From NCBI GenBank assembly GCA_002898255.1, contig BEIE01000001.1, forward strand, positions 434,001-498,000: DNA of 64,000 bases, in the 5' to 3' direction. Under the pieces are notes generated by a model. The model was not told the DNA's origin and ran no database searches. It worked only from the letters and a program-made list of their open reading frames with translations. Shown one piece after another: positions 1-64,000 of this stretch (position 1 is the stretch's first letter; each line of letters begins with the position of its first letter). The stretch comes from a bacterium HR28. Its GTDB lineage: Bacteria; Chloroflexota; Chloroflexia; Thermomicrobiales; Thermomicrobiaceae. The position numbers were made by a program, and so were the translations under genes.

Positions 1-64
1 GTCCTCGTCCAATGCCCATCGGCAACCCCTTCCCTTCCCATATCGCCCAACGACGGCACGCGTG

Positions 65-967
65 TTACGCCACACGCAGCGCCCGGCGCCAAGGTTCGAG
101 GACAAATCGCTCCAGCGCCTCCGCAACCCCGTCCTCGTCATGCCCCCGCACGACCGCCCCGGCCTGGGCACGCACGTGCTCGGGGGCATTCCCCATCGCG
201 ACCCCGAGTCCGGCCCGACGCAGGAGCGGGAGATCGTTCTCGCCGTCCCCCACAGCGAGTACATCGGCAAGGGTGAGTCCCCGTTGCTGTGCCAGCAGTT
301 CCACCCCACTAGCCTTGCTCACGCCGGGTGCATGCACGTTGGCAACCCAACGCGGGAGCTGCGGAATCCACTCGAACGGGCCATGGTGATAGATCGGAAG
401 TCCAGCCCGCGCCAAACGGGCCGTCGCACGGCGGAGCGCCCGCTCTGGACCAAAGAGATCGACCGTCAGCACGTCGTCGAGCTCGAGCACGTCCGCGGCC
501 GGAAGCCGGTCGACCTCACCGGTACGTGGCAGGAGCTCCGCTGCGAACTCCGGCAGGGCGGGAAGCGGATCGGTGACGAGGACGAGGCGCTCGCCACTGG
601 CTGGGCCACGCAGGACGAGCGCACCGAGCCCCTCACGTTCCGCCTCAGCTAGGGTGCGAGCCAGTCCGGCTCGATCGAGTGGACGCTCGACAAGTGCCAC
701 TTCCCGCTCGGAATCCCAGACTAGTGCACCGTTGTACAGCACCAACGGCAGTTGGATGCCAAGCTGCGCGACGATCGGTCGGGTCGTACGCAGACGCCGA
801 CCAGTAGCCAAGGCGACCTCGATCCCCAGGGCGCGGCAGGCGCGGATCGCATCGTGGACCACCGGACGTACCACGTCCGAGGGATCCAAGAGCGTCCCAT
901 CGATGTCGAGCACAACGAGGCGGAACAGTCGTTCCTTGACCATTTGGTTGGCTTGGTGGTCGCCCAT
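65..967 (-). CDS. Cof-type HAD-superfamily phosphatase
   Basis: This 300-residue protein is a cytoplasmic haloacid-dehalogenase-type phosphatase of the Cof/YidA class, which usually hydrolyses sugar phosphates or similar small phosphoesters. All four HAD motifs are visible: VVLDIDGTLLD near residue 20 with the nucleophile and acid-base aspartates, the ATGR motif, a lysine in the VSKASG segment, and GDGENDLPLL with the metal-binding aspartates. The large cap between motifs II and III is typical of Cof proteins. I chose the ATG at 967 because a GGGGGT stretch lies about six bases upstream; an in-frame ATG at 943 is also possible. The substrate cannot be read from the sequence. The gene ends near the window edge and no operon partner is visible. 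Confidence 0.9.
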   Translation of the reverse strand: MGDHQANQMVKERLFRLVVLDIDGTLLDPSDVVRPVVHDAIRACRALGIEVALATGRRLRTTRPIVAQLGIQLPLVLYNGALVWDSEREVALVERPLDRAGLARTLAEAEREGLGALVLRGPASGERLVLVTDPLPALPEFAAELLPRTGEVDRLPAADVLELDDVLTVDLFGPERALRRATARLARAGLPIYHHGPFEWIPQLPRWVANVHAPGVSKASGVELLAQQRGLTLADVLAVGDGENDLPLLRRAGLGVAMGNAPEHVRAQAGAVVRGHDEDGVAEALERFVLEPWRRALRVA

Positions 968-1024
968 TGCACCCCCGCTCGCGCCTTGCCACCACTGGTA
1001 TAGCATAGGGGCCGCGGGGTTTTG

Positions 1025-1319
1025 ATCTTTTGTCGAAGACTTTTTGTTGTCTCCATTAGAGGTGCCCGGAGCTGCTGTGCTCGGTCCAAGTGATCTCGCG
1101 CTTCCTCGATCGCCTGCTGGGACTGATGGAGCACATCAAGCCAGGTGGGAGAGTGCGACGTTGGCGAAGAAGTAATCCCGGTCGTCTCGAGCGCAGTGAG
1201 CACTTCTCGTCCAACATGGACGAGCATCAGGACACCTACAGTCAGTTCCCGGCCGAGATCGAGAAAATCACGCGTAGCCGCGTGGCGAAGTCAGCCAATG
1301 CCCACTTCCGCAGGCCCAT
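1025..1319 (-). pseudogene. possible frameshifted small membrane protein gene
   Basis: An ATG at 1319 follows an excellent ribosome binding site (GAGGAGGCGTG) but its frame closes after 25 codons. The neighbouring frame then stays open and reads a hydrophobic stretch ending in VGVLMLVHVGREVLTALE, followed by a helical, Glu/Gln-rich segment. A one-base change near the AAAA run at 1264-1267 would join the two into one small protein with a single membrane helix. The joined frame has no clean stop before it runs into the HAD gene, so the 3' end is also unclear. It may be a decayed gene, a sequencing error, or chance. I recognise no family. Confidence 0.25.
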
Positions 1320-1328
1320 CACGCCTCC

Positions 1329-1688
1329 TCAGCCCCTCCCACGGACCCAGACTGTCTCTCGTCGCAAGGTCTCGGCCAGGCGGGGGCTCCGCTTACCCAG
1401 CTGCTCCCACTCGGCGCGCGTGTAGACCAGTGCCTCCGCCGGCACTGGCAACTCCTCCAGCGGCAGGAGCGCCATCCTCCGCTCGAACGGCAGCTCTGAC
1501 GTTTCCAGGATCACCACAATATCGACGTCACTGCCCACCCCAGCATCACCACGAGCGTAGGAGCCGAAGACGCCCACCGCCACCAGTCCCGGCAGCTCCA
1601 GACGCTGGGCCCAAGCCGTGACCGCCTCCAGAACCTCAGCGCGGCTCGGCCATCTGAGCACGGACGAACGCAACGATCTCACTGGCAT
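1329..1688 (-). CDS. minimal nucleotidyltransferase (MNT) antitoxin
   Basis: This is a roughly 119-residue MNT-fold nucleotidyltransferase, the antitoxin partner of HEPN toxins. In studied HEPN-MNT pairs the MNT protein inactivates the HEPN RNase by adding AMP to it. The signature GSYARGDAGVGSDVDIVV is clear, with the GS pair and the DxD metal-binding aspartates, followed by the usual VYTRAEWEQL tail segment. The reading frame overlaps the end of the upstream HEPN gene. The ATG at 1688 gives a 53-base overlap, while an in-frame GTG at 1661 would shorten it to 26, and I cannot decide between them. The overlap implies translational coupling with the HEPN gene. Confidence 0.88.
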   Translation of the reverse strand: MPVRSLRSSVLRWPSRAEVLEAVTAWAQRLELPGLVAVGVFGSYARGDAGVGSDVDIVVILETSELPFERRMALLPLEELPVPAEALVYTRAEWEQLGKRSPRLAETLRRETVWVRGRG

Positions 1689-2025
1689 AGGCAATGGCCC
1701 CCTGGCTCTGCAAGGGCCCGTAGTGCTCAGCCGGCGCTCCCGCCGGGAAGGCATCGGGGCAGCGCGTGGGCACAGACAGAGCATCCAACGAGCGGGCCTT
1801 CTCCACCAGTATAGAAGGAGCCGTGATGGGCAGCTCGACCAGGAGGCGGGCCACCAGGTGCCCCCAGGCCTCCTGGCCCAGGTGGAGGTGCAGGGCCTTC
1901 ACCGCCTTCTCAGCGGCCTGCTGGGCGGCAAAGCACGCCCACTCATGCCGCCCCGCTTGCGCGGCGATCCGCGCCATCTCTAGGTCCGACTCGGCCTGCT
2001 GAAGCCAATCAGGCGCGCGATTCAT
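1636..2025 (-). CDS. HEPN-domain protein, putative RNase toxin
   Basis: This 129-residue all-helical HEPN protein (COG1895-like) is the expected toxin of a HEPN-MNT system. The sequence begins LQQAESDLEMARIAAQAG and contains the family hallmark WACFAAQQAAEKAVKALHLHLG at residues 30-50. It ends with the typical PDAFPAGAPAEHYGP segment and a C-terminal helix. I did not find a convincing RX4-6H RNase motif, so activity is less certain than for the classical HEPN toxins. The ATG at 2025 has AGGAGCAGGAG directly upstream. It is the first gene of the pair and is preceded by a promoter with two palindromes at 2084-2115. Confidence 0.88.
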   Translation of the reverse strand: MNRAPDWLQQAESDLEMARIAAQAGRHEWACFAAQQAAEKAVKALHLHLGQEAWGHLVARLLVELPITAPSILVEKARSLDALSVPTRCPDAFPAGAPAEHYGPLQSQGAIAYASEIVAFVRAQMAEPR

Positions 2026-2083
2026 CTCCTGCTCCTGGATGGATCGAATTGCTGCCGTTTGCCTGTGGCGGGATGAATGCGGA

Positions 2084-2115
2084 AATTGTACGGAACAATT
2101 CACGGCGTGTACACG
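2084..2115 (-). promoter_or_regulatory. promoter and palindromic operators of the HEPN-MNT pair
   Basis: On the minus strand, TGTACA (2108-2113) and TACAAT (2085-2090) are 17 bases apart, a good sigma70-type promoter. A perfect 10-bp palindrome CGTGTACACG (2106-2115) covers the -35 box. An inverted repeat AATTGT-acgga-ACAATT (2084-2100) covers the -10 box. Palindromes overlapping both boxes are what an autoregulated toxin-antitoxin promoter would show. Binding is inferred. Confidence 0.55.
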
Positions 2116-2698
2116 TGAGGCTCAGCTGTGGGCTACATACCAATCATATTGGTCACTGTCACCCAAAGGTGATCATTGCAGCAGCGACATCGATTAACTG
2201 CTCACAATGGTATCGCCTCGTGCAGGTGAATCCGGGTACGCCCACCGCGTGCGCCTGACGGGTCTGCCACCGCATGCTGGCATCGTTGCCGGTGTAAGAA
2301 CTCGGGCGGTAAGTCCGTAATGCACCCCCAGTTATGGAACCCCGCGTACCAACCGTACTACCAGGCCAGAATCGCCCGTACAGAAGACAAGACGCGAGCT
2401 AGTTGCAAGTTAAAGGGATGGCCAAGAGAAGCCAGGACAGCGGAAGCACCCGGCAGGACATGCCACTTCGCCGAAGATGAACCGCTGTGCTGCCAGAACT
2501 GCTACCCATCTTTTTGCAGGACGTGCTCCTTGGTTCGTGTCATGCTGTTGATGAGCTGTTACTCGGTCGAGACAGAGTCGGGGGGGCCGACAAAGACTGG
2601 GTTTGTGTCATGCTGCTGATGATCTGTCGCGTGGAGGAATGGAGTCGACGATCTGCTGATGACGCTTGACAATGGGGAGGAACGGAGGGAGTGGGACG
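2116..2698. other. gene-poor stretch
   Basis: I see no supportable gene between the HEPN promoter and the fumarylacetoacetase-like gene. Base composition is more AT-rich than in the flanking genes. The only structure noted is the pair of 23-base direct repeats at 2537-2627. Confidence 0.5.
2537..2627 (+). repeat. two 23-bp direct repeats upstream of FAH-family gene
   Basis: GTGTCATGCTGTTGATGAGC (start of copy 1, 2537-2559) recurs at 2605-2627 with two mismatches and a 68-base period. A shorter relative, CTGCTGATGA, lies at 2652-2661. The repeats sit 70-160 bases before the next start codon, so they could be regulator sites. This is an inference. Confidence 0.4.
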
Positions 2699-3514
2699 AT
2701 GTACTTGACACGGCACCTGACACGCGAGGGAATTCGCTGGGCCTGCGATGGGCAGTGGTTGCCAGCCGGTTTCCGCCTCAGCTGGCTCCTGGAGCTCCCA
2801 GCCGCCACGGCGCGAAGCATGTTGACGATGCTTCCCCGTGGTGAGCGCGCCAGCGGCCCCCTGCTGGCTCCTCTGGATCCGGAGCAGGAGGTCTGGGCCG
2901 CTGGAGTCACCTACCTGCGCAGCCGTGATGCCCGGATGGCCGAAGCACAGGTGAAAGATATCTACTGGCGCGTCTACGAGGCGGAACGACCCGAACTTTT
3001 CTTTAAAGGCCAAGGATGGCGAATGGTCGGCCCAGGGGAACCTGTACGCGTGCGCCGCGACAGCCGCTGGAACGTCCCAGAGCCAGAACTCGCCGTTGTG
3101 TTCACCCAGTCGCTTGAGCCCTTCGGCTACACGGTGGGGAACGATGTCTCCTCACGCGACATCGAGGGGGAGAATCCGCTCTACCTCCCACAAGCGAAGG
3201 TCTACGACGGGGCGGGAGCACTGGGGCCAGGAATCGTGGTGATCAATGAGGCAGAGGAGATGGATGCTCTGCGGATTGAACTGGTCATCCACCGCGGCGA
3301 ACAGCTGCTCTACCACGGTGAAACGACGACGGCACAGATGAAACGTCGGCCAGCCGAGCTCGTCCGGTGGCTCGGGAGAGAATTGCGTTTCCCCTGGGGA
3401 GGAGTGCTTATGACTGGCACGGGGATCGTGCCACCGGACGACTTTTCCCTTGCCCCAGGAGACCGGGTAACGATCCGCGTTGGCGAACTGGTGCTGGAGA
3501 ACCCGGTGAGCTGA
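2699..3514 (+). CDS. fumarylacetoacetate hydrolase family protein
   Basis: This 271-residue protein belongs to the FAH superfamily, metal-dependent enzymes acting on 2-keto acids (hydratases, dehydratases, C-C hydrolases, decarboxylases). The C-terminal catalytic domain shows the acidic metal-binding segment PEPELAVV, then [14 protein letters not shown], then [13 protein letters not shown]. The last motif resembles 2-keto-3-deoxy-arabinonate/xylonate dehydratases of pentose oxidation more than true fumarylacetoacetases. I base that on memory of the families, and the exact substrate is open. The ATG at 2699 follows GGAGGGAGTGGGACG; an ATG at 2666 is in frame but lacks a site. The gene stands alone, convergent with the formate dehydrogenase genes. 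Confidence 0.85.
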
Positions 3515-3628
3515 CCCACCCGCAAGGAGGTTCTCCTGCCCCGATTGTGGGACTGTAGCCAGGCACTGCCGTGAACCCCAAATATGTGGCTGATTTCCTC
3601 CACGTTTGGGACGACCGGTTCTCCTTCC

Positions 3629-4654
3629 TTACCGTGCCTGGCGAGCTGGATCCTCCGGCCTCCTTGTGATGGCAAAGGTTGCAGCCGGGTCTTCGGCGGA
3701 GCGACGACCGCCAAAGATCATCGCGGCCCGCAACAGAAAGGCGCCACCGAGCGCAACCAAACTCGCAACTAGCCGCAGTGGTGGTCGAAGCCGGCGCGGC
3801 AGCATCTTGGTCACAATATGCAGGCCCAGGGCAACGCCAGCACTGAGGCGCGTGCCAGCGTAGGCCCACCCTTCTAGGCCATTGCTGAGCGGGCGACCAA
3901 CCACCGGCCCGCTCCCACGCTGCACCGCCTCGAGCAGCACAAGCTCTCCGAGGAGCGCAACCTGCTCCACCCGCTCGAGCGCATGGCGCGCCCGCGCGTT
4001 GCCCGGCCCGCGACCAACAAGGAGTGCGAGCATAGCGGCAGCACTGGAAAGCGCTGAGCAGAGGAAGAGTGGCCCCAGCCGCAGCGCGTTGCGGGCCCAC
4101 AGCGGCACTGCCGTCGCGCCGAGGAGCACACCCGTGTAGCCAGCAAGAAAGAAAGCTGGGAGTGTACTTGCGGCAGCAAGTATCCGGGCAGGAAGACGAC
4201 GCAGGAAGTGAGCAGCCGGATTGCGTTGTCCAAGCCACCCGTCCTCGGCTGCCTGCTGCAGAGCGTTGAGAAAGGCTGTGGCGGTGAAGCCGATGAGGCC
4301 CCAGACGCCAAGCGACATCGGTGAGCGCAATTTGACCACCCGCAGCATGTGGTGGAAACGCTCGGGTCGTCCGAGGTCGATGATGAGCAGCAGCGGCCCC
4401 GGCAGCACCGCTAAGAAGGCGAGGTAGCGACCAACACGCACAATCGGCCGTGCCCAGTGACCACCGACAAGCCGCGCCGCTGCCGCGAGCACTGCACTGC
4501 CGCCAGCGAGCCCACCCAGCACGAAATAGAACACGATCGACCATCGCCAGTGAGGGCCGTGGATGACCGGCAAGCCGTAGTAACTGTCGCGCGTCTCGGC
4601 ACTCACCGGCTCTCCTGGCGCACGCCGGTGCTGCCAGCGACGGATCTCAGTCAT
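3629..4654 (-). CDS. NrfD/PsrC-type membrane anchor of formate dehydrogenase
   Basis: This 341-residue integral membrane protein of the NrfD/PsrC/DmsC type has about eight predicted membrane helices and should pass electrons from the iron-sulfur subunit to the quinone pool. The N-terminus YYGLPVIHGPHWRWSIVFYF, followed by LGGLAGGSAVLAA, is the family signature. NrfD proteins bind quinone and carry no heme, unlike the cytochrome b subunit FdnI of E. coli. The ATG at 4654 lies directly after AAGGAGGTGCGCC and overlaps the stop of the iron-sulfur subunit gene by eight bases, so the three subunits are translationally coupled. It is the last gene of the operon. Confidence 0.9.
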   Translation of the reverse strand: MTEIRRWQHRRAPGEPVSAETRDSYYGLPVIHGPHWRWSIVFYFVLGGLAGGSAVLAAAARLVGGHWARPIVRVGRYLAFLAVLPGPLLLIIDLGRPERFHHMLRVVKLRSPMSLGVWGLIGFTATAFLNALQQAAEDGWLGQRNPAAHFLRRLPARILAAASTLPAFFLAGYTGVLLGATAVPLWARNALRLGPLFLCSALSSAAAMLALLVGRGPGNARARHALERVEQVALLGELVLLEAVQRGSGPVVGRPLSNGLEGWAYAGTRLSAGVALGLHIVTKMLPRRLRPPLRLVASLVALGGAFLLRAAMIFGGRRSAEDPAATFAITRRPEDPARQAR

Positions 4655-5498
4655 GGCGCACCTCCTTACTGCGCCAGAAGGTGACAAGTGTGGCGAGGCC
4701 GAGCGCAAGTGCCGCCAGTGCCGTGGTCAGAAAGGCGGGCAGGACACGTCGCTGCGGGAGTTCTGGCGCAGCTGGCAGGTTATAGACTTCGGGTGGCGCG
4801 GTCAGGATAAAGAAGGCATTGAGCCCGCCGATTCCCCCAGTGCCACCGAGCGCTTCGTCACCGTAGATCTGGGCTTCCACTCCCTGGGCACGGAGCTCGG
4901 CAACGCGCGCTTTCGCTCGATCCATCAGGGCATGCACCGGGCCGAACTGGATCGCATCGGTCGGACAGGCTTTCGAGCAGGCTGGCTCCAGGCCGTCCTT
5001 CAGCCGGTCGTAGCAGAGCGTGCACTTATGCGCTTTGCCATCAAGTGGGCTGAGCGCTGGGACACCGAAGGGGCACGCGGGAACGCAATAGCCGCAGCCA
5101 TTGCAAATGTCCTGTTGAATCACAACGGTGTCGAATTCGGTGCGGATAATCGCCCCGGTGGGACAGGCCTCCATGCATCCGGCATTGACGCAGTGTTTAC
5201 ACACATCGCTGAGCATCAGCCAGTTACTCTGGAAGGGCTGGAGACGCGTTGGACGTCGCCCCTCGCGATCGGCAACACGTTCGATGAAGGCGACATGCCG
5301 CCAGGTGGTTGCACCAAGATCACCGGTGTTGTCGTAACTCATGCCGGTGAAGCCAAAGTCGTCCATCGGCAGCTGGTTCCACTGCTTACAGGCAACCTCA
5401 CACGCCTTGCAGCCGATGCAGAGCGTGGTATCCGTCAGGAACCCAAAGGCACCGGGGCGAGCGCGCGTGCGGCCGACCAGCGTGCTCTCACGGCTCAC
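4647..5498 (-). CDS. formate dehydrogenase iron-sulfur (beta) subunit
   Basis: This 283-residue electron-transfer subunit has four ferredoxin-type cysteine groups: CIGCKACEVACKQWN near residue 28, CKHCVNAGCMEACP, CNGCGYCVPACPFG and CTLCYDRLKDGLEPACSKACP. Together they bind four [4Fe-4S] clusters, as in FdnH. A single hydrophobic helix at the C-terminus (about residues 250-273) should anchor it in the membrane, again as in FdnH. The start is a GTG at 5498, with GAGGAGGTGGGGCG upstream, overlapping the catalytic gene stop as GTGA. It lies between the selenoprotein subunit and the NrfD anchor. Confidence 0.93.
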   Translation of the reverse strand: MSRESTLVGRTRARPGAFGFLTDTTLCIGCKACEVACKQWNQLPMDDFGFTGMSYDNTGDLGATTWRHVAFIERVADREGRRPTRLQPFQSNWLMLSDVCKHCVNAGCMEACPTGAIIRTEFDTVVIQQDICNGCGYCVPACPFGVPALSPLDGKAHKCTLCYDRLKDGLEPACSKACPTDAIQFGPVHALMDRAKARVAELRAQGVEAQIYGDEALGGTGGIGGLNAFFILTAPPEVYNLPAAPELPQRRVLPAFLTTALAALALGLATLVTFWRSKEVRHD

Positions 5499-8400
5499 CG
5501 CCCCACCTCCTCTCGCAGCCGTCCCTTGCGGATCGTGCAGGTGAACGACTTGGCCTCGTGGATGAGCGAGTTGGGGTCTTCAACGAGTGCAGCGAGTTCG
5601 TTGGCGATGCCACCCGTTGCCAGCCCTCCAAAGCCAAAGTGCCAAGGCATGCCGATGACATGCACGGTTCGCCCTGCGATGACAAGCGGCTGGACACGCT
5701 CGGTCACCAGAGCACGGGCTTCTGCACAGCCGCGGGCAGTCTCAACGACGACCCAGTCACCGGTGCTGATGCCGAGTTCACGGGCGAGCTCCGGACTGAT
5801 CTCGACGAAGCCGGCGGGCTGCAACTCGGCCAGCCAGGGCACCCAGCGACTCATGCCACCAGCGGTGTGATGCTCAGTAAGACGGTAGGTCGTGATGACG
5901 TACGGATAGCGCGGGTCACCGATCTCATGATACGGGTTGTCTGGGCGGAGGAAGACTGGTGCCACCGGACTCCGTGGCTGCTCGGGATAGAGCGGGTTGG
6001 TGACCGGTGTCTCCCATGGCTCGTAGTGGGTAGGCAGAGGTCCGTCCAGGAGTCCAAGTGGGACGAAGAGCCATCCCTGTCCGTCAAGCATCATGATGAA
6101 CGGTGCCGTTCCCGGATGCGCATCAAGCCCACGAGCGTCCGGCGGCGACTGATAATCCGGTGGCTTGGTCGCAGGGAAGTCCGGCACATCGTAGCCGACC
6201 CACCGCTGCTGTTCGGGGTCCCACCAGATCCACTTCTTCCGTTCACTCCAGGGGCGTCCCTGGGGGTCAGCCGAGGCGCGATTGTACAGGATCCGGCGGT
6301 TGGCAGGCCAGGCAAAGCCCCAGTCGAGGCTGGCGCGATCATCGCCACGACGTCGCTTGGCACGGTGCTCCCCTTCGGGCGTGACGATGCCCGAATATAT
6401 CCAGCAACCGCAGGCCGTTGAGCCGTCATCAGCCAGCTCGTGAAAGCCCGCAACTGGGCGTCCATCGCTGACCCGGTATCCACTGACCTCACGAGCCACG
6501 GCCATGAGGTCGGGCTCCTGATGCGGTCCCACTGTTGGGTAATCCCACGTCAGTGCGGCGATTTGCCGACCAGCTGGTGAGTCATCACCGGCGTAGAGCT
6601 CCTTAAGGCGCCGCCCGAGATGGAAGACGAAGTGGGCCTCCGAGCGGGCGTCCCCTGGCGGATCGACCGCTTTGTCATGCCACTGGACGAGACGATGCGT
6701 GTTCGTGAACGTTCCGTCTTTTTCAGCAGCAATGGCCGCGGGGAGGAAGAACACTTCGGTCTTGATGTCCTGTGGCCGGACCTCGCCACTCCGCACCTCA
6801 GGAGCGTCATACCAGAAGGATGCGGTTTCAATCTCGTGGACGTCGCGAACAACGAGCCAATCGAGATTGGCTAATGCCTGGCGAGCCAATCGGGCGTTCT
6901 GGCCACCGACGGCCGGATTCATCCCCATGACGAAGAGACCTTTAATGATCCCGTCCTTCATCATGGTCAGAATCGATTGGAACGAGTAGTCGCCGCCAAT
7001 TTTCGGCAGGAGCTCGTAGGCGAAGTCGTTTTCCGGGGTTGCGGCATCTCCATACCACGCTTTGAGGAGAGAAATGAGGAACTTGGGCATGTCGTACCAG
7101 AGACCGGTTGCAGGGCGCTCATGGGCAAAGTAGTCGGCGAGCGTCGCATGCTGCGGGATTGCTCGGGGCATCTTCAGATACCCGGGGAGCAGGTCGAAGA
7201 GGGTCGGGATATCGGTGGACCCTTGGATCGTTGCGTGTCCCCGCAACGCGAGGATCCCACCGCCCGGCCGACCAATGTTGCCGAGCAGGAGCTGGAGCAG
7301 AGCACAGCAGGAAATGATCTGCGTGCCGATCGTGTGCTGCGTCCAGGCAACTGCATAGCAGAACGCTGTGGTACGGTCGCGGCCCGAGTTGGCAAGGATC
7401 GTCTCGGCGACTTCGACAAAGAGATCGCGGGGAACACCACAGGCTTGCTCGACGATTTCCGGTGTGTAGCGCGCAAAGTGGCGTTTCACCACCTGCAACG
7501 CACAGTTGGGGTGCTGGAGTGTCGGATCGCGCTCGGGTTCGATGCGCGGGCGACATGGCCAGCGCTCCCCCTCCAGTGGTTGTACCCGGCCAGCATACTG
7601 CCAGCTAGAAGGATCGTACCAGCGCTGCTGCGGATCGTAGCCGCTGAAAACCCCAGCCAAGTCTTCTGTATCACGGAAGTCGGGAGAGACGATCACACTG
7701 GCATTCGTGTAGTGCAGCACATACTCACGGAAGAAGGGATCGCTGTTCCAGCGCTCGGAGTTCAGGACGTAGTTCACCAGAGCGCCGAGGAAGACGAGGT
7801 CGCTTCCCGGGCGGATTGGCACGTGGAGGTCGGCCAGGGCCGAGGTGCGTGAAAAGCGGGGATCGACGTGAATGACGCGAGCGCCACGCTGGCGGGCCTT
7901 CACGACAAAGCGAAAGCCGACCGGATGGTTCTCGGCCATATTTGAGCCCATGATGACGATGCAGTCACTCTCGGCCAGGCTGGCCAGAGTGGTTGTTGCA
8001 CCACCTCGTCCGAGTCGGGCGCCCAGACCGGGCACCGTGCTGGAGTGTCATATGCGCGCCTGATTCTCGACGGCGACGATGCCAAGTCCACCGGTAAAGA
8101 GCTTTTTGATGAGGTAGTTCTCCTCGTTGTCCAGGGTCGCTCCACCCAAGTGCGCGATCCCCAGTGTTCGGTTGACCACCAGACCGTTTTCATCACGATG
8201 GACGAAGGTGGCATCACGGGTTTGCTTGACAAGCTGGGCAATGCGTTCCATCGCCCAGTCCAGGGAACGCTCCTCCCAATGGTCACTATAGGGTGCTCGA
8301 TACTTGACGCGGAGCTCGCGTAGCGGGCTGTGAATCAGCTGCCAGGTTGCTGCCCCTTTGGGGCAGAGGGTGCCGCCGTTGATCGGGCTTTCGTAGTTTC

Positions 8401-8584
8401 CTTCGATATCGAGGATATGGCCGTTCTTGGTATAGACGAGCTGGGAGCAGCCGACCGCACAGTATGGGCAGACGCTGATGCTCACCTCGGCACCACGGAT
8501 GCGGGACCGTGCCTGGCGTGTGGCCTGGCTTACTGGATTCGGAACTAAACCAATGTGATTGCGGAGGAGGTGAAAAAGACCCAT
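5495..8584 (-). CDS. fdnG: formate dehydrogenase catalytic subunit, selenoprotein
   Basis: This molybdopterin enzyme oxidises formate to CO2. The gene reads through an in-frame TGA at 8048-8050 as selenocysteine 179, giving 1029 residues, close to the FdnG/FdoG length. The context ENQARI-U-HSSTV matches the FDH active site, including the histidine after Sec, and a SECIS hairpin follows at once. The N-terminal [4Fe-4S] site is C39, C42, C46 and C74. The domain order is Fe-S, two central pterin-binding domains, and a C-terminal dinucleotide-binding barrel ending near GMPWHFGFGG. I see no twin-arginine signal, in contrast to FdnG, so the enzyme probably faces the cytoplasm. The ATG at 8584 has AAAGGAGG upstream; a GTG at 8605 is less likely. 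The gene symbol is by analogy. If the TGA is not read as Sec, two truncated ORFs result (8584-8048 and 8035-5495). Confidence 0.93.
8018..8050 (-). promoter_or_regulatory. Sec codon and bacterial SECIS element
   Basis: The TGA at 8050-8048 is followed by a perfect 7-bp stem, GGTGCCC (8036-8030) with GGGCGCC (8024-8018), closing the loop GGTCT (8029-8025). Exactly 18 bases separate TGA from GGTCT. As I recall it, E. coli fdhF has the same spacing and the same GGUCU loop, which is the SelB binding site. This is strong evidence for selenocysteine insertion. Confidence 0.9.
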
Positions 8585-8697
8585 CCTGTCTGTGCCTCCT
8601 TTCACCGTGGAACAGTTTACCGAGCGCGACGGGATCTCGGTTAGCAGGAGACACGGGCGATCGCTCCAGGCATGGTGAATTGCTGGAGGCTACCTGT

Positions 8698-8703
8698 ATT
8701 GTA
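8698..8703 (-). promoter_or_regulatory. possible -10 box for the formate dehydrogenase operon
   Basis: TACAAT on the minus strand lies about 115 bases before the catalytic-subunit start, in the 220-base gap after fmdB. No good -35 box is placed at 16-18 bases, so an activator may be needed, or transcription may come from the fmdA operon. Weak evidence. Confidence 0.3.
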
Positions 8704-8804
8704 GAGCGCCGACTCCGGAAGCCAGGTCACTTAGGCTATGGGTCTCACGCCATCAGTGCCCCTAGTCCCGTCACCTACCATCATCGCGCAGGGTAACTTC
8801 AGAC

Positions 8805-9104
8805 CTAGTGCCCAATCATCCAGGGGCGACCATGGGAGCGGTACCAACGCGGTCTCGGCTCGGGATCGGGCGCGGATAGGCCGAGTTCTTCACGAGAAAC
8901 CACACGAGGCTCATGCCGTGACCGCTCCTCACGTTCCAGCCCTTCGACAATCCACTTTGGAGTTCGCGGTACATTTGGCGGAGTGAAGAGGCGTCGTGCC
9001 AGCTTTCCGCAGTAAGGGCACGTCAATGGCGCCCCTGCATCAACGAGCGGTCGGCGAATCTCAAGAAGCCCGTCACTATCACACCAGTAAGCATAGAGCG
9101 GCAT
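8805..9104 (-). CDS. fmdB: FmdB-family zinc-ribbon protein
   Basis: This 99-residue protein begins MPLYAYWCDSDGLLE and carries CPYCG about 25 residues later. That gives the paired cysteines of the FmdB regulatory zinc ribbon, although the first knuckle has only one cysteine where CxxC is usual. In Methylophilus methylotrophus FmdB is linked to formamidase expression. The polar, Arg/Glu-rich tail is of unknown function. The ATG at 9104 follows GGGAGGATTCTG, and a longer in-frame extension to 9278 lacks a site. It sits 29 bases behind the amide channel gene, in the same transcript as fmdA, which supports the assignment. Confidence 0.85.
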   Translation of the reverse strand: MPLYAYWCDSDGLLEIRRPLVDAGAPLTCPYCGKLARRLFTPPNVPRTPKWIVEGLEREERSRHEPRVVSREELGLSAPDPEPRPRWYRSHGRPWMIGH

Positions 9105-9133
9105 CAGAATCCTCCCGAGAGCTGTCCCGTGTG

Positions 9134-9658
9134 CTAGGCAACGACCGGTTGTAGGTGGCCCATGATGATAAGATAGCCTGGCAACCAGGCGGTAAAGATC
9201 CCCTCCAGGATAGTCAGCCAGGCAACAAGGGATAGGGAAATTCGTCGAGGAACAAGAAGCAGAAAGTAAAAGAACCAAAGCACAGCCCAGGCCAACCAGT
9301 TAATGGTCAACCAATAGCCCCAGGTCGTAGCGGCTCGGATGGCAGTTTCAATTCCGACTGCAACTGCTGTAATGGCCACAAATAGACAGAACCAACCGAG
9401 ACCACGCCCGTCAAAGCTGAAGATACGGTTGATAGCCACCCACAAGTAGGTGAAGGCGAAAAGAAGGACGAGCGCACCAAATGAAACCCTATTGATGTCG
9501 TCCGGATTTCTAACCGCAGTTGTAATTGCTGCAATGAAACCAACTGTGCCGCTGAAGAGGTTAATCACCGCGATTTCGCGATCACCAATCCGGCCACCGA
9601 GCCACAGTCCATTCAGGAAGAGAACAGCACCAACCCAGAGAAGCACAAGGCCAATCAT
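9134..9658 (-). CDS. AmiS/UreI family amide/urea channel
   Basis: This 174-residue, strongly hydrophobic protein has about six membrane helices and the family start IGLVLLWVGAVLFLNGLWLGG. AmiS/UreI proteins are channels for urea or short-chain amides in the cytoplasmic membrane. Placed 86 bases after formamidase and before fmdB, it most likely admits formamide. The ATG at 9658 follows GGGAGGCACTTGCT. The gene ends 29 bases before fmdB. The urea alternative is less likely because no urease genes are seen in the window. Confidence 0.9.
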   Translation of the reverse strand: MIGLVLLWVGAVLFLNGLWLGGRIGDREIAVINLFSGTVGFIAAITTAVRNPDDINRVSFGALVLLFAFTYLWVAINRIFSFDGRGLGWFCLFVAITAVAVGIETAIRAATTWGYWLTINWLAWAVLWFFYFLLLVPRRISLSLVAWLTILEGIFTAWLPGYLIIMGHLQPVVA

Positions 9659-9744
9659 AGCAAGTGCCTCCCTATCCGGGGGCGTGGTCGCACCGGGCAT
9701 CATCCCGGTGCGACCACCTGACACTACGCGGCTTACGCAACGAC

Positions 9745-10998
9745 TCACGTTGCACGCGCGACCTGTCCGCTGGTCGGTGCGGTTGGCGGTTCTTCAGGCA
9801 GAATTGGTCGCTCAAAGATCTCTGTTGGAAGATACAATGTCACGCACGCATTAGGAATATCAACGATTCCGCTTACCCGAACCTCGATCGGAGCAGCGCC
9901 AAGGATAATGTATGCCTGCTCAGCAGTATAGCCGAATTTCTTCAGATATTCGATAGCATTAAGACAGGCCCGACGCATCGCTACAGTTGCATCAAGGTAG
10001 AGCTGCTTGCCCGTCCTTTCGTCAACTGAGATGCCCTCAAAAACGAGATAGTTCGTGTAGCGAGGTTCATAAGGGCTCGAACGGAAGATGGGATTCGTGA
10101 TTCCATACTTTGCCACACCACCTTTGATCAGGTCAACGTGGAGATCAATCCAACCTGCCATTTCGATAGCGCCGCAGAACGTAATCTCACCGTCACCCTG
10201 GGAGAAGTGAAGGTCACCCATAGAGAGCTTGGCACCAGGTACATACACAGGGAAGTAGCAACGCGAGCCACGGGTAAGGTTTTTGATGTCACAGTTGCCG
10301 CCGTGTTCGCGTGGCGGAATAGTACGCGCGGCCTCGCGTGCGGCTCGTTCGAACTCAGGCCCCTTCAGTGTGCCGAGTACGGCATTCTTCTCGAGAGGGG
10401 GTAGCGCGAGGGGTGGTACTCGGTTTGGATCAGTGGCGATAAGCTCCGCTTCACGTCGGTTCCACTCCTGCAGGAGTTCGTGCGACGGAGCGCAACCGAT
10501 CAACCCAGGATGGGCAATACCTACGAAGCGTACACCCGGCACATGTCGAGAAGTGCAGGTTGTGCCGTGAAGATCCCAAATTGCCTTATAAGCATCAGGG
10601 AAGTAGTCAGTGAGAAAGCCTCCCCCATTTACCTTCGCAAAGATACCTGTATAGCCCCACTCTGTGGTTGGCGAGTTGTGCGGTGTCTTCGTTCCGTGTG
10701 GAAAAGGACCAAGGTCAAGGATGTCAACGATGAGGAGATCTCCAGGCTCAGCTCCTTCTACCGCTATTGGGCCACTCAGCACATGATTGCGAGTCAGATC
10801 GACGTCACGGACATCGTTCGCAGAATCATCGTTGCGAATTTGTCCGTCTGTCCATTCCTGACATTCCACCCTGAAGACCTCGCCTGGTTTCACTGATGCT
10901 ACCGGAGGGATATCAGGGTGCCAGCGATTGTGCCCGGGAACAGGTTGCTCTGGCCAAGGCTTTGTCAGGTCAACCTCGAAGACCACCTTTGGGGGCAT
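9745..10998 (-). CDS. fmdA: formamidase
   Basis: This 417-residue enzyme of the acetamidase/formamidase family hydrolyses formamide to formate and ammonia in the cytoplasm. The length and the sequence, including MGDLHFSQGDGEITFCGAIE, HGGNCDIKNLT and RYTNYLVFEG, are typical of FmdA. The formamidase candidate catalytic residues in this family are acidic residues and a cysteine in the GDGEITFCGA region, which is intact. The ATG at 10998 follows GGAAGGAGG by five bases. It is the first gene of a transcript that continues with the amide channel and fmdB and perhaps the formate dehydrogenase, which would consume the formate made here. A strong promoter lies at 11197-11225. Confidence 0.93.
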   Translation of the reverse strand: MPPKVVFEVDLTKPWPEQPVPGHNRWHPDIPPVASVKPGEVFRVECQEWTDGQIRNDDSANDVRDVDLTRNHVLSGPIAVEGAEPGDLLIVDILDLGPFPHGTKTPHNSPTTEWGYTGIFAKVNGGGFLTDYFPDAYKAIWDLHGTTCTSRHVPGVRFVGIAHPGLIGCAPSHELLQEWNRREAELIATDPNRVPPLALPPLEKNAVLGTLKGPEFERAAREAARTIPPREHGGNCDIKNLTRGSRCYFPVYVPGAKLSMGDLHFSQGDGEITFCGAIEMAGWIDLHVDLIKGGVAKYGITNPIFRSSPYEPRYTNYLVFEGISVDERTGKQLYLDATVAMRRACLNAIEYLKKFGYTAEQAYIILGAAPIEVRVSGIVDIPNACVTLYLPTEIFERPILPEEPPTAPTSGQVARAT

Positions 10999-11046
10999 GG
11001 TTTTCCTCCTTCCCTGCACCGGTCAGGGCATTCCTGCAACCAAGGG

Positions 11047-11070
11047 GGCTGTGAACCCGCAAACACAGCC
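11047..11070 (-). repeat. leader hairpin upstream of fmdA
   Basis: In the roughly 190-base leader of fmdA, GGCTGTG and CACAGCC form a perfect 7-bp stem with a 10-base loop. A smaller CCCTG/CAGGG stem lies just before the ribosome binding site. I match no known riboswitch class to it. Confidence 0.45.
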
Positions 11071-11196
11071 TTCTCCTCGCCATCCATAGATGCCAAATAA
11101 CCGAGATTAGGATGGCCTGAAGGTGCAGATATGCTTGTGGCCCTAACAGCCTACCTTCTCACCTTGAATGGTTGTTTATACTGGTGATCCGGATAC

Positions 11197-11225
11197 AGCA
11201 TAACACCTTTCCAAGGGGGTGTCAA
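11197..11225 (-). promoter_or_regulatory. sigma70-type promoter of the fmdA operon
   Basis: TTGACA (11225-11220), a 17-base spacer and TATGCT (11202-11197) give a near-consensus housekeeping promoter on the minus strand. Transcription would start near 11190. The rest of the gap up to 11428 shows no gene. Confidence 0.75.
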
Positions 11226-11428
11226 GAGGGAAACTCCATGCTTGGCTAAGAGGGCCCCTGCCTAACCAAGGCGCGGCCAACACGGGTAGGCTCTTCGAGA
11301 CATGGCCTGGGTTAACAAATCCCGAATCACACTAACAATACTGGAAGCACTCTGCTCGAGGCTGCATTACAGTCTTTCCTGATTAGCTCAACGTACGCGC
11401 ACCTGATCATAAACTTATCTTACAGCAA

Positions 11429-12187
11429 CTACTCTAATCCTTCACTGACCTTTGGCACCGTTGTTGGCGGTGTTCCACTACTTCTGTACCCAAACTGCAC
11501 AAGGGCACGGCGCCAGGCATGCTGCTCTGTGCCGCGTGGTTCGTGCGCGTACCGGTAGTCGGCCTTGCGGAAGAACTCGTCGAGATCGTGCTTGGTTGCC
11601 TCAAGCTCCGCCTGCAACACCTGTAGGACGAGCAGCAGCCCACGCTGTTGCTCCCATCGCGCCGACCGTGCAACACGCAGAGCGTGCGGAACGCAGCAGC
11701 CACCGACCTCGACGAAGCGAGCACGCAGTGTTTCGTCGTACTCCAGAGCTTCCAGCAGCATGGGAATAAAGCTCTCCTGTGTCCGCTCAATCACGTCGCA
11801 GAAGAGACACCCAGCGGTTGGTTGGAGCACTCTGGTCGCCCCTTTGCGCCAGGCTCGGATTCGCGAAGGTCTCTTCTCCGCAACTGCTGCGAGTGAGGTG
11901 CGGAGAGCAGCCAGCAGATCCTCGATGATCCACGAAAACATTGCCGAGACCTGCCACTGCGGTCCACGCTCAGCGACGAGTTTCAGGTGCTCCGCGCAGA
12001 AACCACGCGACTGAACATATTGCAGGACGACCTCAGGCTCCCCGTACGACTCATGAAAGAACCAAAAGAGAAACCGCTCGAGCGCTTCTGCTTCAGCGTG
12101 GCAGAGTGGGCAGCCCGACTTGACAAGCAGATGACGGACCTCGGCGATCACGTAGCGCGGCGGAACTCCACGGTGTGCTGTCTTCAT
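11429..12187 (-). CDS. Cys/His-rich protein of unknown function, DUF6062-like
   Basis: This 252-residue protein has two similar halves. Each carries a CxxC pair followed 35-38 residues later by a CxxH: C26/C29 with C64/H67, and C127/C130 with C164 or C165/H168. The halves look like two metal (zinc or iron-sulfur) sites in a helical frame. From memory it resembles the DUF6062 type of uncharacterised proteins, but I am not certain. No signal peptide or membrane helix is visible. The ATG lies six bases after the universal stress protein stop, so it is the third gene of the antiporter-Usp operon. A link to redox or stress sensing is only suggested by context. Confidence 0.75.
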   Translation of the reverse strand: MKTAHRGVPPRYVIAEVRHLLVKSGCPLCHAEAEALERFLFWFFHESYGEPEVVLQYVQSRGFCAEHLKLVAERGPQWQVSAMFSWIIEDLLAALRTSLAAVAEKRPSRIRAWRKGATRVLQPTAGCLFCDVIERTQESFIPMLLEALEYDETLRARFVEVGGCCVPHALRVARSARWEQQRGLLLVLQVLQAELEATKHDLDEFFRKADYRYAHEPRGTEQHAWRRALVQFGYRSSGTPPTTVPKVSEGLE

Positions 12188-12193
12188 GGCTGG

Positions 12194-12619
12194 TTACCAA
12201 CGCACCACCAAGACGCTGCACGGTGCATGGCGAACAACCTTGTCCGCGGTCGTGCCCAGGAAGACACCCCAGACCCCAGAACGACCACTGTGGCCGATTA
12301 CTAAGAGGTCGAAGTTGCCACGCTGGGCTTCTTGGACCAGCAGCTGCGCGGGATGTCCCATGCGCGTGACCGCATGGAGTTCGATCCCATATTCCGCCGC
12401 CTGTTGGCGAGCAAGCTGCTGTAAGCGCTCGAGCTCTTGCTCGAGCAGTCGGCGTTGCTCATCGATCTCACCGACTGTTGCCGTTACCCAATGGGGTGTC
12501 TCGATGACGGAGAGACTCCAGAGCTCGGCATCAAAGGTACGGGCGAGTTCAATGGCATGGCGCATTGCTGCCTTCGCACCATCTGAGCCGTCAAAGCCGA
12601 CAAGGATTTTGCGGTACAT
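12194..12619 (-). CDS. universal stress protein (UspA family)
   Basis: This 141-residue single-domain Usp begins MYRKILVGFDGSDGAKAAM. Near the C-terminus it has the ATP-binding loop pattern GHSGRSGVWGVFLGTT, followed by HAPCSVLVVR, so it is of the nucleotide-binding type. Such proteins often sit next to transporters and adjust them to energy state. Here the gene begins five bases after the antiporter stop, which supports a regulatory role for that antiporter. The ATG at 12619 follows GAGAGGAGTAACAGCT; an upstream extension to 12706 is not needed. Confidence 0.9.
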   Translation of the reverse strand: MYRKILVGFDGSDGAKAAMRHAIELARTFDAELWSLSVIETPHWVTATVGEIDEQRRLLEQELERLQQLARQQAAEYGIELHAVTRMGHPAQLLVQEAQRGNFDLLVIGHSGRSGVWGVFLGTTADKVVRHAPCSVLVVRW

Positions 12620-12624
12620 AGCTG

Positions 12625-13800
12625 TTACTCCTCTCGTGCGACTGCTGCTCCGACCGGTGCTGACTTGTCGCTCGCCGTCTGTGAGGGAACGTGCGGTAGA
12701 AACCACGTCTGGGCAATCCAGGTGGGGAGCAACGCCGAGCCGATGACAGCAGTGACAAGCGCAGTGTATTGGGCACGGTCAATAATCCCATTATTGAGCC
12801 CGAAGAGCGCCGAGATAGTGCCGAAGGTGAGTCCAGTTGACATTAGTAGGGTGGTGTAGGCTCCGCTCCGGCGCCCCAGACGAAACAGTGCGGTGAGCGG
12901 ACCAACCCCGATCAACTTGGCCAGCGTTTTCACGAGCAACAATGCGACCACAAGACCGAAGCCACTGATGAGGGCTGGAAGAGAGACATAGAGCCCTGCC
13001 TTGAGGAAATACCAGGGTGTCAGCAGTGCGAAAGCGATCGTCCGCAGGCGCACCATCAGCGTCCGCTGGTGCGTGAAAATCCCGGCGACGACCAGACCGA
13101 CAAGGTAAGCCGGGAGCACGGCCTCGCTTTTCGCTCGCGTGGCCAGCCAACCGAGGAAGAAGAGGACCAGCAAGAGGAACTTCACTTCCGGCTCACTCAC
13201 CCGGTTTCCCCACACGGTGACGACGAAGTGCGTCGCCCGCGGGAGAAGGGCCAAGACAGTTGTCATAGTGACGACAAAAACGATCAGCCACCGGTTGTAG
13301 TTGGCAAAGATGAGTCCCAAGGCCAAAACGGTACCGAAGTCGTTCACAAAACAGGCAGCGAGGATTAGCTTGCCGAGTTCAGTTTCATTTAGGCCAGTCT
13401 CGACCATGACGGCATAGACGACCGCGACAGAGGTTGTTGAGAGCGCAATGCCAGCAATCCAGGCCTGCGGCGTTGTCCAGCCAGCGATGAAGCGGGCAAA
13501 AGCTGCAGCGCCGAGGAAGGGGAAGAGAAAACCCGCTATACCAATGGCCAGGCTCGGCTTGAGGTGGCGGCGCAGCGCTTCTGGTTCGATCTCTGCGCCA
13601 GCCAAGAACGTCAGCAGTACCGCACCAAAGCTGGCAAACGTGTTGATCCAGTCAGTTACCTGGAGATGAAGGAGATTACCCGCCGCAACGCCAACCAGGA
13701 TCTCTAAGAGCGCAACTGAGATACCAAGGCGGATCGAGAAGAGACTGGCAACGAGCGCAAGTCCGGTCCACACCGCCGCCATTGCCCAGGTCTGTTCCAT
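12625..13800 (-). CDS. CPA2-type cation/proton antiporter
   Basis: This 391-residue polytopic membrane protein with about 12 helices belongs to the Kef/Na+-H+ exchanger (CPA2) family. Features include LTFLAGAEIEPEALRRH in helix 3-4, the GIALSTTSVAVVYAVM segment, and the FVNDFGTVLALG segment carrying the ND pair that matches the usual ND or DD ion-binding site. It ends without a TrkA-N domain, so regulation may be through the Usp protein encoded next. The ion (Na+ or K+) cannot be told. The ATG at 13800 follows GGGGGTAACACC. A structured leader and a promoter lie upstream. Confidence 0.9.
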   Translation of the reverse strand: MEQTWAMAAVWTGLALVASLFSIRLGISVALLEILVGVAAGNLLHLQVTDWINTFASFGAVLLTFLAGAEIEPEALRRHLKPSLAIGIAGFLFPFLGAAAFARFIAGWTTPQAWIAGIALSTTSVAVVYAVMVETGLNETELGKLILAACFVNDFGTVLALGLIFANYNRWLIVFVVTMTTVLALLPRATHFVVTVWGNRVSEPEVKFLLLVLFFLGWLATRAKSEAVLPAYLVGLVVAGIFTHQRTLMVRLRTIAFALLTPWYFLKAGLYVSLPALISGFGLVVALLLVKTLAKLIGVGPLTALFRLGRRSGAYTTLLMSTGLTFGTISALFGLNNGIIDRAQYTALVTAVIGSALLPTWIAQTWFLPHVPSQTASDKSAPVGAAVAREE

Positions 13801-13834
13801 GGTGTTACCCCCATTCCCGTGCGTCTTGCCCGTT

Positions 13835-13890
13835 CACACGGTCAGGGAACAACCAAAGGCTCCTGCCCACAGACCGTGTGGACAGGAGCC
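13835..13890 (-). promoter_or_regulatory. leader with two mutually exclusive stems
   Basis: The antiporter leader can form stem A, about 13 bp with one mismatch (13858-13870 with 13878-13890), topped by GACCG. Alternatively it can form stem B, a perfect 9-bp pairing of CACACGGTC (minus strand, 13880-13872) with GACCGTGTG (13843-13835). The two share bases and cannot coexist, as in attenuators and riboswitches. Stem A is followed by a U-rich stretch. No known class is matched. Confidence 0.5.
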
Positions 13891-13961
13891 ATCAGCCGTC
13901 AGCGGCAGTTCGGGCGCAAGACACGCCCAGGCGGACTCCATCGCCCTCTTGACCTGAGAGC

Positions 13962-13991
13962 AGGATACCCCCTGCAGGATGACCGTGTCAA
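13962..13991 (-). promoter_or_regulatory. probable promoter of the antiporter operon
   Basis: TTGACA (13991-13986) and TATCCT (13967-13962) are 18 bases apart on the minus strand, placing a start near 13955, just upstream of the structured leader. The -35 box is perfect and the -10 box matches at four of six positions. Confidence 0.55.
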
Positions 13992-14382
13992 TGCATCAGT
14001 CGAGGCGCCCCGGAATGCGGGAGACATCATGGACGATGCCTCACCCAGGTGCGACGAAGCGTTCCTGTGCTGGTCAGCCGCTTCGCTGGGAGAGAGCACG
14101 ATGCTGCCAAAAGCCTGGTCAGCAACGGCAGGCTTCCTGTGAGCGCAATCCAGCACCTACTCCGACTCATCGGAGGTGAGATCCTGCGTACTCTTGGCGC
14201 CCCGTACGACACCCGACGATGTACCTAGAACAGGCGATGCCTAGACTGCCCCTGTCATAGCTGGCCGAGGCTGATGCCTACCCAGGGATAATGTGCACAG
14301 TATCTCGTGCACTGGGCGACGAAGAACCAAACGCCAAAAGCTCGATGGGCCCGTACCGCGAGTCCTATACCGGGCAAAAAAC
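13992..14382. other. gene-free stretch
   Basis: I see no gene, tRNA or strong repeat between the antiporter promoter and the terminator at 14383-14458. Confidence 0.5.
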
Positions 14383-14458
14383 GGCCCCGACGATCCTCGG
14401 TTCGGGTTTCCTACTCCCCTTTCGGGTTTCGGATTCCCGGCCTCGAATCGTCGGGGCC
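14383..14458 (-). terminator. terminator of the gltX transcript
   Basis: GGCCCCGACGAT and ATCGTCGGGGCC form a perfect 12-bp stem, and on the minus strand the stem is followed by GTTTTTTG. The loop of 52 bases is unusually long. The position, some 260 bases after the small membrane protein gene, fits termination of the gltX transcript. Confidence 0.6.
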
Positions 14459-14717
14459 TAGCTTCAGGATACTTCATGCGGGGCTAGACGCAAGAGGAAG
14501 ACGTTACAAAAACGCAACAGTTCTCCTGCGTCCCCAGAGTCTCGATCGGATGCATGACAGGGAGGCATGAAGCCAGACATTCCCTTCGCCGCCCCACCAT
14601 TGCCGGCAGGACTGGCCCGTCGTCCCGCTCCTATCCGGCTTCTGTCAGCGACCGAGCCCTGGTCCCCTGGGGCGAGCAGCGGCGCACGAACCTGGCAAGG
14701 TCGGTCATCCAGAACGC

Positions 14718-14975
14718 TCACCGACGCCGTCGATACCGGACGAGCCAGAAGAGAGCCGCCACCGCTCCAGCCAATGGTGCAAGCGCGAGCAATGCCAGGC
14801 TGAGTTGCAGGGGACTGAGCGCTCCACCGGACCAGACAATGACCGCGACTTGCACGAATACACCGACAAGGACGATGGCCAGTGCGATCGCGACCCCGTA
14901 ACTCTTCCGTGGTCGGTTCTGGAAAGCCGAGTGCACCGGCTCGCCCGCACTCTGCCGATCCCCCTGGGATGCCAC
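14718..14975 (-). CDS. small two-helix membrane protein
   Basis: This 85-residue protein has a polar N-terminus and two clear hydrophobic helices (about residues 27-50 and 57-79), ending in an arginine cluster VRYRRRR that should lie in the cytoplasm. I recognise no family. It starts 12 bases after gltX and probably shares its transcript. A GTGA overlap at its end could couple a further 85-codon frame (14721-14464), but that frame looks non-coding. Confidence 0.55.
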   Translation of the reverse strand: MASQGDRQSAGEPVHSAFQNRPRKSYGVAIALAIVLVGVFVQVAVIVWSGGALSPLQLSLALLALAPLAGAVAALFWLVRYRRRR

Positions 14976-14987
14976 GCCTCCCCCATC

Positions 14988-16505
14988 TCAGTCGGATGCG
15001 CTCGCTGCGCGTGCGGCCAGATACGCGGCCAGCTTCTCCCGCGCTCGCGCCAACCGCTCGAGCGAGCGTTCCCGTCCAAGTACGCGCAGTGTCTCAAACA
15101 GCCCTGGCGACACGGTGCGTCCCGTGACCGCCACACGGATCGGCATGAAGAGTTGTCCTGTCTTGAGGCCAAGCTCCTCAGCCAGTGCCCGTAACCGCCG
15201 CTCCAAGTCGGCCTCATCGGTGAAGTCTGCGTCTTGCAGCACGGCAAGTGTTCGCTCCAGCCCTTGGAGAACAGCCTCGGGCTCCACTTTGCGCTGCAAC
15301 AGCAGTTCCGGATCGTAGTCCTCGACCTCGGTGAAGAAGAAGCGGGTCAGCTCTGGAACTTCACTCAAGAGCTTTGCGCGATCCTTGACCAGCGCAACAA
15401 CTTCGCGGACATAGGCGAACGTCGGGTGTCCCGGATCCTCCGCCTCGGGGCCGACAAGTCCGGCCTCTCGTAAGAACGGGACACACCGGCGGGCGAACTC
15501 GTCGAGTGAGAGGATATGGTTGATGTAGTATTGGTTCATCCACAGAAGCTTTTCAAAGTTGAAGCGCGCTGGGTGCGGGTTGACCTCCTCCAAACGAAAG
15601 AGCTGGATGAGCTCCTCCCGTGAGAAGATCTCGCGCTCGGCGTCATAGGCCCAGCCGAGCAGGGCCAGGTAATTAATCATCGCCTCCGGCAGGTAACCGA
15701 GCCGCTTGAACTCGAGCACCCCGGTCGCACCGTGCCGCTTGGAAAGCTTGCCCTTGCCATCGGGACTCAGAATGAGCGGCAAGTGACAGAGCACCGGCAT
15801 CTCCCACCCGAAGGCACGGTAGAGCTGAGCATGGAGCGGTGCCGAGGGGATCCATTCCTCCGCCCGGAGAATGTGCGAGATCTCCATGTAGTGGTCGTCA
15901 ACCACATTCGCCAGGTGATAGGTCGGGAAACCATCCGACTTGAGCAGGACGAGGTCTTGCAACAGGCGATTCTCGTAGGTGATCTCGCCGCGTAGGAGAT
16001 CGACGATCGTCGTCTCGCCTTCCAGCGGCATCTTGAAACGGATCACCGCCGGCTCACCCCGCTCCAGGCGCGCCTGGACTTCGTCCGGTGGAAGGAAACG
16101 GCAGTGCCGGTCATAGCCGGGGGGCTCGCCGCGCGCCCGCTGCTCTTGCCGCACACGCTCCAAGCGCTCTGGGGTACAGAAGCAGTAATACGCATGGCCG
16201 TGCTCCACCAGCCAGCGTGCGTGCTCCTGGTAAAGCGCAAGTCGCTGGCTCTGGATATAGGGACCGTACGGACCACCAATGTCGGGGCCTTCGTCCCACT
16301 CCAGACCAAGCCACTTCAACCCCTCGATGATCCCTTGGATGCTCTGGCCGACTAAGCGCGCCTGGTCGGTGTCTTCAATACGCAGGATGAACGCACCACC
16401 GTGCTGACGTGCGAAGAGCCAGTTGAAGAGCGCCGTACGCGCCCCACCGACATGGAGGTCTCCCGTCGGGCTCGGGGCAAACCGAACACGGACACGCGTT
16501 GTCAT
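14988..16505 (-). CDS. gltX: glutamate--tRNA ligase
   Basis: This 505-residue class I aminoacyl-tRNA synthetase charges tRNA-Glu. Given the gatA and gatC genes in this window, it may be non-discriminating and also make Glu-tRNA-Gln for transamidation. The N-terminus RFAPSPTGDLHVGGARTALFNWLFA holds the HIGH-type motif, and LSKRHG is the KMSKS-type motif. The CFC...C zinc-ribbon remnant after the Rossmann half (YYCFCTPERL) is partly present. I chose the ATG at 16505, before TTRVRVRFAPSPTG; the frame extends to 16658 but overlaps the divergent gene. The discriminating state is not readable without alignment. Confidence 0.96.
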   Translation of the reverse strand: MTTRVRVRFAPSPTGDLHVGGARTALFNWLFARQHGGAFILRIEDTDQARLVGQSIQGIIEGLKWLGLEWDEGPDIGGPYGPYIQSQRLALYQEHARWLVEHGHAYYCFCTPERLERVRQEQRARGEPPGYDRHCRFLPPDEVQARLERGEPAVIRFKMPLEGETTIVDLLRGEITYENRLLQDLVLLKSDGFPTYHLANVVDDHYMEISHILRAEEWIPSAPLHAQLYRAFGWEMPVLCHLPLILSPDGKGKLSKRHGATGVLEFKRLGYLPEAMINYLALLGWAYDAEREIFSREELIQLFRLEEVNPHPARFNFEKLLWMNQYYINHILSLDEFARRCVPFLREAGLVGPEAEDPGHPTFAYVREVVALVKDRAKLLSEVPELTRFFFTEVEDYDPELLLQRKVEPEAVLQGLERTLAVLQDADFTDEADLERRLRALAEELGLKTGQLFMPIRVAVTGRTVSPGLFETLRVLGRERSLERLARAREKLAAYLAARAASASD

Positions 16506-16605
16506 CGTCGCTTCCCTCGCCTCCTGGCGCGGGCTGGCCGCGCTGTCAGCAAGTATGCAACGCTCGTACCCAGGGAGACCCACACCGCAGAGGGGGAGAA
16601 GCAGT

Positions 16606-17274
16606 GTGGGCAGAGAGCGTGCGGGAATCCTGTTCGATCTGGACGGCGTCCTGATCAACAGCGAAGAGGCACACTACGAGGCAACACGCCGCGCTTTCCA
16701 AGAACTTGGTCTTCCGGAACTCCCCGAGCAACTCTATCGGACGGTCATGCTCGGGCGGCCTGACCGTGAAGCGATTGCCACCGCCTTGGTAGCGCTTGCT
16801 GTGCCGCTCGGCTGGCTGGAGCGCGTGCTCCAACAGAAAGTGCTGATCTACCGCGATCTCCTCACCTCTGGCGCGGTGGAACTCCTGCCGGATGGCATCG
16901 CAACCGTGGAGGCAGCACTGACTGCAGGCTACCCAGTCGCAGTGGTTACAGGCTCTCTGGCCGATGAAGCCCGTTGGGCTCTGCAGGCAGCCGGACTGGC
17001 CGGAAGAATTGCAGTGGTTGTTACTGCTGAAGACGTTGAGCACGGCAAGCCACATCCGGAGCCGTACCTCGTCGGCTGCCAGCGACTCAGCGTCGCTCCG
17101 CAGCGGAGCATCGCGGTCGAGGACTCACCTGCTGGCATCACAGCGGGGCGTGCAGCGGGACTGCGCGTCGTCGCCGTCGCGCGGTATCCCCTGTCTGCCC
17201 TGGTACAGGCTGACCAGGTGGTCACGGAACTTACCTGGGAGGCGCTTGCGACGCTGCTGGAGGCGGGTGATTAG
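16606..17274 (+). CDS. HAD hydrolase, beta-phosphoglucomutase-like
   Basis: This roughly 222-residue HAD protein of the phosphatase/phosphomutase (PGMB) group shows motif I ILFDLDGVLINSE, a small helical cap, the VVTGS motif II, KPHPEPY as motif III, and VEDSPAGITAGRAAG as motif IV. Substrates in this group are sugar or nucleotide phosphates; the exact one is unknown. I prefer the GTG at 16606, preceded by AGGGGGAG. An ATG at 16555 would add 17 residues. It is divergent from gltX and its stop overlaps that of the pterin dehydratase gene by four bases. Confidence 0.85.
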   Translation: MGRERAGILFDLDGVLINSEEAHYEATRRAFQELGLPELPEQLYRTVMLGRPDREAIATALVALAVPLGWLERVLQQKVLIYRDLLTSGAVELLPDGIATVEAALTAGYPVAVVTGSLADEARWALQAAGLAGRIAVVVTAEDVEHGKPHPEPYLVGCQRLSVAPQRSIAVEDSPAGITAGRAAGLRVVAVARYPLSALVQADQVVTELTWEALATLLEAGD

Positions 17275-17552
17275 CTGACCAACTCGTCGACGCGGCGGGC
17301 AAACTCCACATCCCGCTCAGTGATGCCACCCGCCTCGTGTGTGGTGAGTAAGAGCTGCACGCGGTTGTACCGGATCGTGATGTCCGGGTGATGCCGCTGC
17401 TCCTCAGCGACTTCCGCGACGCGGTTCACGAAAGCCATCGCTTCGCGAAAGTTTTTGAACTTCAACTCACGCACGAGGGCATCGCCTTGCCGCTGCCATG
17501 CTGGCAGGCTCTCCAATGCTCGAGCGATTGCCGCTTCATCGAGCCGTTCCAT
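17271..17552 (-). CDS. 4a-hydroxytetrahydrobiopterin dehydratase (PCD/DCoH)
   Basis: This 93-residue pterin-4a-carbinolamine dehydratase recycles the cofactor of aromatic amino acid hydroxylases and also occurs in bacteria with other, undefined roles. The active-site pattern is present: EQRHHPDITIRYNRVQLLLTTH contains the HHP and the following W/R-Y region. Length and fold order match the family. The ATG at 17552 has AAAGGAGGCAGC in front. No hydroxylase gene is nearby. It is convergent with the HAD gene. Confidence 0.92.
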   Translation of the reverse strand: MERLDEAAIARALESLPAWQRQGDALVRELKFKNFREAMAFVNRVAEVAEEQRHHPDITIRYNRVQLLLTTHEAGGITERDVEFARRVDELVS

Positions 17553-17756
17553 GCTGCCTCCTTTCCTCTGGCCCCGTTCCATTGTACGGCGCGGGCCAGC
17601 TTGACGCGAAACCCAAAGCTCACCAAGACTCTGAGCATCCATAACAAGAGCTCTTCATATACTTTTACTACCCGTGAACGATCGATCGGCACGTGAACGG
17701 TCGTGCGCGAACTGAACCATCGTTTTCCGATTATTCCCCACGATCGCTTCACGAAT

Positions 17757-17785
17757 TTGACATCTTGCCCTTGACTCCGTATACT
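17757..17785 (+). promoter_or_regulatory. sigma70-type promoter of secreted protein gene
   Basis: TTGACA (17757-17762), 17 bases, TATACT (17780-17785). This near-consensus promoter precedes the gene starting at 17872. Confidence 0.75.
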
Positions 17786-17795
17786 CCGCCCTCGT

Positions 17796-17842
17796 GCGCT
17801 GGCCAGCGACCAGCGCACGGCCGATCTGATGCATTGATCGGC
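17796..17842 (+). repeat. two adjacent leader hairpins
   Basis: TGCGCTGG/CCAGCGCA (17796-17818) and GCCGATC/GATCGGC (17820-17842) form consecutive perfect stems in the short leader between the promoter and the start at 17872. They may stabilise or regulate the mRNA. Confidence 0.45.
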
Positions 17843-17871
17843 TACATACGACGAGTACAGGGAGGGATGGG

Positions 17872-19476
17872 ATGCGAGCATTGCCGATCCGGCTGCTCGT
17901 GATTGGGGTACTGTTCGTCTCGTTCGCACCAGCCGTCGGTGCAACGCCCTCGGGACTCGATCCGACAACCGCCCAGCCTGCCGTCGCAGCCCTCTGGGTC
18001 CAGCTCGATGGGGGTGTTCGCTACCAAACCGCCGGTCGTGCCTGGGCACTCGGACCAGTGATCCGCGCAGTCGCGACGGAGCCGTATGCAGAAGCCTCGG
18101 GTGGTGCGCGAACGGTGTACTACTTCGACAAGGCCCGGGTCGAGGTCACTGATCTCACGTCAACCGATCCCCGCAAGAACCTCACACTCGGACTGCTCGT
18201 CCGCGACATGGTGCTCGGCATCGTCCAGGTTGGTGACCAGCGCTTTATCCCCGTGCCACCAGCCACAATCCCACTCGCGGGAGATCTCATCGGGAACGAC
18301 GCGGCCCCAACGTATGCCTCGCTCCGGGATCTGGTGACCGTCGGCGATCGCGCCGCCGAACGACGCGCCCCGGCTCGCCTTGGCGAACCAGTAACGGAAC
18401 TTCTTCAGCGCGACGGAACAGTACTCCCCCGAACGATCACACAACCGGACGTTCGCATCGCTTTCTACGAAGCTCAGAGCGGCCACAATATCCCGGCTGT
18501 CTTCTGGGACTGGCTCGGCCGCCAACCCTGGCCATGGGTCATCCTCACCGGCTTTCCTATCAGCGAGCCGTACTGGATCCGGACACGCGTCGACGGCCAA
18601 GAACGTCTTGTACTTGTGCAAGCATTTGAACGCCGCGTCTTGACGTACGATCCGCAGAATCCGGAAGCCTGGCGCGTCGAATGGGGAAACGTCGGACTCC
18701 ACTACCGCGCTTGGCGCGGTCTGGATACGCCTCTCGATTCAGGTGACCAGGCTCTGGCAAGCGGGGTACCGTTCGGGGAATATCTCGTCCGTGCTGCACG
18801 CTCATCTCAGCTGGATCCTTATCTTGTCGTCGCACTCGCAGCGGTCACCAGCCGGTTCGATCCCTTGGCCGAAACGCCGACCGCACGCGGTCTGCTGCTT
18901 GTTCCCCGGTCGAGCCTTAATGACACACACTATCCGCTCGAGCCGGCCGAGAATGCCCGGCGTGGCGCAGCGACGCTTGCCATGTTCGTCGCCCACGAAG
19001 GCCTCGAGGCCGGGCTCGCCCGCTACCTCGCCGCGGCTGGGAGCAGTGCACAACCTAGCGATGTCCTGCGCACTGCCGACGAACTCCGCCAGCGCTTTCC
19101 AGCCAATGCTGTGCCGCTCCAGGGTCCCACACTCACCGAGGTAGGGAGGGGCCATGCGGCCTACTATGACCCGAGCTACGACGTGAGTTGGTGGGAGCGA
19201 ACACTTGCGACCTATGCTCGCTGGGGCGGTGCAGTCCCCAACGCGTCCCCCGACCCGAACGGCTTCTATTGTGTGCACCCGGACTATCGCCCCGGGGAGC
19301 GTCTGCTCCTCATCGCCAACGGTATCGCCCTGTGGTGTACGATCGGAGACACGGTCGCCTCGGGGCACGTCGCCGCGTGGCGTAGTCGCTGGGTGGTGGA
19401 ACTGTCTTGGCCAACCTTTGTAGCACTTGGCCTCGACCGCAACAACGACGTGACCGTGTGGGGACCAACTCGCTGA
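17872..19476 (+). CDS. secreted protein, degenerate transglycosylase and barrel-like domains
   Basis: This 534-residue exported protein has a signal peptide (hydrophobic residues 7-22, likely cut after VGA). The middle region (about 190-285) contains ILTGFPISEPYW and LVLVQAFERRVLTYDPQNP, a variant of the FERxRFEYHPE surface module also found in the CAP protein at 62035-63027. Next comes a stretch like a soluble lytic transglycosylase (GEYLVRAARSSQLDPYLVVALAAVTSRFDP), but the catalytic Glu of the usual QESxFNP is absent. The C-terminus (GHAAYYDPSYD... to the end) recalls an RlpA-like double-psi barrel. Enzymatic activity is therefore doubtful, and a role at the cell wall is likely. The ATG follows GGGAGGGATGGG. 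Confidence 0.8.
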   Translation: MRALPIRLLVIGVLFVSFAPAVGATPSGLDPTTAQPAVAALWVQLDGGVRYQTAGRAWALGPVIRAVATEPYAEASGGARTVYYFDKARVEVTDLTSTDPRKNLTLGLLVRDMVLGIVQVGDQRFIPVPPATIPLAGDLIGNDAAPTYASLRDLVTVGDRAAERRAPARLGEPVTELLQRDGTVLPRTITQPDVRIAFYEAQSGHNIPAVFWDWLGRQPWPWVILTGFPISEPYWIRTRVDGQERLVLVQAFERRVLTYDPQNPEAWRVEWGNVGLHYRAWRGLDTPLDSGDQALASGVPFGEYLVRAARSSQLDPYLVVALAAVTSRFDPLAETPTARGLLLVPRSSLNDTHYPLEPAENARRGAATLAMFVAHEGLEAGLARYLAAAGSSAQPSDVLRTADELRQRFPANAVPLQGPTLTEVGRGHAAYYDPSYDVSWWERTLATYARWGGAVPNASPDPNGFYCVHPDYRPGERLLLIANGIALWCTIGDTVASGHVAAWRSRWVVELSWPTFVALGLDRNNDVTVWGPTR

Positions 19477-19516
19477 CACACGGCTCCACGTGTGCCAATG
19501 CCAGGGAGGGTGGGCG

Positions 19517-19990
19517 ATGAGCGTCCTGCAAGAGCTGCTGCGCTTTAACCAGTGGGCCAACCAAGCGGTGCTCGCCCACTGCCGCACCGTCGATCCACTC
19601 TTACTCGACGCGCCACCCCCACCCGGTGTCTACGGGTCAATCCGCGCGACGCTTGCGCACTTGGCGACCGCTGAGGCTGTTTATGTCGCTCGCCTGTGCG
19701 ACGAAGAGCCTCAACGACTCCCATCCGATGTCGATCTCGAAGTGATTAGCGCATCGCTTGAGCGGACCGGCGCAGCGCTCATCGAACTGGCTCAGGCGAT
19801 CCCACCCGACCAGATCATCTCCTTCAACTCACCAACCTTCGGCGCAGTTTCCACTCCGGCCTGGGTCATCTTCGCCCAGGCAATCGCGCACGGTTGCGCA
19901 CATCGCGCCCAGTTGGCAACACTCTTCACCCAACTGGGCGCGCCACTTCCTGAACTCGACCTTTGGCGCTTCACCGGAATTGCTCGCTGA
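19517..19990 (+). CDS. DinB-family protein
   Basis: This 157-residue four-helix DinB/YfiT-like protein belongs to a family of metal-binding proteins that includes thiol-S-transferases. The three expected histidines are present: LAHLATAE near residue 48 and HGCAHRAQ near residue 130. The ATG at 19517 follows GGGAGGGTGGGCG. It lies 40 bases after the secreted protein gene and three bases from the convergent threonine aldolase. Substrate unknown. Confidence 0.88.
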   Translation: MSVLQELLRFNQWANQAVLAHCRTVDPLLLDAPPPPGVYGSIRATLAHLATAEAVYVARLCDEEPQRLPSDVDLEVISASLERTGAALIELAQAIPPDQIISFNSPTFGAVSTPAWVIFAQAIAHGCAHRAQLATLFTQLGAPLPELDLWRFTGIAR

Positions 19991-19993
19991 GCG

Positions 19994-21031
19994 TCAGCGA
20001 TGCGCGAGTACCACCCGACGCACCGCGGCAATCGCTCGCTCGATGTCCTGCCGCGAGACATCGAGGTGCGTCACGGCCCGGACGCGGTACCGTCCCATGG
20101 CTCCCATGCGAACCCCTTCACTGAGGAGGGCTTGGGTGAATTCTTGGGCTGTCATCCCCGTGTCTCGGACATCAAAGAAGACAATATTCGTCTCTACCTC
20201 CGCCGGATCGATCCCGATCCCCGGTGTCTCCGCCAACCCTTCCGCGAGCAACCGCGCATTGGCGTGATCTTCTGCCAAGCGCTCGACATGATGCTGAAGT
20301 GCATAAATTCCCGCTGCTGCCAGGATCCCCGCCTGGCGCATGGCACCACCGAACATCTGCTTGTAGCGCCGCGCCCGCCGAATCGTCTCCCGGTCGCCTG
20401 CCAGCACCGCACCCACAGGGCATCCCAGGCCTTTGGACAGATCGATCCAGACCGTATCGACTGTCCGACACCACACCTGCGCCGGAATCCCGGTCGCCAC
20501 GACTGCATTGAGCAACCGTGCCCCATCCATATGCACTTTCAGACCAAGCCGATGCGCTGTCGCACTGACGGCCTCGAGCGTGGAGAGAGGCCAGATCTTC
20601 CCCCCACCACGGTTATGCGTGTTCTCAAGGCAGACGAGCGTTGTCGGCGGCGTGTGGACTCCATCCCCCGGATCAGCCGCCTCCTCTACTTGCTCTGCGG
20701 TGAAGACTCCGCGCACCCCGTCGAGGAGATGGGTCATCACTCCGCACACGAGAGCCGGCCCACCAGCCTCCGACGTCACCGGATGCGCCGTCCGCTCGAT
20801 CAGGATCCGGTCGCCCGGCTGGGTGTGTACCTTGATTCCGATCAAGTTGCACATCGTGCCAGAAGGGAGAAAGAGCGCTGCCTCCTTCCCAGTGAGCTCG
20901 GCAACCATCTCCTGCAGCCGGTTGACTGAGGGATCCTCGCCAAGCTGCTCGTCACCGACCTCTGCTTCGGCCATGACGCGGCGCATCGCCGGCGTCGGCC
21001 GCGTTACCGTATCACTGATGAGATCGATCAT
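19994..21031 (-). CDS. ltaE: low-specificity L-threonine aldolase
   Basis: This 345-residue PLP enzyme of the beta-eliminating lyase/threonine aldolase group splits L-threonine or allo-threonine into glycine and acetaldehyde. Family signatures are DLISDTVTRPTPAMRRVM at the start, GDEQLGEDPSVNRLQ, FLPSGTMCN, and the PLP lysine in WIDLSKGLGCPVGAVLAG. The ATG at 21031 follows GGAAGGATTGCGGTG. The frame extends to 21091 without a good site. It stands alone, divergent from the MFS gene. Confidence 0.94.
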   Translation of the reverse strand: MIDLISDTVTRPTPAMRRVMAEAEVGDEQLGEDPSVNRLQEMVAELTGKEAALFLPSGTMCNLIGIKVHTQPGDRILIERTAHPVTSEAGGPALVCGVMTHLLDGVRGVFTAEQVEEAADPGDGVHTPPTTLVCLENTHNRGGGKIWPLSTLEAVSATAHRLGLKVHMDGARLLNAVVATGIPAQVWCRTVDTVWIDLSKGLGCPVGAVLAGDRETIRRARRYKQMFGGAMRQAGILAAAGIYALQHHVERLAEDHANARLLAEGLAETPGIGIDPAEVETNIVFFDVRDTGMTAQEFTQALLSEGVRMGAMGRYRVRAVTHLDVSRQDIERAIAAVRRVVLAHR

Positions 21032-21222
21032 CACCGCAATCCTTCCCGTTCTGATGAAGGAGCGATCCAGCTGATCCAGCTCACGCACCACAGCCCAGCA
21101 AGACAGTTCCGGAAAACAGCCGAACGAGCTCTGGTGACCGAGAGATCCGGCAGAACGCTCGTCTCTCGTTGCGGCCGGACGGCCACACCCTCGTATACTA
21201 GCGCGGATAGGCTGGGGGCGGG

Positions 21223-22422
21223 ATGGGAGGTGACAGTCCGCTCAACTCGACTGCTGCCCGCGCGACCGCGTGGCGGCTCTTCGCAGGATCGCTCCTCAAT
21301 GAGGGAGCGGTCGGTTTCTTCTTCACGCTCTGGCCGCTGTATATCGCGTCGCTAGGCGCCTCGCCACCCGAGATCGGACTGGTTATTGGTATCTCCGGGA
21401 TTCTGCGCCTCCTCTTCTTGTTGCCCTCGAGCTGGTTGGTGGACCGCTCTTCTCTCCGCCTGCTCGTCGCCGGAATGCGTGGTCTGGCTGCGCTTGGCTT
21501 TCTCCTCTGCGCTGCTGTCCGCGAGTGGTGGCAACTGTTCCCTGGACTTATTGCGGTAAATGCCGGCGTGATCGCCTTCCCAGCTCTCAGCACACTCATC
21601 GCAGGGCTCGGTCGCGAGGGGGAGGAACGGACACGGTACTTCACCTTGATCTACACGGTCGCCCCTTCGATCGCCACGATCGTCACACCAGCAGCCGCGG
21701 GCTGGTTGGCTGAACGCTGGGGACTCCGCGCGACGCTGATCGCTGCCGGCCTGACGACTGCCGCTGCGGCGCTTGTCTTTGCGACAGTGCGCATTCCACC
21801 GCACGCTGCCGTCACCCGGGGAAGGGGGTCCTATCGCGAACTCCTCACCGAGCGTCCAATTCTCCTCGCGGCCGGGCTGATGGTCGCAACGATCGGTGGC
21901 ATGATGCTTGGATGGGTCCTGGCTCCCAATTACCTGCAAGATGTGCATGGTATCAGTCTGGAACGCATCGGCTGGCTTGGCTCGATCGCGGCTCTCGGGA
22001 GTACGCTCCTCAGTCTCGGGGTGAGCCGGATCCGCTGGCTCGGAGACCCGTTTAATACGTTGCTGATCGCAACCGCGGCAGTCGCCGGTGGTTTCACACT
22101 TTTACTACTGGGGAGCGATTTCCGCATTTTCCTTGTCGCCTACCTTCTCCGTGGCGGATTCCTCGTCGCCTGGTCTGCCTTCTATGCTGTTTTCGGATTG
22201 GTGACACGCGAACACCTGCGCTCACGCGTCTTTGCGCTCGCCGAGATCTTGGGTGGCCTCGGGACAACCGTTGCACCCTTCCTCGCTGGCCCGCTCTACG
22301 AACTCGATGCGCGGTTGCCACTGGCGCTGGGGCTTGGATGGAGTGTCCTCCTCGTCATTGCCACGCGGACAGTACGGAACATCATCGCCCAGCGTCAGAG
22401 CGCCGCTGTCCCCGTCCGGTGA
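21223..22422 (+). CDS. MFS transporter
   Basis: This 399-residue major facilitator protein has 12 hydrophobic segments arranged as two halves of six. The loop between helices 2 and 3 reads LVDRSSLRLLVAGMRG, matching the family A motif loosely, and the helix 8-9 loop has GVSRIRWLGDPF. It has the build of a drug or small-molecule exporter, but no substrate can be assigned. The ATG at 21223 follows GGGGCGGG. Its stop is five bases before the next gene, so they form an operon. Confidence 0.9.
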   Translation: MGGDSPLNSTAARATAWRLFAGSLLNEGAVGFFFTLWPLYIASLGASPPEIGLVIGISGILRLLFLLPSSWLVDRSSLRLLVAGMRGLAALGFLLCAAVREWWQLFPGLIAVNAGVIAFPALSTLIAGLGREGEERTRYFTLIYTVAPSIATIVTPAAAGWLAERWGLRATLIAAGLTTAAAALVFATVRIPPHAAVTRGRGSYRELLTERPILLAAGLMVATIGGMMLGWVLAPNYLQDVHGISLERIGWLGSIAALGSTLLSLGVSRIRWLGDPFNTLLIATAAVAGGFTLLLLGSDFRIFLVAYLLRGGFLVAWSAFYAVFGLVTREHLRSRVFALAEILGGLGTTVAPFLAGPLYELDARLPLALGLGWSVLLVIATRTVRNIIAQRQSAAVPVR

Positions 22423-22427
22423 GTACG

Positions 22428-22964
22428 ATGCCGGGTTTGCTCCGCCGCGCCCGGTCCGAGTTTGAACGGCAACGACGAGCGACCGAATGGCTGCGCTGGT
22501 TCAGCGGTGACAGCACGGAGTCCACGTACCGTCGCGAACTCGTCCGCGTGACAGGCCTCGAGCCGGAACTGGCCTGGGAACTCGTCCGAGACCTCGCCCC
22601 GCTGCTCGTCGGTCGCGTTCCAGCGACACTCGGTGTTCCAGTACTCCTTGCCACGAGTGTGCTGGTTGCTGACCTGCCGAAGCCGACCGAAGCGAGCTGG
22701 GCACTCCTCGCGGCGACATTGGAGGAACTTGAGCCAGCCCATGCTCGCACCGTGCTGGAGTCACTAGCACTTGCATGGCAGAGAAGTTATGGAGCGTTCA
22801 CAAGCGAAGAGCGCCAGCGATCCATCCGCGCGGAGCTCCAGCGCACGATCCGGCGTCTGGTCGCAAGCGATGCACCCGGTATCGACGCGCTCACCGCTCT
22901 TCTCACGGCGTTCGAAGGAGACTCGGACAGGCACTCGGGGAGCGCTATACTGAAAGATACCTGA
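22428..22964 (+). CDS. protein of unknown function
   Basis: This 178-residue soluble protein is rich in Arg, Glu, Ala and Leu and is predicted mostly helical, with no cysteine cluster, signal or membrane helix. I recognise no family. The start MPGLLRRARSEFERQRRATEWLRWF at 22428 lies five bases after the MFS stop, and a frame extension into the MFS gene is a shadow. Codon use is like that of its neighbours. The FHA gene follows after 84 bases. Confidence 0.65.
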   Translation: MPGLLRRARSEFERQRRATEWLRWFSGDSTESTYRRELVRVTGLEPELAWELVRDLAPLLVGRVPATLGVPVLLATSVLVADLPKPTEASWALLAATLEELEPAHARTVLESLALAWQRSYGAFTSEERQRSIRAELQRTIRRLVASDAPGIDALTALLTAFEGDSDRHSGSAILKDT

Positions 22965-23048
22965 GCGGCGGAGCGGGACGAGAGCGGGGCAGGCGAATCG
23001 CCGCGCCGCTCGACCTCAGCCCGGAACAGAGGGAGCGGAGGACGTCGG

Positions 23049-23630
23049 GTGAGCACGCAAGTGTGGCTGGGGATCCTCTTTCTCGCGCTCATTGTCATTT
23101 GGATCGTGGAGCTCTATTGGGTCGCACGCATGGCTGAGGAATGGGGACGAGACGCGCTGACCTTGGTCAGCGGCGCGGCAATCTTTTTCGTCTTCGCTGC
23201 ACCGTTGACAATGATCGCGCCTGGTCTCGTGGAACGCGTCGGCGACTTTTGGGATGCATTGGTTCGGCCGCTTGGTACCCGGGCCCGCCGACGACGCCAG
23301 AGCACACCTCGGCTGGTCATGCCTGGACGTACAGTCTTCCTCGAGCAGGAACGGATCCGCATCGGTCGCTATCCGAACAACGATATTGTCATCGACCATC
23401 CGACGGTTTCGGCCTATCACGCGGAGTTGGTGCAACGGCCAGACGGCCGCTACGAGTTGCACGATCGTGAGAGCCGGAACGGCACGCGGATCAACGGCAC
23501 GCCGGTCCGTCAAGCAATCCTGAAAGATGGGGACCAGATCACGCTCGGTGCGATCACTGTTCACTACCTAGAGGGGTCGAAGACACTAGAGGCATTGAAC
23601 CGCGGCGGTGTTCCGCTCAAGCGGCGCTGA
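23049..23630 (+). CDS. membrane-anchored FHA-domain protein
   Basis: This 193-residue protein has two N-terminal membrane helices (about residues 4-22 and 36-60) and a cytoplasmic forkhead-associated domain (about 95-180) that binds phosphothreonine peptides. The FHA core is complete: IRIGRYPNNDIVIDHPTVSAYHAEL, RESRNGTRINGTPV and LKDGDQITLG, with the key Arg, Ser, His and Asn-Gly residues. It presumably reads the output of a Ser/Thr kinase, none of which is encoded nearby. The start is a GTG at 23049 with GGAGG upstream. Confidence 0.9.
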   Translation: MSTQVWLGILFLALIVIWIVELYWVARMAEEWGRDALTLVSGAAIFFVFAAPLTMIAPGLVERVGDFWDALVRPLGTRARRRRQSTPRLVMPGRTVFLEQERIRIGRYPNNDIVIDHPTVSAYHAELVQRPDGRYELHDRESRNGTRINGTPVRQAILKDGDQITLGAITVHYLEGSKTLEALNRGGVPLKRR

Positions 23631-23638
23631 GAAAACGC

Positions 23639-23671
23639 GACACCACCCAGCGAGGGCAACTGGGTGGCGTC
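23639..23671. terminator. bidirectional terminator between convergent genes
   Basis: CCACCCAG/CTGGGTGG with a 9-base loop is extended by GAC/GTC beyond a one-base mismatch. On the minus strand it is followed by GCGTTTTCTC, and it lies between the FHA and zinc-ribbon gene ends. Confidence 0.65.
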
Positions 23672-23692
23672 CGTTCTCAGTGGATACGATGA

Positions 23693-24040
23693 TCAGTAGC
23701 CGGACGAGACCTGCCGCCGAGCGCGGAAGCAGTCCGAGCAATAGACCGGCCGATCCTGCCGGGGCAGGAACGGAACCATCGTCTCGCGACCGCAATCGCT
23801 GCAGATCGCCGGATACATCGGGCGATCCTGCCGCGACTCGCGCGGCTCTCGGCTGCGGTACGAGGGTGCATCACCACGCCCACCGCGCCGAGCGCGGGCG
23901 GCCTGGCGGCACGTTGGACAGCGGGAAGGCTCGTTTGTGAACCCCTTGTCCGCGTAGAACTGCTGCTCGCCAGCGGTGAAAACGAACTGCGTGCCGCAGT
24001 CGCGGCAAGTCAGGACCTTGTCAGTGAACCCGAAACTCAT
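23693..24040 (-). CDS. zinc-ribbon protein with two CxxC pairs of sites
   Basis: This 115-residue protein has an N-terminal zinc-ribbon with CRDCG and CPTCR, the characteristic tail FVFTAGEQQFYADKGF and NEPSRCPTCR. A basic linker (ARARRGGRGDAPSYRSRE) and a second ribbon CSDCG...CSDCF follow. This two-part build is common in Chloroflexota and Actinobacteria, where its role is unknown. Nucleic-acid binding is plausible from the basic linker. The ATG at 24040 follows AAGGAGACCCACGAG. It has its own promoter and a leader hairpin. Confidence 0.85.
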   Translation of the reverse strand: MSFGFTDKVLTCRDCGTQFVFTAGEQQFYADKGFTNEPSRCPTCRQAARARRGGRGDAPSYRSREPRESRQDRPMYPAICSDCGRETMVPFLPRQDRPVYCSDCFRARRQVSSGY

Positions 24041-24068
24041 CTCGTGGGTCTCCTTAGGAACTCTTCTT

Positions 24069-24092
24069 GGCGAACAGCTCGTGCTGTTCGCC
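24069..24092 (-). repeat. leader hairpin of the zinc-ribbon gene
   Basis: GGCGAACAGC and GCTGTTCGCC make a perfect 10-bp stem with a four-base loop (ACGA in the transcript), about 30 bases before the start codon. Confidence 0.55.
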
Positions 24093-24205
24093 TCCGGAAC
24101 CAGTACTCACTCTAGCCTTGGGGATTCGCCGCCGAGATGAGTTCGGGGAGACAGGCCCTCGCTGTCGCCTCGACCACGCGCGCGGTACCCTCGGCTATTG
24201 GTTTC

Positions 24206-24234
24206 ACTATAACACGCCTCGTATCCGTACGCAA
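24206..24234 (-). promoter_or_regulatory. promoter of the zinc-ribbon gene
   Basis: TTGCGT (24234-24229), 17 bases, TATAGT (24211-24206) on the minus strand. Predicted start near 24199 gives a leader of about 160 bases. Confidence 0.65.
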
Positions 24235-24655
24235 GGGCAACTGCACTCGAGGATCTGTGCCTCCCAATCAGGCAGAGGATCTTGCTCTCCCACCGGTCCA
24301 ATCTCTGCTGCCCCACAATATCAGGCGACCTTTTCTCGCGATCTAAGCACCCGAGGACGCCTTTCTCCCTCACCCCCCGCACCCATCCCCTACCCAAAGG
24401 TTTGTGCCACAAGCGAACCAGGATATTGTGTCGCAGCGCAATCCTCTGAGAAGAACTCGCGACGTTGCTTTGCCCCCAGTCGCTCGAGCGTTTCCACTCC
24501 TGCACGTTCCGTCCATATGAGCGATTGTGTGCGAAGCAAAGTTCTCCGTCGTCTTGCCGCAGCTTCGGTCTCGGAGAGTCCGCGGCTCGCCACCTTTCCC
24601 TCAAGGCGCTCGCTCCTGATAGTCGGACAATGCGATCGAGTCATACCCTGCCTGA
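24235..24655. other. gene-free stretch
   Basis: I see no coding frame I can support downstream of pyruvate kinase. A short repeat GAGGATCT occurs at about 24250 and 24287 around a GCCT/AGGC stem; nothing more was found. Confidence 0.45.
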
Positions 24656-26098
24656 TCAAAGCTGCCGGAGATGCAGAGTATCGGCGTGTCCCGGCTCTGG
24701 GAAGTAACGCAAGCTGGCAATGAAGACCGCATGATCCTGTGGCGCAGCAAGACCGGTTGTGCACACGGCACGGGCAGCCTGCTCGATCAGCTCCTCGCTC
24801 GTCTCCGCGAATGCCGAAACGGCGATCGGTAAAACACCCCAAACAAGCGCAAGTTGGCGGGCAACGAATGGATCGCACGTCACGGCGACGATCGGAACAC
24901 CCGGTCGCTCACGCGCCACCTCACGGGCAGTGAAGCCGCTGCGGGTGATGGCCACAATCACCCGTACGGCGCGCCAGCGCCGTGCAAGGTCCGTCGCCGT
25001 GCGAGCGATGGTCGCTGCGATCGTCGTCGGTTCTTCTTCCTCTGGAATAGGAATCGGGGCGAGATGCTGCTCTGTTGTGACAATAATCCGGTGCATCATC
25101 GTGACCGCCTCGACCGGATATTGTCCGGTCGCGGTCTCCGCACTGAGCATGAGCGCATCGGCACCCTCCAGCACGGCATTGGCCACGTCACTCACTTCGG
25201 CGCGCGTCGGGATAGGCTGCATCGTCATCGATTCCAGCATCTGTGTCGCGATGATAGAGGGAATGCCGGACGCGCGGGCCACGCGGATGATTCGCTTCTG
25301 CGCTACTGGTACTTCCTCTGGCGGCAGCTGAACTCCAAGATCACCGCGTGCCACCATGATCGCGTCACTGACCCGCGCAATCTCCCGGATGGCTGTTAAA
25401 GCTTCCGGTCGTTCAATCTTGGCGACCAGCCGCACCCGGCCGCCGAGTTCCTGCACCACCTGACGTACTGCCAGAACGTCCTCCGGCGCAGTCACAAAGC
25501 TCACGCCGATGTACTCCAGCTCGTGCTCGACTGCGAAAGCGATATCCGCGCGATCACGCTCGCTCAGCGTGAACGGCCGCCCCAGCACACCCGGAACTGC
25601 AACGCCTTGGCGCCCTCGGAGTTGTCCACCACGCATAACCCGCGCAATCAGTTCTTCTCCTTCACGCGCCTCGATGACGAGTTCGATCAGGCCGTCACTG
25701 ATCAACACGCGGTGGCCAGGCTGCAAGCGCGCCACAAGTTCCGGATCGTCGATGCTAATCCGATCCGGCGTAATCGGTTCGTTCCCTGGTACGAGCCGAA
25801 TGCGCGTCTCCCGAAGGAGCCGAAACGGCTCCCCTCCGAGAGGGCCGGTACGCGGCTTCCAACTTGCCAGATCCTGCAAGATTGCAATCGGCCGGCCAGC
25901 AGCCTCCGCGGCAGCACGCAGGCGTGCGACGATGGCACGACGCTCTTCTGGCGCATTGTGCGCGGCATTGACGCGAAAGACATCAACGCCCGCGGCGATC
26001 AGTTCCCGGAGAATCGGCTCGTCCCAGGAAGCAGGGCCGATCGTGGCCACGATCTTCGCCCGGCGCTGACACTGACTCTTGCGACTTTCTCCCATCAT
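24656..26098 (-). CDS. pyk: pyruvate kinase
   Basis: This roughly 480-residue glycolytic enzyme converts phosphoenolpyruvate and ADP to pyruvate and ATP. The start KIVATIGPAS, the SFVTAPEDV strand, the catalytic AKIERPEAL lysine, the metal-binding DAIMVARGDLGVQLPPEEVPVAQK, IATQMLESM and SDVANAVLEGADALMLSAETA are all there, followed by a full C-terminal domain. Two conserved loops are unusual: VFRVNAAHNAP replaces the common RLNFSHG, and QDLASWKPRTG replaces DLxGPKIR. The start is uncertain: 26098 or 26095 directly follow GGGGGG, and an ATG at 26137 has AGGGG at good spacing. The gene is alone on its strand here. Confidence 0.92.
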   Translation of the reverse strand: MMGESRKSQCQRRAKIVATIGPASWDEPILRELIAAGVDVFRVNAAHNAPEERRAIVARLRAAAEAAGRPIAILQDLASWKPRTGPLGGEPFRLLRETRIRLVPGNEPITPDRISIDDPELVARLQPGHRVLISDGLIELVIEAREGEELIARVMRGGQLRGRQGVAVPGVLGRPFTLSERDRADIAFAVEHELEYIGVSFVTAPEDVLAVRQVVQELGGRVRLVAKIERPEALTAIREIARVSDAIMVARGDLGVQLPPEEVPVAQKRIIRVARASGIPSIIATQMLESMTMQPIPTRAEVSDVANAVLEGADALMLSAETATGQYPVEAVTMMHRIIVTTEQHLAPIPIPEEEEPTTIAATIARTATDLARRWRAVRVIVAITRSGFTAREVARERPGVPIVAVTCDPFVARQLALVWGVLPIAVSAFAETSEELIEQAARAVCTTGLAAPQDHAVFIASLRYFPEPGHADTLHLRQL

Positions 26099-26452
26099 CC
26101 CCCCTGTGCTTAGCTGCTCAGACGAGCAGATCAGCATAGTCCCCTCGTCTGTGCCACGCAACGTGGACCGTGCACGAGGGCGCTCACCCCAGCCTCACCC
26201 ATCAGGATCCTCGTGCCCCCCACGAAGCTGCCCGTTCCGGTCACAAGGAGGACTCTATCCATACAGCACTCGCCGACTGCGCGAGAGCAGAACGCACCGA
26301 AGAGCCCCTACCGGGAGAACAGAGCCTGCGGTTTCCCATGGTCGAGGGATCAATCGGAGCCTCAAGAGCCTTCCTCATGAAGACGCATCGCCCGTCCGCG
26401 ACGGCGGGTGCAGTCACGTTACTTTCTCCCATCACTGTGATGGGCATGCCTT
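26099..26452. other. gene-free stretch
   Basis: Upstream region of pyk. It contains a CCCATCA/TGATGGG stem at 26428-26444 and no frame I can support. Confidence 0.4.
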
Positions 26453-26545
26453 ATGAAGCTCGGCCGAGCATTCCGAGAGCACATGAGCTTGGCCTGGGAA
26501 GGCCAACGGGAGGAATGGCTGCGCTTGCAGTACGAACTCGACTGA
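26453..26545 (+). CDS. candidate 30-residue small protein
   Basis: A short frame begins MKLGRAFREHMSLAWEGQRE and ends with LQYELD. It is highly charged, helix-prone and amphipathic, and most codons end in G or C like the neighbouring genes. A weak GATGGGC lies ten bases upstream, and a CGCTCC/GGAGCG stem follows the stop. It lies about 100 bases before the alcohol dehydrogenase start. It may be a real small protein, a leader peptide or chance. Confidence 0.3.
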   Translation: MKLGRAFREHMSLAWEGQREEWLRLQYELD

Positions 26546-26642
26546 AGGAACCGCTCGCTCCTTTCGGAGCGTTCGACCGAGTCGCGCAAGCGTGTTACGA
26601 TCACTGGCGTACCGGCACGAATTCGTGGGAAGGGCAAGGACG

Positions 26643-27692
26643 ATGCGCGCTGCGCGCTTGCACCGGTACGACACGAGCCTGGAAGGGCCAGAGTACCTGG
26701 TGCTGGAGGAGATACCTGATCCAACCATCGTCGAGCCGGACGACGTAATCGTCCGCATCGACGGCGCTGGCGTCTGCCGGACTGACCTCCACATTATCGA
26801 GGGACAATTCCGAGACCATATCCCCATTAGGCTACCCTACACCTTAGGTCACGAGAACGCTGGATTCGTCGCTGCAGTCGGCCCCGGCGTCCAGCGTTTC
26901 AAACCTGGCGATCCGGTAATCGTCTACCCGCAAGTAACCGATGGGACATGCCTCGCCTGCCGACGTGGCCGAGATATGTACTGCGAGAACGGCGAATTCC
27001 CAGGACTCACGCGCGACGGTGGCTTCGCCGAATATCTCCTGACGAAGGAGAGGAATCTTGTGCGACTGCCGGATGGTCTCTCGCCGCGGGCGGTTGCCCC
27101 CCACGCCGATGCTGGCCTGACGGCCTATCACGCAGTGAAGCGGGCGCTGCGCTGGCTCGATCCAGGAGACACGGTGGCGCTGATCGGCTTTGGGGGCCTG
27201 GGACACATCGCCTTCCAGCTCCTGCAGGTGCTCGCGGGTGTACGCACGATCGTAATCGATCGCGCCGAACTGGCACTCCACCTGGCACGCGAGCTCGGCG
27301 CAACGTGGACGATCCAGGCAGGCCCGGAGAGTGATGTGGTGAGCGAAGTGCGGCAGCGAACTGGCGGACGCGGCGCAGCAGTGGTTCTGGACTTTGTTGG
27401 AGAAGGATTGACTCCTGCCCAAGGACTCGCCATGACCCGGCGCGGTGGAGCCTACTTCGTCATCGGCTATGGCGGGCGACTGGAGGTCCCGACCATGGAG
27501 CTCGTCAACCAGGAGAAGGCCATTATTGGGAATCTGGTCGGCACATATACCGAGCTGGCGGAGCTGATGGAACTGGTCGGTGAGGGACGGATCAAAGTAG
27601 CCGTGACCTATTACCCACTCACGCAGGTCAACCAGGCGCTGCGCGATCTCCGCGACGGGCGGGTCAAGGGACGTGCAGTAGTGGTGCCGTAA
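26643..27692 (+). CDS. zinc-dependent alcohol dehydrogenase
   Basis: This 349-residue medium-chain dehydrogenase has catalytic-zinc ligands in GAGVCRTDLHIIEG and LGHENAG, and the NAD-binding motif IGFGGLGHIAFQ. In the structural-zinc loop DGTCLACRRGRDMYC the first of the four cysteines is an aspartate. An acidic ligand at this place is known to me from the Sulfolobus enzyme. The substrate is not evident. The ATG at 26643 follows GGGCAAGGACG. The gene is 23 bases upstream of the adenosine-specific kinase gene and heads the run that leads to pyruvate dehydrogenase. Confidence 0.92.
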   Translation: MRAARLHRYDTSLEGPEYLVLEEIPDPTIVEPDDVIVRIDGAGVCRTDLHIIEGQFRDHIPIRLPYTLGHENAGFVAAVGPGVQRFKPGDPVIVYPQVTDGTCLACRRGRDMYCENGEFPGLTRDGGFAEYLLTKERNLVRLPDGLSPRAVAPHADAGLTAYHAVKRALRWLDPGDTVALIGFGGLGHIAFQLLQVLAGVRTIVIDRAELALHLARELGATWTIQAGPESDVVSEVRQRTGGRGAAVVLDFVGEGLTPAQGLAMTRRGGAYFVIGYGGRLEVPTMELVNQEKAIIGNLVGTYTELAELMELVGEGRIKVAVTYYPLTQVNQALRDLRDGRVKGRAVVVP

Positions 27693-27715
27693 TGCCCAAA
27701 GGGAAGGAGACGAAC

Positions 27716-28219
27716 ATGCCGATCGAACTCGTCACAGTGCGGATCGAAAAGCCTGATCATGTCAACATCATCTTCGGCCACAGCCACTTTATCAAGACGG
27801 TGGAGGATTTACACGAAGCACTCGTGAATGCTGTGCCTGGCATCAAGTTCGGGCTCGCCTTCAGCGAGTCCTCGGGACCACGGCTGGTGCGCTGGAGCGG
27901 AACCGATCCGGAACTCACCGAGCTGGCGCGACGCAACGTCATGAACATTGCTGCTGGGCACTGCTTTCTGATCATGCTCGGCAATGTCTATCCGATCAAC
28001 GTGCTCCCAGCTGTCCGCAACGTCGTGGAAGTCTGTACCATCTTCTGCGCTACCGCCAATCCAGTCGAAGTCGTCCTGGCCGATCTCGGCGAGCAACGCG
28101 CCGTGCTCGGGGTGGCGGACGGCTTTAAGCCGTTGGGGATCGAAGGGGAAGAGGATATCGCGAAGCGGATGACCTTCCTGCGGCAGATTGGGTATAAGCT
28201 CGGCCCTGGGGTATCATAA
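27716..28219 (+). CDS. adenosine-specific kinase (DUF355)
   Basis: This 167-residue protein of the DUF355/Pfam PF04008 family was described from a thermophilic archaeon structure as an adenosine-specific kinase. Diagnostic stretches are VNIIFGHSHFIKTVEDLHEAL, KFGLAFSESSGPRLVRW, AAGHCFLIMLGNVYPINVL and CATANPVEVVLAD. The family is commonest in thermophiles. The ATG at 27716 follows GGGAAGGAGACGAAC. It lies between the dehydrogenase and pdhA with a 117-base gap to the latter. Its biological role here is not clear. Confidence 0.9.
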   Translation: MPIELVTVRIEKPDHVNIIFGHSHFIKTVEDLHEALVNAVPGIKFGLAFSESSGPRLVRWSGTDPELTELARRNVMNIAAGHCFLIMLGNVYPINVLPAVRNVVEVCTIFCATANPVEVVLADLGEQRAVLGVADGFKPLGIEGEEDIAKRMTFLRQIGYKLGPGVS

Positions 28220-28336
28220 GCGACGGTTGTGCCGGGATACCGTCTCAGCGGAGGTCGCAAGCACCACAGTGCGGTGGGGCCCGTCGAACACAGCGGGCTG
28301 ATTGCGACCAAGCGGACTGGAGACAGGAGGGATGTG

Positions 28337-29350
28337 ATGACCAGTACAGTTGATGGTCAGCTGCCTGGGGTAGCCCTCCCCAAGAGCGAACTCCTCGAGA
28401 TGTACCGTCTGATGGTGCTGATCCGGCGTTTCGAAGAGGTGGCTGCTGAACAGTATGCGCTCGGTAAGATCGCTGGATTCTTGCATCTCTATATCGGTGA
28501 AGAGGCAGTGGCGGTGGGGGCGATCCGGGCGATGGACCCGGAAGACCACCTCGTGACACATTACCGGGATCACGGATATGCACTGGCGCTGGGACTTGAT
28601 CCACGCCGTTGTATGGCCGAGCTCTTTGGCAAGGCAACTGGACTCGTTGGGGGTCGTGGCGGATCGATGCACTTCGCTGATGCCTCGAAACACTTTTGGG
28701 GCGGCTACGCCATTGTGGCAGGTTTGCTACCGATTGCCGCAGGGCTTGGGCTGGCCAGCAAGTACTTGAACCAGCGTCGGGTCGCCGTCGCAATCTTCGG
28801 TGACGGTGCGACCAACAATGGGGCCTTCCACGAGGCGCTCAACTTCGCCGCGCTCTGGAAACTCCCCGTCCTCTTCCTCTGTGAGAACAACCAGTATGGC
28901 ATGGGTACGGCAGTGCAATATGCTTCAGCGGTTCGCGAGATGTATCGCAAGGCTTGTGCCTACGACATCCCGGCGGAGCAAGTGGACGGACAGGATGTCA
29001 TTGCCGTCTACGAGGCAACCAAGCGGGCGCTCGACCACTGCCGCAGCGGCAACGGCCCCTACTTTCTCGAAGCCCTGACCTACCGGTATCGCGGCCATTC
29101 GATGGCCGACCCCGAGACCTATCGCTCCAAGGAAGAAGTCGAGGAGTGGCGACGACACCGTGACCCGATCACGCGCTTGCGCGAGCAGCTCCTAACGCAC
29201 AACGTGGCAACCATCGAGGAACTCGCAGCGCTCGATCGAGCTGTTGAGGAAGCAGTCGCCGAAGCAGTGCGGTTCGCCGATGAGAGTCCAGAACCCGATC
29301 CCGCGACGCTCACCCAGTTTGTCTATGCCGACCCGATCACGGTTCGCTAG
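28337..29350 (+). CDS. pdhA: pyruvate dehydrogenase E1 alpha subunit
   Basis: This 337-residue thiamine-diphosphate subunit of the alpha2beta2 E1 type decarboxylates pyruvate and acetylates the lipoyl group of E2. The ThDP-magnesium motif is present as GDGATNNGAFHEALNFA followed by PVLFLCENNQYGMGT. HYRDHGYALALG, GRGGSMHFAD and YRGHSMADPETYRSKEE are typical of pyruvate rather than branched-chain enzymes. The related acetoin dehydrogenase alpha remains an alternative. The ATG at 28337 follows CAGGAGGGATGTG; the frame extends to 28229 without a site. The beta gene follows after 13 bases. Confidence 0.93.
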   Translation: MTSTVDGQLPGVALPKSELLEMYRLMVLIRRFEEVAAEQYALGKIAGFLHLYIGEEAVAVGAIRAMDPEDHLVTHYRDHGYALALGLDPRRCMAELFGKATGLVGGRGGSMHFADASKHFWGGYAIVAGLLPIAAGLGLASKYLNQRRVAVAIFGDGATNNGAFHEALNFAALWKLPVLFLCENNQYGMGTAVQYASAVREMYRKACAYDIPAEQVDGQDVIAVYEATKRALDHCRSGNGPYFLEALTYRYRGHSMADPETYRSKEEVEEWRRHRDPITRLREQLLTHNVATIEELAALDRAVEEAVAEAVRFADESPEPDPATLTQFVYADPITVR

Positions 29351-29363
29351 AGAGGGGTAGAGG

Positions 29364-30368
29364 ATGGCACGCGAAATCACATACCGCGACGCGCTGCGCG
29401 AGGCGTTGCGAGAGGAGATGTACCGCGACGAGCGCGTCTTCCTGATGGGTGAGGATATTGGAGCGTACGGCGGATCGTACGCCGTCACGCGAGGCTTTCT
29501 TCAGGAGTTTGGTCCGGAACGCGTCCGTGATACACCGATCGCTGAGCTCGGTATCGTCGGATTGGGCATCGGAGCTGCCATCGGTGGGCTGCGACCAGTC
29601 GTCGAGCTCATGACCATCAACTTCTCCCTCCTGGCCATGGACCAGATTGTGAACCATCTGGCGAAGATCTACTATATGTTCAACGGGCAGTTCACCGCGC
29701 CGGTAGTGGTACGGACAGTCGAGGGCTTCGGGCAGCTCGCCGCGACGCACTCGCAGTTCTTTGAGAACTACTTCGCTTACGTCCCGGGGCTTCGTGTCGT
29801 GGCACCGGCCGTTCCGAAGGACGCCAAAGGGTTCCTCAAGGCAGCCATCCGTGGCAATGACCCGGTTATCTTCATCGAGCACTCGCTCATCTATCGCAAT
29901 CGCGGTGAGGTGCCGGACGGAGAAGACTTCGTCCTGCCGCTGGAAGGGGCCGAAGTCCGACGCGAAGGCCAGGACGTGACGATCGTCTCCTGGCTGCGCG
30001 GATACTACCTCGCGCTCGGGGCAGCCGAGGAACTCGCCCGGGCGGGGATCGAGTGTGAGGTCATCGACCTACGGGTATTACGCCCGCTCGACATTGAGAC
30101 GATCGTCCGCTCGGTGCAGAAGACGAACCGCCTCGTGATCGTCGAGGAAGGATGGAAATCCTTCGGTGTTGGTGCCGAGATCGCAGCTGCGGTTCAAGAG
30201 CGAGCGCTCGATTACCTCGATGCCCCGATCCTGCGCGTGGCGAGCGTCGAGGTACCGATGCCGTACGCCCGCAATTTGGAGCGTCTTGTGGTACCGAACA
30301 AGGATCGAGTTATTGAAGCGGTGCGGGAGGTGCTCTATCAGCGCCTGCCGGCGCCAGTAGCTCGCTAG
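29364..30368 (+). CDS. pdhB: pyruvate dehydrogenase E1 beta subunit
   Basis: This 334-residue partner of E1 alpha has the transketolase pyrimidine-binding and C-terminal domains. EITYRDALREALREEM, VFLMGEDIGAYGG (with the ThDP glutamate equivalent nearby), RDTPIAELGIVGLGIGAA and FIEHSLIYRNRGEVP are family marks. The C-terminal domain has EGWKSFGVGAEIAA. It follows pdhA closely and precedes the E2 gene by 30 bases. Confidence 0.94.
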   Translation: MAREITYRDALREALREEMYRDERVFLMGEDIGAYGGSYAVTRGFLQEFGPERVRDTPIAELGIVGLGIGAAIGGLRPVVELMTINFSLLAMDQIVNHLAKIYYMFNGQFTAPVVVRTVEGFGQLAATHSQFFENYFAYVPGLRVVAPAVPKDAKGFLKAAIRGNDPVIFIEHSLIYRNRGEVPDGEDFVLPLEGAEVRREGQDVTIVSWLRGYYLALGAAEELARAGIECEVIDLRVLRPLDIETIVRSVQKTNRLVIVEEGWKSFGVGAEIAAAVQERALDYLDAPILRVASVEVPMPYARNLERLVVPNKDRVIEAVREVLYQRLPAPVAR

Positions 30369-30398
30369 CGCCAGCTACCTGGGGACGGAGGGAACCAG

Positions 30399-31724
30399 AT
30401 GGCACGACCGCTTGTCATGCCCCAGATGGGGTATGACATGAAAGAAGGCACAATACTCCGCTGGCTTAAGCACGAGGGCGATCGGGTTGAGCGCGGCGAG
30501 CCGATCGCCGAGATCGAGACCGACAAGGTCAATCTTGAAATTGAATCGTTCGCCTCAGGCGTTATCTTGAAACTCGTTGCCAAAGAAGGGGAAACGGTTC
30601 CGGTCGGCCAGCCGATCGCGATCATCGGAGAACCGGGGGAGAAGCTCGAAGAGGAAGCGGTACCGGCCGGAGCAGCCGTCGGTGCTGCCGCACCCGCCGC
30701 ACCAGCAGCTCCGCCACCCCCCAGTGCGACCGTGGCACCTCCGGAGGAAGCGGTCCCCGTACCCGGTGAACGGATCCGTGCCTCACCGCTCGTCCGGAGG
30801 CTCGCAGCCGAGCATGGCATTGATCTCTCGAAAGTGCGCGGCAGCGGTCCCGGTGGGCGCATTGTCAAGGAAGACATCCTGGCGCTTCTTGCTGCACCGC
30901 GCGCTCCGGTGGCACCAGAACTTCCAGCTGCACCGCCAGCTGCCCCACCGCCGCCACCACCAGCCGCCCCACCTGCACCGCCTGCCGCACCACCGGCTGC
31001 ACCACCCGCACCACCAGGTTTGCCGGAGTTCGAACTTGTCGAACTCAGCCGCATGCGCCAGACGATCGCTCGGCGCATGGCCGAGAGCTTCCAACAGGCT
31101 CCGCACTTCTTTGTCACCACAGTCGCCGAGGTCGACGAGCTCCTGAGCTTGCGGGAGCAGATCAACGCACAGGTACCAGAAGAGGAACGGGTCTCGGTGA
31201 CCGATCTCTTGATCAAAGCCTGTGCGCTAGCACTCCGCGACTTTCCGACGCTTAATGCCAGCTTTGTCCCGCCCAACCAGCTCCGCATCTACAAGCGGAT
31301 CGACATCAATATCGCTGTTGCAACCGAACACGGTCTCATTGCGCCGTTCATTCCCGACGCTGACCACAAGCCGCTCGGGGAGATCGCACGCCTCACGAAA
31401 GACTTGATTGCCCGTGCACGAGAAGAGCGCCTCCGGCCCGAGGAGTATCAGGGCGGCACCTTTACCATTTCTAACCTCGGTATGTTTGGCCTCGTGGAGC
31501 ACTTTACCGCCATCATCAACCCACCACAGGCTGCGATTCTCGCTGTCGGAAGCATCGTGCGCGAACCGGTCTACCGGGAGGGGAGCGACGAGCCGGTTCC
31601 CGTGCGCCGCATGCGGATGACACTTTCCACTGATCACCGAGTCGCCGACGGTGCGACAGCGGCACGCTTCCTCGAAGCCGTGCGGCACCTGCTTGAGCAC
31701 CCGATGTTGCTCCTGGTGCGCTGA
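30399..31724 (+). CDS. pdhC: dihydrolipoamide acetyltransferase (E2)
   Basis: This 441-residue E2 core has an N-terminal lipoyl domain (residues 1-80) with the lipoyl lysine in EIETDKVNLEIES, a first Ala/Pro linker, and a peripheral subunit-binding domain at about 125-165 (ASPLVRRLAAEHGIDLSKV). A second, strikingly Pro/Ala-rich linker (about 168-207) and the acyltransferase domain ending near DHRVADGATAARFL, with its catalytic His and Asp, complete it. The E3 gene is not in the window. A hairpin terminator follows at 31749-31783. Confidence 0.95.
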   Translation: MARPLVMPQMGYDMKEGTILRWLKHEGDRVERGEPIAEIETDKVNLEIESFASGVILKLVAKEGETVPVGQPIAIIGEPGEKLEEEAVPAGAAVGAAAPAAPAAPPPPSATVAPPEEAVPVPGERIRASPLVRRLAAEHGIDLSKVRGSGPGGRIVKEDILALLAAPRAPVAPELPAAPPAAPPPPPPAAPPAPPAAPPAAPPAPPGLPEFELVELSRMRQTIARRMAESFQQAPHFFVTTVAEVDELLSLREQINAQVPEEERVSVTDLLIKACALALRDFPTLNASFVPPNQLRIYKRIDINIAVATEHGLIAPFIPDADHKPLGEIARLTKDLIARAREERLRPEEYQGGTFTISNLGMFGLVEHFTAIINPPQAAILAVGSIVREPVYREGSDEPVPVRRMRMTLSTDHRVADGATAARFLEAVRHLLEHPMLLLVR

Positions 31725-31748
31725 AACCGTTGGTCACTTTCACCGCCC

Positions 31749-31783
31749 AGCCCGCCCCAGGTGATGTAACACCGGGGCGGGCT
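31749..31783 (+). terminator. terminator after the pdh operon
   Basis: AGCCCGCCCC/GGGGCGGGCT, a perfect 10-bp stem, encloses a GGTG/CACC stem. There is no long T run (TTCCACGTTCC follows), so it is a strong hairpin but not a textbook intrinsic terminator. Confidence 0.6.
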
Positions 31784-32233
31784 TCCACGTTCCAGAGAGT
31801 GGAGAGAGGCACAACGTAAGCGGGAGAACACACCACGCGGCACACTCGCAAGAATAGACCTTTTGGTTCTCGGCGCAGCAAGTACCTGATCATGACGAAA
31901 AGGAGACGACGCAATGCACCAAGAATCCGCAGGGGAACTAGATGTGTGTCATGGCAACACGAAGAGGGCCAGCCCTCGTAGCACCGGTGATCGATCAGAC
32001 TCGTGCCGATACATGCCGGAATCTCCCATATTTGACGCATGTTGTACGAAGTGGGAATATTAGGGATGCCGTGAAGTGACTTGAAGAGCATGAAGTAGGA
32101 CACGCAAGCCGTCGTGAGGCGCATTGGACTACCGAAAGATCTTGCAGGAAGGAGGTGGGACAACCAACAGCGGGCAAGTACTCATTCTCATTGCCGGGTG
32201 GGTACCGGACGTGACACAGAAGGGGGACGGACG
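31784..32233. other. gene-free upstream region
   Basis: No gene supported. A weak promoter-like pair TTGACG (32032-32037) and AATATT (32056-32061) could serve the surface protein gene that starts at 32234. Confidence 0.35.
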
Positions 32234-34330
32234 ATGCTACAGCGAACCATACGACTCCTCCTGGCACTTGCGCTCGCTGCCACCGTCTTTGCCGCTCAGC
32301 TGGCACCAGCAGCGGCCCTCTGGACACCGATGACCCCGGTCAGCAGCGCATGGCAAGTGAACGACCAGCTGATCATTCCCTACGTGCCGAACAACGAGCT
32401 CCTGGCTGGGACCGGTCCGTGGCATGGCGTGGTGCAGATCGCCAACGCGAGTTCCTTTGCCATTGCGGTCGATATTGCCAAAGCTGATGGCACACCGATC
32501 ACCACGGTGAACATTCCAGGGAACGGCGCGACCGCACTTGCCGCTGCCTCCCTCTTTGGCACAAACCCCGGCGGTGGGCTGCTGCTTTTCGGTCGCGAGG
32601 CAGGCGCCTGTGCCAGCCAAGCTGTCCAGCAGTTCACGGTGACGCGCCATGCACCAGCCAACTCAGCCGACACCATCACGCTCACCGTGCCGGGTGGCAT
32701 CAACGTGACAAATGTCTCGGTCAGTCAGGGAACAACCTGGTATCAAAACCCGGCTGATTACACCTGGAGCCAGGTCGGGACAACGCTCAACATCAGCTGG
32801 GCTCCAGGCGGAGCCGAACCGGCGATTAACTCGACGTATCAGGCCATCGTCACCTACGACTTCCCCTGTCGGCCAGCTCGCATCAGCGTCGCCGTGAAGT
32901 TGGTTGCTCCTGCCCCATCGACAAACGGCCGCACCAGCAACAGCCACCTCATGGTCAGTGGCTATAGCGGCCTGAGCCAGCAGCAGGGATTGGGGAATGA
33001 CCTGGCTGTACCGATCGCTCAAGCCAACTACAGCGGTTGGAAGACCGTCATCCACATTACCAACTTCGGCGGTGGCCCCTGCGCAGCGACCGCTCGCTTC
33101 TACCAGCATCCAAGCGGTGCGCAGACACACCTCCTGTCCCAGTCGATCGCTGCCGGAGCAACCTGGAACGTCGACCTGCTTGCTGCTGGATTGCCAACGG
33201 GCTGGCTCGGCACCGCACGCATCCAGGGGCCAGGCTGCTTCTTGGCAGCGTCCGTCGACCGCGTGAAGCCGACCCAGCCATCCGGCACACCCGTGAATAT
33301 GGCTCTGACGAATGTAGCACTGCCTGTGACCAGCTTGAGCACGACGGTGTACATCCCGCTCGTCTTCCAGGCCTACTTTGACTGGAATACGGGAATCGCG
33401 GTGACGAACGCCGGTGGTGGACCAGCAAACGTCACGATTAACTACTACAGTACGACCGGCGGCCTCATCGCCACAACGAATCTCGCTGTGCCAGGGAACA
33501 GTATGAACTTCGATTACCTCACCGGAACCGGTGGTCAACTGGCGCAAGCCGTGGTGACGAGCAACACTCCAATCGTTGTCTCGGTTGATGCCGTCAAGTA
33601 CACCGGTGGTGGACAAGACGTCGGGCAAGCTTTGACATCAATGGGAATCAATGACCCGGTCAGCGCGCCCGTACTCCGCGTGCCGCTCTACCAGAAGCAA
33701 GGCATTAGTAGCAACGACAACAGCGGTGTCCAGCTCTTTAACATCAGCGGCACAACGCCAGCGACGGTCAATGTCGACTTCTTCGACACCAGCGGAACTG
33801 CTCAGCCACCCTCCACGCTCACGCTCGCTGGCATCGCACCGCATGGGGCCTTCACCGTCTACGCACCCAACTACGGCACGCTGCCGAACGACTTCCAGGG
33901 GCAGGTGCGGGTGACCCATGCGTTTGGCAGTGGGCAAGTTGTGGCCATCACCAACAACGTGAACTACGACGTGCAGGCAGATGGCTCGGCAGCCTTCAAC
34001 GTGGCTACCGCTGACCAGGTACTGCGCGTCGACTTTGGTCCTGGCCCAGGCTTGAAGAACGGTGTGCGCACCTTCATCGTGGCCCAGACCGCGGATGAGA
34101 ACGGCGTGCAACTCCCAGCACAGCAGTTGATCGTCAGCGGTCCAGGGCTGATGATCAATGGCAACCCGAATCAAGACGTTGTCACAACCACGATGTTCGG
34201 TATCGCCACAGTCGAGATCTGGGGCACGAACACCACGGTTCCTGTGACCGTCTGCTGGGATCGCAATATCAGTACAACTTGTGATCCGGGCGAGCCACAG
34301 GTAAGTCAGACGATGAGTTGGACGCCGTGA
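32234..34330 (+). CDS. secreted repeat-containing surface protein
   Basis: This 698-residue exported protein has a signal peptide (hydrophobic 7-22, likely cleavage after APAAA). The mature part is rich in Thr, Asn, Gly and Val and predicted all-beta. About four units of 100-130 residues share a plan: a strand of the type VPLxxxx, then VxIxNxGGGPxxVxxxFY, then a strand ending VSVDxVK. Examples are SGWKTVIHITNFGGGPCAA, NTGIAVTNAGGGPANV and NSGVQLFNISGTTPATV. This suggests tandem Ig-like beta sandwiches. Paired cysteines (GACASQ, GPCAA...GPGCF, VCWDRNISTTCDP) could form disulfides. It is probably a cell-surface or S-layer-associated protein; function unknown. The start at 32234 follows AAGGGGGACGGACG. 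Confidence 0.8.
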   Translation: MLQRTIRLLLALALAATVFAAQLAPAAALWTPMTPVSSAWQVNDQLIIPYVPNNELLAGTGPWHGVVQIANASSFAIAVDIAKADGTPITTVNIPGNGATALAAASLFGTNPGGGLLLFGREAGACASQAVQQFTVTRHAPANSADTITLTVPGGINVTNVSVSQGTTWYQNPADYTWSQVGTTLNISWAPGGAEPAINSTYQAIVTYDFPCRPARISVAVKLVAPAPSTNGRTSNSHLMVSGYSGLSQQQGLGNDLAVPIAQANYSGWKTVIHITNFGGGPCAATARFYQHPSGAQTHLLSQSIAAGATWNVDLLAAGLPTGWLGTARIQGPGCFLAASVDRVKPTQPSGTPVNMALTNVALPVTSLSTTVYIPLVFQAYFDWNTGIAVTNAGGGPANVTINYYSTTGGLIATTNLAVPGNSMNFDYLTGTGGQLAQAVVTSNTPIVVSVDAVKYTGGGQDVGQALTSMGINDPVSAPVLRVPLYQKQGISSNDNSGVQLFNISGTTPATVNVDFFDTSGTAQPPSTLTLAGIAPHGAFTVYAPNYGTLPNDFQGQVRVTHAFGSGQVVAITNNVNYDVQADGSAAFNVATADQVLRVDFGPGPGLKNGVRTFIVAQTADENGVQLPAQQLIVSGPGLMINGNPNQDVVTTTMFGIATVEIWGTNTTVPVTVCWDRNISTTCDPGEPQVSQTMSWTP

Positions 34331-34361
34331 TCAGTATCGGTAGCTCGTCCACTCTCAGCAC

Positions 34362-34391
34362 GGGGCACCGGCGACTGCCGGTGCCCCTTTT
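34362..34391 (+). terminator. intrinsic terminator
   Basis: GGGGCACCGGC-GACT-GCCGGTGCCCC is a perfect 11-bp stem with a tetraloop followed by TTTT, 31 bases after the surface protein stop. Confidence 0.88.
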
Positions 34392-34409
34392 ACAAGAGCG
34401 GTCTCTGCT

Positions 34410-35516
34410 TCAATTGGTAGTCTCCTGGCTACGCTCGCAAGACGCCTGGGCTCCTGCGCTTTCGCTCCACCGCCGCAGCCGAGGTACAACGACCTGGTCG
34501 GCGATCACATCCAGCGCTGCCGCGGCTGGCAGCGCCAACGCAGCTCCGGCGACACCGAAGAGCTCCGCACCGGCCAGAACAGCGAGAAGCGCGACGAGTG
34601 GATGGACGTCTAGACGCTCGCCTTCGACCAAGGGCGCAATCACCAGCCCTTTGAGGTTCTGGATGACGACCGACATAATCACCGTTATCACCAGGGGCAC
34701 CCATCCAACAAGAGCAGCGATCGTGAAGAGTGGCAGCCGCGCTAGCCAAGGACCGATGCGAGGAATTAGTTCACCAAGCGCGACGACAAGCCCGAGGAGC
34801 AAGGGAGAGGGAACACCAAGCGGCCACAGGGCCAGCGCCGTGGCTCCACCGACGATCCCCATCACCGTCAGTTTCGCCCCGATGTACGAGCCGAGTCGGC
34901 GCCAGAGTTCCACAGCCACAGCAGCGACTGTCTCGCGCTGCGCCGGTGGCGAAATGGCGAGGAGCGTAGCGAGGAGGCGCCGCCGATGTACAACAATCAT
35001 GCTGCTCAGCGCGATGACCGCCACCAGATCAAGCAATGTCGCGAAAACACGCTGTGGAAGCAGCATCAGCCAACGTGCGAGCCCAGAGAGTGCCTGCGCG
35101 ATCGTCGCTTCCAGCTGCGGCTCGAGCGGCACAAGTTCCGGATAGGTCGTACGGATTTCCTCGTAGAGTGCGCGCAGGCGCTCGAGGTGCTGCACCAGCA
35201 CGGGGAGTTCGTTACGCAACCCGAGCGCCTGGACGACGAGCGGCGGCACAATGAGGAACGCGAGTGCTACCGCCACAGATCCAACCAAAATGAAGACGAG
35301 CAACACGGCAACCCCCGAAGGAACGCGATGCCGCTCCAGCCAGGCCACCGGCCGGCTGAGTGTCGCGGCGACGAGCAAGGAGAGGAAACCGAGCACGACC
35401 AGATCGCGGAGGACGACGAGCAGCCAGACGAACGCGAGCGCACTCGCTGCTCCCAGAAGCCCCACAGCAATGCTTATTGCCAATCGCCAGTTGACGTGTG
35501 AGTACATCCTGCTCAT
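34410..35516 (-). CDS. AI-2E family permease
   Basis: This roughly 368-residue membrane protein of the AI-2E/PerM family has eight membrane helices and the long hydrophilic loop after helix 3. The conserved C-terminal half reads [30 protein letters not shown] and [16 protein letters not shown], then the [22 protein letters not shown] signature. Members have been linked to autoinducer export or to Na+/H+ exchange, so the name says little about substrate. Starts at 35516 and 35507 both have an AGGA or AGG near. It is divergent from uvrA. Confidence 0.88.
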
Positions 35517-35572
35517 TCCTAGACGAACGACCCACCCGTGCCAGTCGGTCAAACGCGTGTCCCACCCACTGC

Positions 35573-35606
35573 TACAATAGTCCGGTGCCCGTGTCCGGAC
35601 ACGGGC
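35573..35606 (+). promoter_or_regulatory. uvrA promoter and 20-bp palindrome
   Basis: A -10 box TACAAT (35573-35578) is followed by the perfect palindrome GCCCGTGTCCGGACACGGGC at 35587-35606, at or just after the predicted transcription start and 11 bases before the uvrA start codon. It may be a repressor operator or an mRNA hairpin. Confidence 0.5.
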
Positions 35607-35617
35607 GGGGGAGTTCC

Positions 35618-38506
35618 ATGGCCAGCGACAAGATCATCGTCCGCGGCGCTCGCGAGCACAACCTCAAAAACATTGACGTCGAGATCCCTCGCGACAAGCT
35701 GGTGGTCATCACGGGGCTTTCGGGCTCCGGCAAGTCGAGCCTTGCCTTCGACACCATCTACGCCGAGGGGCAGCGCCGCTACGTTGAATCGCTCTCCGCA
35801 TACGCTCGCCAGTTCCTCGGTCTGATGGAGAAACCGGACGTCGATCAGATCGAGGGACTTTCGCCGGCGATCTCCATTGACCAGAAGGCCGCGAGTCACA
35901 ACCCGCGTTCAACTGTTGGGACACAAACGGAGATTTACGACTACCTGCGGCTCCTCTACGCTCGCATCGGCAAGCCACACTGCCCTCAGTGCGGGCGGCC
36001 GATCCAAGCCCAAACTGTCCAGCAGATGGCCGAACAAGTCGAGGCGCTCCCCGAGGGCACTCGATTCTTCGTCCTCGCACCGGTGGTGAAGGACCGCAAG
36101 GGCGAGCATCAGGGCGTCCTCGAGGAGCTCCGTCGTGCCGGCTTTACCCGTGTGCGCATCGACGGGGAACTTCGTGACTTGGAGGAGCCGATCACGCTGG
36201 CCAAGACGAAGAGGCATACGATCGAGGTCGTCGTTGACCGCTTGATCGTGCGGGCACGTGAGCCGGACGACGCGCACGCTTTCCACCTTCGCGTCGTCGA
36301 GGCACTGGAGACGGCGGTCAAGCTCGGCGGCGGCATTGCAATCGTCCAGCCGCTTGAAGGGGAGCCGATTGTCTTTTCGGAGCGGAACGCGTGTGTCGTC
36401 TGCGGCATCAGTTTGCCAGAACTGGAGCCGCGGAGCTTCTCGTTCAATAGTCCCCATGGCGCCTGTCCGGCCTGTGACGGGCTCGGCAGCAAGCTGGAGT
36501 TCGATCCCGATCTCATCATTCCCGATCCTGATCGCTCACTGGAAGAGGGAGCGATCGCCCCGTGGTTCAAGGAAGGGCGCGAGAGTAACGAGTGGTACCT
36601 TGCCCTCTTGCGCGCATTAGCGCGCACAGAAGGGTTCCGCACTGACGTTCCCTGGCGCGAACTCCCCGAACGTATCAAGCACCTCATCCTGTATGGTGAC
36701 GGCGGACGCCCGGTCTCCCTCCGCTACGCCGGGAAGAGCGGCCGTGAACGGACATACGTCGCGACCTTTGAAGGAGTCATCCCGAGCCTGCGTCGCCGCT
36801 ACGCGAGCACGAACTCGGACTACGTCCGCGCTGAGATCGAGCAATACATGGCAGCCTATCCGTGTCCGGAGTGTGGGGGGTCGCGACTGCGACCGGAGAG
36901 CCGGGCGGTGACGGTAGCTGGCCGGTCCATCGTCGAAGTCACACGGATGGCGATTGGGGAGGCGCTCGCGTTCTTTGACGAGCTCGCTGACGAGACACGG
37001 ACGCCACTCACTGAACGAGAGCGACGGATTGCCCATCAGATTCTGAAGGAGATCCGCGAACGGCTGAGCTTTTTGGTCGACGTTGGACTCGACTACTTAA
37101 CGCTCGACCGTCCGACTGCGACGCTCTCCGGTGGCGAAGCGCAGCGGATCCGGCTGGCGACGCAGATTGGCAGTCGTCTGATGGGCGTGCTCTACGTGCT
37201 GGACGAGCCAAGTATCGGACTGCACCCGCGCGACAATGGGCGGCTTATCCGGACACTGCTGCGCCTGCGCGACCTTGGGAACACGGTGATCGTCGTCGAA
37301 CACGACGAGGAGACAATCCGGGCAGCCGACTGGATCATCGACATCGGACCGGGTGCAGGAGAGCACGGGGGCCGGGTTGTCGCGGCCGGTCCGCTGGAGG
37401 TGATCGTCAACACGCCAGAGTCGATCACCGGACAGTACCTGAGCGGTGCCCGCCGAATCGCAGTACCCGAGCGACGACGTCCGGGTAACGGCAAGTGGCT
37501 TGTCGTTCGAGGTGCCCGAGAGAACAACCTGAAGAACATCGACGTGGCCTTCCCCCTCGGTTGCTTCATTTGCGTCACTGGTGTTTCGGGATCTGGGAAG
37601 AGTACGCTGGTCGTTGACACGCTCTACCGACGACTTGCCCAACTCTTCTACCGCGCCAAGGAGCGGCCAGGAGCGCATGATGCAATCGAGGGGATCGAGC
37701 ATATCGACAAGGTGGTCAATATCGACCAAAGTCCGATTGGGCGGACGCCTCGCTCGAATCCAGCGACGTACACCGGCGCCTTCACACCGATTCGCGAACT
37801 CTATGCCTCGCTGCCAGAGGCAAAGGCGCGCGGCTATGCACCAGGCCGCTTCTCGTTCAACGTGAAGGGGGGACGCTGCGAGGCCTGCGAGGGACAAGGT
37901 GTCATTCAAATTTCGATGCAGTTTCTGCCTGACGTCTATGTCCCCTGTGAGGTCTGTCATGGCCGGCGCTATAACCGCGAAGCGCTGGAGATCACGTATC
38001 GCGGCAAAAGCATCGCCGACGTCCTGGACATGACGGTCGACGAGGCACTTGTCTTCTTCGAGGCATTCCCGGCAATCCGCGCCAAACTGCAGACACTCTC
38101 GGACGTCGGGCTCGGCTATATCAAGCTGGGACAGCCTGCCACAACGCTCTCCGGAGGAGAAGCGCAACGGGTAAAACTGGCGACGGAGCTTAGCCGCCGG
38201 GCAACCGGCCGTACCCTCTATATCCTGGACGAGCCGACGACCGGGCTGCACTTCGCCGACATCGAGCGGCTCCTCGCGGTCCTTCAGCGGCTAACCGATG
38301 CGGGAAACACGGTCATCGTGATCGAGCATAATCTCGACGTGATCAAGTGCGCGGACTACGTCATCGACCTCGGTCCGGAGGGTGGTGCAGCTGGTGGGTA
38401 CGTCGTCGCTACTGGAACGCCGGAGGAGCTGGCGGCTGTCGAGCACTCCTACACTGGACAAGCGTTGCGGCGGGTATTACCTGCAGTGGCTTCCCTCAGA
38501 CAGTAG
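35618..38506 (+). CDS. uvrA: excinuclease ABC subunit A
   Basis: This 962-residue damage-recognition ATPase of nucleotide excision repair works as a dimer with UvrB. Both ABC ATPase halves are complete: Walker [15 protein letters not shown] and [14 protein letters not shown], signatures [15 protein letters not shown] and [15 protein letters not shown], and Walker [15 protein letters not shown] and [13 protein letters not shown]. Zinc modules show CVVC...CPAC and CEAC...CEVCHG. The ATG at 35618 follows GGGCGGGGGAGTTCC. No other repair gene adjoins it. Confidence 0.97.
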
Positions 38507-38730
38507 GACCAATGTCGGCACCAGACGTCCGTCTTCCCGGCATGGTAACTCGAGTGCTGAGTGAATCGCGCTGCAAGAAGGTACAGCACTCCCCCGCCTT
38601 CTCATACATGGCCGACAGCGCTTGCGCTCGGTATGATTGAAAGCGACCCATCGTTGGGCGCAGTGCTGGTTCGATGCGGCGGGCACGACCAGCACCGGCA
38701 ATCTGCAACACGGTCGAACGGAACGTAGAC

Positions 38731-39351
38731 GTGTCGGACACCGATCCTCTCCAACGCGACAACGGTCACGTAGCCTTGGAGTTCTCTTCCCAGGGTAATG
38801 GCCTTGTGTCCCTCAATGGCCACCGACCAGTCCTCGTTCTCAACCAAAACTACGAGCCACTGCATGTCGCAACGGTGCGTCGGGCGCTCGTCCTCTGGCT
38901 CTCCGGCAAGGCAGAGATCCTGGAGACCTACGAGCATGAGGTGGCCTCGGCACAACGGCGCTTCCCTGCGCCGTCTGTCATCCGCCTCCTGAGCCTGGTC
39001 AAGCGTCCCCCGGTGCGCGTGAAACTCTGCCGCCGCGAGGTCTTTCTCCGCGATAACTACACCTGCCAGTACTGCGGCGTACGCACCCATGACCTGACGA
39101 TCGACCATGTCGTGCCGCGTTCCCGCGGCGGTCCGCACACCTGGGAGAACGTCGTCAGTGCCTGCCGGACCTGCAACCATCGCAAGGGAGGCAAGTCGCT
39201 CGCCGAAGCGCGAATGCAACTCTTGCGCCAGCCTTTCGAGCCGCGCCCAGGACGGTACTACCTCGTCCAACGCGTGCTCCGCTCACCGGTACACGAGAGC
39301 TGGCTGAAATTCCTCCCCGATCTTGACGTCAAGGGCCAGCGCAGTCGATAA
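38731..39351 (+). CDS. HNH endonuclease
   Basis: This roughly 206-residue HNH nuclease has an N-terminal part [29 protein letters not shown] that is typical of the free-standing HNH proteins found in many thermophiles and actinobacteria. The nuclease core is [38 protein letters not shown], with two CxxC zinc knuckles and the [10 protein letters not shown] catalytic part. The GTG at 38731 follows GGAACGTAGAC. Other starts (ATG 38674, GTG 38806) are possible. It is not linked to a restriction system here, so the role is unknown. Confidence 0.87.
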
Positions 39352-39410
39352 CTCGAACGATCGCGCGGGCGATCCATGCTCGTGCGAGACACACTGCCGA
39401 AGGGGGAGAC

Positions 39411-40748
39411 ATGCTCGACCTCAGGCTTATTCGCGAGCATCCGGAGATGATCCGCGAGGCGCTGCGGAAGCTGAACACCGAGGCGCCGATCGACGAGATC
39501 CTTGAACTCGATGAACGACGCCGAAGGCTCGTCGCCGAGGTGGAGCAGCTCAAAGCGCAACGGAACGCGGAGTCACGGCGCATCGCTGGACTCTCACCCG
39601 GCCCAGAGCGGGAGGCAGCGATTGCCGCAATGCGGGCGCTTGGTGACCGCATCGAGGAACTAGACCGCGAGCTTGCAGCGGTCGAGGAGCGACTCCAAGC
39701 GCTCTTGCTTGAGGTACCGAACTTACCTGACCCTGATGTCCCGGTCGGGCCAGATGAAAGCTTCAACGTGGTTGTTCGCCATTGGGGCGAACCGCGCCAG
39801 TTCGACTTCCCGGTCAAGCCGCACTGGGAACTGGCCGAGGAACTTGGGTTGATCGACTTCGAACGAGGGGTCAAGATCGCTGGCAGCCGCTTCTACGTCC
39901 TACGGGGAGACCTGGCCCGGCTGCAGCGGGCGCTCATCACCTGGATGATCGACTTGCATGTCACCAAGCACGGGTATCTTGAGGTCTACCCACCATTCCT
40001 CGTACGGCGTGAGGCAATGATCGGCACCGGAAACCTCCCGAAATTTGGAGATAACCTCTACCACGACGAAGAAACCGACCTCTGGCTGATTCCGACAGCG
40101 GAAGTGCCGGTCACGAACCTCTTCCGTGATGAGATCCTGCCACCTGGCTCATTGCCGATCTATCTTGTGGCCGCGACTCCGTGCTTCCGCAAAGAAAAGG
40201 TCTCCGCTGGCCGTGATGTGCGCGGCATCAAGCGCGTGCACCAGTTCGAGAAAGTCGAAATGGTCAAGTTTGTTGAGCCAGAACGCTCGGACGAGGAGTT
40301 GCAGCGGCTGGTCGCAGATGCTGAGGATGTACTGCGTCACCTCGAGTTACCCTATCGCGTCGTTCAGATGTGTACCGGCGACCTGTCATTCACTGCTGCC
40401 AAGAAGTTCGACCTGGAAGTCTGGGCACCCGGCTCCCAGGAGTGGCTTGAAGTGTCGTCCTGCTCGAACTTCCGCGACTTCCAGGCACGCCGCGCCAACA
40501 TCCGTTTCCGACCGAGCGAAGGTGCGCGGCCGCAGTTTGTCCATACCTTGAACGGTTCCGGGTTGGCACTCCCGCGCACGCTCATCGCGATCATGGAGAA
40601 CTATCAGCAGCCGGATGGATCGATCGAGATCCCTGCCGTGCTCCGACCATACATGGGTGGCCAAGAGCGGATCAGCCGACAACCAGCCTACTGGGATCCT
40701 GCTCAGGCTCGACGAGCACGTGAGCAGGCCCTGACAGGAGACGGGTGA
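39411..40748 (+). CDS. serS: serine--tRNA ligase
   Basis: This 445-residue class II synthetase charges tRNA-Ser and tRNA-Sec, the latter being needed for the selenoprotein in this window. The N-terminal coiled coil (about residues 28-105) binds the tRNA long variable arm. Motif 2 is [29 protein letters not shown] and motif 3 is [24 protein letters not shown]. The ATG follows AAGGGGGAGAC. The next gene begins two bases after its stop, so three catabolic-looking genes follow in the same transcript. Confidence 0.97.
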
Positions 40749-40750
40749 CG

Positions 40751-41809
40751 ATGTCCTCGGTCCAAGTCATCGAGGCGAGCGGCTCACCAGCGGCAATTGG
40801 CGAGACAATCGGCCGCGCTCTTGAGGTGATACTGCCTGAGGCAATCACGCGGCATCGCCAGGAACTCGCAAGGCGCGGGATCTCCTGGGATCTGGCGCTC
40901 GATCTGGCTCGACGTCTCCGTGACGACCTCGAGGGGAACCTACCAAAGACTGCCGAGGAACTCGCTGCGCTTGCACGCGCTGCCGGTGTGGATGTCGATG
41001 CGCTCGTTAGCCTGAACGCGCTCCAGGAGACGCTGTTCCTGGCCCGCCGTATCCGCATGGAAGAGGGGTGCACCAGTCTTGCCGTCCCAGCAGAAGCGTC
41101 GAATGACGGCAGTGTGCTCCTCGCCCACAACGAGGACGCTCTTCCCTGCCGCCACGAACGAGTCTATGTGGTTCGCGTGCGACCAGCGGATGAGCCGGCC
41201 TTTGTTGCCTTTGCCTACGGCGGCCTCTTCTTATATCAGGGTGTCAACGAGGTCGGGATCGGCTCGACGGGCAACGCGTTGCAGGTAACAGACATCCGGA
41301 TTGGGGTTCCAAAGTTGTTCCTCTACCGTGAGGTACTGCGCGCCTCGACACTGGCCGGAGCAATCCAGGCCGCGCTCCTACCAGAGCGTGCCAATGGGAA
41401 CAACCACCTCATCGCAACCGCTGATGGAGAGATCTACGACATCGAGGTCACTGGACGACATTACGCGCTTCACTATGTAGGGAACAAGCCGTTCTCGCAC
41501 GCGAATCACGTCCTCGCCCCAGAACTACGCAGCCTGGAGGAGGGCGACACACTCGATTCCCAACTTCGACGCAATCGTGCGCAGCGCTTGCTGACACTGG
41601 CTGCAGGCCAACACACTGTTGAGACACTTCAGGCACTGCTCCGCGACCACGCCAATCAGCCGAACGCTCTCTGCAAGCACCTCGACCCAGCAGCGGATCA
41701 TGCAAGCCGGACGATCGCCGGGCTCGTGATCGACGTGACGAGGCGAGAACTCTGGGTCGCCCCTGGAGCGCCTTGCCGTGTCGCCTTCGAGCGGATCCCG
41801 CTCGCGTGA
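40751..41809 (+). CDS. C45-family peptidase/acyltransferase (Ntn hydrolase)
   Basis: This roughly 352-residue relative of acyl-CoA:6-aminopenicillanate acyltransferase belongs to peptidase family C45. Such N-terminal-nucleophile hydrolases cleave themselves before a cysteine that then acts on amide bonds. The expected site is EEGCTSLAVP with Cys107, followed by SNDGSVLLAHNEDA, GGLFLYQGVNEVGIG and GNNHLIATADGEIYDIE. Natural substrates are usually unknown acyl-amino compounds. The ATG at 40751 follows CAGGAGACGGGTGACG, directly behind serS. Confidence 0.87.
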   Translation: MSSVQVIEASGSPAAIGETIGRALEVILPEAITRHRQELARRGISWDLALDLARRLRDDLEGNLPKTAEELAALARAAGVDVDALVSLNALQETLFLARRIRMEEGCTSLAVPAEASNDGSVLLAHNEDALPCRHERVYVVRVRPADEPAFVAFAYGGLFLYQGVNEVGIGSTGNALQVTDIRIGVPKLFLYREVLRASTLAGAIQAALLPERANGNNHLIATADGEIYDIEVTGRHYALHYVGNKPFSHANHVLAPELRSLEEGDTLDSQLRRNRAQRLLTLAAGQHTVETLQALLRDHANQPNALCKHLDPAADHASRTIAGLVIDVTRRELWVAPGAPCRVAFERIPLA

Positions 41810-41824
41810 CCAAGGAGGCAAGCT

Positions 41825-42655
41825 ATGGATAAGGTGATCATCTCGGTCGCGACGACTGGCAGCTGGACGACACGAGAGCAGACACCCTACGTCCCGATTA
41901 CCGAAGAGGAGATCGCGGCCGAGGCGATCCGTTGCTGGCGTGAGGGTGCCGCGATCGTCCATATCCATGTCCGTGACGAACAAGGCCGTGTGACGAGTGA
42001 TCCCGCACGCTACGCACGCGTGCGCGACCTCATTCGCGCGGAGGGCTGTGACATCGTGCTCAATTTCTCGACCGGCGGAGGCGCGGGTATCGTTCCGGAC
42101 GAGGAACGGATCGCGCCGGTGCGCTTGCGCCCGGAGATCGCCTCCTTCGACGCCGGATCGGTCAACTTCGGCGACCGCGTCTTCGTCAACTCGCCACAGT
42201 TCCTGGAAGCACTCGCCCAGGAAATGCAGGCACACGGCGTCAAGCCGGAAATTGAATGCTTCGATAGCGGGTTCATCGAAACGGCCAAACGTTTCATCGA
42301 GCGCGGACTGATCCAGCCTCCCTATTGGTTCCAGATGGTGCTGGGCGTTCGTGGTGGAGCACCAGCGACGGTCGAGCAACTTGCACATATGGTGCGACAA
42401 CTACCAGCAGGCTCGCTCTGGTCAGTCTGTGCAATCGGCCGACACCAGTTGCCAATGAACGTGGCGGCCTTAGTGATGGGCGGGCACGTGCGAACGGGAC
42501 TCGAAGACAACATCTACTATTCCTACCGCGTCCTCGCCGAGGGAAACGCACCGCTTGTGGCCCGGATCGTTCGCATCGCCCGCGAACTCGGCCGCGAACC
42601 TGCGACGCCGAGCGAGGCACGGCAACTGCTGGGGCTCCCACCATTCGCCGGGTGA
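41825..42655 (+). CDS. beta-keto acid cleavage enzyme (BKACE, DUF849)
   Basis: This 276-residue TIM-barrel zinc enzyme of the BKACE family condenses a beta-keto acid with acetyl-CoA to give acetoacetate and a new CoA ester; 3-keto-5-aminohexanoate cleavage (Kce) is the type reaction. The zinc-binding GAAIVHIHVRDEQGRVTSDP, NFSTGGG and ECFDSGFIETAKR are characteristic, as is GGHVRTGLEDNIYYSYR. Substrate type depends on pocket residues I cannot score. The ATG follows AAGGAGGCAAGCT, 15 bases after the C45 gene. The next gene begins after six bases. Confidence 0.9.
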   Translation: MDKVIISVATTGSWTTREQTPYVPITEEEIAAEAIRCWREGAAIVHIHVRDEQGRVTSDPARYARVRDLIRAEGCDIVLNFSTGGGAGIVPDEERIAPVRLRPEIASFDAGSVNFGDRVFVNSPQFLEALAQEMQAHGVKPEIECFDSGFIETAKRFIERGLIQPPYWFQMVLGVRGGAPATVEQLAHMVRQLPAGSLWSVCAIGRHQLPMNVAALVMGGHVRTGLEDNIYYSYRVLAEGNAPLVARIVRIARELGREPATPSEARQLLGLPPFAG

Positions 42656-42661
42656 GGAAGT

Positions 42662-44137
42662 ATGGCTCGCCTGCGCATCGCGATCGCTGAACTCTCTCAC
42701 GAGACAAACTCCTTTTCCAGCGTGCCGGTCGACCTAGCCTTCATCGAGCGTTGCGGGATTGCCCGCGGAGCTGCCGTCCTTGAACAGGCACGCGACACCG
42801 CGACAGTGCTCGCTGGCTTCATTGACGCTGCCGCAGAACTGGGACTGGAGCTCCTGCCCTTGCTTTCCGTGTGGATCACGCCCGCGGGAAAAGTCACACG
42901 TGAAGCATACGAGACACTTGTCGCAGAACTTCTCGCGGACATTGAGCGTGCGCAGCCGCTCGACGGCATCCTGCTGTCACTGCACGGCGCGATGGTCGCC
43001 GAACACGTATCCGACGGCGATGGAGAACTTCTCCGTCGGGTGCGGGCGCTGGTTGGGCCACGCGTTCCGATCGTTGCAGTACTCGACCTGCACGCCAATA
43101 TCAGCCCTCTCATGGTCGAGCAGGCCGACATCCTCCTTGGTTACCATACCTACCCGCATGTTGATCAGCGAGAGCGCGGACAGCAAGCTGGTCAGCTTCT
43201 CTTTCGCTTGCTTCGTGGTGACGTTCATCCGACCGCCGTGTTGGTCAAGCCGCCGATGCTGCCGACGTCCCAACGGATGACGACCGATCGCCCACCAATG
43301 CGCACGCTTCTCGACCGAGCTGAGGCGATGGAAGATGATCCGCGTGTGCTGGACGTGACGATTGCCGGCGGTTTCCCGCCCGCCGATGTTCCGGAAGCCG
43401 GGTTGAGTATCTTGGTCACAACCGATGGGGATCCAGCACTCGCGCGACAGCTCGCTGACGAGTTGGCCGCGCTCGCTTGGGAGCTCCGCCATGGCTTTCT
43501 CGGCGGAGTGGCAACGTGGGACGAAGCAGCTGCAGCAATCCGTGCGATCGAGCGTGGGCCACTCGTGCTGGTTGATATCGCCGACAACCCTTGGACTGGC
43601 GGTCCGGGCGACAGCGTAGAGCTCCTGCGCTTCTTGCTCCGGCAAGAGGCACGACCAGCTGCTCTCGCGCTGGTGCGAGACCCTGAGGTCGTGGCCTACT
43701 GCTGTCAGGCGGGCGTGCGCGCGACGGTGGACGTCTTGCTCGGTGGGAAGACCGACAACTTGCATGGTCCACCGTTGGCCGTCCGGGGAGTGGTCCGGCT
43801 GCTCTCGGACGGTCGGTATGTGAATGCCGGCCCGATGCACGCTGGAGTGACGGTGGATCTCGGCCGAACGGTTGTGCTCGAGGTCGAGGGAATCGCCGTC
43901 ATTGTGACGGAGCGTGCCGAGTCTCCGATTGATCTCAATGTCTTTCGATCGCACGGGATTGAGCCGACCGAGCAACGCATCCTCGCACTGAAGGGCAAGG
44001 GACACTTTCGCGCAGCCTTCGAGCCGATTGCTGAGCGGGTAGTGCTCGTGGAAGGCCCAGGGATCACAGGGAGCGACCTTACTCGTCTTCCCTTCCGCAA
44101 CATCCGCCGGCCAATCTGGCCGCTCGACCTCGCTTGA
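42662..44137 (+). CDS. M81-family metallopeptidase (MlrC-like)
   Basis: This 491-residue member of peptidase family M81 is named for MlrC, which degrades linearised microcystin. Characteristic segments are RIAIAELSHETNSFS at the start, LLSLHGAMVAE, AVLDLHANIS, GYHTYPHVDQRERG with likely zinc-binding histidines, and DIADNPWTGGPGDS further on. Most family members are of unknown substrate. It closes a three-gene catabolic run behind serS and ends two bases from the convergent smc gene. Confidence 0.9.
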   Translation: MARLRIAIAELSHETNSFSSVPVDLAFIERCGIARGAAVLEQARDTATVLAGFIDAAAELGLELLPLLSVWITPAGKVTREAYETLVAELLADIERAQPLDGILLSLHGAMVAEHVSDGDGELLRRVRALVGPRVPIVAVLDLHANISPLMVEQADILLGYHTYPHVDQRERGQQAGQLLFRLLRGDVHPTAVLVKPPMLPTSQRMTTDRPPMRTLLDRAEAMEDDPRVLDVTIAGGFPPADVPEAGLSILVTTDGDPALARQLADELAALAWELRHGFLGGVATWDEAAAAIRAIERGPLVLVDIADNPWTGGPGDSVELLRFLLRQEARPAALALVRDPEVVAYCCQAGVRATVDVLLGGKTDNLHGPPLAVRGVVRLLSDGRYVNAGPMHAGVTVDLGRTVVLEVEGIAVIVTERAESPIDLNVFRSHGIEPTEQRILALKGKGHFRAAFEPIAERVVLVEGPGITGSDLTRLPFRNIRRPIWPLDLA

Positions 44138-44139
44138 CC

Positions 44140-47100
44140 TCACTCCGCCGCGTAGTCGGCCAGACGGAGCGAGACCACCCGCGAGGCACCATCCTCTCCC
44201 ATCGTGACACCATAGAGGGTTCCTGCTGCTTCGATCGTTGCACGGTTGTGCGTGATGACAAGAAACTGCGTCCGTTCAGCAAGACGTTCCAGCACCGCTC
44301 GGAAGCGCAGCACGTTCGCCTCATCAAGTGCAGCGTCGACCTCGTCGAGGACACAGAACGGCAGCGGGCTCGACTCCAGCAGCGCAAAGCGAAGCGCCAC
44401 CGCGGTCAGTGCGCGCTCACCACCACTCAATTGCTGCACAGAACGAACGCGCTTCCCAGCCGGTTGGACAACGAGTTCCACCCCTTCGATAGAGCCGGTT
44501 CCGTCACGCGCGATCAGCCGTGCCCGGCCTCCACCGAAGAGCTCACTGAACGTCGCCGCAAACGCGCGGTCAAGCGTTCGGAGTGACCGTGCGAAGCTAC
44601 GCTCGATCTGTCGGTCGAGTTCAGCAAGAAGTGTGCGCAGCGTCTGTACCGTCGCCCGCACGTCTTGGAGTTCCGATCGGAGCGACTCGTACCGCGCCCG
44701 TTCGGCCTCGTACTGCGCGATCGCTGCCTCACCGAAGCGGCTCAGCTCCTGCCAGCGCCGCCGCAGATCCACGATTCGACGCTCGAGTCGCTCTGACGGC
44801 TCGCTGACCTGCTCGGCCAACTGAGCCAACGTCTCCGACAACCCCTCGACCTCTCGCGCACCGCTGAGTTCCCAAGCCGCACTCTCCAGCACTGCCTGCT
44901 GGAGTTCTTCGGCACGTTCCAGCGTGGCCCGCACCGCAGCTCGCTCCCGTTCTGTCTGTCGCAGATACTCCTCGGCCGTTGCCAGCGCGCTGCGTGCAGC
45001 GCTGAGACAACGCGCCCGTTCCTCGAGCGCCGTTGCGACAGCCACTTCCTCCCGTTCGAGCTCCGAAACCGCTGCAGAAAGCGACGCCGCTTCAGACTCG
45101 GCTCGTTCGGCCTCTGCGAGCGCCCGCTCATAGTCGGCAGCCAGTTGCGCCCGGCGACTTGCCAACTCTGCGACCCGCTGTTGAAGCCGCTCCAACTGGC
45201 GTTCAAGCTGAGCTCGTTCCCGTTCGAGGGCATGAGTACGCTCACGCAGGACAGCGACACGAGCAGCCAGTCGTTCTCGCTCTGGATCAGCTCGCTCGAG
45301 TGCAGCCAGTTCATCGACGAGTCGCGCCCGCTGCCCCTCGATCTTGTGATGAGCTGACTCCCATTCTGCCTCTTGGGCAGCGAGCGCTCGTTCTTGCTCT
45401 TCTGCCTCGGTGAGAAGACGCTCGAGATGCGCGATGGCCTGTGTCTCACGGGCTTGCGTTTCGACGAGCATCGTCAACGCTCGTTCTGCCCGCTGCCGCT
45501 CTGCGAGGAGTTCGGCATGGGCTGTCTCGAGCGCACGCAGTTTGCGCTGCGCCTCGTCCGCCGTTATTCGCGCCTGCTCGTACTCGACGCGCGTGGACTC
45601 GAGCTCCTGTCGCCCTTGAGCCACCAGCTGCTCTAGACGCTCTGACCGAGCAGCGAGTTCGCGGCGTTCCCGAGCCAGAGACAGAACCCCTCGCTCGCGG
45701 GACTTTGCTGCTCCACCGGTGACTGAGCCGCTTGGACGAGCAAGTTCACCCTCCCGCGTAACAATCACCCAGCCAGGAGGAAGCTGCGGGAGCAAGCGCC
45801 GGGTTGTGGCGAGGTCAGTGACAACGAGGACCCGCCCAAGCAAGGACTGCACGACAGGGCGCAGTGCTGGAGAAGCGGACACGAGTTCCGCTGCCACCCC
45901 GATGACACCAGGTCCACCTATGGCGAGCGGCAGTCGGGTTGGCGGAAAAGTGCGGACACTGTCGAGGGGATGGAAAGTCACCCGGCCAGCACGGTGTTCT
46001 TTGAGAAAGGCAATGGCTGCCTCCGCATCAGTCCAGCGTTCCACCACGACATCATGGAGGTGCCCACCGAGCGCAGCCTCGACAGCAAGCTCGAGTTCCG
46101 GTGGAACATCGATGAGTGCACCAAGCGTCCCGAGGACACCACTCAGCTGGCCACGATGGGCTGCGGCGAGCACGGCTCGCGTCGCACCGGCAATAAGCTC
46201 GCCTTCGAGTGCTCGAGACAACGCGTCGAGACGTGCGCGCGCCAAGATCAGCTCACGCTCCAGTTCACGCACGACGTGCGCTTGCCGCTCGAGCTTCGAG
46301 CCCGTTTGCCTCAGCAGCGCGGAACAGCGCTCGACCTCCAGCTTTGCCTCGGTGAGCTGTTCGGTCAGTTCAGCCTCGCGTGCCGTGAGCGTCACCAGCT
46401 CGCGTTCTGCAGCAGTACGCTCACGAGCCCTCTCGACCGCAGCGGCACGCAGCTGCGCGAGTTCCTGACGTCGCGCCTCGGTCGTCGCCGCCAGTGTCAC
46501 GCGCTCACGCGCGAGGCGCTGACGCTCGCGCTCGCACTGGGTGAGCTGACGCTCAAGCTCTTTGAGGTCACGGCGAAGCTGTGCGGCGCGGCTTGCGCGT
46601 TCAGCTGCGGCAGCCTCGGTTCGCTGGAGCGCCGACTCTACTGCAGCGAGTTCGTTATTTGTCGCAGCGTGCAGGGCTGCGACGCGCTCGAGTTCCTGTT
46701 GCAGAGCAACGGCCTCATGGTGAGTGCTGACCGTGTCACGGTCAAGTGAGTCGAGTTGGAGCGTGAGCACTGCAGCACGTTCTCGGGCCACCTGAGCCCG
46801 GTGCGCCGCGGCCTCAGCTTCGCGCACCCGGACTCGCCGACGCTCGACCAGCATCTCACGCTGCGCAGCGAGTGCGCGGTATTCACTTTCTGCGCGCTCC
46901 AGTGACTCCCGCGCCTGTCGTACCGTTCTGACCGCATCTTCATAGGCACGCTCACACTCCGTAGCACGACAGCGTGCACGTTCAGCCTCGTCACGGGCGC
47001 GCCGCCAACGTGCAGCAAAGAGATGCAGCGTCGTCTCTCGGAGCGCCTCGCGCACGGTCAGCGCCTCGCGTGCACGCTCGGCTGCCTCGGCCAGCGTCGC

Positions 47101-47703
47101 AATGTGCGGTTCGAGTTCCCGTAGAAGGTCTTCCAATCGTTGCGCGTGCTGCTCGGCCTCAGTCAATCGTTGGCGTGCCTCGGCTTGACGCAAGCGCAAA
47201 GTCGCCAGTCCAGCTGCATGCTCCAGGAAGTCGCGACGCTCGCTCGGGCGCTGGTCGAGCACTTCATCGACCGCACCCTGACGGACAATGACCCACTCGG
47301 CCCGAAGGGCAGCGGCGATCTGAGCCACATCGCGGAGACGTGCCCGAGCGCCGTTGATCAGGTACTGGTTCTCGCCGTCGCGAAAGACGCGCCGAGTCAG
47401 ACTGACCTCGTGGAAAGGAAGTCCGAGCTCCTCCGCGTCCTGCTCAAGGACTAACGTCACTTCGGCCATGCCGAGCGCCGCGCGTCCGGGACCGCCGGCG
47501 AAGATGACGTCCTCGGCACGACGACTCCGCATCGCTGCGCCGCTCTGCTCGCCGAGTACCCACGCGATGGCGTCTGCCAGGTTCGACTTCCCCGAGCCAT
47601 TCGGCCCAACGATCGCGGTAATACCGCGGTCGAAGACGAGCTCAACAGGGTCAGCGAAGCTCTTGAAACCAAGGACTGTGAGGCGTGTCAGACGGATACC
47701 CAT
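44140..47703 (-). CDS. smc: chromosome segregation protein SMC
   Basis: This 1187-residue condensin ATPase has the N-terminal head with Walker A VGPNGSGKSNLADAI and a long coiled coil. The hinge is at about residues 515-640 (GVLGTLGALIDVPPELELAVEAALGGHLHDVVV), then the return coiled coil. The C-terminal head has the signature QLSGGERALTAVALRFALL and Walker B PFCVLDEVDAALDEAN. Length and layout are normal. The Arg-rich, hydrophobic-poor coils give long antisense open frames that are shadows. Its partner genes scpA/scpB are not here. It is the last gene of the galE run, 12 bases after galE. Confidence 0.97.
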   Translation of the reverse strand: MGIRLTRLTVLGFKSFADPVELVFDRGITAIVGPNGSGKSNLADAIAWVLGEQSGAAMRSRRAEDVIFAGGPGRAALGMAEVTLVLEQDAEELGLPFHEVSLTRRVFRDGENQYLINGARARLRDVAQIAAALRAEWVIVRQGAVDEVLDQRPSERRDFLEHAAGLATLRLRQAEARQRLTEAEQHAQRLEDLLRELEPHIATLAEAAERAREALTVREALRETTLHLFAARWRRARDEAERARCRATECERAYEDAVRTVRQARESLERAESEYRALAAQREMLVERRRVRVREAEAAAHRAQVARERAAVLTLQLDSLDRDTVSTHHEAVALQQELERVAALHAATNNELAAVESALQRTEAAAAERASRAAQLRRDLKELERQLTQCERERQRLARERVTLAATTEARRQELAQLRAAAVERARERTAAERELVTLTAREAELTEQLTEAKLEVERCSALLRQTGSKLERQAHVVRELERELILARARLDALSRALEGELIAGATRAVLAAAHRGQLSGVLGTLGALIDVPPELELAVEAALGGHLHDVVVERWTDAEAAIAFLKEHRAGRVTFHPLDSVRTFPPTRLPLAIGGPGVIGVAAELVSASPALRPVVQSLLGRVLVVTDLATTRRLLPQLPPGWVIVTREGELARPSGSVTGGAAKSRERGVLSLARERRELAARSERLEQLVAQGRQELESTRVEYEQARITADEAQRKLRALETAHAELLAERQRAERALTMLVETQARETQAIAHLERLLTEAEEQERALAAQEAEWESAHHKIEGQRARLVDELAALERADPERERLAARVAVLRERTHALERERAQLERQLERLQQRVAELASRRAQLAADYERALAEAERAESEAASLSAAVSELEREEVAVATALEERARCLSAARSALATAEEYLRQTERERAAVRATLERAEELQQAVLESAAWELSGAREVEGLSETLAQLAEQVSEPSERLERRIVDLRRRWQELSRFGEAAIAQYEAERARYESLRSELQDVRATVQTLRTLLAELDRQIERSFARSLRTLDRAFAATFSELFGGGRARLIARDGTGSIEGVELVVQPAGKRVRSVQQLSGGERALTAVALRFALLESSPLPFCVLDEVDAALDEANVLRFRAVLERLAERTQFLVITHNRATIEAAGTLYGVTMGEDGASRVVSLRLADYAAE

Positions 47704-47715
47704 CTGCGCACCCGG

Positions 47716-48705
47716 TCAGTCGGGATAACCGTGCGGAAAGCGGCTGTGCCAGGCGACAGCTGAAGCGATAATCTCTTCAATCCCGTAACGCGGACGCCAA
47801 CCGAGGACACGTGCCGCCTTGGCATAACTGGCGTACTTCACCGGTGGCTCACCAGGACGCGGCTCTCCCCGCTCGATCGGGAAGCGCACGCCAGTGATCT
47901 CCTGCACGAGCTCCACGATCTGGCGAGTCGAATATCCGACGCCACTCCCCAGGTTGATGACATCAGTGTGGTGGCCACGCCGCAGCGCCTCCAGCGCTAA
48001 GAGGTGTGCCTCCGCCAAGTCGAGAACGTGCACGTAGTCTCGGATCGTTGTACCGTCCGGCGTCTCAACAAGGGGCGAGGTCAGCCGGAAGGGTTGGAGA
48101 CCGAGTGCACCGCGGATGGCATTCGGGATCAGGTGCTCTTCAGGGCGATGGTCTTCACCCATGGAACCATCTAACGCCGCACCGGCAGCGTTGAAGTAGC
48201 GGAGACTGATGGAGCGCAGTCCATAAGCAGCATCGTACCAACGCAGGTATTGCTCGACCTGGAGCTTCGAGGCCCCATACGGGTTTGCCGGTTCGGTCGG
48301 GTGTTCCTCATCGAGCGGAAGATAGCGTGCCTCGCCGTAGACTTCTGAAGTGGACGAGAAGACAACATGCGGGACACCATAAGCAAGACAGGCCTCAAGG
48401 AGGACGATGGCACCACCAACGTTGTGAACGACGTACTTGTTGGGATCAATGACAGACTCTCGGACTGAGGTATAGGCAGCGAGATGGAGGACCGCGTCAA
48501 ATCGCCAGCGGCGAAAGCAGGCGAAAACCGCTTCGCGATCGACGAGTTCCCCGACGACGAGCGGTGCCTGAACGGCCGCGCGATGTCCCTGACGAAGATT
48601 GTCGAACACAACGACCTCATGACCGGCTTCCTGGAGCGCTCGGACAGTAAACGATCCAACATAGCCGGCTCCGCCGGTCACCAAGACCGTCAGCGGTCGG
48701 CTCAT
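47716..48705 (-). CDS. galE: UDP-glucose 4-epimerase
   Basis: This 329-residue extended short-chain dehydrogenase has an NAD-binding VLVTGGAGYVGSFTVRALQ and a catalytic Ser-Tyr-Lys set in VFSSTSEVYGEA and NPYGASKLQVEQ. SLRYFNAAGAALDGSMGEDHRPEEHLIP is typical of GalE. It interconverts UDP-glucose and UDP-galactose for surface polysaccharide. The start codon overlaps the preceding stop as ATGA, so translation is coupled to the pyrophosphatase-like gene. Confidence 0.94.
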   Translation of the reverse strand: MSRPLTVLVTGGAGYVGSFTVRALQEAGHEVVVFDNLRQGHRAAVQAPLVVGELVDREAVFACFRRWRFDAVLHLAAYTSVRESVIDPNKYVVHNVGGAIVLLEACLAYGVPHVVFSSTSEVYGEARYLPLDEEHPTEPANPYGASKLQVEQYLRWYDAAYGLRSISLRYFNAAGAALDGSMGEDHRPEEHLIPNAIRGALGLQPFRLTSPLVETPDGTTIRDYVHVLDLAEAHLLALEALRRGHHTDVINLGSGVGYSTRQIVELVQEITGVRFPIERGEPRPGEPPVKYASYAKAARVLGWRPRYGIEEIIASAVAWHSRFPHGYPD

Positions 48706-49196
48706 CGATCGTGCTCCTCCTCATTTCGCCGCGCCAGCGCGACCGCTTCCCATGCCGCGGTCTCGTCAGCGAGCTCCGGTACCGCTTCCCAATCGGCAAA
48801 CCACGCCAAGATCCGCTCAATGTCCTCCCTCGACACCTCGGCAAGCCGACAGATCGTTCCATACCGCTGATCTGCGCAAGCCACTGCCAGCACCTTGTCG
48901 TCCCCGTTCCGTCTTCGCAGGAGCCCGACCGGGCGCACGAGCAGACGCGTGCCGGTCACGAACGGTCGGCTCGCAAGGACGATGACATCGAGTGCGTCAT
49001 CGTCAGACGGATTGTACGTGCCGACGAGAAACCCGTAGTTGGCCGGCCAGGGGCGACGAGCGAATGGGTGCGGAAAGGTGCGCCAGGTACCCGCACGCGT
49101 GTCGTAGACGTGCCGAACTGTCGAGCCAGCCGGATCCTCAATCACGGCTTCGATGCAGCCAGTGTCTCGATTGGCAACTCGTCTGATGCGCCCCAT
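48702..49196 (-). CDS. degenerate inorganic pyrophosphatase-like protein
   Basis: This roughly 164-residue protein has the fold signature of family I soluble pyrophosphatases: WPANYGFLVGTYNPSDDDALDVIVL followed by FVTGTRLLVRPVGLLRRRNGDDKVLAVA. The metal aspartates of DDDALD and the D-x-K after NGD are kept. By comparison from memory with E. coli Ppa, the Lys/Glu pair after the first strand (RHVYD here), the Asp in the MTDEAGED loop (RRRNGDD here) and the C-terminal Tyr-Lys (FADWE here) are missing. It may be inactive or act on another phosphoester. The start is uncertain (49196 or 49205), and either overlaps the rhodanese gene by about 55 bases. Confidence 0.72.
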   Translation of the reverse strand: MGRIRRVANRDTGCIEAVIEDPAGSTVRHVYDTRAGTWRTFPHPFARRPWPANYGFLVGTYNPSDDDALDVIVLASRPFVTGTRLLVRPVGLLRRRNGDDKVLAVACADQRYGTICRLAEVSREDIERILAWFADWEAVPELADETAAWEAVALARRNEEEHDR

Positions 49197-50074
49197 TGTG
49201 CCCATGATCCGTCGTATACCCGAACATCCGGATAGCCAAGCAACCGTAGCGAGACATAACTGATGGCTGCGCTCGGGCTGTGCAAGCCATAGACGAGAAT
49301 ACGCTGCTCGGGGAGAATCCTTGCTGAGCGGTAGAGCGTCGCAAGGTCTTCGGGCGGGCGAAAGGCGAGTGGTGGCTCGCCCACCAAGAGTGACGACCAG
49401 GGAACCGATGCAGCACCGGGGATACGCCCGCGGCGCAAACGGCCTTGCCACGTCTCGGCGAGTTCCTTTGTCGTACGGTTGTCGACGACACGTGCTGAAG
49501 GGTCGCCCAGTGCAGCCAACACGTCAGGCAGCTCCGCCAGTACTTCATAGCGGAGTGAAGGGCGAAACGTTCCTGGAGACGGTCTTCGAGGCAACAGACG
49601 GGTCGTCGGGTAGCCTGCGGCTTCCCACGCGAAGAGCCCTCCGTGGAGCAGGCGCACTCGTTCAAACCCAACAGCGTGCAAAAACCAGAGCCATCGGCAG
49701 GCTCCACGACCGTCCCCTCGCTCATAGACAACCACCTCATCATCTGGATCGAGGCCGATGTCACGTAGAAGTGTGCCCCGGCGTGGCTCACCAACCAGCA
49801 TGCCGTAGACGTCGTTGTGCAGCTCGATCGTGTCCTGCCACCAGACATGCAACGCTCCCGGAACGTGTCCAGCGTTATAGGTGTGGAGCGGACTGGCATC
49901 GAGCACGATGAGGTGCGGGTCGCCCAGTCGTTCGGCGAGCTCGCGGGGCTCGATCAAAAGCTGACCGCCCGGATAGCTCGTCGCTGGCGCAAGTACAGGC
50001 AGGGAAGCGAGACGACGGCATCCTACCAGCACAATTCCGGTGACGCCGGCAAGAAACGAGCGACGCGTCAGCAT
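49142..50074 (-). CDS. rhodanese-like Tat lipoprotein without catalytic Cys
   Basis: This 310-residue two-domain rhodanese is of the thiosulfate/mercaptopyruvate sulfurtransferase type. The N-terminus has a twin-arginine motif TRRSFLAG followed by a hydrophobic stretch and a lipobox-like LVGC, so it is probably exported folded and lipid-anchored. The first domain holds LIVLDASPLHTYNAGHVPGALHV. In the second, the active loop reads VYGLHSPSAA where active enzymes have YCxxGxxA, so the catalytic cysteine is absent. Sulfur transfer is therefore unlikely, and the domain may bind a ligand or partner. It belongs to the same run as galE and smc. Confidence 0.83.
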   Translation of the reverse strand: MLTRRSFLAGVTGIVLVGCRRLASLPVLAPATSYPGGQLLIEPRELAERLGDPHLIVLDASPLHTYNAGHVPGALHVWWQDTIELHNDVYGMLVGEPRRGTLLRDIGLDPDDEVVVYERGDGRGACRWLWFLHAVGFERVRLLHGGLFAWEAAGYPTTRLLPRRPSPGTFRPSLRYEVLAELPDVLAALGDPSARVVDNRTTKELAETWQGRLRRGRIPGAASVPWSSLLVGEPPLAFRPPEDLATLYRSARILPEQRILVYGLHSPSAAISYVSLRLLGYPDVRVYDGSWAQWGASDELPIETLAASKP

Positions 50075-50183
50075 CGATTCCCAGATAACTCAGCGTTTAC
50101 GCGACAGACGCGAACGCAACTACAGGAGAAGGCGAGCAAGAGGGTCAGCACCTTGCCCGCCTTCCAAAGCGTACCGCGTTGAC

Positions 50184-50915
50184 TCACTGGATCGCGTAGT
50201 CGATGGAAACAGTGACGACGACCGTCGTCTCACCGACAGGAACAGCGGCTGCTTCGGGACCAGTCCTGGCAACCGGTACCGGAATTGGCGGCGTCGTCAC
50301 CGATTCGACGATCCGAACAGGCGCGCCCAGCCCGACACCGGTCAACTGAGCAAGCTGCGCCGCCTTTTCACGCGCGTCCCGGACAGCAAGCTCACGAGCC
50401 TGCCGAAGTGCCGCCGCAGGGTTGGCAACCGAAAAACTGACGCCAGTCACTGCGTTGGCCCCTGATTGAACGGCACGCCCAAGCAGCTCTCCAACCTGCT
50501 GGACAGGCTGAACCTGGACTTCTACAAGGTGGGAGACCCGGTAGCCGGTGACCGGGGCGCTTGGTTGCTGCCAGTCACGCTCGACCGTGATGGCATAGAC
50601 GACTGTCTTGATCTTGCTCTCCGGAATGCCGGCCTGCCGGAAGACAGCGAGGATCGCATCCATACGCCGCTCGACCTCTCGCTGGGCAGCCGCGGCATCG
50701 GGATCAAAGACCTCTGCCCCAAGCGTGACGATCGCAGTATCAGGCATGAGCGAGACACGCCCTTCCCCCGAAACGCTGATGACCCGCTGGGGCGGCGTTG
50801 TCTCCTGGGCAGCAGCTGGCTGCGGTTGACGGAGTGATGACACTCCGGTTACGGCTCCACCAATGAGTACCAGACTGCCCAGGACAGTCAACAAGGCGAA
50901 CCAGGCTCGTCGCAT
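50184..50915 (-). CDS. SIMPL-domain (DUF541) exported protein
   Basis: This 243-residue protein has a signal peptide or N-terminal anchor (residues 5-25) and a SIMPL/DUF541 domain. The start VISVSGEGRVSLMPDTAIVTLGAEV, the middle GYRVSHLVEVQVQPVQQVGELLGRAVQSGANAV, and PAAALRQARELAVRDAREKAAQLA are typical. Such periplasmic proteins (for example YggE, BP26) assemble into rings and are linked to oxidative stress, but the mechanism is unknown. The ATG at 50915 follows GGAGGGAGAGAA. It lies 75 bases behind the anti-sigma gene and could belong to that regulon. Confidence 0.9.
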   Translation of the reverse strand: MRRAWFALLTVLGSLVLIGGAVTGVSSLRQPQPAAAQETTPPQRVISVSGEGRVSLMPDTAIVTLGAEVFDPDAAAAQREVERRMDAILAVFRQAGIPESKIKTVVYAITVERDWQQPSAPVTGYRVSHLVEVQVQPVQQVGELLGRAVQSGANAVTGVSFSVANPAAALRQARELAVRDAREKAAQLAQLTGVGLGAPVRIVESVTTPPIPVPVARTGPEAAAVPVGETTVVVTVSIDYAIQ

Positions 50916-50990
50916 TTCTCTCCCTCCGTCACTCTGCGATCTTGAGTTGCACATAAGGGAGACGTCGGAAATGTGCCCCGGGTTCCCGCT

Positions 50991-51683
50991 TTAGCGCCGC
51001 GCCCCCCGCTGCGGATGACGCACAACCGGGAACAAAAAACCGAGCACAACGCCAAGCACGGTGACAACGCTGAGCAGCGTCACAGCAGCGAGAAAGAGAG
51101 CCCGCTCCAGTCCCTCTCTGAGCTGAACTGTCTCGCTTTCCGCCTCGTTCGTGGGTACTGGAGGCGTCTCGGCAGGACGAGCGAAGGCAAAGGTGGAGGG
51201 AGTCAATCCCTCAGGTGCGGGAGTCTCCTCGAGCGACTGAACTGCCGGAGCCGACGTTCCAACCACACCCGTCTCAGCGGGCGTGGGTTGTGTAGCAAGC
51301 GCGGCGATCCCACCTGGCGAGGCTTGCTCTTGCCCACGTTTGCCAGCGGACCACTCGCCAGCGCCGGGAAAGGCGAGCGCTGAGGAGAGCAGCATGACGA
51401 GTAGCGTCGCTGCAAGCAATGTCCCGACGCGGATCGAAAAGCGATGTCGCCACCACCAGGGAACAGGACGCAGAACTGCGACACTCTCAGGGGGGAAAGT
51501 AAAATCACGCGGCAGTGGCGGAGACGGCAAGGCACGCAGCGCCCGCTGGAGCGCAATGTACTGCTGCCAGCGGTACCGACACTCCTCGCAGGATTCGAGG
51601 TGTTCCCGAGCAAGCGAATCCGGCGCTTCACTCGCAAGGAGTGCAAGCTGTTCGTCGGTGAGGTGACTCGCCTCGAGCGTCAT
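50991..51683 (-). CDS. ZAS-type anti-sigma factor
   Basis: This 230-residue membrane-bound anti-sigma factor has an N-terminal cytoplasmic zinc-binding domain with His28, Cys32 and Cys35 (HLESCEEC). One membrane helix is at about 84-102 and a second hydrophobic helix near the C-terminus (about 200-222), with a Pro/Thr-rich segment between. It should hold the sigma factor encoded just upstream until a signal arrives. The start at 51683 is 13 bases after the sigma gene stop, with GGAG upstream. Confidence 0.87.
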   Translation of the reverse strand: MTLEASHLTDEQLALLASEAPDSLAREHLESCEECRYRWQQYIALQRALRALPSPPLPRDFTFPPESVAVLRPVPWWWRHRFSIRVGTLLAATLLVMLLSSALAFPGAGEWSAGKRGQEQASPGGIAALATQPTPAETGVVGTSAPAVQSLEETPAPEGLTPSTFAFARPAETPPVPTNEAESETVQLREGLERALFLAAVTLLSVVTVLGVVLGFLFPVVRHPQRGARR

Positions 51684-51696
51684 TGAAACTCCGTTC

Positions 51697-52365
51697 TCAC
51701 TCCTGCGTCGAGGTTGCGAGATCGCTCGAGCCAGGCTCTCCACTAGCCAGACGTCCGCTCAACTCTAAAAGTTCCCGAGCTCGTGGATCAGCTTCTAGAA
51801 GCACGCGGAGCCGCGTGCGCGCCCGAGCCAATCGGGACTTGACCGTGCCGAGCGGGATGGCAAGAACCTCAGCCACCTCGTCGTAAGGAAGACCTTCCAC
51901 ATCAGCGAGCAGGACGACCGCACGCTGATCGGGTGGCAAAGCGGCTAGCGCCGCTTCCAACGCGGCAGTGAGCCCCTCGTGTTCGACCGGCCCAAAAGAG
52001 CTGGACGGCTCTGGTCGCTCCGGCACGTCCTCCAGCGGCACGTGGCGGTGCCGAGCGAGGGATCGCAGCTGATCGAGGGCTGCATTGTGGGCGATTCGGA
52101 GCACCCAGGCACGGAAGCTCGTGCCACGAAAACGATCGAGCGACAAATACGCCCGCACAAACGCGTCCTGCGTGACATCTTCTGCCAAAGTCTGGTCGCG
52201 GAGGAGGCGATAACTCACGGCATAAACCAATCGCTGGTACCGTCGCACCAACTCGGCAAAGGCGTCATGATCACCGGCGCGTGCTGCGGCAACCAAAGTG
52301 GAGTCAGGGTCACTACTGCCCATCGCTAGCTGCTGCTCCTCTCCTGCCGGAACGGTACCGAACAT
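51697..52365 (-). CDS. ECF-type RNA polymerase sigma factor
   Basis: This roughly 222-residue ECF sigma factor has region 2, AFAELVRRYQRLVYAVSYRLLRD and AEDVTQDAFVRAYLSLDRFRG, for -10 binding. Region 4, ALAALPPDQRAVVLLADVEGLPYDEVAEVLAIPLGTVKSRLARAR, is the helix-turn-helix for -35 binding. Starts at 52365 (GAGGG at good distance) and 52323 are both possible. It pairs with the anti-sigma gene downstream. Its target promoters are not evident. Confidence 0.94.
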   Translation of the reverse strand: MFGTVPAGEEQQLAMGSSDPDSTLVAAARAGDHDAFAELVRRYQRLVYAVSYRLLRDQTLAEDVTQDAFVRAYLSLDRFRGTSFRAWVLRIAHNAALDQLRSLARHRHVPLEDVPERPEPSSSFGPVEHEGLTAALEAALAALPPDQRAVVLLADVEGLPYDEVAEVLAIPLGTVKSRLARARTRLRVLLEADPRARELLELSGRLASGEPGSSDLATSTQE

Positions 52366-52748
52366 CGCACCCTCTGTCGAGCACCAAAAAGTCAGGGCAC
52401 CACGTTCTCCGTTGGCTCCGTCAAGCTGGGTAGTGGCCTGCTAGTGACGACGTAGCGAAGTCCTCGCAGAGGGACAGCCGGGCAGTCCCGCCTGGCGCCA
52501 CCGGCCGACTTTTGGGTCACCATGGTTGTTTGCTCCCAGAAGGGGCCGGTCTCTGCCACTCCGTGGGCAGAGACCAGTTCACGTCAATACAGGCGCTTAC
52601 CTGGCAGGGACAGCATCGAGAAGGCCAGGAAGCTGGCTACTGTCGGAGTCTCGGCTATACATAGCCCAAATTTCCTATGCCGGACTGTCGAGCAACGCCC
52701 GAGTGTCTCCAAAGGGAACGTTGCGGCTGTTGCGCGAGGCGGGAAACC
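52366..52748. other. intergenic region with a 10-bp hairpin
   Basis: A 383-base gap between the divergent sigma gene and the LuxR-type gene. GGTCTCTGCC/GGCAGAGACC (52548-52575) forms a perfect 10-bp stem with an 8-base loop. TATACA near 52651 could be a -10 box for the LuxR-type gene. No gene is supported. Confidence 0.45.
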
Positions 52749-53486
52749 ATGGCATTCCAATCGAATGGGCAGCGTCGGGCCGATCTTCCGACTGCGAGTA
52801 TCGCCGATCCGCAGGCAGCGGTCCGGCAAAGCCTGCGCCACTACTTAGAATCGACTGGTGCTGTCCGCGTTCTCGCCGAGACCGGAGATCTGGCGCAGCT
52901 GGCGAGCCTACTTGAATGGCAACCGCCGCAGATCCTGCTGCTATCCGGCCACTTCGGGATGAGTCTTCCGCGGTTCGTTCGAATTGTCCGCCGCGGGCCT
53001 GTGGCGCTGGCACTCGATGGAAGTCGAGTACTTCGCGTGGTCGTCTATGGGCTCGGTGGCGACCGGGAACTCGTCCTCGCACTTGCCCGAGCCGGGGTAG
53101 ACGGCTTAGTGGCAGACGACGCGAGTCTAGAGGAACTCGTCGAGGCGATTCGTATCGTGTTACGCGGCGAGAGCTATGCGAGCGCACGATATGGTGGTCT
53201 TCTGCTCCGCGAGCTCCAACGTTGGAGCGTCTTGCAAGAGGGTCAACCTGGCGTTCGCTTGACCCGCCGCGAGACTCAGCTCCTGCAGCTGGTCGCCTCT
53301 GGTCTCTCCAACAAGGAAATTGCGGAGGCGCTCTGCCTGGCCGAGAGCACGGTCAAGAATCGACTCTCACTGTTATTCGACAAGTTGGGTGTCAAGGATC
53401 GCACGCAGGCCGCGATTTTCGCGCTCGCCAACGGCGTACTGCAGCAGCCGTTCGCCTTTGAGCAGGAACCGCTGGCCGAGGCATAA
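52749..53486 (+). CDS. LuxR/NarL-type regulator with atypical receiver
   Basis: This 245-residue protein is laid out like a NarL-type response regulator: a receiver-like domain (about 15-130) and a C-terminal LuxR helix-turn-helix (about 175-235, LTRRETQLLQLVASGLSNKEIAEALCLAESTVKNRLSLLFDKLGV). The phosphoacceptor place reads ILLLSGHFG, with Ser66 where Asp is expected, and the acidic pair at the start is reduced to IADPQ. It is probably not regulated by phosphorylation. The ATG at 52749 follows GAGGCGGGAAACC. No histidine kinase is adjacent. It is convergent with the FtsB-like gene. Confidence 0.88.
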   Translation: MAFQSNGQRRADLPTASIADPQAAVRQSLRHYLESTGAVRVLAETGDLAQLASLLEWQPPQILLLSGHFGMSLPRFVRIVRRGPVALALDGSRVLRVVVYGLGGDRELVLALARAGVDGLVADDASLEELVEAIRIVLRGESYASARYGGLLLRELQRWSVLQEGQPGVRLTRRETQLLQLVASGLSNKEIAEALCLAESTVKNRLSLLFDKLGVKDRTQAAIFALANGVLQQPFAFEQEPLAEA

Positions 53487-53490
53487 CGCC

Positions 53491-53886
53491 TCAGGGTTGC
53501 GGAAGACGAAGGACATCCAGCCAACGCGCCCAGTTCGGTTCGGCGGTTGGGAGTGGAGTCGGTGTGGCCGGGAGCGCCTCAGGTGTCACTTCCCGCCATT
53601 GAACAAGGAGAACAGTTTCCCCGGGATACGTGAGGTTGAGTTCCCGTCGTGCCGTTCGCTCGACGTAGGCCCGATAGGCGTCACCTTCGAGCTGGCTCAA
53701 CTGTCGAGCCAGCGCATCGCGTTCAGCCACCAACTCCGCGAGCGCTGCCCGCCGTTCGGCTACTTGTGCTTCCAGCTGACGGGCACGCCAGGCCTGTTGT
53801 CCGAACGCGACGACAAAGTAGAGCGCGATAGCAAAGCTAAGTGCCACAACGACCGCATTGCGGAGCCAGGCGAATGAGAGTCGCAT
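53491..53886 (-). CDS. FtsB/DivIC-type septum protein
   Basis: This 131-residue bitopic membrane protein has a short cytoplasmic N-terminus, one helix (about 11-29), then a coiled coil (RQLEAQVAERRAALAELVAERDALARQLSQLEGD). A segment ERTARRELNLTYPGETVLLV, typical of FtsB/DivIC, and a Pro/Thr-rich tail follow. Such proteins link FtsL and FtsQ in the divisome. It lies three bases after gatA and is translated from the same message. Confidence 0.85.
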   Translation of the reverse strand: MRLSFAWLRNAVVVALSFAIALYFVVAFGQQAWRARQLEAQVAERRAALAELVAERDALARQLSQLEGDAYRAYVERTARRELNLTYPGETVLLVQWREVTPEALPATPTPLPTAEPNWARWLDVLRLPQP

Positions 53887-53889
53887 TGC

Positions 53890-55359
53890 TCACACCTGCG
53901 CCGCGAGAGCCGGCCACATCGTGTGCCACGGTGTCGCCTGCTCGTAGGCATGCGCAACCCGCAAGAGCGTCGGTTCGTCGAACGGACGTCCCATAAACTG
54001 GAGGCTGACTGGCAAACCGTGTGCAAAGCCACACGGCACCGCGATCGCCGGCAGACCAGCCATGTTGGCAGGAATGGTAAAGACGTCAGAGAGGTACATC
54101 TGCAGCGGATCGGCTGTCCGTTCGCCGAGTCGGAACGCGACGGTCGGCGAGGTCGGCGCAGCGATGACATCGACGCGTTCGAAGGCTTGGTCGAAGTCGC
54201 GCTTGATAAGTGTGCGCACTTTCTGGGCCTTCACATAGTAGGCATCGTAGTAACCTGCACTGAGCGCATAGGTACCAAGCATAATGCGCCGCTTCACTTC
54301 CGGGCCAAACCCCTCGCCACGGGTGCGAAGATAACGCTCGAGGAGCGTTTCACCGGGAAGACTGAGTCCGTACTTTACTCCGTCGTAGCGGGCCAGGTTA
54401 GCGCTCGCCTCGGACGGTGCGATGATGTAGTAGGTGGCAAGTGCGTACTCGGTGTGCGGCAGCGAGACTGGCACCAGTTCCGCACCGAGCTCCTGCAGCG
54501 TCCGCAGTGCCTCCTCGATCACCTCTTCAACTGCGGGATCCATACCCGGGACACGATACTCGGCAGGGATCCCGATCCGGAGTCCGCGGATATCTCCGGT
54601 CAAGGCAGCACGGTAGTCAGGAACGGGCAGATCGACCGATGTCGAATCGGCAGGATCATGCCCAGCGATGACCTGCAGCAGTAGCGCGACATCTTCGACT
54701 GTTCGGCCAAACGGGCCAATCTGATCCAAGCTCGAGGCAAAGGCGATCAGCCCGTAGCGTGAGACGCGGCCATAGGTCGGCTTGAGCCCCACAATGCCGC
54801 AGAATCCAGCCGGCTGGCGAATCGAGCCACCGGTGTCCGAACCAAGCGCGAGCATAGCCTCGCCAACCGCGACTGCCGCTGCCGAGCCGCCGCTCGAGCC
54901 ACCAGGTACCCGTTCGAGATCCCACGGATTCCTTGTCGGTCCATAGGCCGAATTTTCCGTCGACGAACCCATTGCGAACTCGTCGGTGTTTGCTTTGCCC
55001 ACGAATACCGCATCCTGTGCCCGCAAGCGCGCGACGACAGTCGCGTCATACGGTGAACGGAATCCCTCCAGGATGCGCGAGCCAGCGGTTGTCGGCGCGT
55101 CGACCGTGCAGAGGTTGTCTTTGAGCGCGATCGGAATACCCGTGAGGAGTGTGCCTTCCCCACGGGCGATCCGGGCATCGGCTGCTTCAGCCTGCCGGCG
55201 CGCGATTTCTGGTGTCAGCGTGATAAAGGCATGGATGTGCGGTTCCACACGCTCGATCTGTGCCAGATGCGCGTCGAGGAGCTCCACCGCGCTGATCTCT
55301 CGTCGGTCGAGCAACCTCCGCGCTTCTCCTGCGCTCAGACGGATGAGTTCGCTGGCCAC
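53890..55359 (-). CDS. gatA: Asp/Glu-tRNA amidotransferase subunit A
   Basis: This 489-residue amidase-signature subunit of the GatCAB transamidosome makes Gln-tRNA-Gln (and Asn-tRNA-Asn) from the misacylated forms by releasing ammonia from glutamine. The Ser-cisSer-Lys triad is seen in [12 protein letters not shown] (Lys), [14 protein letters not shown] and [18 protein letters not shown]. Its start is a GTG at 55359 with GGGGAAGG upstream, nine bases after gatC. The gatB gene is not in the window. Confidence 0.96.
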
Positions 55360-55368
55360 CCTTCCCCC

Positions 55369-55662
55369 TCAGCTCTGCTCGAGAACCGCATGGACACGGA
55401 AGAATCCGTCGTCGCTTTCCGGTGCATTCGCCAGCACCGCTTCGACCGGCAACGAGGGACGGACCTCGTCCTCACGCCAAATGTTCTGCAGCGTAATCAC
55501 TTGCGCCGTCGGCGGAATCGCCTCGGTATCCAACTCCTGAATCCGGCTGACATGTTCGAGGATTGAGGAGAGCTGCTCACGCATCCGCTCGCGCTCCTCC
55601 TCGCTGAGCCCGAGGCGTGCGAGCATAGCCACGTGGTCGACGATCTCCCGGCTCAGTCGCAT
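55369..55662 (-). CDS. gatC: Asp/Glu-tRNA amidotransferase subunit C
   Basis: This 97-residue small subunit wraps around GatA and Gat[26 protein letters not shown], then [17 protein letters not shown] and the C-terminal [19 protein letters not shown], are characteristic. The ATG at 55662 follows GGAGGATGGG; an ATG 12 bases upstream is also in frame. A longer frame to 56025 is a shadow of the beta-glucosidase gene. Confidence 0.95.
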
Positions 55663-55705
55663 CCCATCCTCCATCCTTGCACCAGGAGGCAGTCTACCAT
55701 GTCGG

Positions 55706-57067
55706 TCATTCACGCTCCGGTAGCGCGTTGGCCGTGATGACCTCACGATACCAGTAGTAGCTTGCCTTGGGAATACGAGCGAGCGTCGCGTAGTCGACGT
55801 AGACGATGCCGAACCGCTTGCTGTACCCGTAGGCCCATTCGAAGTTGTCCAGGAGCGACCAGACAAAGTAACCACGGAGCGGCACGCCGGCAGCGATTGC
55901 TCGATGCGCTGCAGCGAAATGCGCCGCGAGATAGGCAATCCGCCGCTCGTCCCGCACCTCCCCATCCACGAGTTCATCGGGATAGGCTGCCCCGTTCTCG
56001 GTGATGTAGAGTGCTGAAGGTCCATACTCTCGGGAGAGACGCAGCAAGAGTTGTTCCAGACCTTCTGGAACCACCGGCCAGCCCATGTCTGTCAACTCGT
56101 AGCCGCGTGCCTGGAGTTCCGCTGGGGTTAGCGCCTGGATCCCGAGCGGTTGCTCCTCAGATGCAACCGCTCGGACAAATGCCGGAGCGTAATAGTTGAC
56201 ACCAAGGAAATCGAGCGGCTGGGCGATCACAGGCACGTCTTGCTCAGGCGGCTCGTAGTATGAAGCCAAGAGTTCACGAACATCGGACGGATAGCCACGC
56301 CCGAAGACGGGATCTAAGAACCAGCGGTTGAGAAGTCCGTCAAAGCGCTGCGCCGCCTGACGATCCGCCTCTTCCTCGCTCGCCGGCACGGCCGGCGAAA
56401 GGTTCAGAGTGATACCAACCTGAGCTTGTCTACTGGCAGCACGGATCGCTTGGGTCGCCAGGCCGTGTGAAAGCAGCAAGTGATGGCTCACGCGCACCGC
56501 CGTCGCAAGATCCTGAATCCCCGGTGCGTGGACCCCTTGATAGTGGCCGAGGTAAGCGACGACCCACGGCTCGTTGTGCGTGATCCAGTAGCGGACTCGG
56601 TCACCAAGTCGGCGGGCGACAACATCCGCATACGCCGCAAACGCCTCCACCGTCGCACGCTCTGCCCACCCACCCTGATCCTGTAAGGCTTGCGGCAGAT
56701 CCCAGTGATAGAGCGTGACAAATGGCGTAATCTTCGCCTCGAGCAACGCATCGACGAGGCGGTCATAGAACGCGAGACCACGCTCGTTGACGACACCCAC
56801 GCCTTCCGGGATAACACGCGGCCAGGAGATCGAGAAGCGGTAGGCCGGCGTGCCAAGTGCCTGCATCAGGCGCACATCCTCAGGCCAGCGGTGGTAGTGA
56901 TCACAAGCGACATCACCCGTGTGCCCCTCGAACGTCTTGCCCGGGGTATGGCTGAAGGTATCCCAGATCGACGGACCACGCCCGTCCTCGTGGACTGCCC
57001 CCTCAATCTGGTACGCTGCAGTCGCCGTGCCCCAGAGAAACCCGTCCGGAAAGCGTCGCGCCGTCAT
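55706..57067 (-). CDS. GH1 beta-glucosidase
   Basis: This 453-residue glycoside hydrolase of family 1 is cytoplasmic (no signal peptide) and hydrolyses cellobiose and other beta-glucosides or galactosides. [19 protein letters not shown] is the N-terminal signature. The acid/base glutamate is in YWITHNEPW and the nucleophile in LYITENGA, and [27 protein letters not shown] closes the barrel. The ATG at 57067 follows GGGAAGGGAG. Its place between dnaX and gatC looks unrelated in function. Confidence 0.95.
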
Positions 57068-57117
57068 CGTTGAACTCCCTTCCCGTTGAGCGGTGCGCAC
57101 GAGGCAGGATAACACGC

Positions 57118-58821
57118 TCAAGAGAGTTCGACCGCATCGAAGATCGCCTTGGCTGCCTCAAGCCGGCGAAGATCGTCTGGACTCAGGGAACGCGCACCTG
57201 CCTGGGGATCTGTGTCCTGCTGGTCAGCCCCTTTTGGGTCGACCGGCTCTTCGCTCACCGTCGCGTCAGCCGTGCTGGAGGGCTTAAGCGCTGTAATATC
57301 CTCGGGCGCAACACAGACGATGCGGCATGGCCGGCCAAGATGCCGTGCCAGCACCCGTTCAATCACACGGCGGAGATCGGTTTCTTCGTTGAGACGCTTG
57401 CGGTGGAACTCGTATGGCGCGACGAGTACAACTTCCTCACCCCGGACGAGTCGCGGCTCGGCGTCAGCGAGGAGCGCGGCCGCCTTGCTGTTGGCAGCAC
57501 GGAGCTCACGGCGGATCGCCGCCCACCGGAGCAGCAGCTGTTCGAGCAACGCCTCGTTTGATTGCCCCAGTGTCTGTGGGGTTCCGCTCGCAGCCTGTGG
57601 CGGGCGTGAAACAGTGGGCGACGCCGATCCATCGTTGGGCAGGCGCACCGGCTGAGAACGAGCAGGCGAAGCAGCTGCGGCCGGTTGGGGCGGTCGCAGT
57701 GGTGTCGTCGGTGCGACTGCCGTGGTCGGCTGCTGCAGCGCGAGGATTGATTCGACGAGCGCAAGCTCGAGGAGGAGCTGCGGATCCACGCCAGAACGAG
57801 GCAGCGGTGCGTCCAGACCAGCCAAGCGTCGCAACACGGTTGTGAGCTCGGCCAACGAAAACCGTTGGGCCAACTCGGCGGCATGCTCCGGGAGCAACGG
57901 CTCACGACCGCCCGCGCGGAGGTGAAGTAAGGCCCGCACGAACGCGATCAGGTCGCGACCGAACTGCTGCAAGTCATCTCCGGCATCAGCTACGTCGGCG
58001 ACCGTTCGGAGTGCTCGGCCAGGATCGCGATCAGCGAGTGCCGTAACGACCTCGACTAGTCGCTCGTTGCGACTACCGCCAAGAACCTCTCGGGCGAGTT
58101 CCAGAGTGATGACCTGATTTGCGGAATGCTCACCGGCGAAGACGGCGAGACGCTCCAAAAGACCCAGCGCATCTCGCAGACTCCCAGTGGCTCGTCGGGC
58201 GATGAGCGCTAGCACCTCGTCGTCGGCCCTGATTCCTTCCTGTGCACAGACAGCGCGGAGTCGCTCGACTACCCGATCCACCGGGAGGCGGCGGAAGTCG
58301 AACCGCTGGCAGCGAGAGGCAACAGTTTCCGGGAGCTTGTCCGGTTCCGTTGTGGCCAGAACAAAGACGACGTGCGCCGGCGGCTCTTCTAGCGTCTTAA
58401 GGAAGGCATTGAAGGCATCACGCGTGAGCTGATGCGCCTCGTCGATGATGTAGAACTTTGTCCGGAGCTCGACCGGCGCATACTTGACCTTCTCGCGCAA
58501 ATCGCGAATATCGTCCACACCGCGGTTCGAAGCAGCATCGATCTCGACGATATCGACCGCGGCCCCACTGGCAATCGTCCGGCAGGCTTGGCATCGGTTG
58601 CACGGTCGCTGCCAGGGATCCGACTCAAGACAGTTCACCGCCTTGGCAAGGAGCCGAGCCGTACTCGTCTTTCCCGTCCCACGCGGGCCGCAAAACAGGT
58701 AGGCATGGGCGACCCGCCCCAACGCGACTGCATTCCGCAAGGTGCGGGCGATCGGCTCCTGTCCGACAAGTTCTTCAAACGTCTGAGGACGATACTTCCG
58801 GTACAATGACCCGGACTGCAT
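57118..58821 (-). CDS. dnaX: DNA polymerase III subunit gamma/tau
   Basis: This roughly 567-residue clamp-loader subunit has an AAA+ module at residues 1-230: [16 protein letters not shown], Walker [21 protein letters not shown], the zinc cysteines in [17 protein letters not shown], Walker [10 protein letters not shown] and sensor [27 protein letters not shown] clamp-loader collar and a Pro/Ala/Ser-rich linker follow, then a tau-like C-terminal domain. I prefer the ATG at 58821, just before [11 protein letters not shown]; 58845 also has a site. It is divergent from rsmI. Confidence 0.95.
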
Positions 58822-58924
58822 GTTGGCCTCGCGGGACGAACTCATGATCTGGGGCCTCTCCAAGTGGTGACGCAGCGCAAGCGTCCGTACAGCTAAGCAT
58901 ACGTGGGGGCGTGCCTGGCAGGCA

Positions 58925-59797
58925 ATGGGGACGCTTTACCTCGTCGGAACACCGATTGGCAACCTGGAGGATATCACCATGCGAGCACTGCGTGTCCTTC
59001 GCGAGGTCCAGCTGATCGCAGCCGAGGACACCCGCGAGACACGGAAGTTGCTCGGGCGATACGGCATCACAACTCCAGTCGTCAGTTACCATGCCCACAG
59101 CGGGCCAGCACGCCTCCGACAGCTTTTGGCAGCACTCGAAGAAGGTGACGTTGCTGTCGTCAGCGAGGCTGGTATGCCGGGAATCTCGGATCCGGGAGCA
59201 GAACTGGTTCAGGCAGCATCCGCCGCTGGCCATAGCGTCGTCGTGGTACCAGGCCCCTCTGCCGTGACGGCCGCGGCTGCGGTCTCGGGGCTGGTGACCG
59301 ATGGTTTTCTCTTTCTCGGCTTTCTCCCGCGGCGCAGCAGTGAACGACGTGAGCAGCTGGCCGCGGTGCGGTCCCTGCCATATCCGCTGATCGTCTTCGA
59401 GGCGCCGCACCGGTTACGAGAGATGCTGGCTGATGCACTGGAAGTACTAGGAGATCGGTCGGTCGCGGTCTGCCGAGAGCTGACCAAGCGGTTTGAGGAA
59501 GTGCAGCGGACGACACTCCGCGGGGCGCTGTCGCTCTTCGAGCAGCGAGAACCCAGAGGAGAGTTCGTCCTGGTGATCGCAGCCGAGCAACCGACGCCTA
59601 CGACGTGGGACGAAACAGCGGTTCGGCGCCTCGTCGCGGAGCGGTTGGCTGCTGGGTTGGCACCGAGTGCTGTGGCACGGGAGCTGGCACGTGTGACCGG
59701 ACTCCCGCGCCGCGAACTGTACCGGATCGCTTTGGCTACACGGTCGGAGCGTGCTGTTCCGGCGACAGAGGAGGAAGGAGAAGAGCATGAGCGCTGA
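58925..59797 (+). CDS. rsmI: 16S rRNA (cytidine1402-2'-O)-methyltransferase
   Basis: This 290-residue SAM-dependent enzyme of the tetrapyrrole-methylase fold modifies C1402 in the ribosomal P site. GTLYLVGTPIGNLEDITMRALRVL, AAEDTRETRKLL, VVSEAGMPGISDPG, VVPGPSAVTAAAAVSG and FEAPHRLREML are diagnostic. The ATG follows GGCAGG by two bases, a short spacing. Its 3' end overlaps the CoA transferase gene by 11 bases. Confidence 0.95.
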   Translation: MGTLYLVGTPIGNLEDITMRALRVLREVQLIAAEDTRETRKLLGRYGITTPVVSYHAHSGPARLRQLLAALEEGDVAVVSEAGMPGISDPGAELVQAASAAGHSVVVVPGPSAVTAAAAVSGLVTDGFLFLGFLPRRSSERREQLAAVRSLPYPLIVFEAPHRLREMLADALEVLGDRSVAVCRELTKRFEEVQRTTLRGALSLFEQREPRGEFVLVIAAEQPTPTTWDETAVRRLVAERLAAGLAPSAVARELARVTGLPRRELYRIALATRSERAVPATEEEGEEHER

Positions 59798-61025
59798 GGC
59801 GACCCCGCGTCTTCCGTTGGAGGGGCTGACCGTGATCGAGCTCGGCCAGGCGGTCTCGAGCCCCCTCTGTACGATGCTTCTAGGAGATCTTGGAGCCGAT
59901 GTGATCAAGATTGAGCCTCCCCAGGGCGATCCGGCCCGAGGCTACGGGCCACCCTTCGTCGCCGGAGAGAGCCCCTACTTTCTCTCAGTGAACCGTAACA
60001 AGCGAAGCGTCGCGATCGACTTGAAGCATCCAGACGGTGCTCGTCTGGCACGTCAGCTTGCGACTCGCGCTGACGTCCTGGTGACGAACTTTCGGCCGTC
60101 TGCGATGCAACGACTCGGCTTGGATGAGCCGTCGCTGCGTGCGGAGAACCCGCGTCTCATTTACTGTCAGGTCACTGGATACGGGCCACGTGGACCTTGG
60201 GCGGACGTCCCGGCGTTCGACCAGGTGGCACAGGGGATGTCGGGATTGATGAGCGTAACCGGGAAACCGGAGAGTGGGCCGGTGCGCGTTGGAATTGCGA
60301 TCGCTGACATCTTGGCAGCACTGTTCGCGACGTACGGGGTCCTTGCGGCGCTCTATGAACGCGAGCGAACTGGCGTTGGGCAACGGGTTGATACATCACT
60401 GCTGGGAGCGGTGATCGGCGTACTGACGTTCCAAGCAGGGCGATACCTCGCTGGGGGTGGTGAACCGGGCTTGGAAGGGAACGACCACCCAGTCGCCGCT
60501 CCCTACGGGGCATTCCGGGCCGCTGACGGGCTCATCAATATCGCCATCGCCAACGAGCAGATGTGGCGCCGGTTAGCCGAAGAGGTTGGTCACCCTGAGT
60601 GGCTTGATGATCCTCGCTTCCGTACGAACGCGGACCGCGTGGCAAACCGAGCAGCCATTAACGCAGCGCTCGAAGCAGCACTTCAAAAAGACACGGTCGC
60701 AAACTGGGTCGAACGCTTGAGCCGAGCGGGTGTCGCTTGTGGACCGATCTGGACAGTCGGTCAGGCACTGGAGAGCGAGCCTGTGCAGTATCTGGGGATT
60801 GTGCAGACGGTCGAGCATGCGCTCGCCGGGCCGATCCGGCTAGTTGGTCCAGCAGTCGAACTCTCGCGCACTCCTCCAGTGATCCGTCGTGCTCCACCGC
60901 TGTTGGCACAACACACGGCGGAGATCCTTGCGGAACTTGGGTACAGCGAGGAGGCGATCGCCGCACTTGCTGAGAGCGGCGCAGTGGTTTTGGGGCCAGT
61001 GACGCGAGAGCGGGCAGTGCGATGA
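59787..61025 (+). CDS. CaiB/BaiF family CoA transferase
   Basis: This 412-residue class III CoA transferase moves CoA between acids through an aspartyl intermediate. PLEGLTVIELGQAVSSPLCTMLLGDLGADVIKIE is the N-terminal signature, RNKRSVAIDLKHPDG follows, and the catalytic aspartate is in PAFDQVAQGMSGLMSVTG. The substrate is unknown. The ATG at 59787 follows GGAGGAAGGAG. It overlaps rsmI at its 5' end and the hydratase gene (ATGA) at its 3' end. The pair may belong to one acyl-CoA pathway. Confidence 0.92.
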   Translation: MSAEATPRLPLEGLTVIELGQAVSSPLCTMLLGDLGADVIKIEPPQGDPARGYGPPFVAGESPYFLSVNRNKRSVAIDLKHPDGARLARQLATRADVLVTNFRPSAMQRLGLDEPSLRAENPRLIYCQVTGYGPRGPWADVPAFDQVAQGMSGLMSVTGKPESGPVRVGIAIADILAALFATYGVLAALYERERTGVGQRVDTSLLGAVIGVLTFQAGRYLAGGGEPGLEGNDHPVAAPYGAFRAADGLINIAIANEQMWRRLAEEVGHPEWLDDPRFRTNADRVANRAAINAALEAALQKDTVANWVERLSRAGVACGPIWTVGQALESEPVQYLGIVQTVEHALAGPIRLVGPAVELSRTPPVIRRAPPLLAQHTAEILAELGYSEEAIAALAESGAVVLGPVTRERAVR

Positions 61026-61831
61026 GTAACGGACGTATTCAGCTTCACCGCGCCGGCGCGGTGGCCACTGTCGTCTTGGATCGTCCAGAGGCACACAACG
61101 CGCTCACGGCAGCAATGTGGCGCGACTTGGCAGAGACGGTGCGGCAGCTGAGCGTGGAGGGAACGATCCGCGTGATCGTGATCCGCGGCGCAGGTGACCG
61201 AGCGTTCAGCGCCGGAGCCGACATCCGCGAGTTTCCCGAGCGTCGGACAGGCTTCGCGGCTGCGTGGGCCTACGACCGGCTCGTGAGCGCGGCACTTGAG
61301 ACCGTGCAGGAGGCTCCGCAGCCGGTCCTTGCAGTTATTCGCGGGCTTGCGGTTGGTGGCGGCTTGGAACTTGCAGCCGCTTGCGATGTGCGCATCGCAA
61401 GTGACGATGCTCGACTCGGACTGCCTATTGGGAGGCTGGGCGTTATGCCAGGGCTGGCCGAGACGCGGGCGCTGCTCCGGCTTCTCCCACCGGGGAAGAT
61501 CGTCGAGTTGGTCATGCGTGGCGAACTCCTGACGGCTGTCGAAGCGGTACAGATTGGGCTCGTGACAGAGGTTGTCCCTGTCGAAGAGCTGGAGGCTGCT
61601 GTTCAGCGGTGGATCGACCGTCTGCTCGCACTCTCTCCCGAGACACTACGGGCGACCAAGTACGCGGTACGCCTGGCCACGAGCGGGAGCACCCCAGACG
61701 ACCCGGGTTACCGCGCACTCTTGGCCAGCGTCTATGAAAGCGAAGCGTACCGCGAAGGTGTGCGGGCATTTCTCGAGAAGCGTGCGCCGGAGTTCGGAGA
61801 AAGAGGAGGAGGTCTGCCAGAACGCCCCTAA
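61022..61831 (+). CDS. enoyl-CoA hydratase/isomerase family protein
   Basis: This 269-residue crotonase-fold enzyme has the oxyanion-hole segments AFSAGADIREFPE and IRGLAVGGGLELAAACDVRIASDDARLGLP. Of the two hydratase glutamates, the one in the QPEI position is replaced (LPIGR), while the second (KIVELVM) is kept. It could therefore be an isomerase, thioesterase or other crotonase rather than a true hydratase. It is translationally coupled to the CoA transferase gene by an ATGA overlap. Confidence 0.88.
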   Translation: MSNGRIQLHRAGAVATVVLDRPEAHNALTAAMWRDLAETVRQLSVEGTIRVIVIRGAGDRAFSAGADIREFPERRTGFAAAWAYDRLVSAALETVQEAPQPVLAVIRGLAVGGGLELAAACDVRIASDDARLGLPIGRLGVMPGLAETRALLRLLPPGKIVELVMRGELLTAVEAVQIGLVTEVVPVEELEAAVQRWIDRLLALSPETLRATKYAVRLATSGSTPDDPGYRALLASVYESEAYREGVRAFLEKRAPEFGERGGGLPERP

Positions 61832-62034
61832 GAGAGTGGAGAATGGCATAGGGTTACCGAAGGTTCCAGCGCTGTGCTCACGCGGGGCCTCAACACCCGG
61901 TCACGAGTACGACAAGCGAGTGCGAGCTGTCCCTTTGAGGCCCGGAACGTATCTCACACAGGTTTGTCAGGATGGAGCTTCCATCTGGTGTTGTTGGAAG
62001 CCCGTTCGAGTATCGGAATCTCGCCAGAGCCGGT
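61832..62034. other. convergent intergenic region
   Basis: No gene is seen. A GATGGA/TCCATC stem near 61975 is too weak for me to call as a terminator. Confidence 0.35.
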
Positions 62035-63027
62035 TCATCGCTGCACGAGAAGGACGGTGTAGTAATGCATCCCATCGGATGCGGTCGCTTGGGCAACGCC
62101 GAAGTGGGTGAAGCGACCGTCGAGCAGGATGGCACGATGTGACGGGCTGGCGAAGAGTGACCGCGCAGCTTCCGCAGCAGTGCGCTCCAGCGGGTAGTTA
62201 TTGCGCTGGAGCGTCTCACCAGCAAAGCGCCACGGAATGCCGGTTGCGGCGATGAGGTCGAAAGCAGTCTGCCCCTCCGGTGAGGCGTGAGCGAAGTAAC
62301 CACGACGAGCCATGTCGTTGCTCCGGTATTGGGCGATCGCAGTGAGCACCGGATCGAGTACGAGGGGTGCAAGTCCGTTCTCCTGACGCGTCCGGTTGAT
62401 TAGCTGAGCGAGCTGGTTGGCAAGCGTATTCTCTTGGTAATTGAGGTCCCGATTCCGCTCTGCCCAGACGACGGCGCCGAGCCGGCCCAGTAGTACCGCC
62501 CATTCGGTTCCGGCGAACTCCGGATGATACTCGAAGCGAGCTCGCTCGAAGTACTGTACCAGTATCCCACCTTCCCAGAAGGGTTCAGTGATCGGGAATC
62601 CGAAGATACGGACACCGCCTCGTGTTTCCCAATACGTGAGAAATTCCGGTGCAATGTGGTGTCCAGTTTCGGGGACATAGCGGCGACCCGGGAGCGGCGC
62701 AACCGGGCGGAGGTCGCGCCCCTCACGCTCGGCGATCTCTTTCCCCAGGAGGCCAAGGAGAACAGTGTAGTCAGTCCCCGCCAGTTCGGGGTGATACTCA
62801 AAGCGTTGACGCTCAAAGTACTGGACAAGGTAGCCGCTCTCGAAGATGGCTGGCCCGATCGGATAGCCGAAGGTGCGCACGCCACCGTAGCGCTCGTAGA
62901 AGTCCTGAAAGACAGGTGCGACATCGTAACCGGTCGGACTCGCGGCGACAGCGGGGCCAGGCCACAGCGCCAAAAGCCAGAGGAACAGCGGTATCCACAC
63001 CACACGTGACAAGGAGCGACGCATCAT
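62035..63027 (-). CDS. secreted CAP-domain protein with surface modules
   Basis: This roughly 330-residue exported protein has a signal peptide (residues 8-28, ALWPGPAVAA). Two tandem modules follow (about 32-95 and 110-180), each with FGYPI or FGFPI and the hallmark LVQYFERxRFEYHPExAGT, ending LLGxLG. The C-terminal CAP/SCP domain (about 200-330) has LINRTRQENGLAPLVLDPVL, RRGYFAHASPEGQTAFD, AGET and SPSHRAILLDGRFTHFGVAQA, like bacterial YkwD proteins. The modules may bind the cell surface; the CAP function in bacteria is unknown. The start is 63027 or the next ATG at 63024, both behind AAAGGCTCGAAC. Confidence 0.88.
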   Translation of the reverse strand: MMRRSLSRVVWIPLFLWLLALWPGPAVAASPTGYDVAPVFQDFYERYGGVRTFGYPIGPAIFESGYLVQYFERQRFEYHPELAGTDYTVLLGLLGKEIAEREGRDLRPVAPLPGRRYVPETGHHIAPEFLTYWETRGGVRIFGFPITEPFWEGGILVQYFERARFEYHPEFAGTEWAVLLGRLGAVVWAERNRDLNYQENTLANQLAQLINRTRQENGLAPLVLDPVLTAIAQYRSNDMARRGYFAHASPEGQTAFDLIAATGIPWRFAGETLQRNNYPLERTAAEAARSLFASPSHRAILLDGRFTHFGVAQATASDGMHYYTVLLVQR

Positions 63028-64000
63028 GTTCGAGCCTTTCTTCTCGGCTGGTCTCGTTCGACCAGCAAAGAGAGTGATCGGCTTCGTGGGAGTCACGATG
63101 AGAGACGCGATCGGGGGAGGTGCGGATAGGGAGGTGGAGGGGCACCGTCCTAGTTCTGTCATGCTAGCCCGCGTGGGACTTGCGGTCTGACCTTGGGGGA
63201 GATGCGGGTTTGTGAATGCAGACGCACGGGTGGGGAAAGCGGTACCGGACCTCGCGTGAGCGTACGTAGAGCAACGGTGGTCACAGAAACAGCGGGAAGA
63301 GCAGTTCATGGTGGAGAGAGCCGGTCCGGAAGAACACGGAGGAGAGCAGCGGTGGGACGCTGCGGCTCCCTCGCGAAAGCGTGGTGGATCACACGATGAC
63401 CTTCGCGAGTGTCACGCGCTTCTGTCCCGAATGGAGCGACGCGCCTACCGGTGGCTGCGACAGAAGCGGCAGTCTGCAGCTTGTTCGCAAGTGACGTGGC
63501 GCGTCGGTCGTTCCGGAGGCGGCAAGCCAACGACGTACGTCGCTGGAGACGGGTCCCTGGCGGGATCTCAGCGTCTCATGGAGGTGATGACCGATCGGAG
63601 GAAGCGTCCTCAGGGTTGTGGGTGCTACTGGTGTTCTGGTTGCGCGGGGACTGGCCCGGAAAGTCTTCAACGTCGTTATCGCACTGCGCCAGCGGCACTC
63701 TTGGGAACGCCCATATCTCGGTACGGCAGATAGGAGGGTAAGTAACCGTAGACAGTGGAAGATCCCACCAGGGCGAGCGTGGCGGGCTAGGTGATCCTGA
63801 GGGGCGGCAGGAGAAGAGGAGCGGTTTCGCACACCATTCCTGGTTGGGAGATTGCCAGGCATCGGTTCGGATGCAGGTCTTCAGTTGCGAGCGCTGGCTA
63901 TCAAAGTACCAGCCTCGTCGGCGAGGGGCCCGGAGCGCCCGCGCAGTTTGTGTTCACGGAACGTACGGCCCTATACCACTGCCCAAGGGACTGACGAGTG
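63028..64000. other. long stretch without a supportable gene
   Basis: I find no recognisable protein, tRNA or strong repeat in these 973 bases. Several overlapping frames are open but none has family features. One 58-codon frame (63618-63794, GTG start, GGAGG 14 bases upstream) encodes a basic peptide beginning [20 protein letters not shown] and might be a small membrane-associated protein, but I hold this at low confidence. Confidence 0.4.

Follow-up and report, generated by a model that had tools for sequence, protein, structure and literature searches.

Why do genes for the use of formamide adjoin those of a selenium-containing formate dehydrogenase (FDH) on the minus strand of a heat-loving bacterium of the Thermomicrobiaceae, bacterium HR28? 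The earlier note on this DNA, a window of 64,000 nucleotides, had read seven features as a chemically closed route: a promoter, a formamidase, a channel, FmdB and the three FDH subunits. All seven indeed lie on the minus strand, and the coordinates given for them are right. Whether the two halves would work together, or stand side by side for other reasons, is considered here from the genes themselves, from their relatives and from the fluoride context of the locus.

Organization of the gene row

As a unit, the block proposed by the earlier note was cut too short. Further genes precede it on the same strand, and the block makes up the second half of the whole row, which is headed by a fluoride riboswitch (RF01734, 13876-13954, 46.8 bits against a gathering threshold of 34). 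This riboswitch has a counterpart at the same position in seven further genomes of the family. The riboswitch is followed, from 5′ to 3′ on the minus strand, by the genes for a CPA2-type cation/proton antiporter (12625-13800; PF00999, 132 bits; TIGR00932, 111 bits), a universal stress protein (Usp; 12194-12619; PF00582, 131 bits) and a DUF6062 protein (11429-12187; PF19538, 75.5 bits). Then come fmdA (9745-10998), amiS (9134-9658), fmdB (8805-9104), fdhA (5495-8584), fdhB (4647-5498) and a gene for an NrfD-like membrane subunit (3629-4654). The DUF6062 gene and fmdA are separated by 430 nt, fmdA and amiS by 86, amiS and fmdB by 29, and fmdB and fdhA by 220 nt. The pairs fdhA/fdhB and fdhB/nrfD overlap.

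The gene identities given by the earlier note are borne out by curated cut-offs, that of FmdB marginally. FmdA exceeds the NCBIfam formamidase equivalog cut-off (NF045496, 684 bits against 500) and matches PF03069 with 614 bits; its best solved relative is the formamidase 2WKN (559 bits), and it carries no export signal. The AmiS/UreI-type channel is covered by the PF02293 profile over positions 1-165 of 166 (183 bits), with a weaker match to the Helicobacter pylori UreI structure 3UX4 (72 bits). The small zinc-ribbon protein FmdB is narrowly above its cut-off (TIGR02605, 31.9 against 31.3), the Pfam zinc-ribbon model staying below its own. A second amidase of the FmdA/AmdA family, 42% identical, is encoded elsewhere in the same genome (G000 C6:124928-126019); most of the family has an amidase of this kind, congeners devoid of fmdA among them.

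The TTGACA-17-TATGCT site with an extended -10 element that was proposed as the fmdA promoter (11197-11225, 10/12 match) has no conserved counterpart ahead of fmdA in the sister genus. The count of promoter-like sites in the region is no better than chance, three where shuffled sequences give an expectation of 2.3, so that it is by its position that the site at 11225-11197 is assigned to fmdA. Before fdhA, on the other hand, a TAnACT box stands 28-31 nt ahead of the start codon in all five congeners compared, fmd genes being present or absent; in the window it reads TAAACT (8614-8619, 29 nt before the start) and is a possible -10 element. Because this alignment holds regardless of the fmd genes, FDH may be transcribed from a promoter of its own, and the two halves may be regulated independently, an outcome that the earlier note had named as refuting its reading. 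No minus-strand terminator-like site is listed in the 220-nt fmdB-fdhA gap, so read-through from fmdB into fdhA is possible. None is listed in the 430-nt DUF6062-fmdA gap either.

Two observations concern other parts of the window. At 1329-2103 on the minus strand, two neighbouring ORFs resemble by eye a nucleotidyltransferase (GSYARGDAGVGSDVD) and a HEPN-type partner, and similar sequence was seen by eye between an fmdB remnant and fdhA in two congeners (L091 and L197). A single tRNA was called in the window, a tRNA-Ala(GGC) of 94 nt (43563-43656, plus strand), unusually long for a tRNA-Ala.

The formate dehydrogenase and its predicted compartment

FdhA exceeds both alpha-subunit cut-offs (TIGR01553, 1010 bits against 814; NF041513, 1510 against 1400). 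FdhB, the iron-sulfur subunit (Fer4_11, 85 bits), scores below the FDH-beta cut-off (TIGR01582, 183 bits against 335), and because of this score the enzyme is classed as FDH-N-like and not as FDH-N proper. It shares a selenocysteine-containing FdhA and an iron-sulfur FdhB with the FDH-N types of Escherichia coli (FdnGHI, 1KQF) and Desulfovibrio gigas (1H0H), from which the window FdhA differs by the absence of a Tat signal. The NrfD-like subunit (PF03916, 97 bits) presumably stands where FdnI has the cytochrome b subunit, and quinone would, from what is known of this family, be the electron acceptor.

As the earlier note proposed, the enzyme appears to be a selenoprotein. The in-frame TGA of fdhA (8048-8050) aligns with the selenocysteine position of 1H0H and 1KQF and is common to all members of the class inspected. 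The genome itself encodes a complete set of selA (549 bits), selB, selC (73 bits) and selD (360 bits). Decoding of the TGA as selenocysteine is thus supported by the sel set and by the same TGA in the inspected class members. A hairpin 11 nt after the TGA (GGUGCCC-GGUCU-GGGCGCC, 8018-8036) is at most suggestive as a SECIS element, its z-score of -1.5 not being beyond shuffles. The selD gene (C1:1068420-1069352) contains one in-frame TGA, and the selenophosphate synthetase is probably a selenoprotein itself.

The bacterium has two selenocysteine FDHs. No twin-arginine (RR) motif is found at the start of the window FdhA, nor in 29 further loci of the same FDH in the class. The second enzyme (L096 6548-9628, contig C2) starts with SRRQFLKVGG, a typical Tat signal; neither a fluoride riboswitch nor fmd genes are seen near it. 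The FDH beside fmdA is therefore predicted to be oriented towards the cytoplasm, the compartment in which FmdA would release formate, the missing Tat signal being the single criterion for this topology. Since the fmd-linked FDH is the one devoid of a Tat signal, the formamidase and FDH steps would share one compartment. Of the functional arguments for coupling, this predicted colocation is the strongest that the analysis gave. The idea of a chemically closed route is supported.

Distribution and history of the cassette

An fmdA of the window type is above the cut-off in 7 of the 158 genomes of the class, all from one family. The fmd genes are closely linked to FDH in the window genome, in Thermalbibacter longus (G115) and in Bacterium HR26 (G116). 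In G118 the linkage runs across a contig break: one contig closes with fmdA followed by the beginning of amiS, and amiS-fdhA opens another. The linkage is looser in Sphaerobacter (G112-G114), where amiS and fdhA are 1.9-4.5 kb apart, within 5 kb. In one of these genomes (G114) opposite-strand ABC-transporter-like ORFs occupy the gap, and in Sphaerobacter cassette and FDH are not one operon. Wherever the two are linked, the cassette is upstream of FDH and in the same direction. In a further genome (G111) a distant fmdA (55% identical) lies on a contig other than that of its FDH and is uninformative.

Outside the family, 75 fmdA loci were surveyed, using a threshold of 200 bits for a homologous FDH alpha subunit; in 53 of these loci the sequence reaches 5 kb or more to each side of fmdA. 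None of the 75 has one, so that a general fmdA-FDH linkage is rejected. Yet fmdB is found within 3 kb of fmdA in 62 of these loci, and amiS in 44. Thus, fmdA-fmdB-amiS is a widespread cassette, and its link with FDH belongs to the Thermomicrobiaceae. The fmdB-amiS-fmdA order of Actinomycetota and the fmdA-fmdB order of Cyanobacteriota and Alicyclobacillus (L104-L180) illustrate this: the cassette genes are the same, with no homologous FDH in reach. In Methylophilus methylotrophus, the fmdCABDEF cluster likewise unites genes for a formamidase, FmdB and a dedicated uptake system, the amide serving as nitrogen source; however, uptake relies there on a porin and an ABC transporter instead of an AmiS/UreI channel, and no FDH genes are named (PMC10781810). 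No report of a natural fmdA-FDH linkage was found in the parts consulted of the open-licence literature on formamidase and FDH together, on the genera Thermomicrobium and Nitrolancea, on Chloroflexota and on the fluoride riboswitch.

A separate and weaker parallel exists in another phylum. In Bacillus chungangensis (L173, 4576-11179), fmdA is divergent from genes for an MFS transporter, an FdhF/YdeP-type oxidoreductase and an FdhD-like protein. A formamidase gene thus again stands beside FDH-like and FdhD-like genes, but the enzyme is of the FdhF/YdeP family, the genes are divergent with the transporter between them, and a single genome is concerned. In Thermoactinospora, an FdhF/YdeP-type gene neighbours fmdA at a distance, with unrelated genes between.

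Within the family, the history of the cassette is not a simple one. In the FmdA tree, the window and the Thermalbibacter group are placed next to Rubrobacter, and Sphaerobacter falls within a different clade of mainly actinobacterial sequences, which it shares with a proteobacterial MAG. A single family clade of FmdA costs 105 log-likelihood units and is rejected (AU p 2.9e-64). Gene order and FmdB identities point the same way: fmdB is divergent from fmdA-amiS in Thermalbibacter and Rubrobacter, and Sphaerobacter and the proteobacterial MAG have fmdB-fmdA-amiS in one direction. AmiS, in contrast, forms one family clade (support 98/97), for which a single arrival is not rejected as it is for FmdA. 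Because FmdA shows two lineages and AmiS one, either this FDH received two cassettes, or fmdA-fmdB were replaced on the spot next to a retained amiS. In both histories, the position of the cassette was kept or regained.

The cassette is optional even within the genus of the window. Most congeners have no fmdA, and an intact copy is missing from the well-assembled ones. Two of them (G120 and G124) pass directly from the DUF6062 gene to fdhA, a clean absence; G122 retains a frameshifted fmdB and, of amiS, the final 25 codons, and G123 the tail of fmdB only. In the sister genus, G117 has a truncated amiS and no fmdA. The earlier note had named absence of the linkage from all close relatives as an outcome that would refute it. 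This is not what was found: the linkage recurs in other genera, namely in the Thermalbibacter group and in Sphaerobacter, although it does not extend to the congeners just described. FDH itself is found across the class, with no fmd genes in most relatives, and is the older part. The cassette is an add-on that was exchanged and lost in the family, and its benefit is therefore probably conditional. The linkage is, in sum, real, partly conserved and chemically sensible, and built from known parts.

Formamide, formate and fluoride

In our view, it is fairly probable that the fmd cassette, set in front of an older, cytoplasm-facing FDH, couples formamide use with cytoplasmic formate oxidation. Formamide would enter the cell through the AmiS channel. 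In the cytoplasm FmdA would hydrolyse it to formate and to ammonia, which would serve as a nitrogen source. FDH at the inner face of the membrane would oxidise the formate to CO2, and the electrons would reach (mena)quinone by way of FdhB and the NrfD-like subunit. The gain would be to clear the formate made from formamide and to take its electrons. Substrate flow, quinone acceptor and co-expression are here inferred from the genes. Coupling is favoured by the presence, beside the same FDH, of FmdA from two separate lineages for which one clade is rejected, and by the linkage in the window genome, G115, G116 and G118, and within 5 kb in the three Sphaerobacter genomes. The lack of such an FDH in the 75 outside loci, the predicted side of the enzyme, the gene identities and the complete sel set speak for it too. 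It is also favoured by work on engineered hosts, in which formate from formamide is reported to be inhibitory and addition of an FDH has been used to relieve the inhibition (PMC10781810). It is weakened by the lack of fmdA in most congeners, by the 220-nt gap and the TAnACT box, which suggest a separate FDH promoter, by the Sphaerobacter layout, and by the single clade of AmiS.

Alternatively, a mobile fmd cassette may have lodged beside FDH by chance, nitrogen use being regulated separately and the formate being excreted or directed to formyl-tetrahydrofolate; an ORF that reads as a formate-tetrahydrofolate ligase in the same genome would fit the latter fate. Such an unrelated neighbourhood would agree with a cassette that is common outside the family with no FDH, with its clean absence from G120 and G124 and with a possible separate FDH promoter. 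It accounts poorly, however, for the fact that three genera have the cassette beside the same FDH while their fmdA genes come from two lineages, for a cassette always upstream and in the same direction, and for its choice of the FDH without a Tat signal and not the Tat-bearing one. We regard it as unlikely. Somewhat more doubtful still is the idea that the whole row would be a fluoride or acid-stress module under the riboswitch, where the antiporter would balance ions, FDH would use protons, and the formamidase and the UreI-like channel would add ammonia, nitrogen nutrition being secondary. This idea draws on the order riboswitch-antiporter-Usp-FDH, which eight genomes from three genera share (the window genome, G115, G116, G117, G118 across a contig break, G120, G124 and G125), the row-heading riboswitch being the best RF01734 match in each. 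In Thermalbibacter, crcB (the only copy found) and DUF190 are inserted between amiS and fdhA (L081 11197-12145, minus strand); crcB encodes a fluoride channel, of which DUF190 is the usual partner. G111 has two crcB genes some 1.4 kb ahead of fdhA, from which a gene on the opposite strand separates them. The 430-nt DUF6062-fmdA gap argues against control of the cassette by the riboswitch. So does the reversed fmdB of the Thermalbibacter group, which points against the riboswitch transcript and makes it unlikely that this transcript would reach fmdA there. Besides, Sphaerobacter has cassette and FDH with no fluoride riboswitch, and none was seen beside FDH in the inspected loci of other families of the class.

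Provided that quinone takes up its protons from the inner side, electron transfer to it from a cytoplasm-facing FDH would remove one proton from the cytoplasm for each formate, which would suit HF stress. Helicobacter uses amidase and urease against acid stress. By analogy, it may be imagined that inner-face formate oxidation in the Thermomicrobiaceae is a fluoride-induced module for proton removal and pH defence, supplied in genomes with the cassette by formate and ammonia that arise in the cell from formamide, where channel and formamidase would act as UreI and amidase do in Helicobacter, a conjecture to which we give a small probability. In published surveys, Na+/H+ antiporters are listed under fluoride riboswitches, as is formate hydrogen lyase (PMC2864571, PMC11139923). 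Those rows share with the window a riboswitch, an antiporter and a formate-oxidising enzyme, but the window has a membrane selenocysteine FDH with no hydrogenase genes, plus the formamide cassette. The association of formate-oxidising genes with fluoride-responsive rows was noted in 2010 (PMC2864571), and the parts of the literature searched held no tested explanation for it. The row described here gives a concrete setting for this question.

An FDH was what engineers added as a remedy for formate. Natural genomes of the Thermomicrobiaceae place a formamidase by an FDH predicted to face the cytoplasm, and the exchange and decay of the cassette among relatives allow close species with and without it to be compared.

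Follow-up and report, generated by a model that had tools for sequence, protein, structure and literature searches.

A predicted selenocysteine-containing formate dehydrogenase of a Thermomicrobium species: a common type of selenoprotein gene in a formamidase neighborhood

Introduction

The formate dehydrogenase (FDH) alpha subunit FdhA and one other protein are the most widespread selenoproteins of bacteria (PMC1794560), and a 2015 survey already listed the Chloroflexi among the phyla that decode selenocysteine (Sec) (PMC5322559). The described systems that most resemble the locus studied here are FDH-N (FdnGHI), the NCBIfam family NF041513 (formate dehydrogenase) and the fdh locus on the plasmid of Thermomicrobium roseum DSM 5159 (WP_143714751.1). 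The locus lies in a 64,000-nucleotide stretch of DNA from a Thermomicrobium species, referred to below as the window. Its alpha subunit shares full-length homology, a Sec-type active site and an adjoining 4Fe-4S beta subunit with the FDH-N alpha subunit (FdnG, PDB 1kqf; TIGR01553). However, no Tat signal was seen in the window protein, and the third gene encodes an NrfD-type protein (PF03916) rather than the cytochrome b FdnI. By score, the window protein belongs to NF041513 (1509.6 bits against a cutoff of 1400), and nothing tested sets it apart from that family. The plasmid-borne fdh of T. roseum and a second FDH of the host share the TGA, the GGTCT-loop SECIS element and the alpha-beta-NrfD gene order with the window locus and are approximately 57 to 59% identical to the window protein, but unlike it they have a Tat signal and an adjoining fdhE gene.

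Results and Discussion

Reading frame and selenocysteine codon

When TGA was translated as Sec (U), the minus strand of the window from 8605 to 5495 formed a single frame with one internal stop, the TGA at which a mechanical list of open reading frames splits the gene (Table 1). This agrees with the first-pass annotation, which had described two same-frame open reading frames parted only by a TGA in the context ENQARI-TGA-HSSTV. The mechanical frame starts at a GTG at 8605, while AAAGGAGG stands before the ATG at 8584, the likely start of fdhA. The joined protein matched the full length of FDH alpha subunits with solved structures (PDB 1h0h, E = 1.7e-228; PDB 1kqf [FdnG], E = 4.8e-222), and the alignment to FdnG-type enzymes that had been suggested as a check placed the TGA on their Sec. 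In 1h0h, the aligned residue of chain A is printed as X, which we take to be Sec. The protein also scored above the TIGR01553 cutoff (1009.8 versus 814.2 bits) and contained the three expected molybdopterin-oxidoreductase domains (Pfam). No twin-arginine (RR) motif was found before the Fe4S4 domain of the window FdhA or in its close relatives. Judged from these sequence comparisons, the minus-strand region from 8584 to 5495 is one FDH alpha gene interrupted only by the TGA at 8050-8048, and it should be annotated as a single protein. The expectation that automatic callers would split such a gene does not necessarily hold, as the second FDH's orthologue on the T. roseum plasmid is recorded by NCBI as a single coding sequence of 1062 codons including the TGA.

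Table 1. Features of the window fdhA locus (window coordinates)
Feature	Position	Strand	Remarks
NrfD/PsrC-type membrane subunit (likely quinone-reactive anchor)	3629..4708	-	PF03916
FDH beta subunit, 4Fe-4S ferredoxin-type	4647..5498	-	One C-terminal hydrophobic stretch; overlaps fdhA end; adjoins fdhA in most loci
fdhA, FDH alpha subunit	5495..8584	-	Length 1029 residues, one of them Sec; starts with ATG 8584 and ends with TGA 5497-5495; no Tat signal seen
Bacterial SECIS (predicted)	8018..8047	-	30 nt directly 3' of TGA; 7-bp stem (5' arm 8036-8030), GGTCT loop (8029-8025)
In-frame TGA, predicted Sec codon	8050-8048	-	Codon 186 counted from 8605; context ENQARI-U-HSSTV; aligned to X (taken as Sec) of PDB 1h0h chain A; TGA in 79/80 loci
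FmdB-like zinc-ribbon protein	8805..9101	-	Weak match; PF09723 below cutoff
AmiS/UreI-type amide/urea channel	9134..9748	-	PF02293
Formamidase FmdA (formamide to formate and ammonia)	9745..11019	-	NF045496, 684.5 bits versus cutoff of 500; PF03069

SECIS element

The SECIS element of Escherichia coli fdhF has a GGUCU loop and an 18-nt spacing from the UGA to the loop. The hairpin in the window (GGUGCCC-GGUCU-GGGCGCC) resembles it in both respects, with a loop that starts exactly 18 nt past the TGA, as the first-pass annotation had pointed out, but differs in stem sequence; it is the predicted SelB-binding site. Its folding energy was not unusual (z = -0.16), and its match to the Rfam SECIS_3 model was below the gathering score (24 versus 63 bits). 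Neither of these measures is decisive alone, and the proof is comparative. The hairpin is kept at a fixed distance from the TGA across relatives: among 95 TGA sequences, a set from which known duplicates had been dropped, the loop read GGTCT, AGTCT or AGTTT in all 95, and at least 6 of the 7 stem pairs were formed in 92. The five Cys versions of the enzyme all had other loops, and four of them had damaged stems. Codons 191 and 195 are both fourfold degenerate at their third positions, which pair in the stem, and these two positions were complementary in 97% of sequences, compared with 61% expected. This excess was reached in none of 10,000 shuffles, which are uncorrected for relatedness, and was the highest of 14,440 such site pairs, with none equal, a comparison that corrects for relatedness in part.

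Selenocysteine machinery and its distribution

All components of the bacterial Sec-insertion mechanism were present in the host genome (3.12 Mb, 99.6% complete), as predicted from the gene itself: tRNA-Sec with a UCA anticodon (contig C4, 73.1 bits), SelA (contig C5, 548.6 bits versus a cutoff of 267.9), SelB (contig C3, 365 versus 242 bits) and SelD (contig C1, 359.5 versus 125 bits). The findings confirm at the sequence level that the genus should make selenoproteins. The host selD gene (L136:4310-5446, minus strand) has an in-frame TGA of its own at codon 42 (context ASCAGUAGKLAP), followed by a candidate hairpin. Other SelD proteins have Cys at this site, and Sec is found at the corresponding site in others. 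SelD itself is therefore probably a selenoprotein. A genome-wide pattern search for TGA with GGTCTG returned 37 matches in the host and 57 in the reversed control and, being not above control, provided no further selenoprotein candidates.

The Sec trait had been described at first pass as uncommon in the Chloroflexota. However, a phylum-wide sample of 399 genomes contained 308 with tRNA-Sec, so that Sec decoding is the common state rather than the exception among them, and the trait had already been reported for the Chloroflexi (PMC5322559). Within the class, 73 of 100 genomes had tRNA-Sec and 38 of 100 had a close FDH. Among the approximately 32 class genomes with a TGA-containing FDH, tRNA-Sec was found in 27 and not found in 5, a point against Sec decoding, although all five are fragmented assemblies. 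As the Sec-FDH trait is both widespread and already described, the window gene is real but ordinary, belonging to a standard kind of selenoprotein gene that these bacteria widely share and that has been annotated before. The new details are the formamidase and amide channel neighborhood, the NrfD-type membrane subunit, the lack of a Tat signal and the prophage at the tRNA-Sec gene, and the gain lies mainly in annotating the gene correctly and in reconstructing the metabolism (two Sec-FDHs and a link to formamide).

Proposed decoding and its alternatives

FdhA is almost certainly a Mo-pterin/Fe-S catalytic subunit of the FDH-N type, in which the UGA at 8050-8048 would be read as Sec, from which electrons would reach quinone via the beta and NrfD subunits, and to which formamide would supply part of the formate. 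By analogy with the known bacterial mechanism, SelB carrying Sec-tRNA(Sec) would bind the GGUCU-loop hairpin just 3' of the UGA, and it is this binding that would cause the codon to be read as Sec. The Sec side chain would then serve as a ligand of the active-site Mo or W.

The two mechanical open reading frames flanking the TGA could also be explained by a pseudogene or by a sequencing or assembly error, with the TGA derived from a Cys (TGC/TGT) or Trp (TGG) codon and each half either a relic or a protein in its own right. This is highly improbable, as 79 of the 80 related loci in other genomes carry the same codon (and the remaining one TGC), homology to solved FDHs runs continuously through the join, and the SECIS element is conserved and covarying. 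Moreover, most codon differences between the window gene and close relatives were synonymous, both before and after the TGA, and there was no other stop; compared with locus L024, 50 synonymous and 6 other differences lay upstream and 157 and 25 downstream, a pattern that points to purifying selection on either side of the codon. Other systems show readthrough of TGA, and the codon could in principle be read other than as Sec, by a near-cognate Trp or Arg tRNA or through general TGA reassignment. Nothing specific favors such a reading, and we give it scarcely any credence: in the host, TGA serves as an ordinary stop (e.g., at the end of fdhA, 5497-5495) and a complete Sec machinery is present, and the codon occupies the position of the Sec ligand and alternates only with the Cys codons TGC and TGT, further loci from the class having either TGA or a Cys codon. 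Decoding as Sec, the interpretation made at first pass, is therefore retained. An internal TAG or TAA was listed for some FDH matches in related genomes; recoding of these codons as Sec was rejected, since in those matches that were fetched and that the alignment covered, the TAG or TAA terminated the gene itself and the site carried TGA or a Cys codon, and since the anticodon was UCA in all 17 tRNA-Sec genes checked. Three genomes (L114, L115 and L116; G018-G020) had tRNA-Sec together with a Cys version of the window-type FDH, and other selenoproteins probably maintain the Sec trait there.

Gene neighborhood and electron transfer

The order of the alpha, 4Fe-4S beta and NrfD genes was kept in most relatives' loci, and formate electrons may pass from the alpha subunit through the beta and NrfD-type subunits to the quinone pool. 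The formamidase, AmiS/UreI channel and FmdB-like genes (8805-11019) lie upstream of fdhA on the same strand, and seven loci of relatives (L026-L031 and L038) also have formamidase and/or the channel close to fdhA. This gene order suggests that part of the formate could come from formamide via the neighboring formamidase and channel, and together with the linkage in relatives it makes a formamide-to-formate-to-quinone route plausible. Farther upstream on the minus strand, a fluoride riboswitch (13876-13954; RF01734, 46.8 bits) directly precedes a cation/proton antiporter-like open reading frame (12625-13800).

The second FDH alpha gene of the host (C2:344550-347627) has the same TGA and GGTCT loop, and its product starts with the twin-arginine signal MAVAVSRRQFLKVGG. 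Its operon (L121:6380-12507) also encodes a 4Fe-4S subunit, an NrfD subunit and FdhE. In addition to Sec decoding, the two enzymes may differ in location, the window Sec-FDH being cytoplasmic and acting in formamide use, and the second being exported for periplasmic formate. The missing twin-arginine motif in the window protein and its close relatives points this way, as do the adjoining genes, formamidase and AmiS in one case and FdhE in the other. However, the beta subunit in the window still has a hydrophobic stretch at its C terminus, like its counterparts in exported complexes, and the formamidase linkage occurs in only some loci of the family, and we therefore hold this division of labor to be possible but tentative. 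The stronger claim, that a nonexported, NrfD-anchored Sec-FDH is dedicated to formamide-derived formate beside a second, exported Sec-FDH in one thermophile, is rather unlikely; if true, it would represent a selenium-dependent formamide-to-quinone pathway, of which we found no description.

Prophage at the tRNA-Sec gene

In the host region G000:C4:3053-58908 (L158-L160), a tyrosine integrase gene lies approximately 70 nt downstream of the tRNA-Sec gene, and a perfect copy of approximately 65 bp of tRNA-Sec, from the anticodon arm to the 3' end, recurs in direct orientation at a distance of 55,756 bases. The interval contains a terminase, an amidase, a very long tape measure-like open reading frame and a family A DNA polymerase. 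It seems to be a prophage of approximately 56 kb that uses tRNA-Sec as its putative attachment site.
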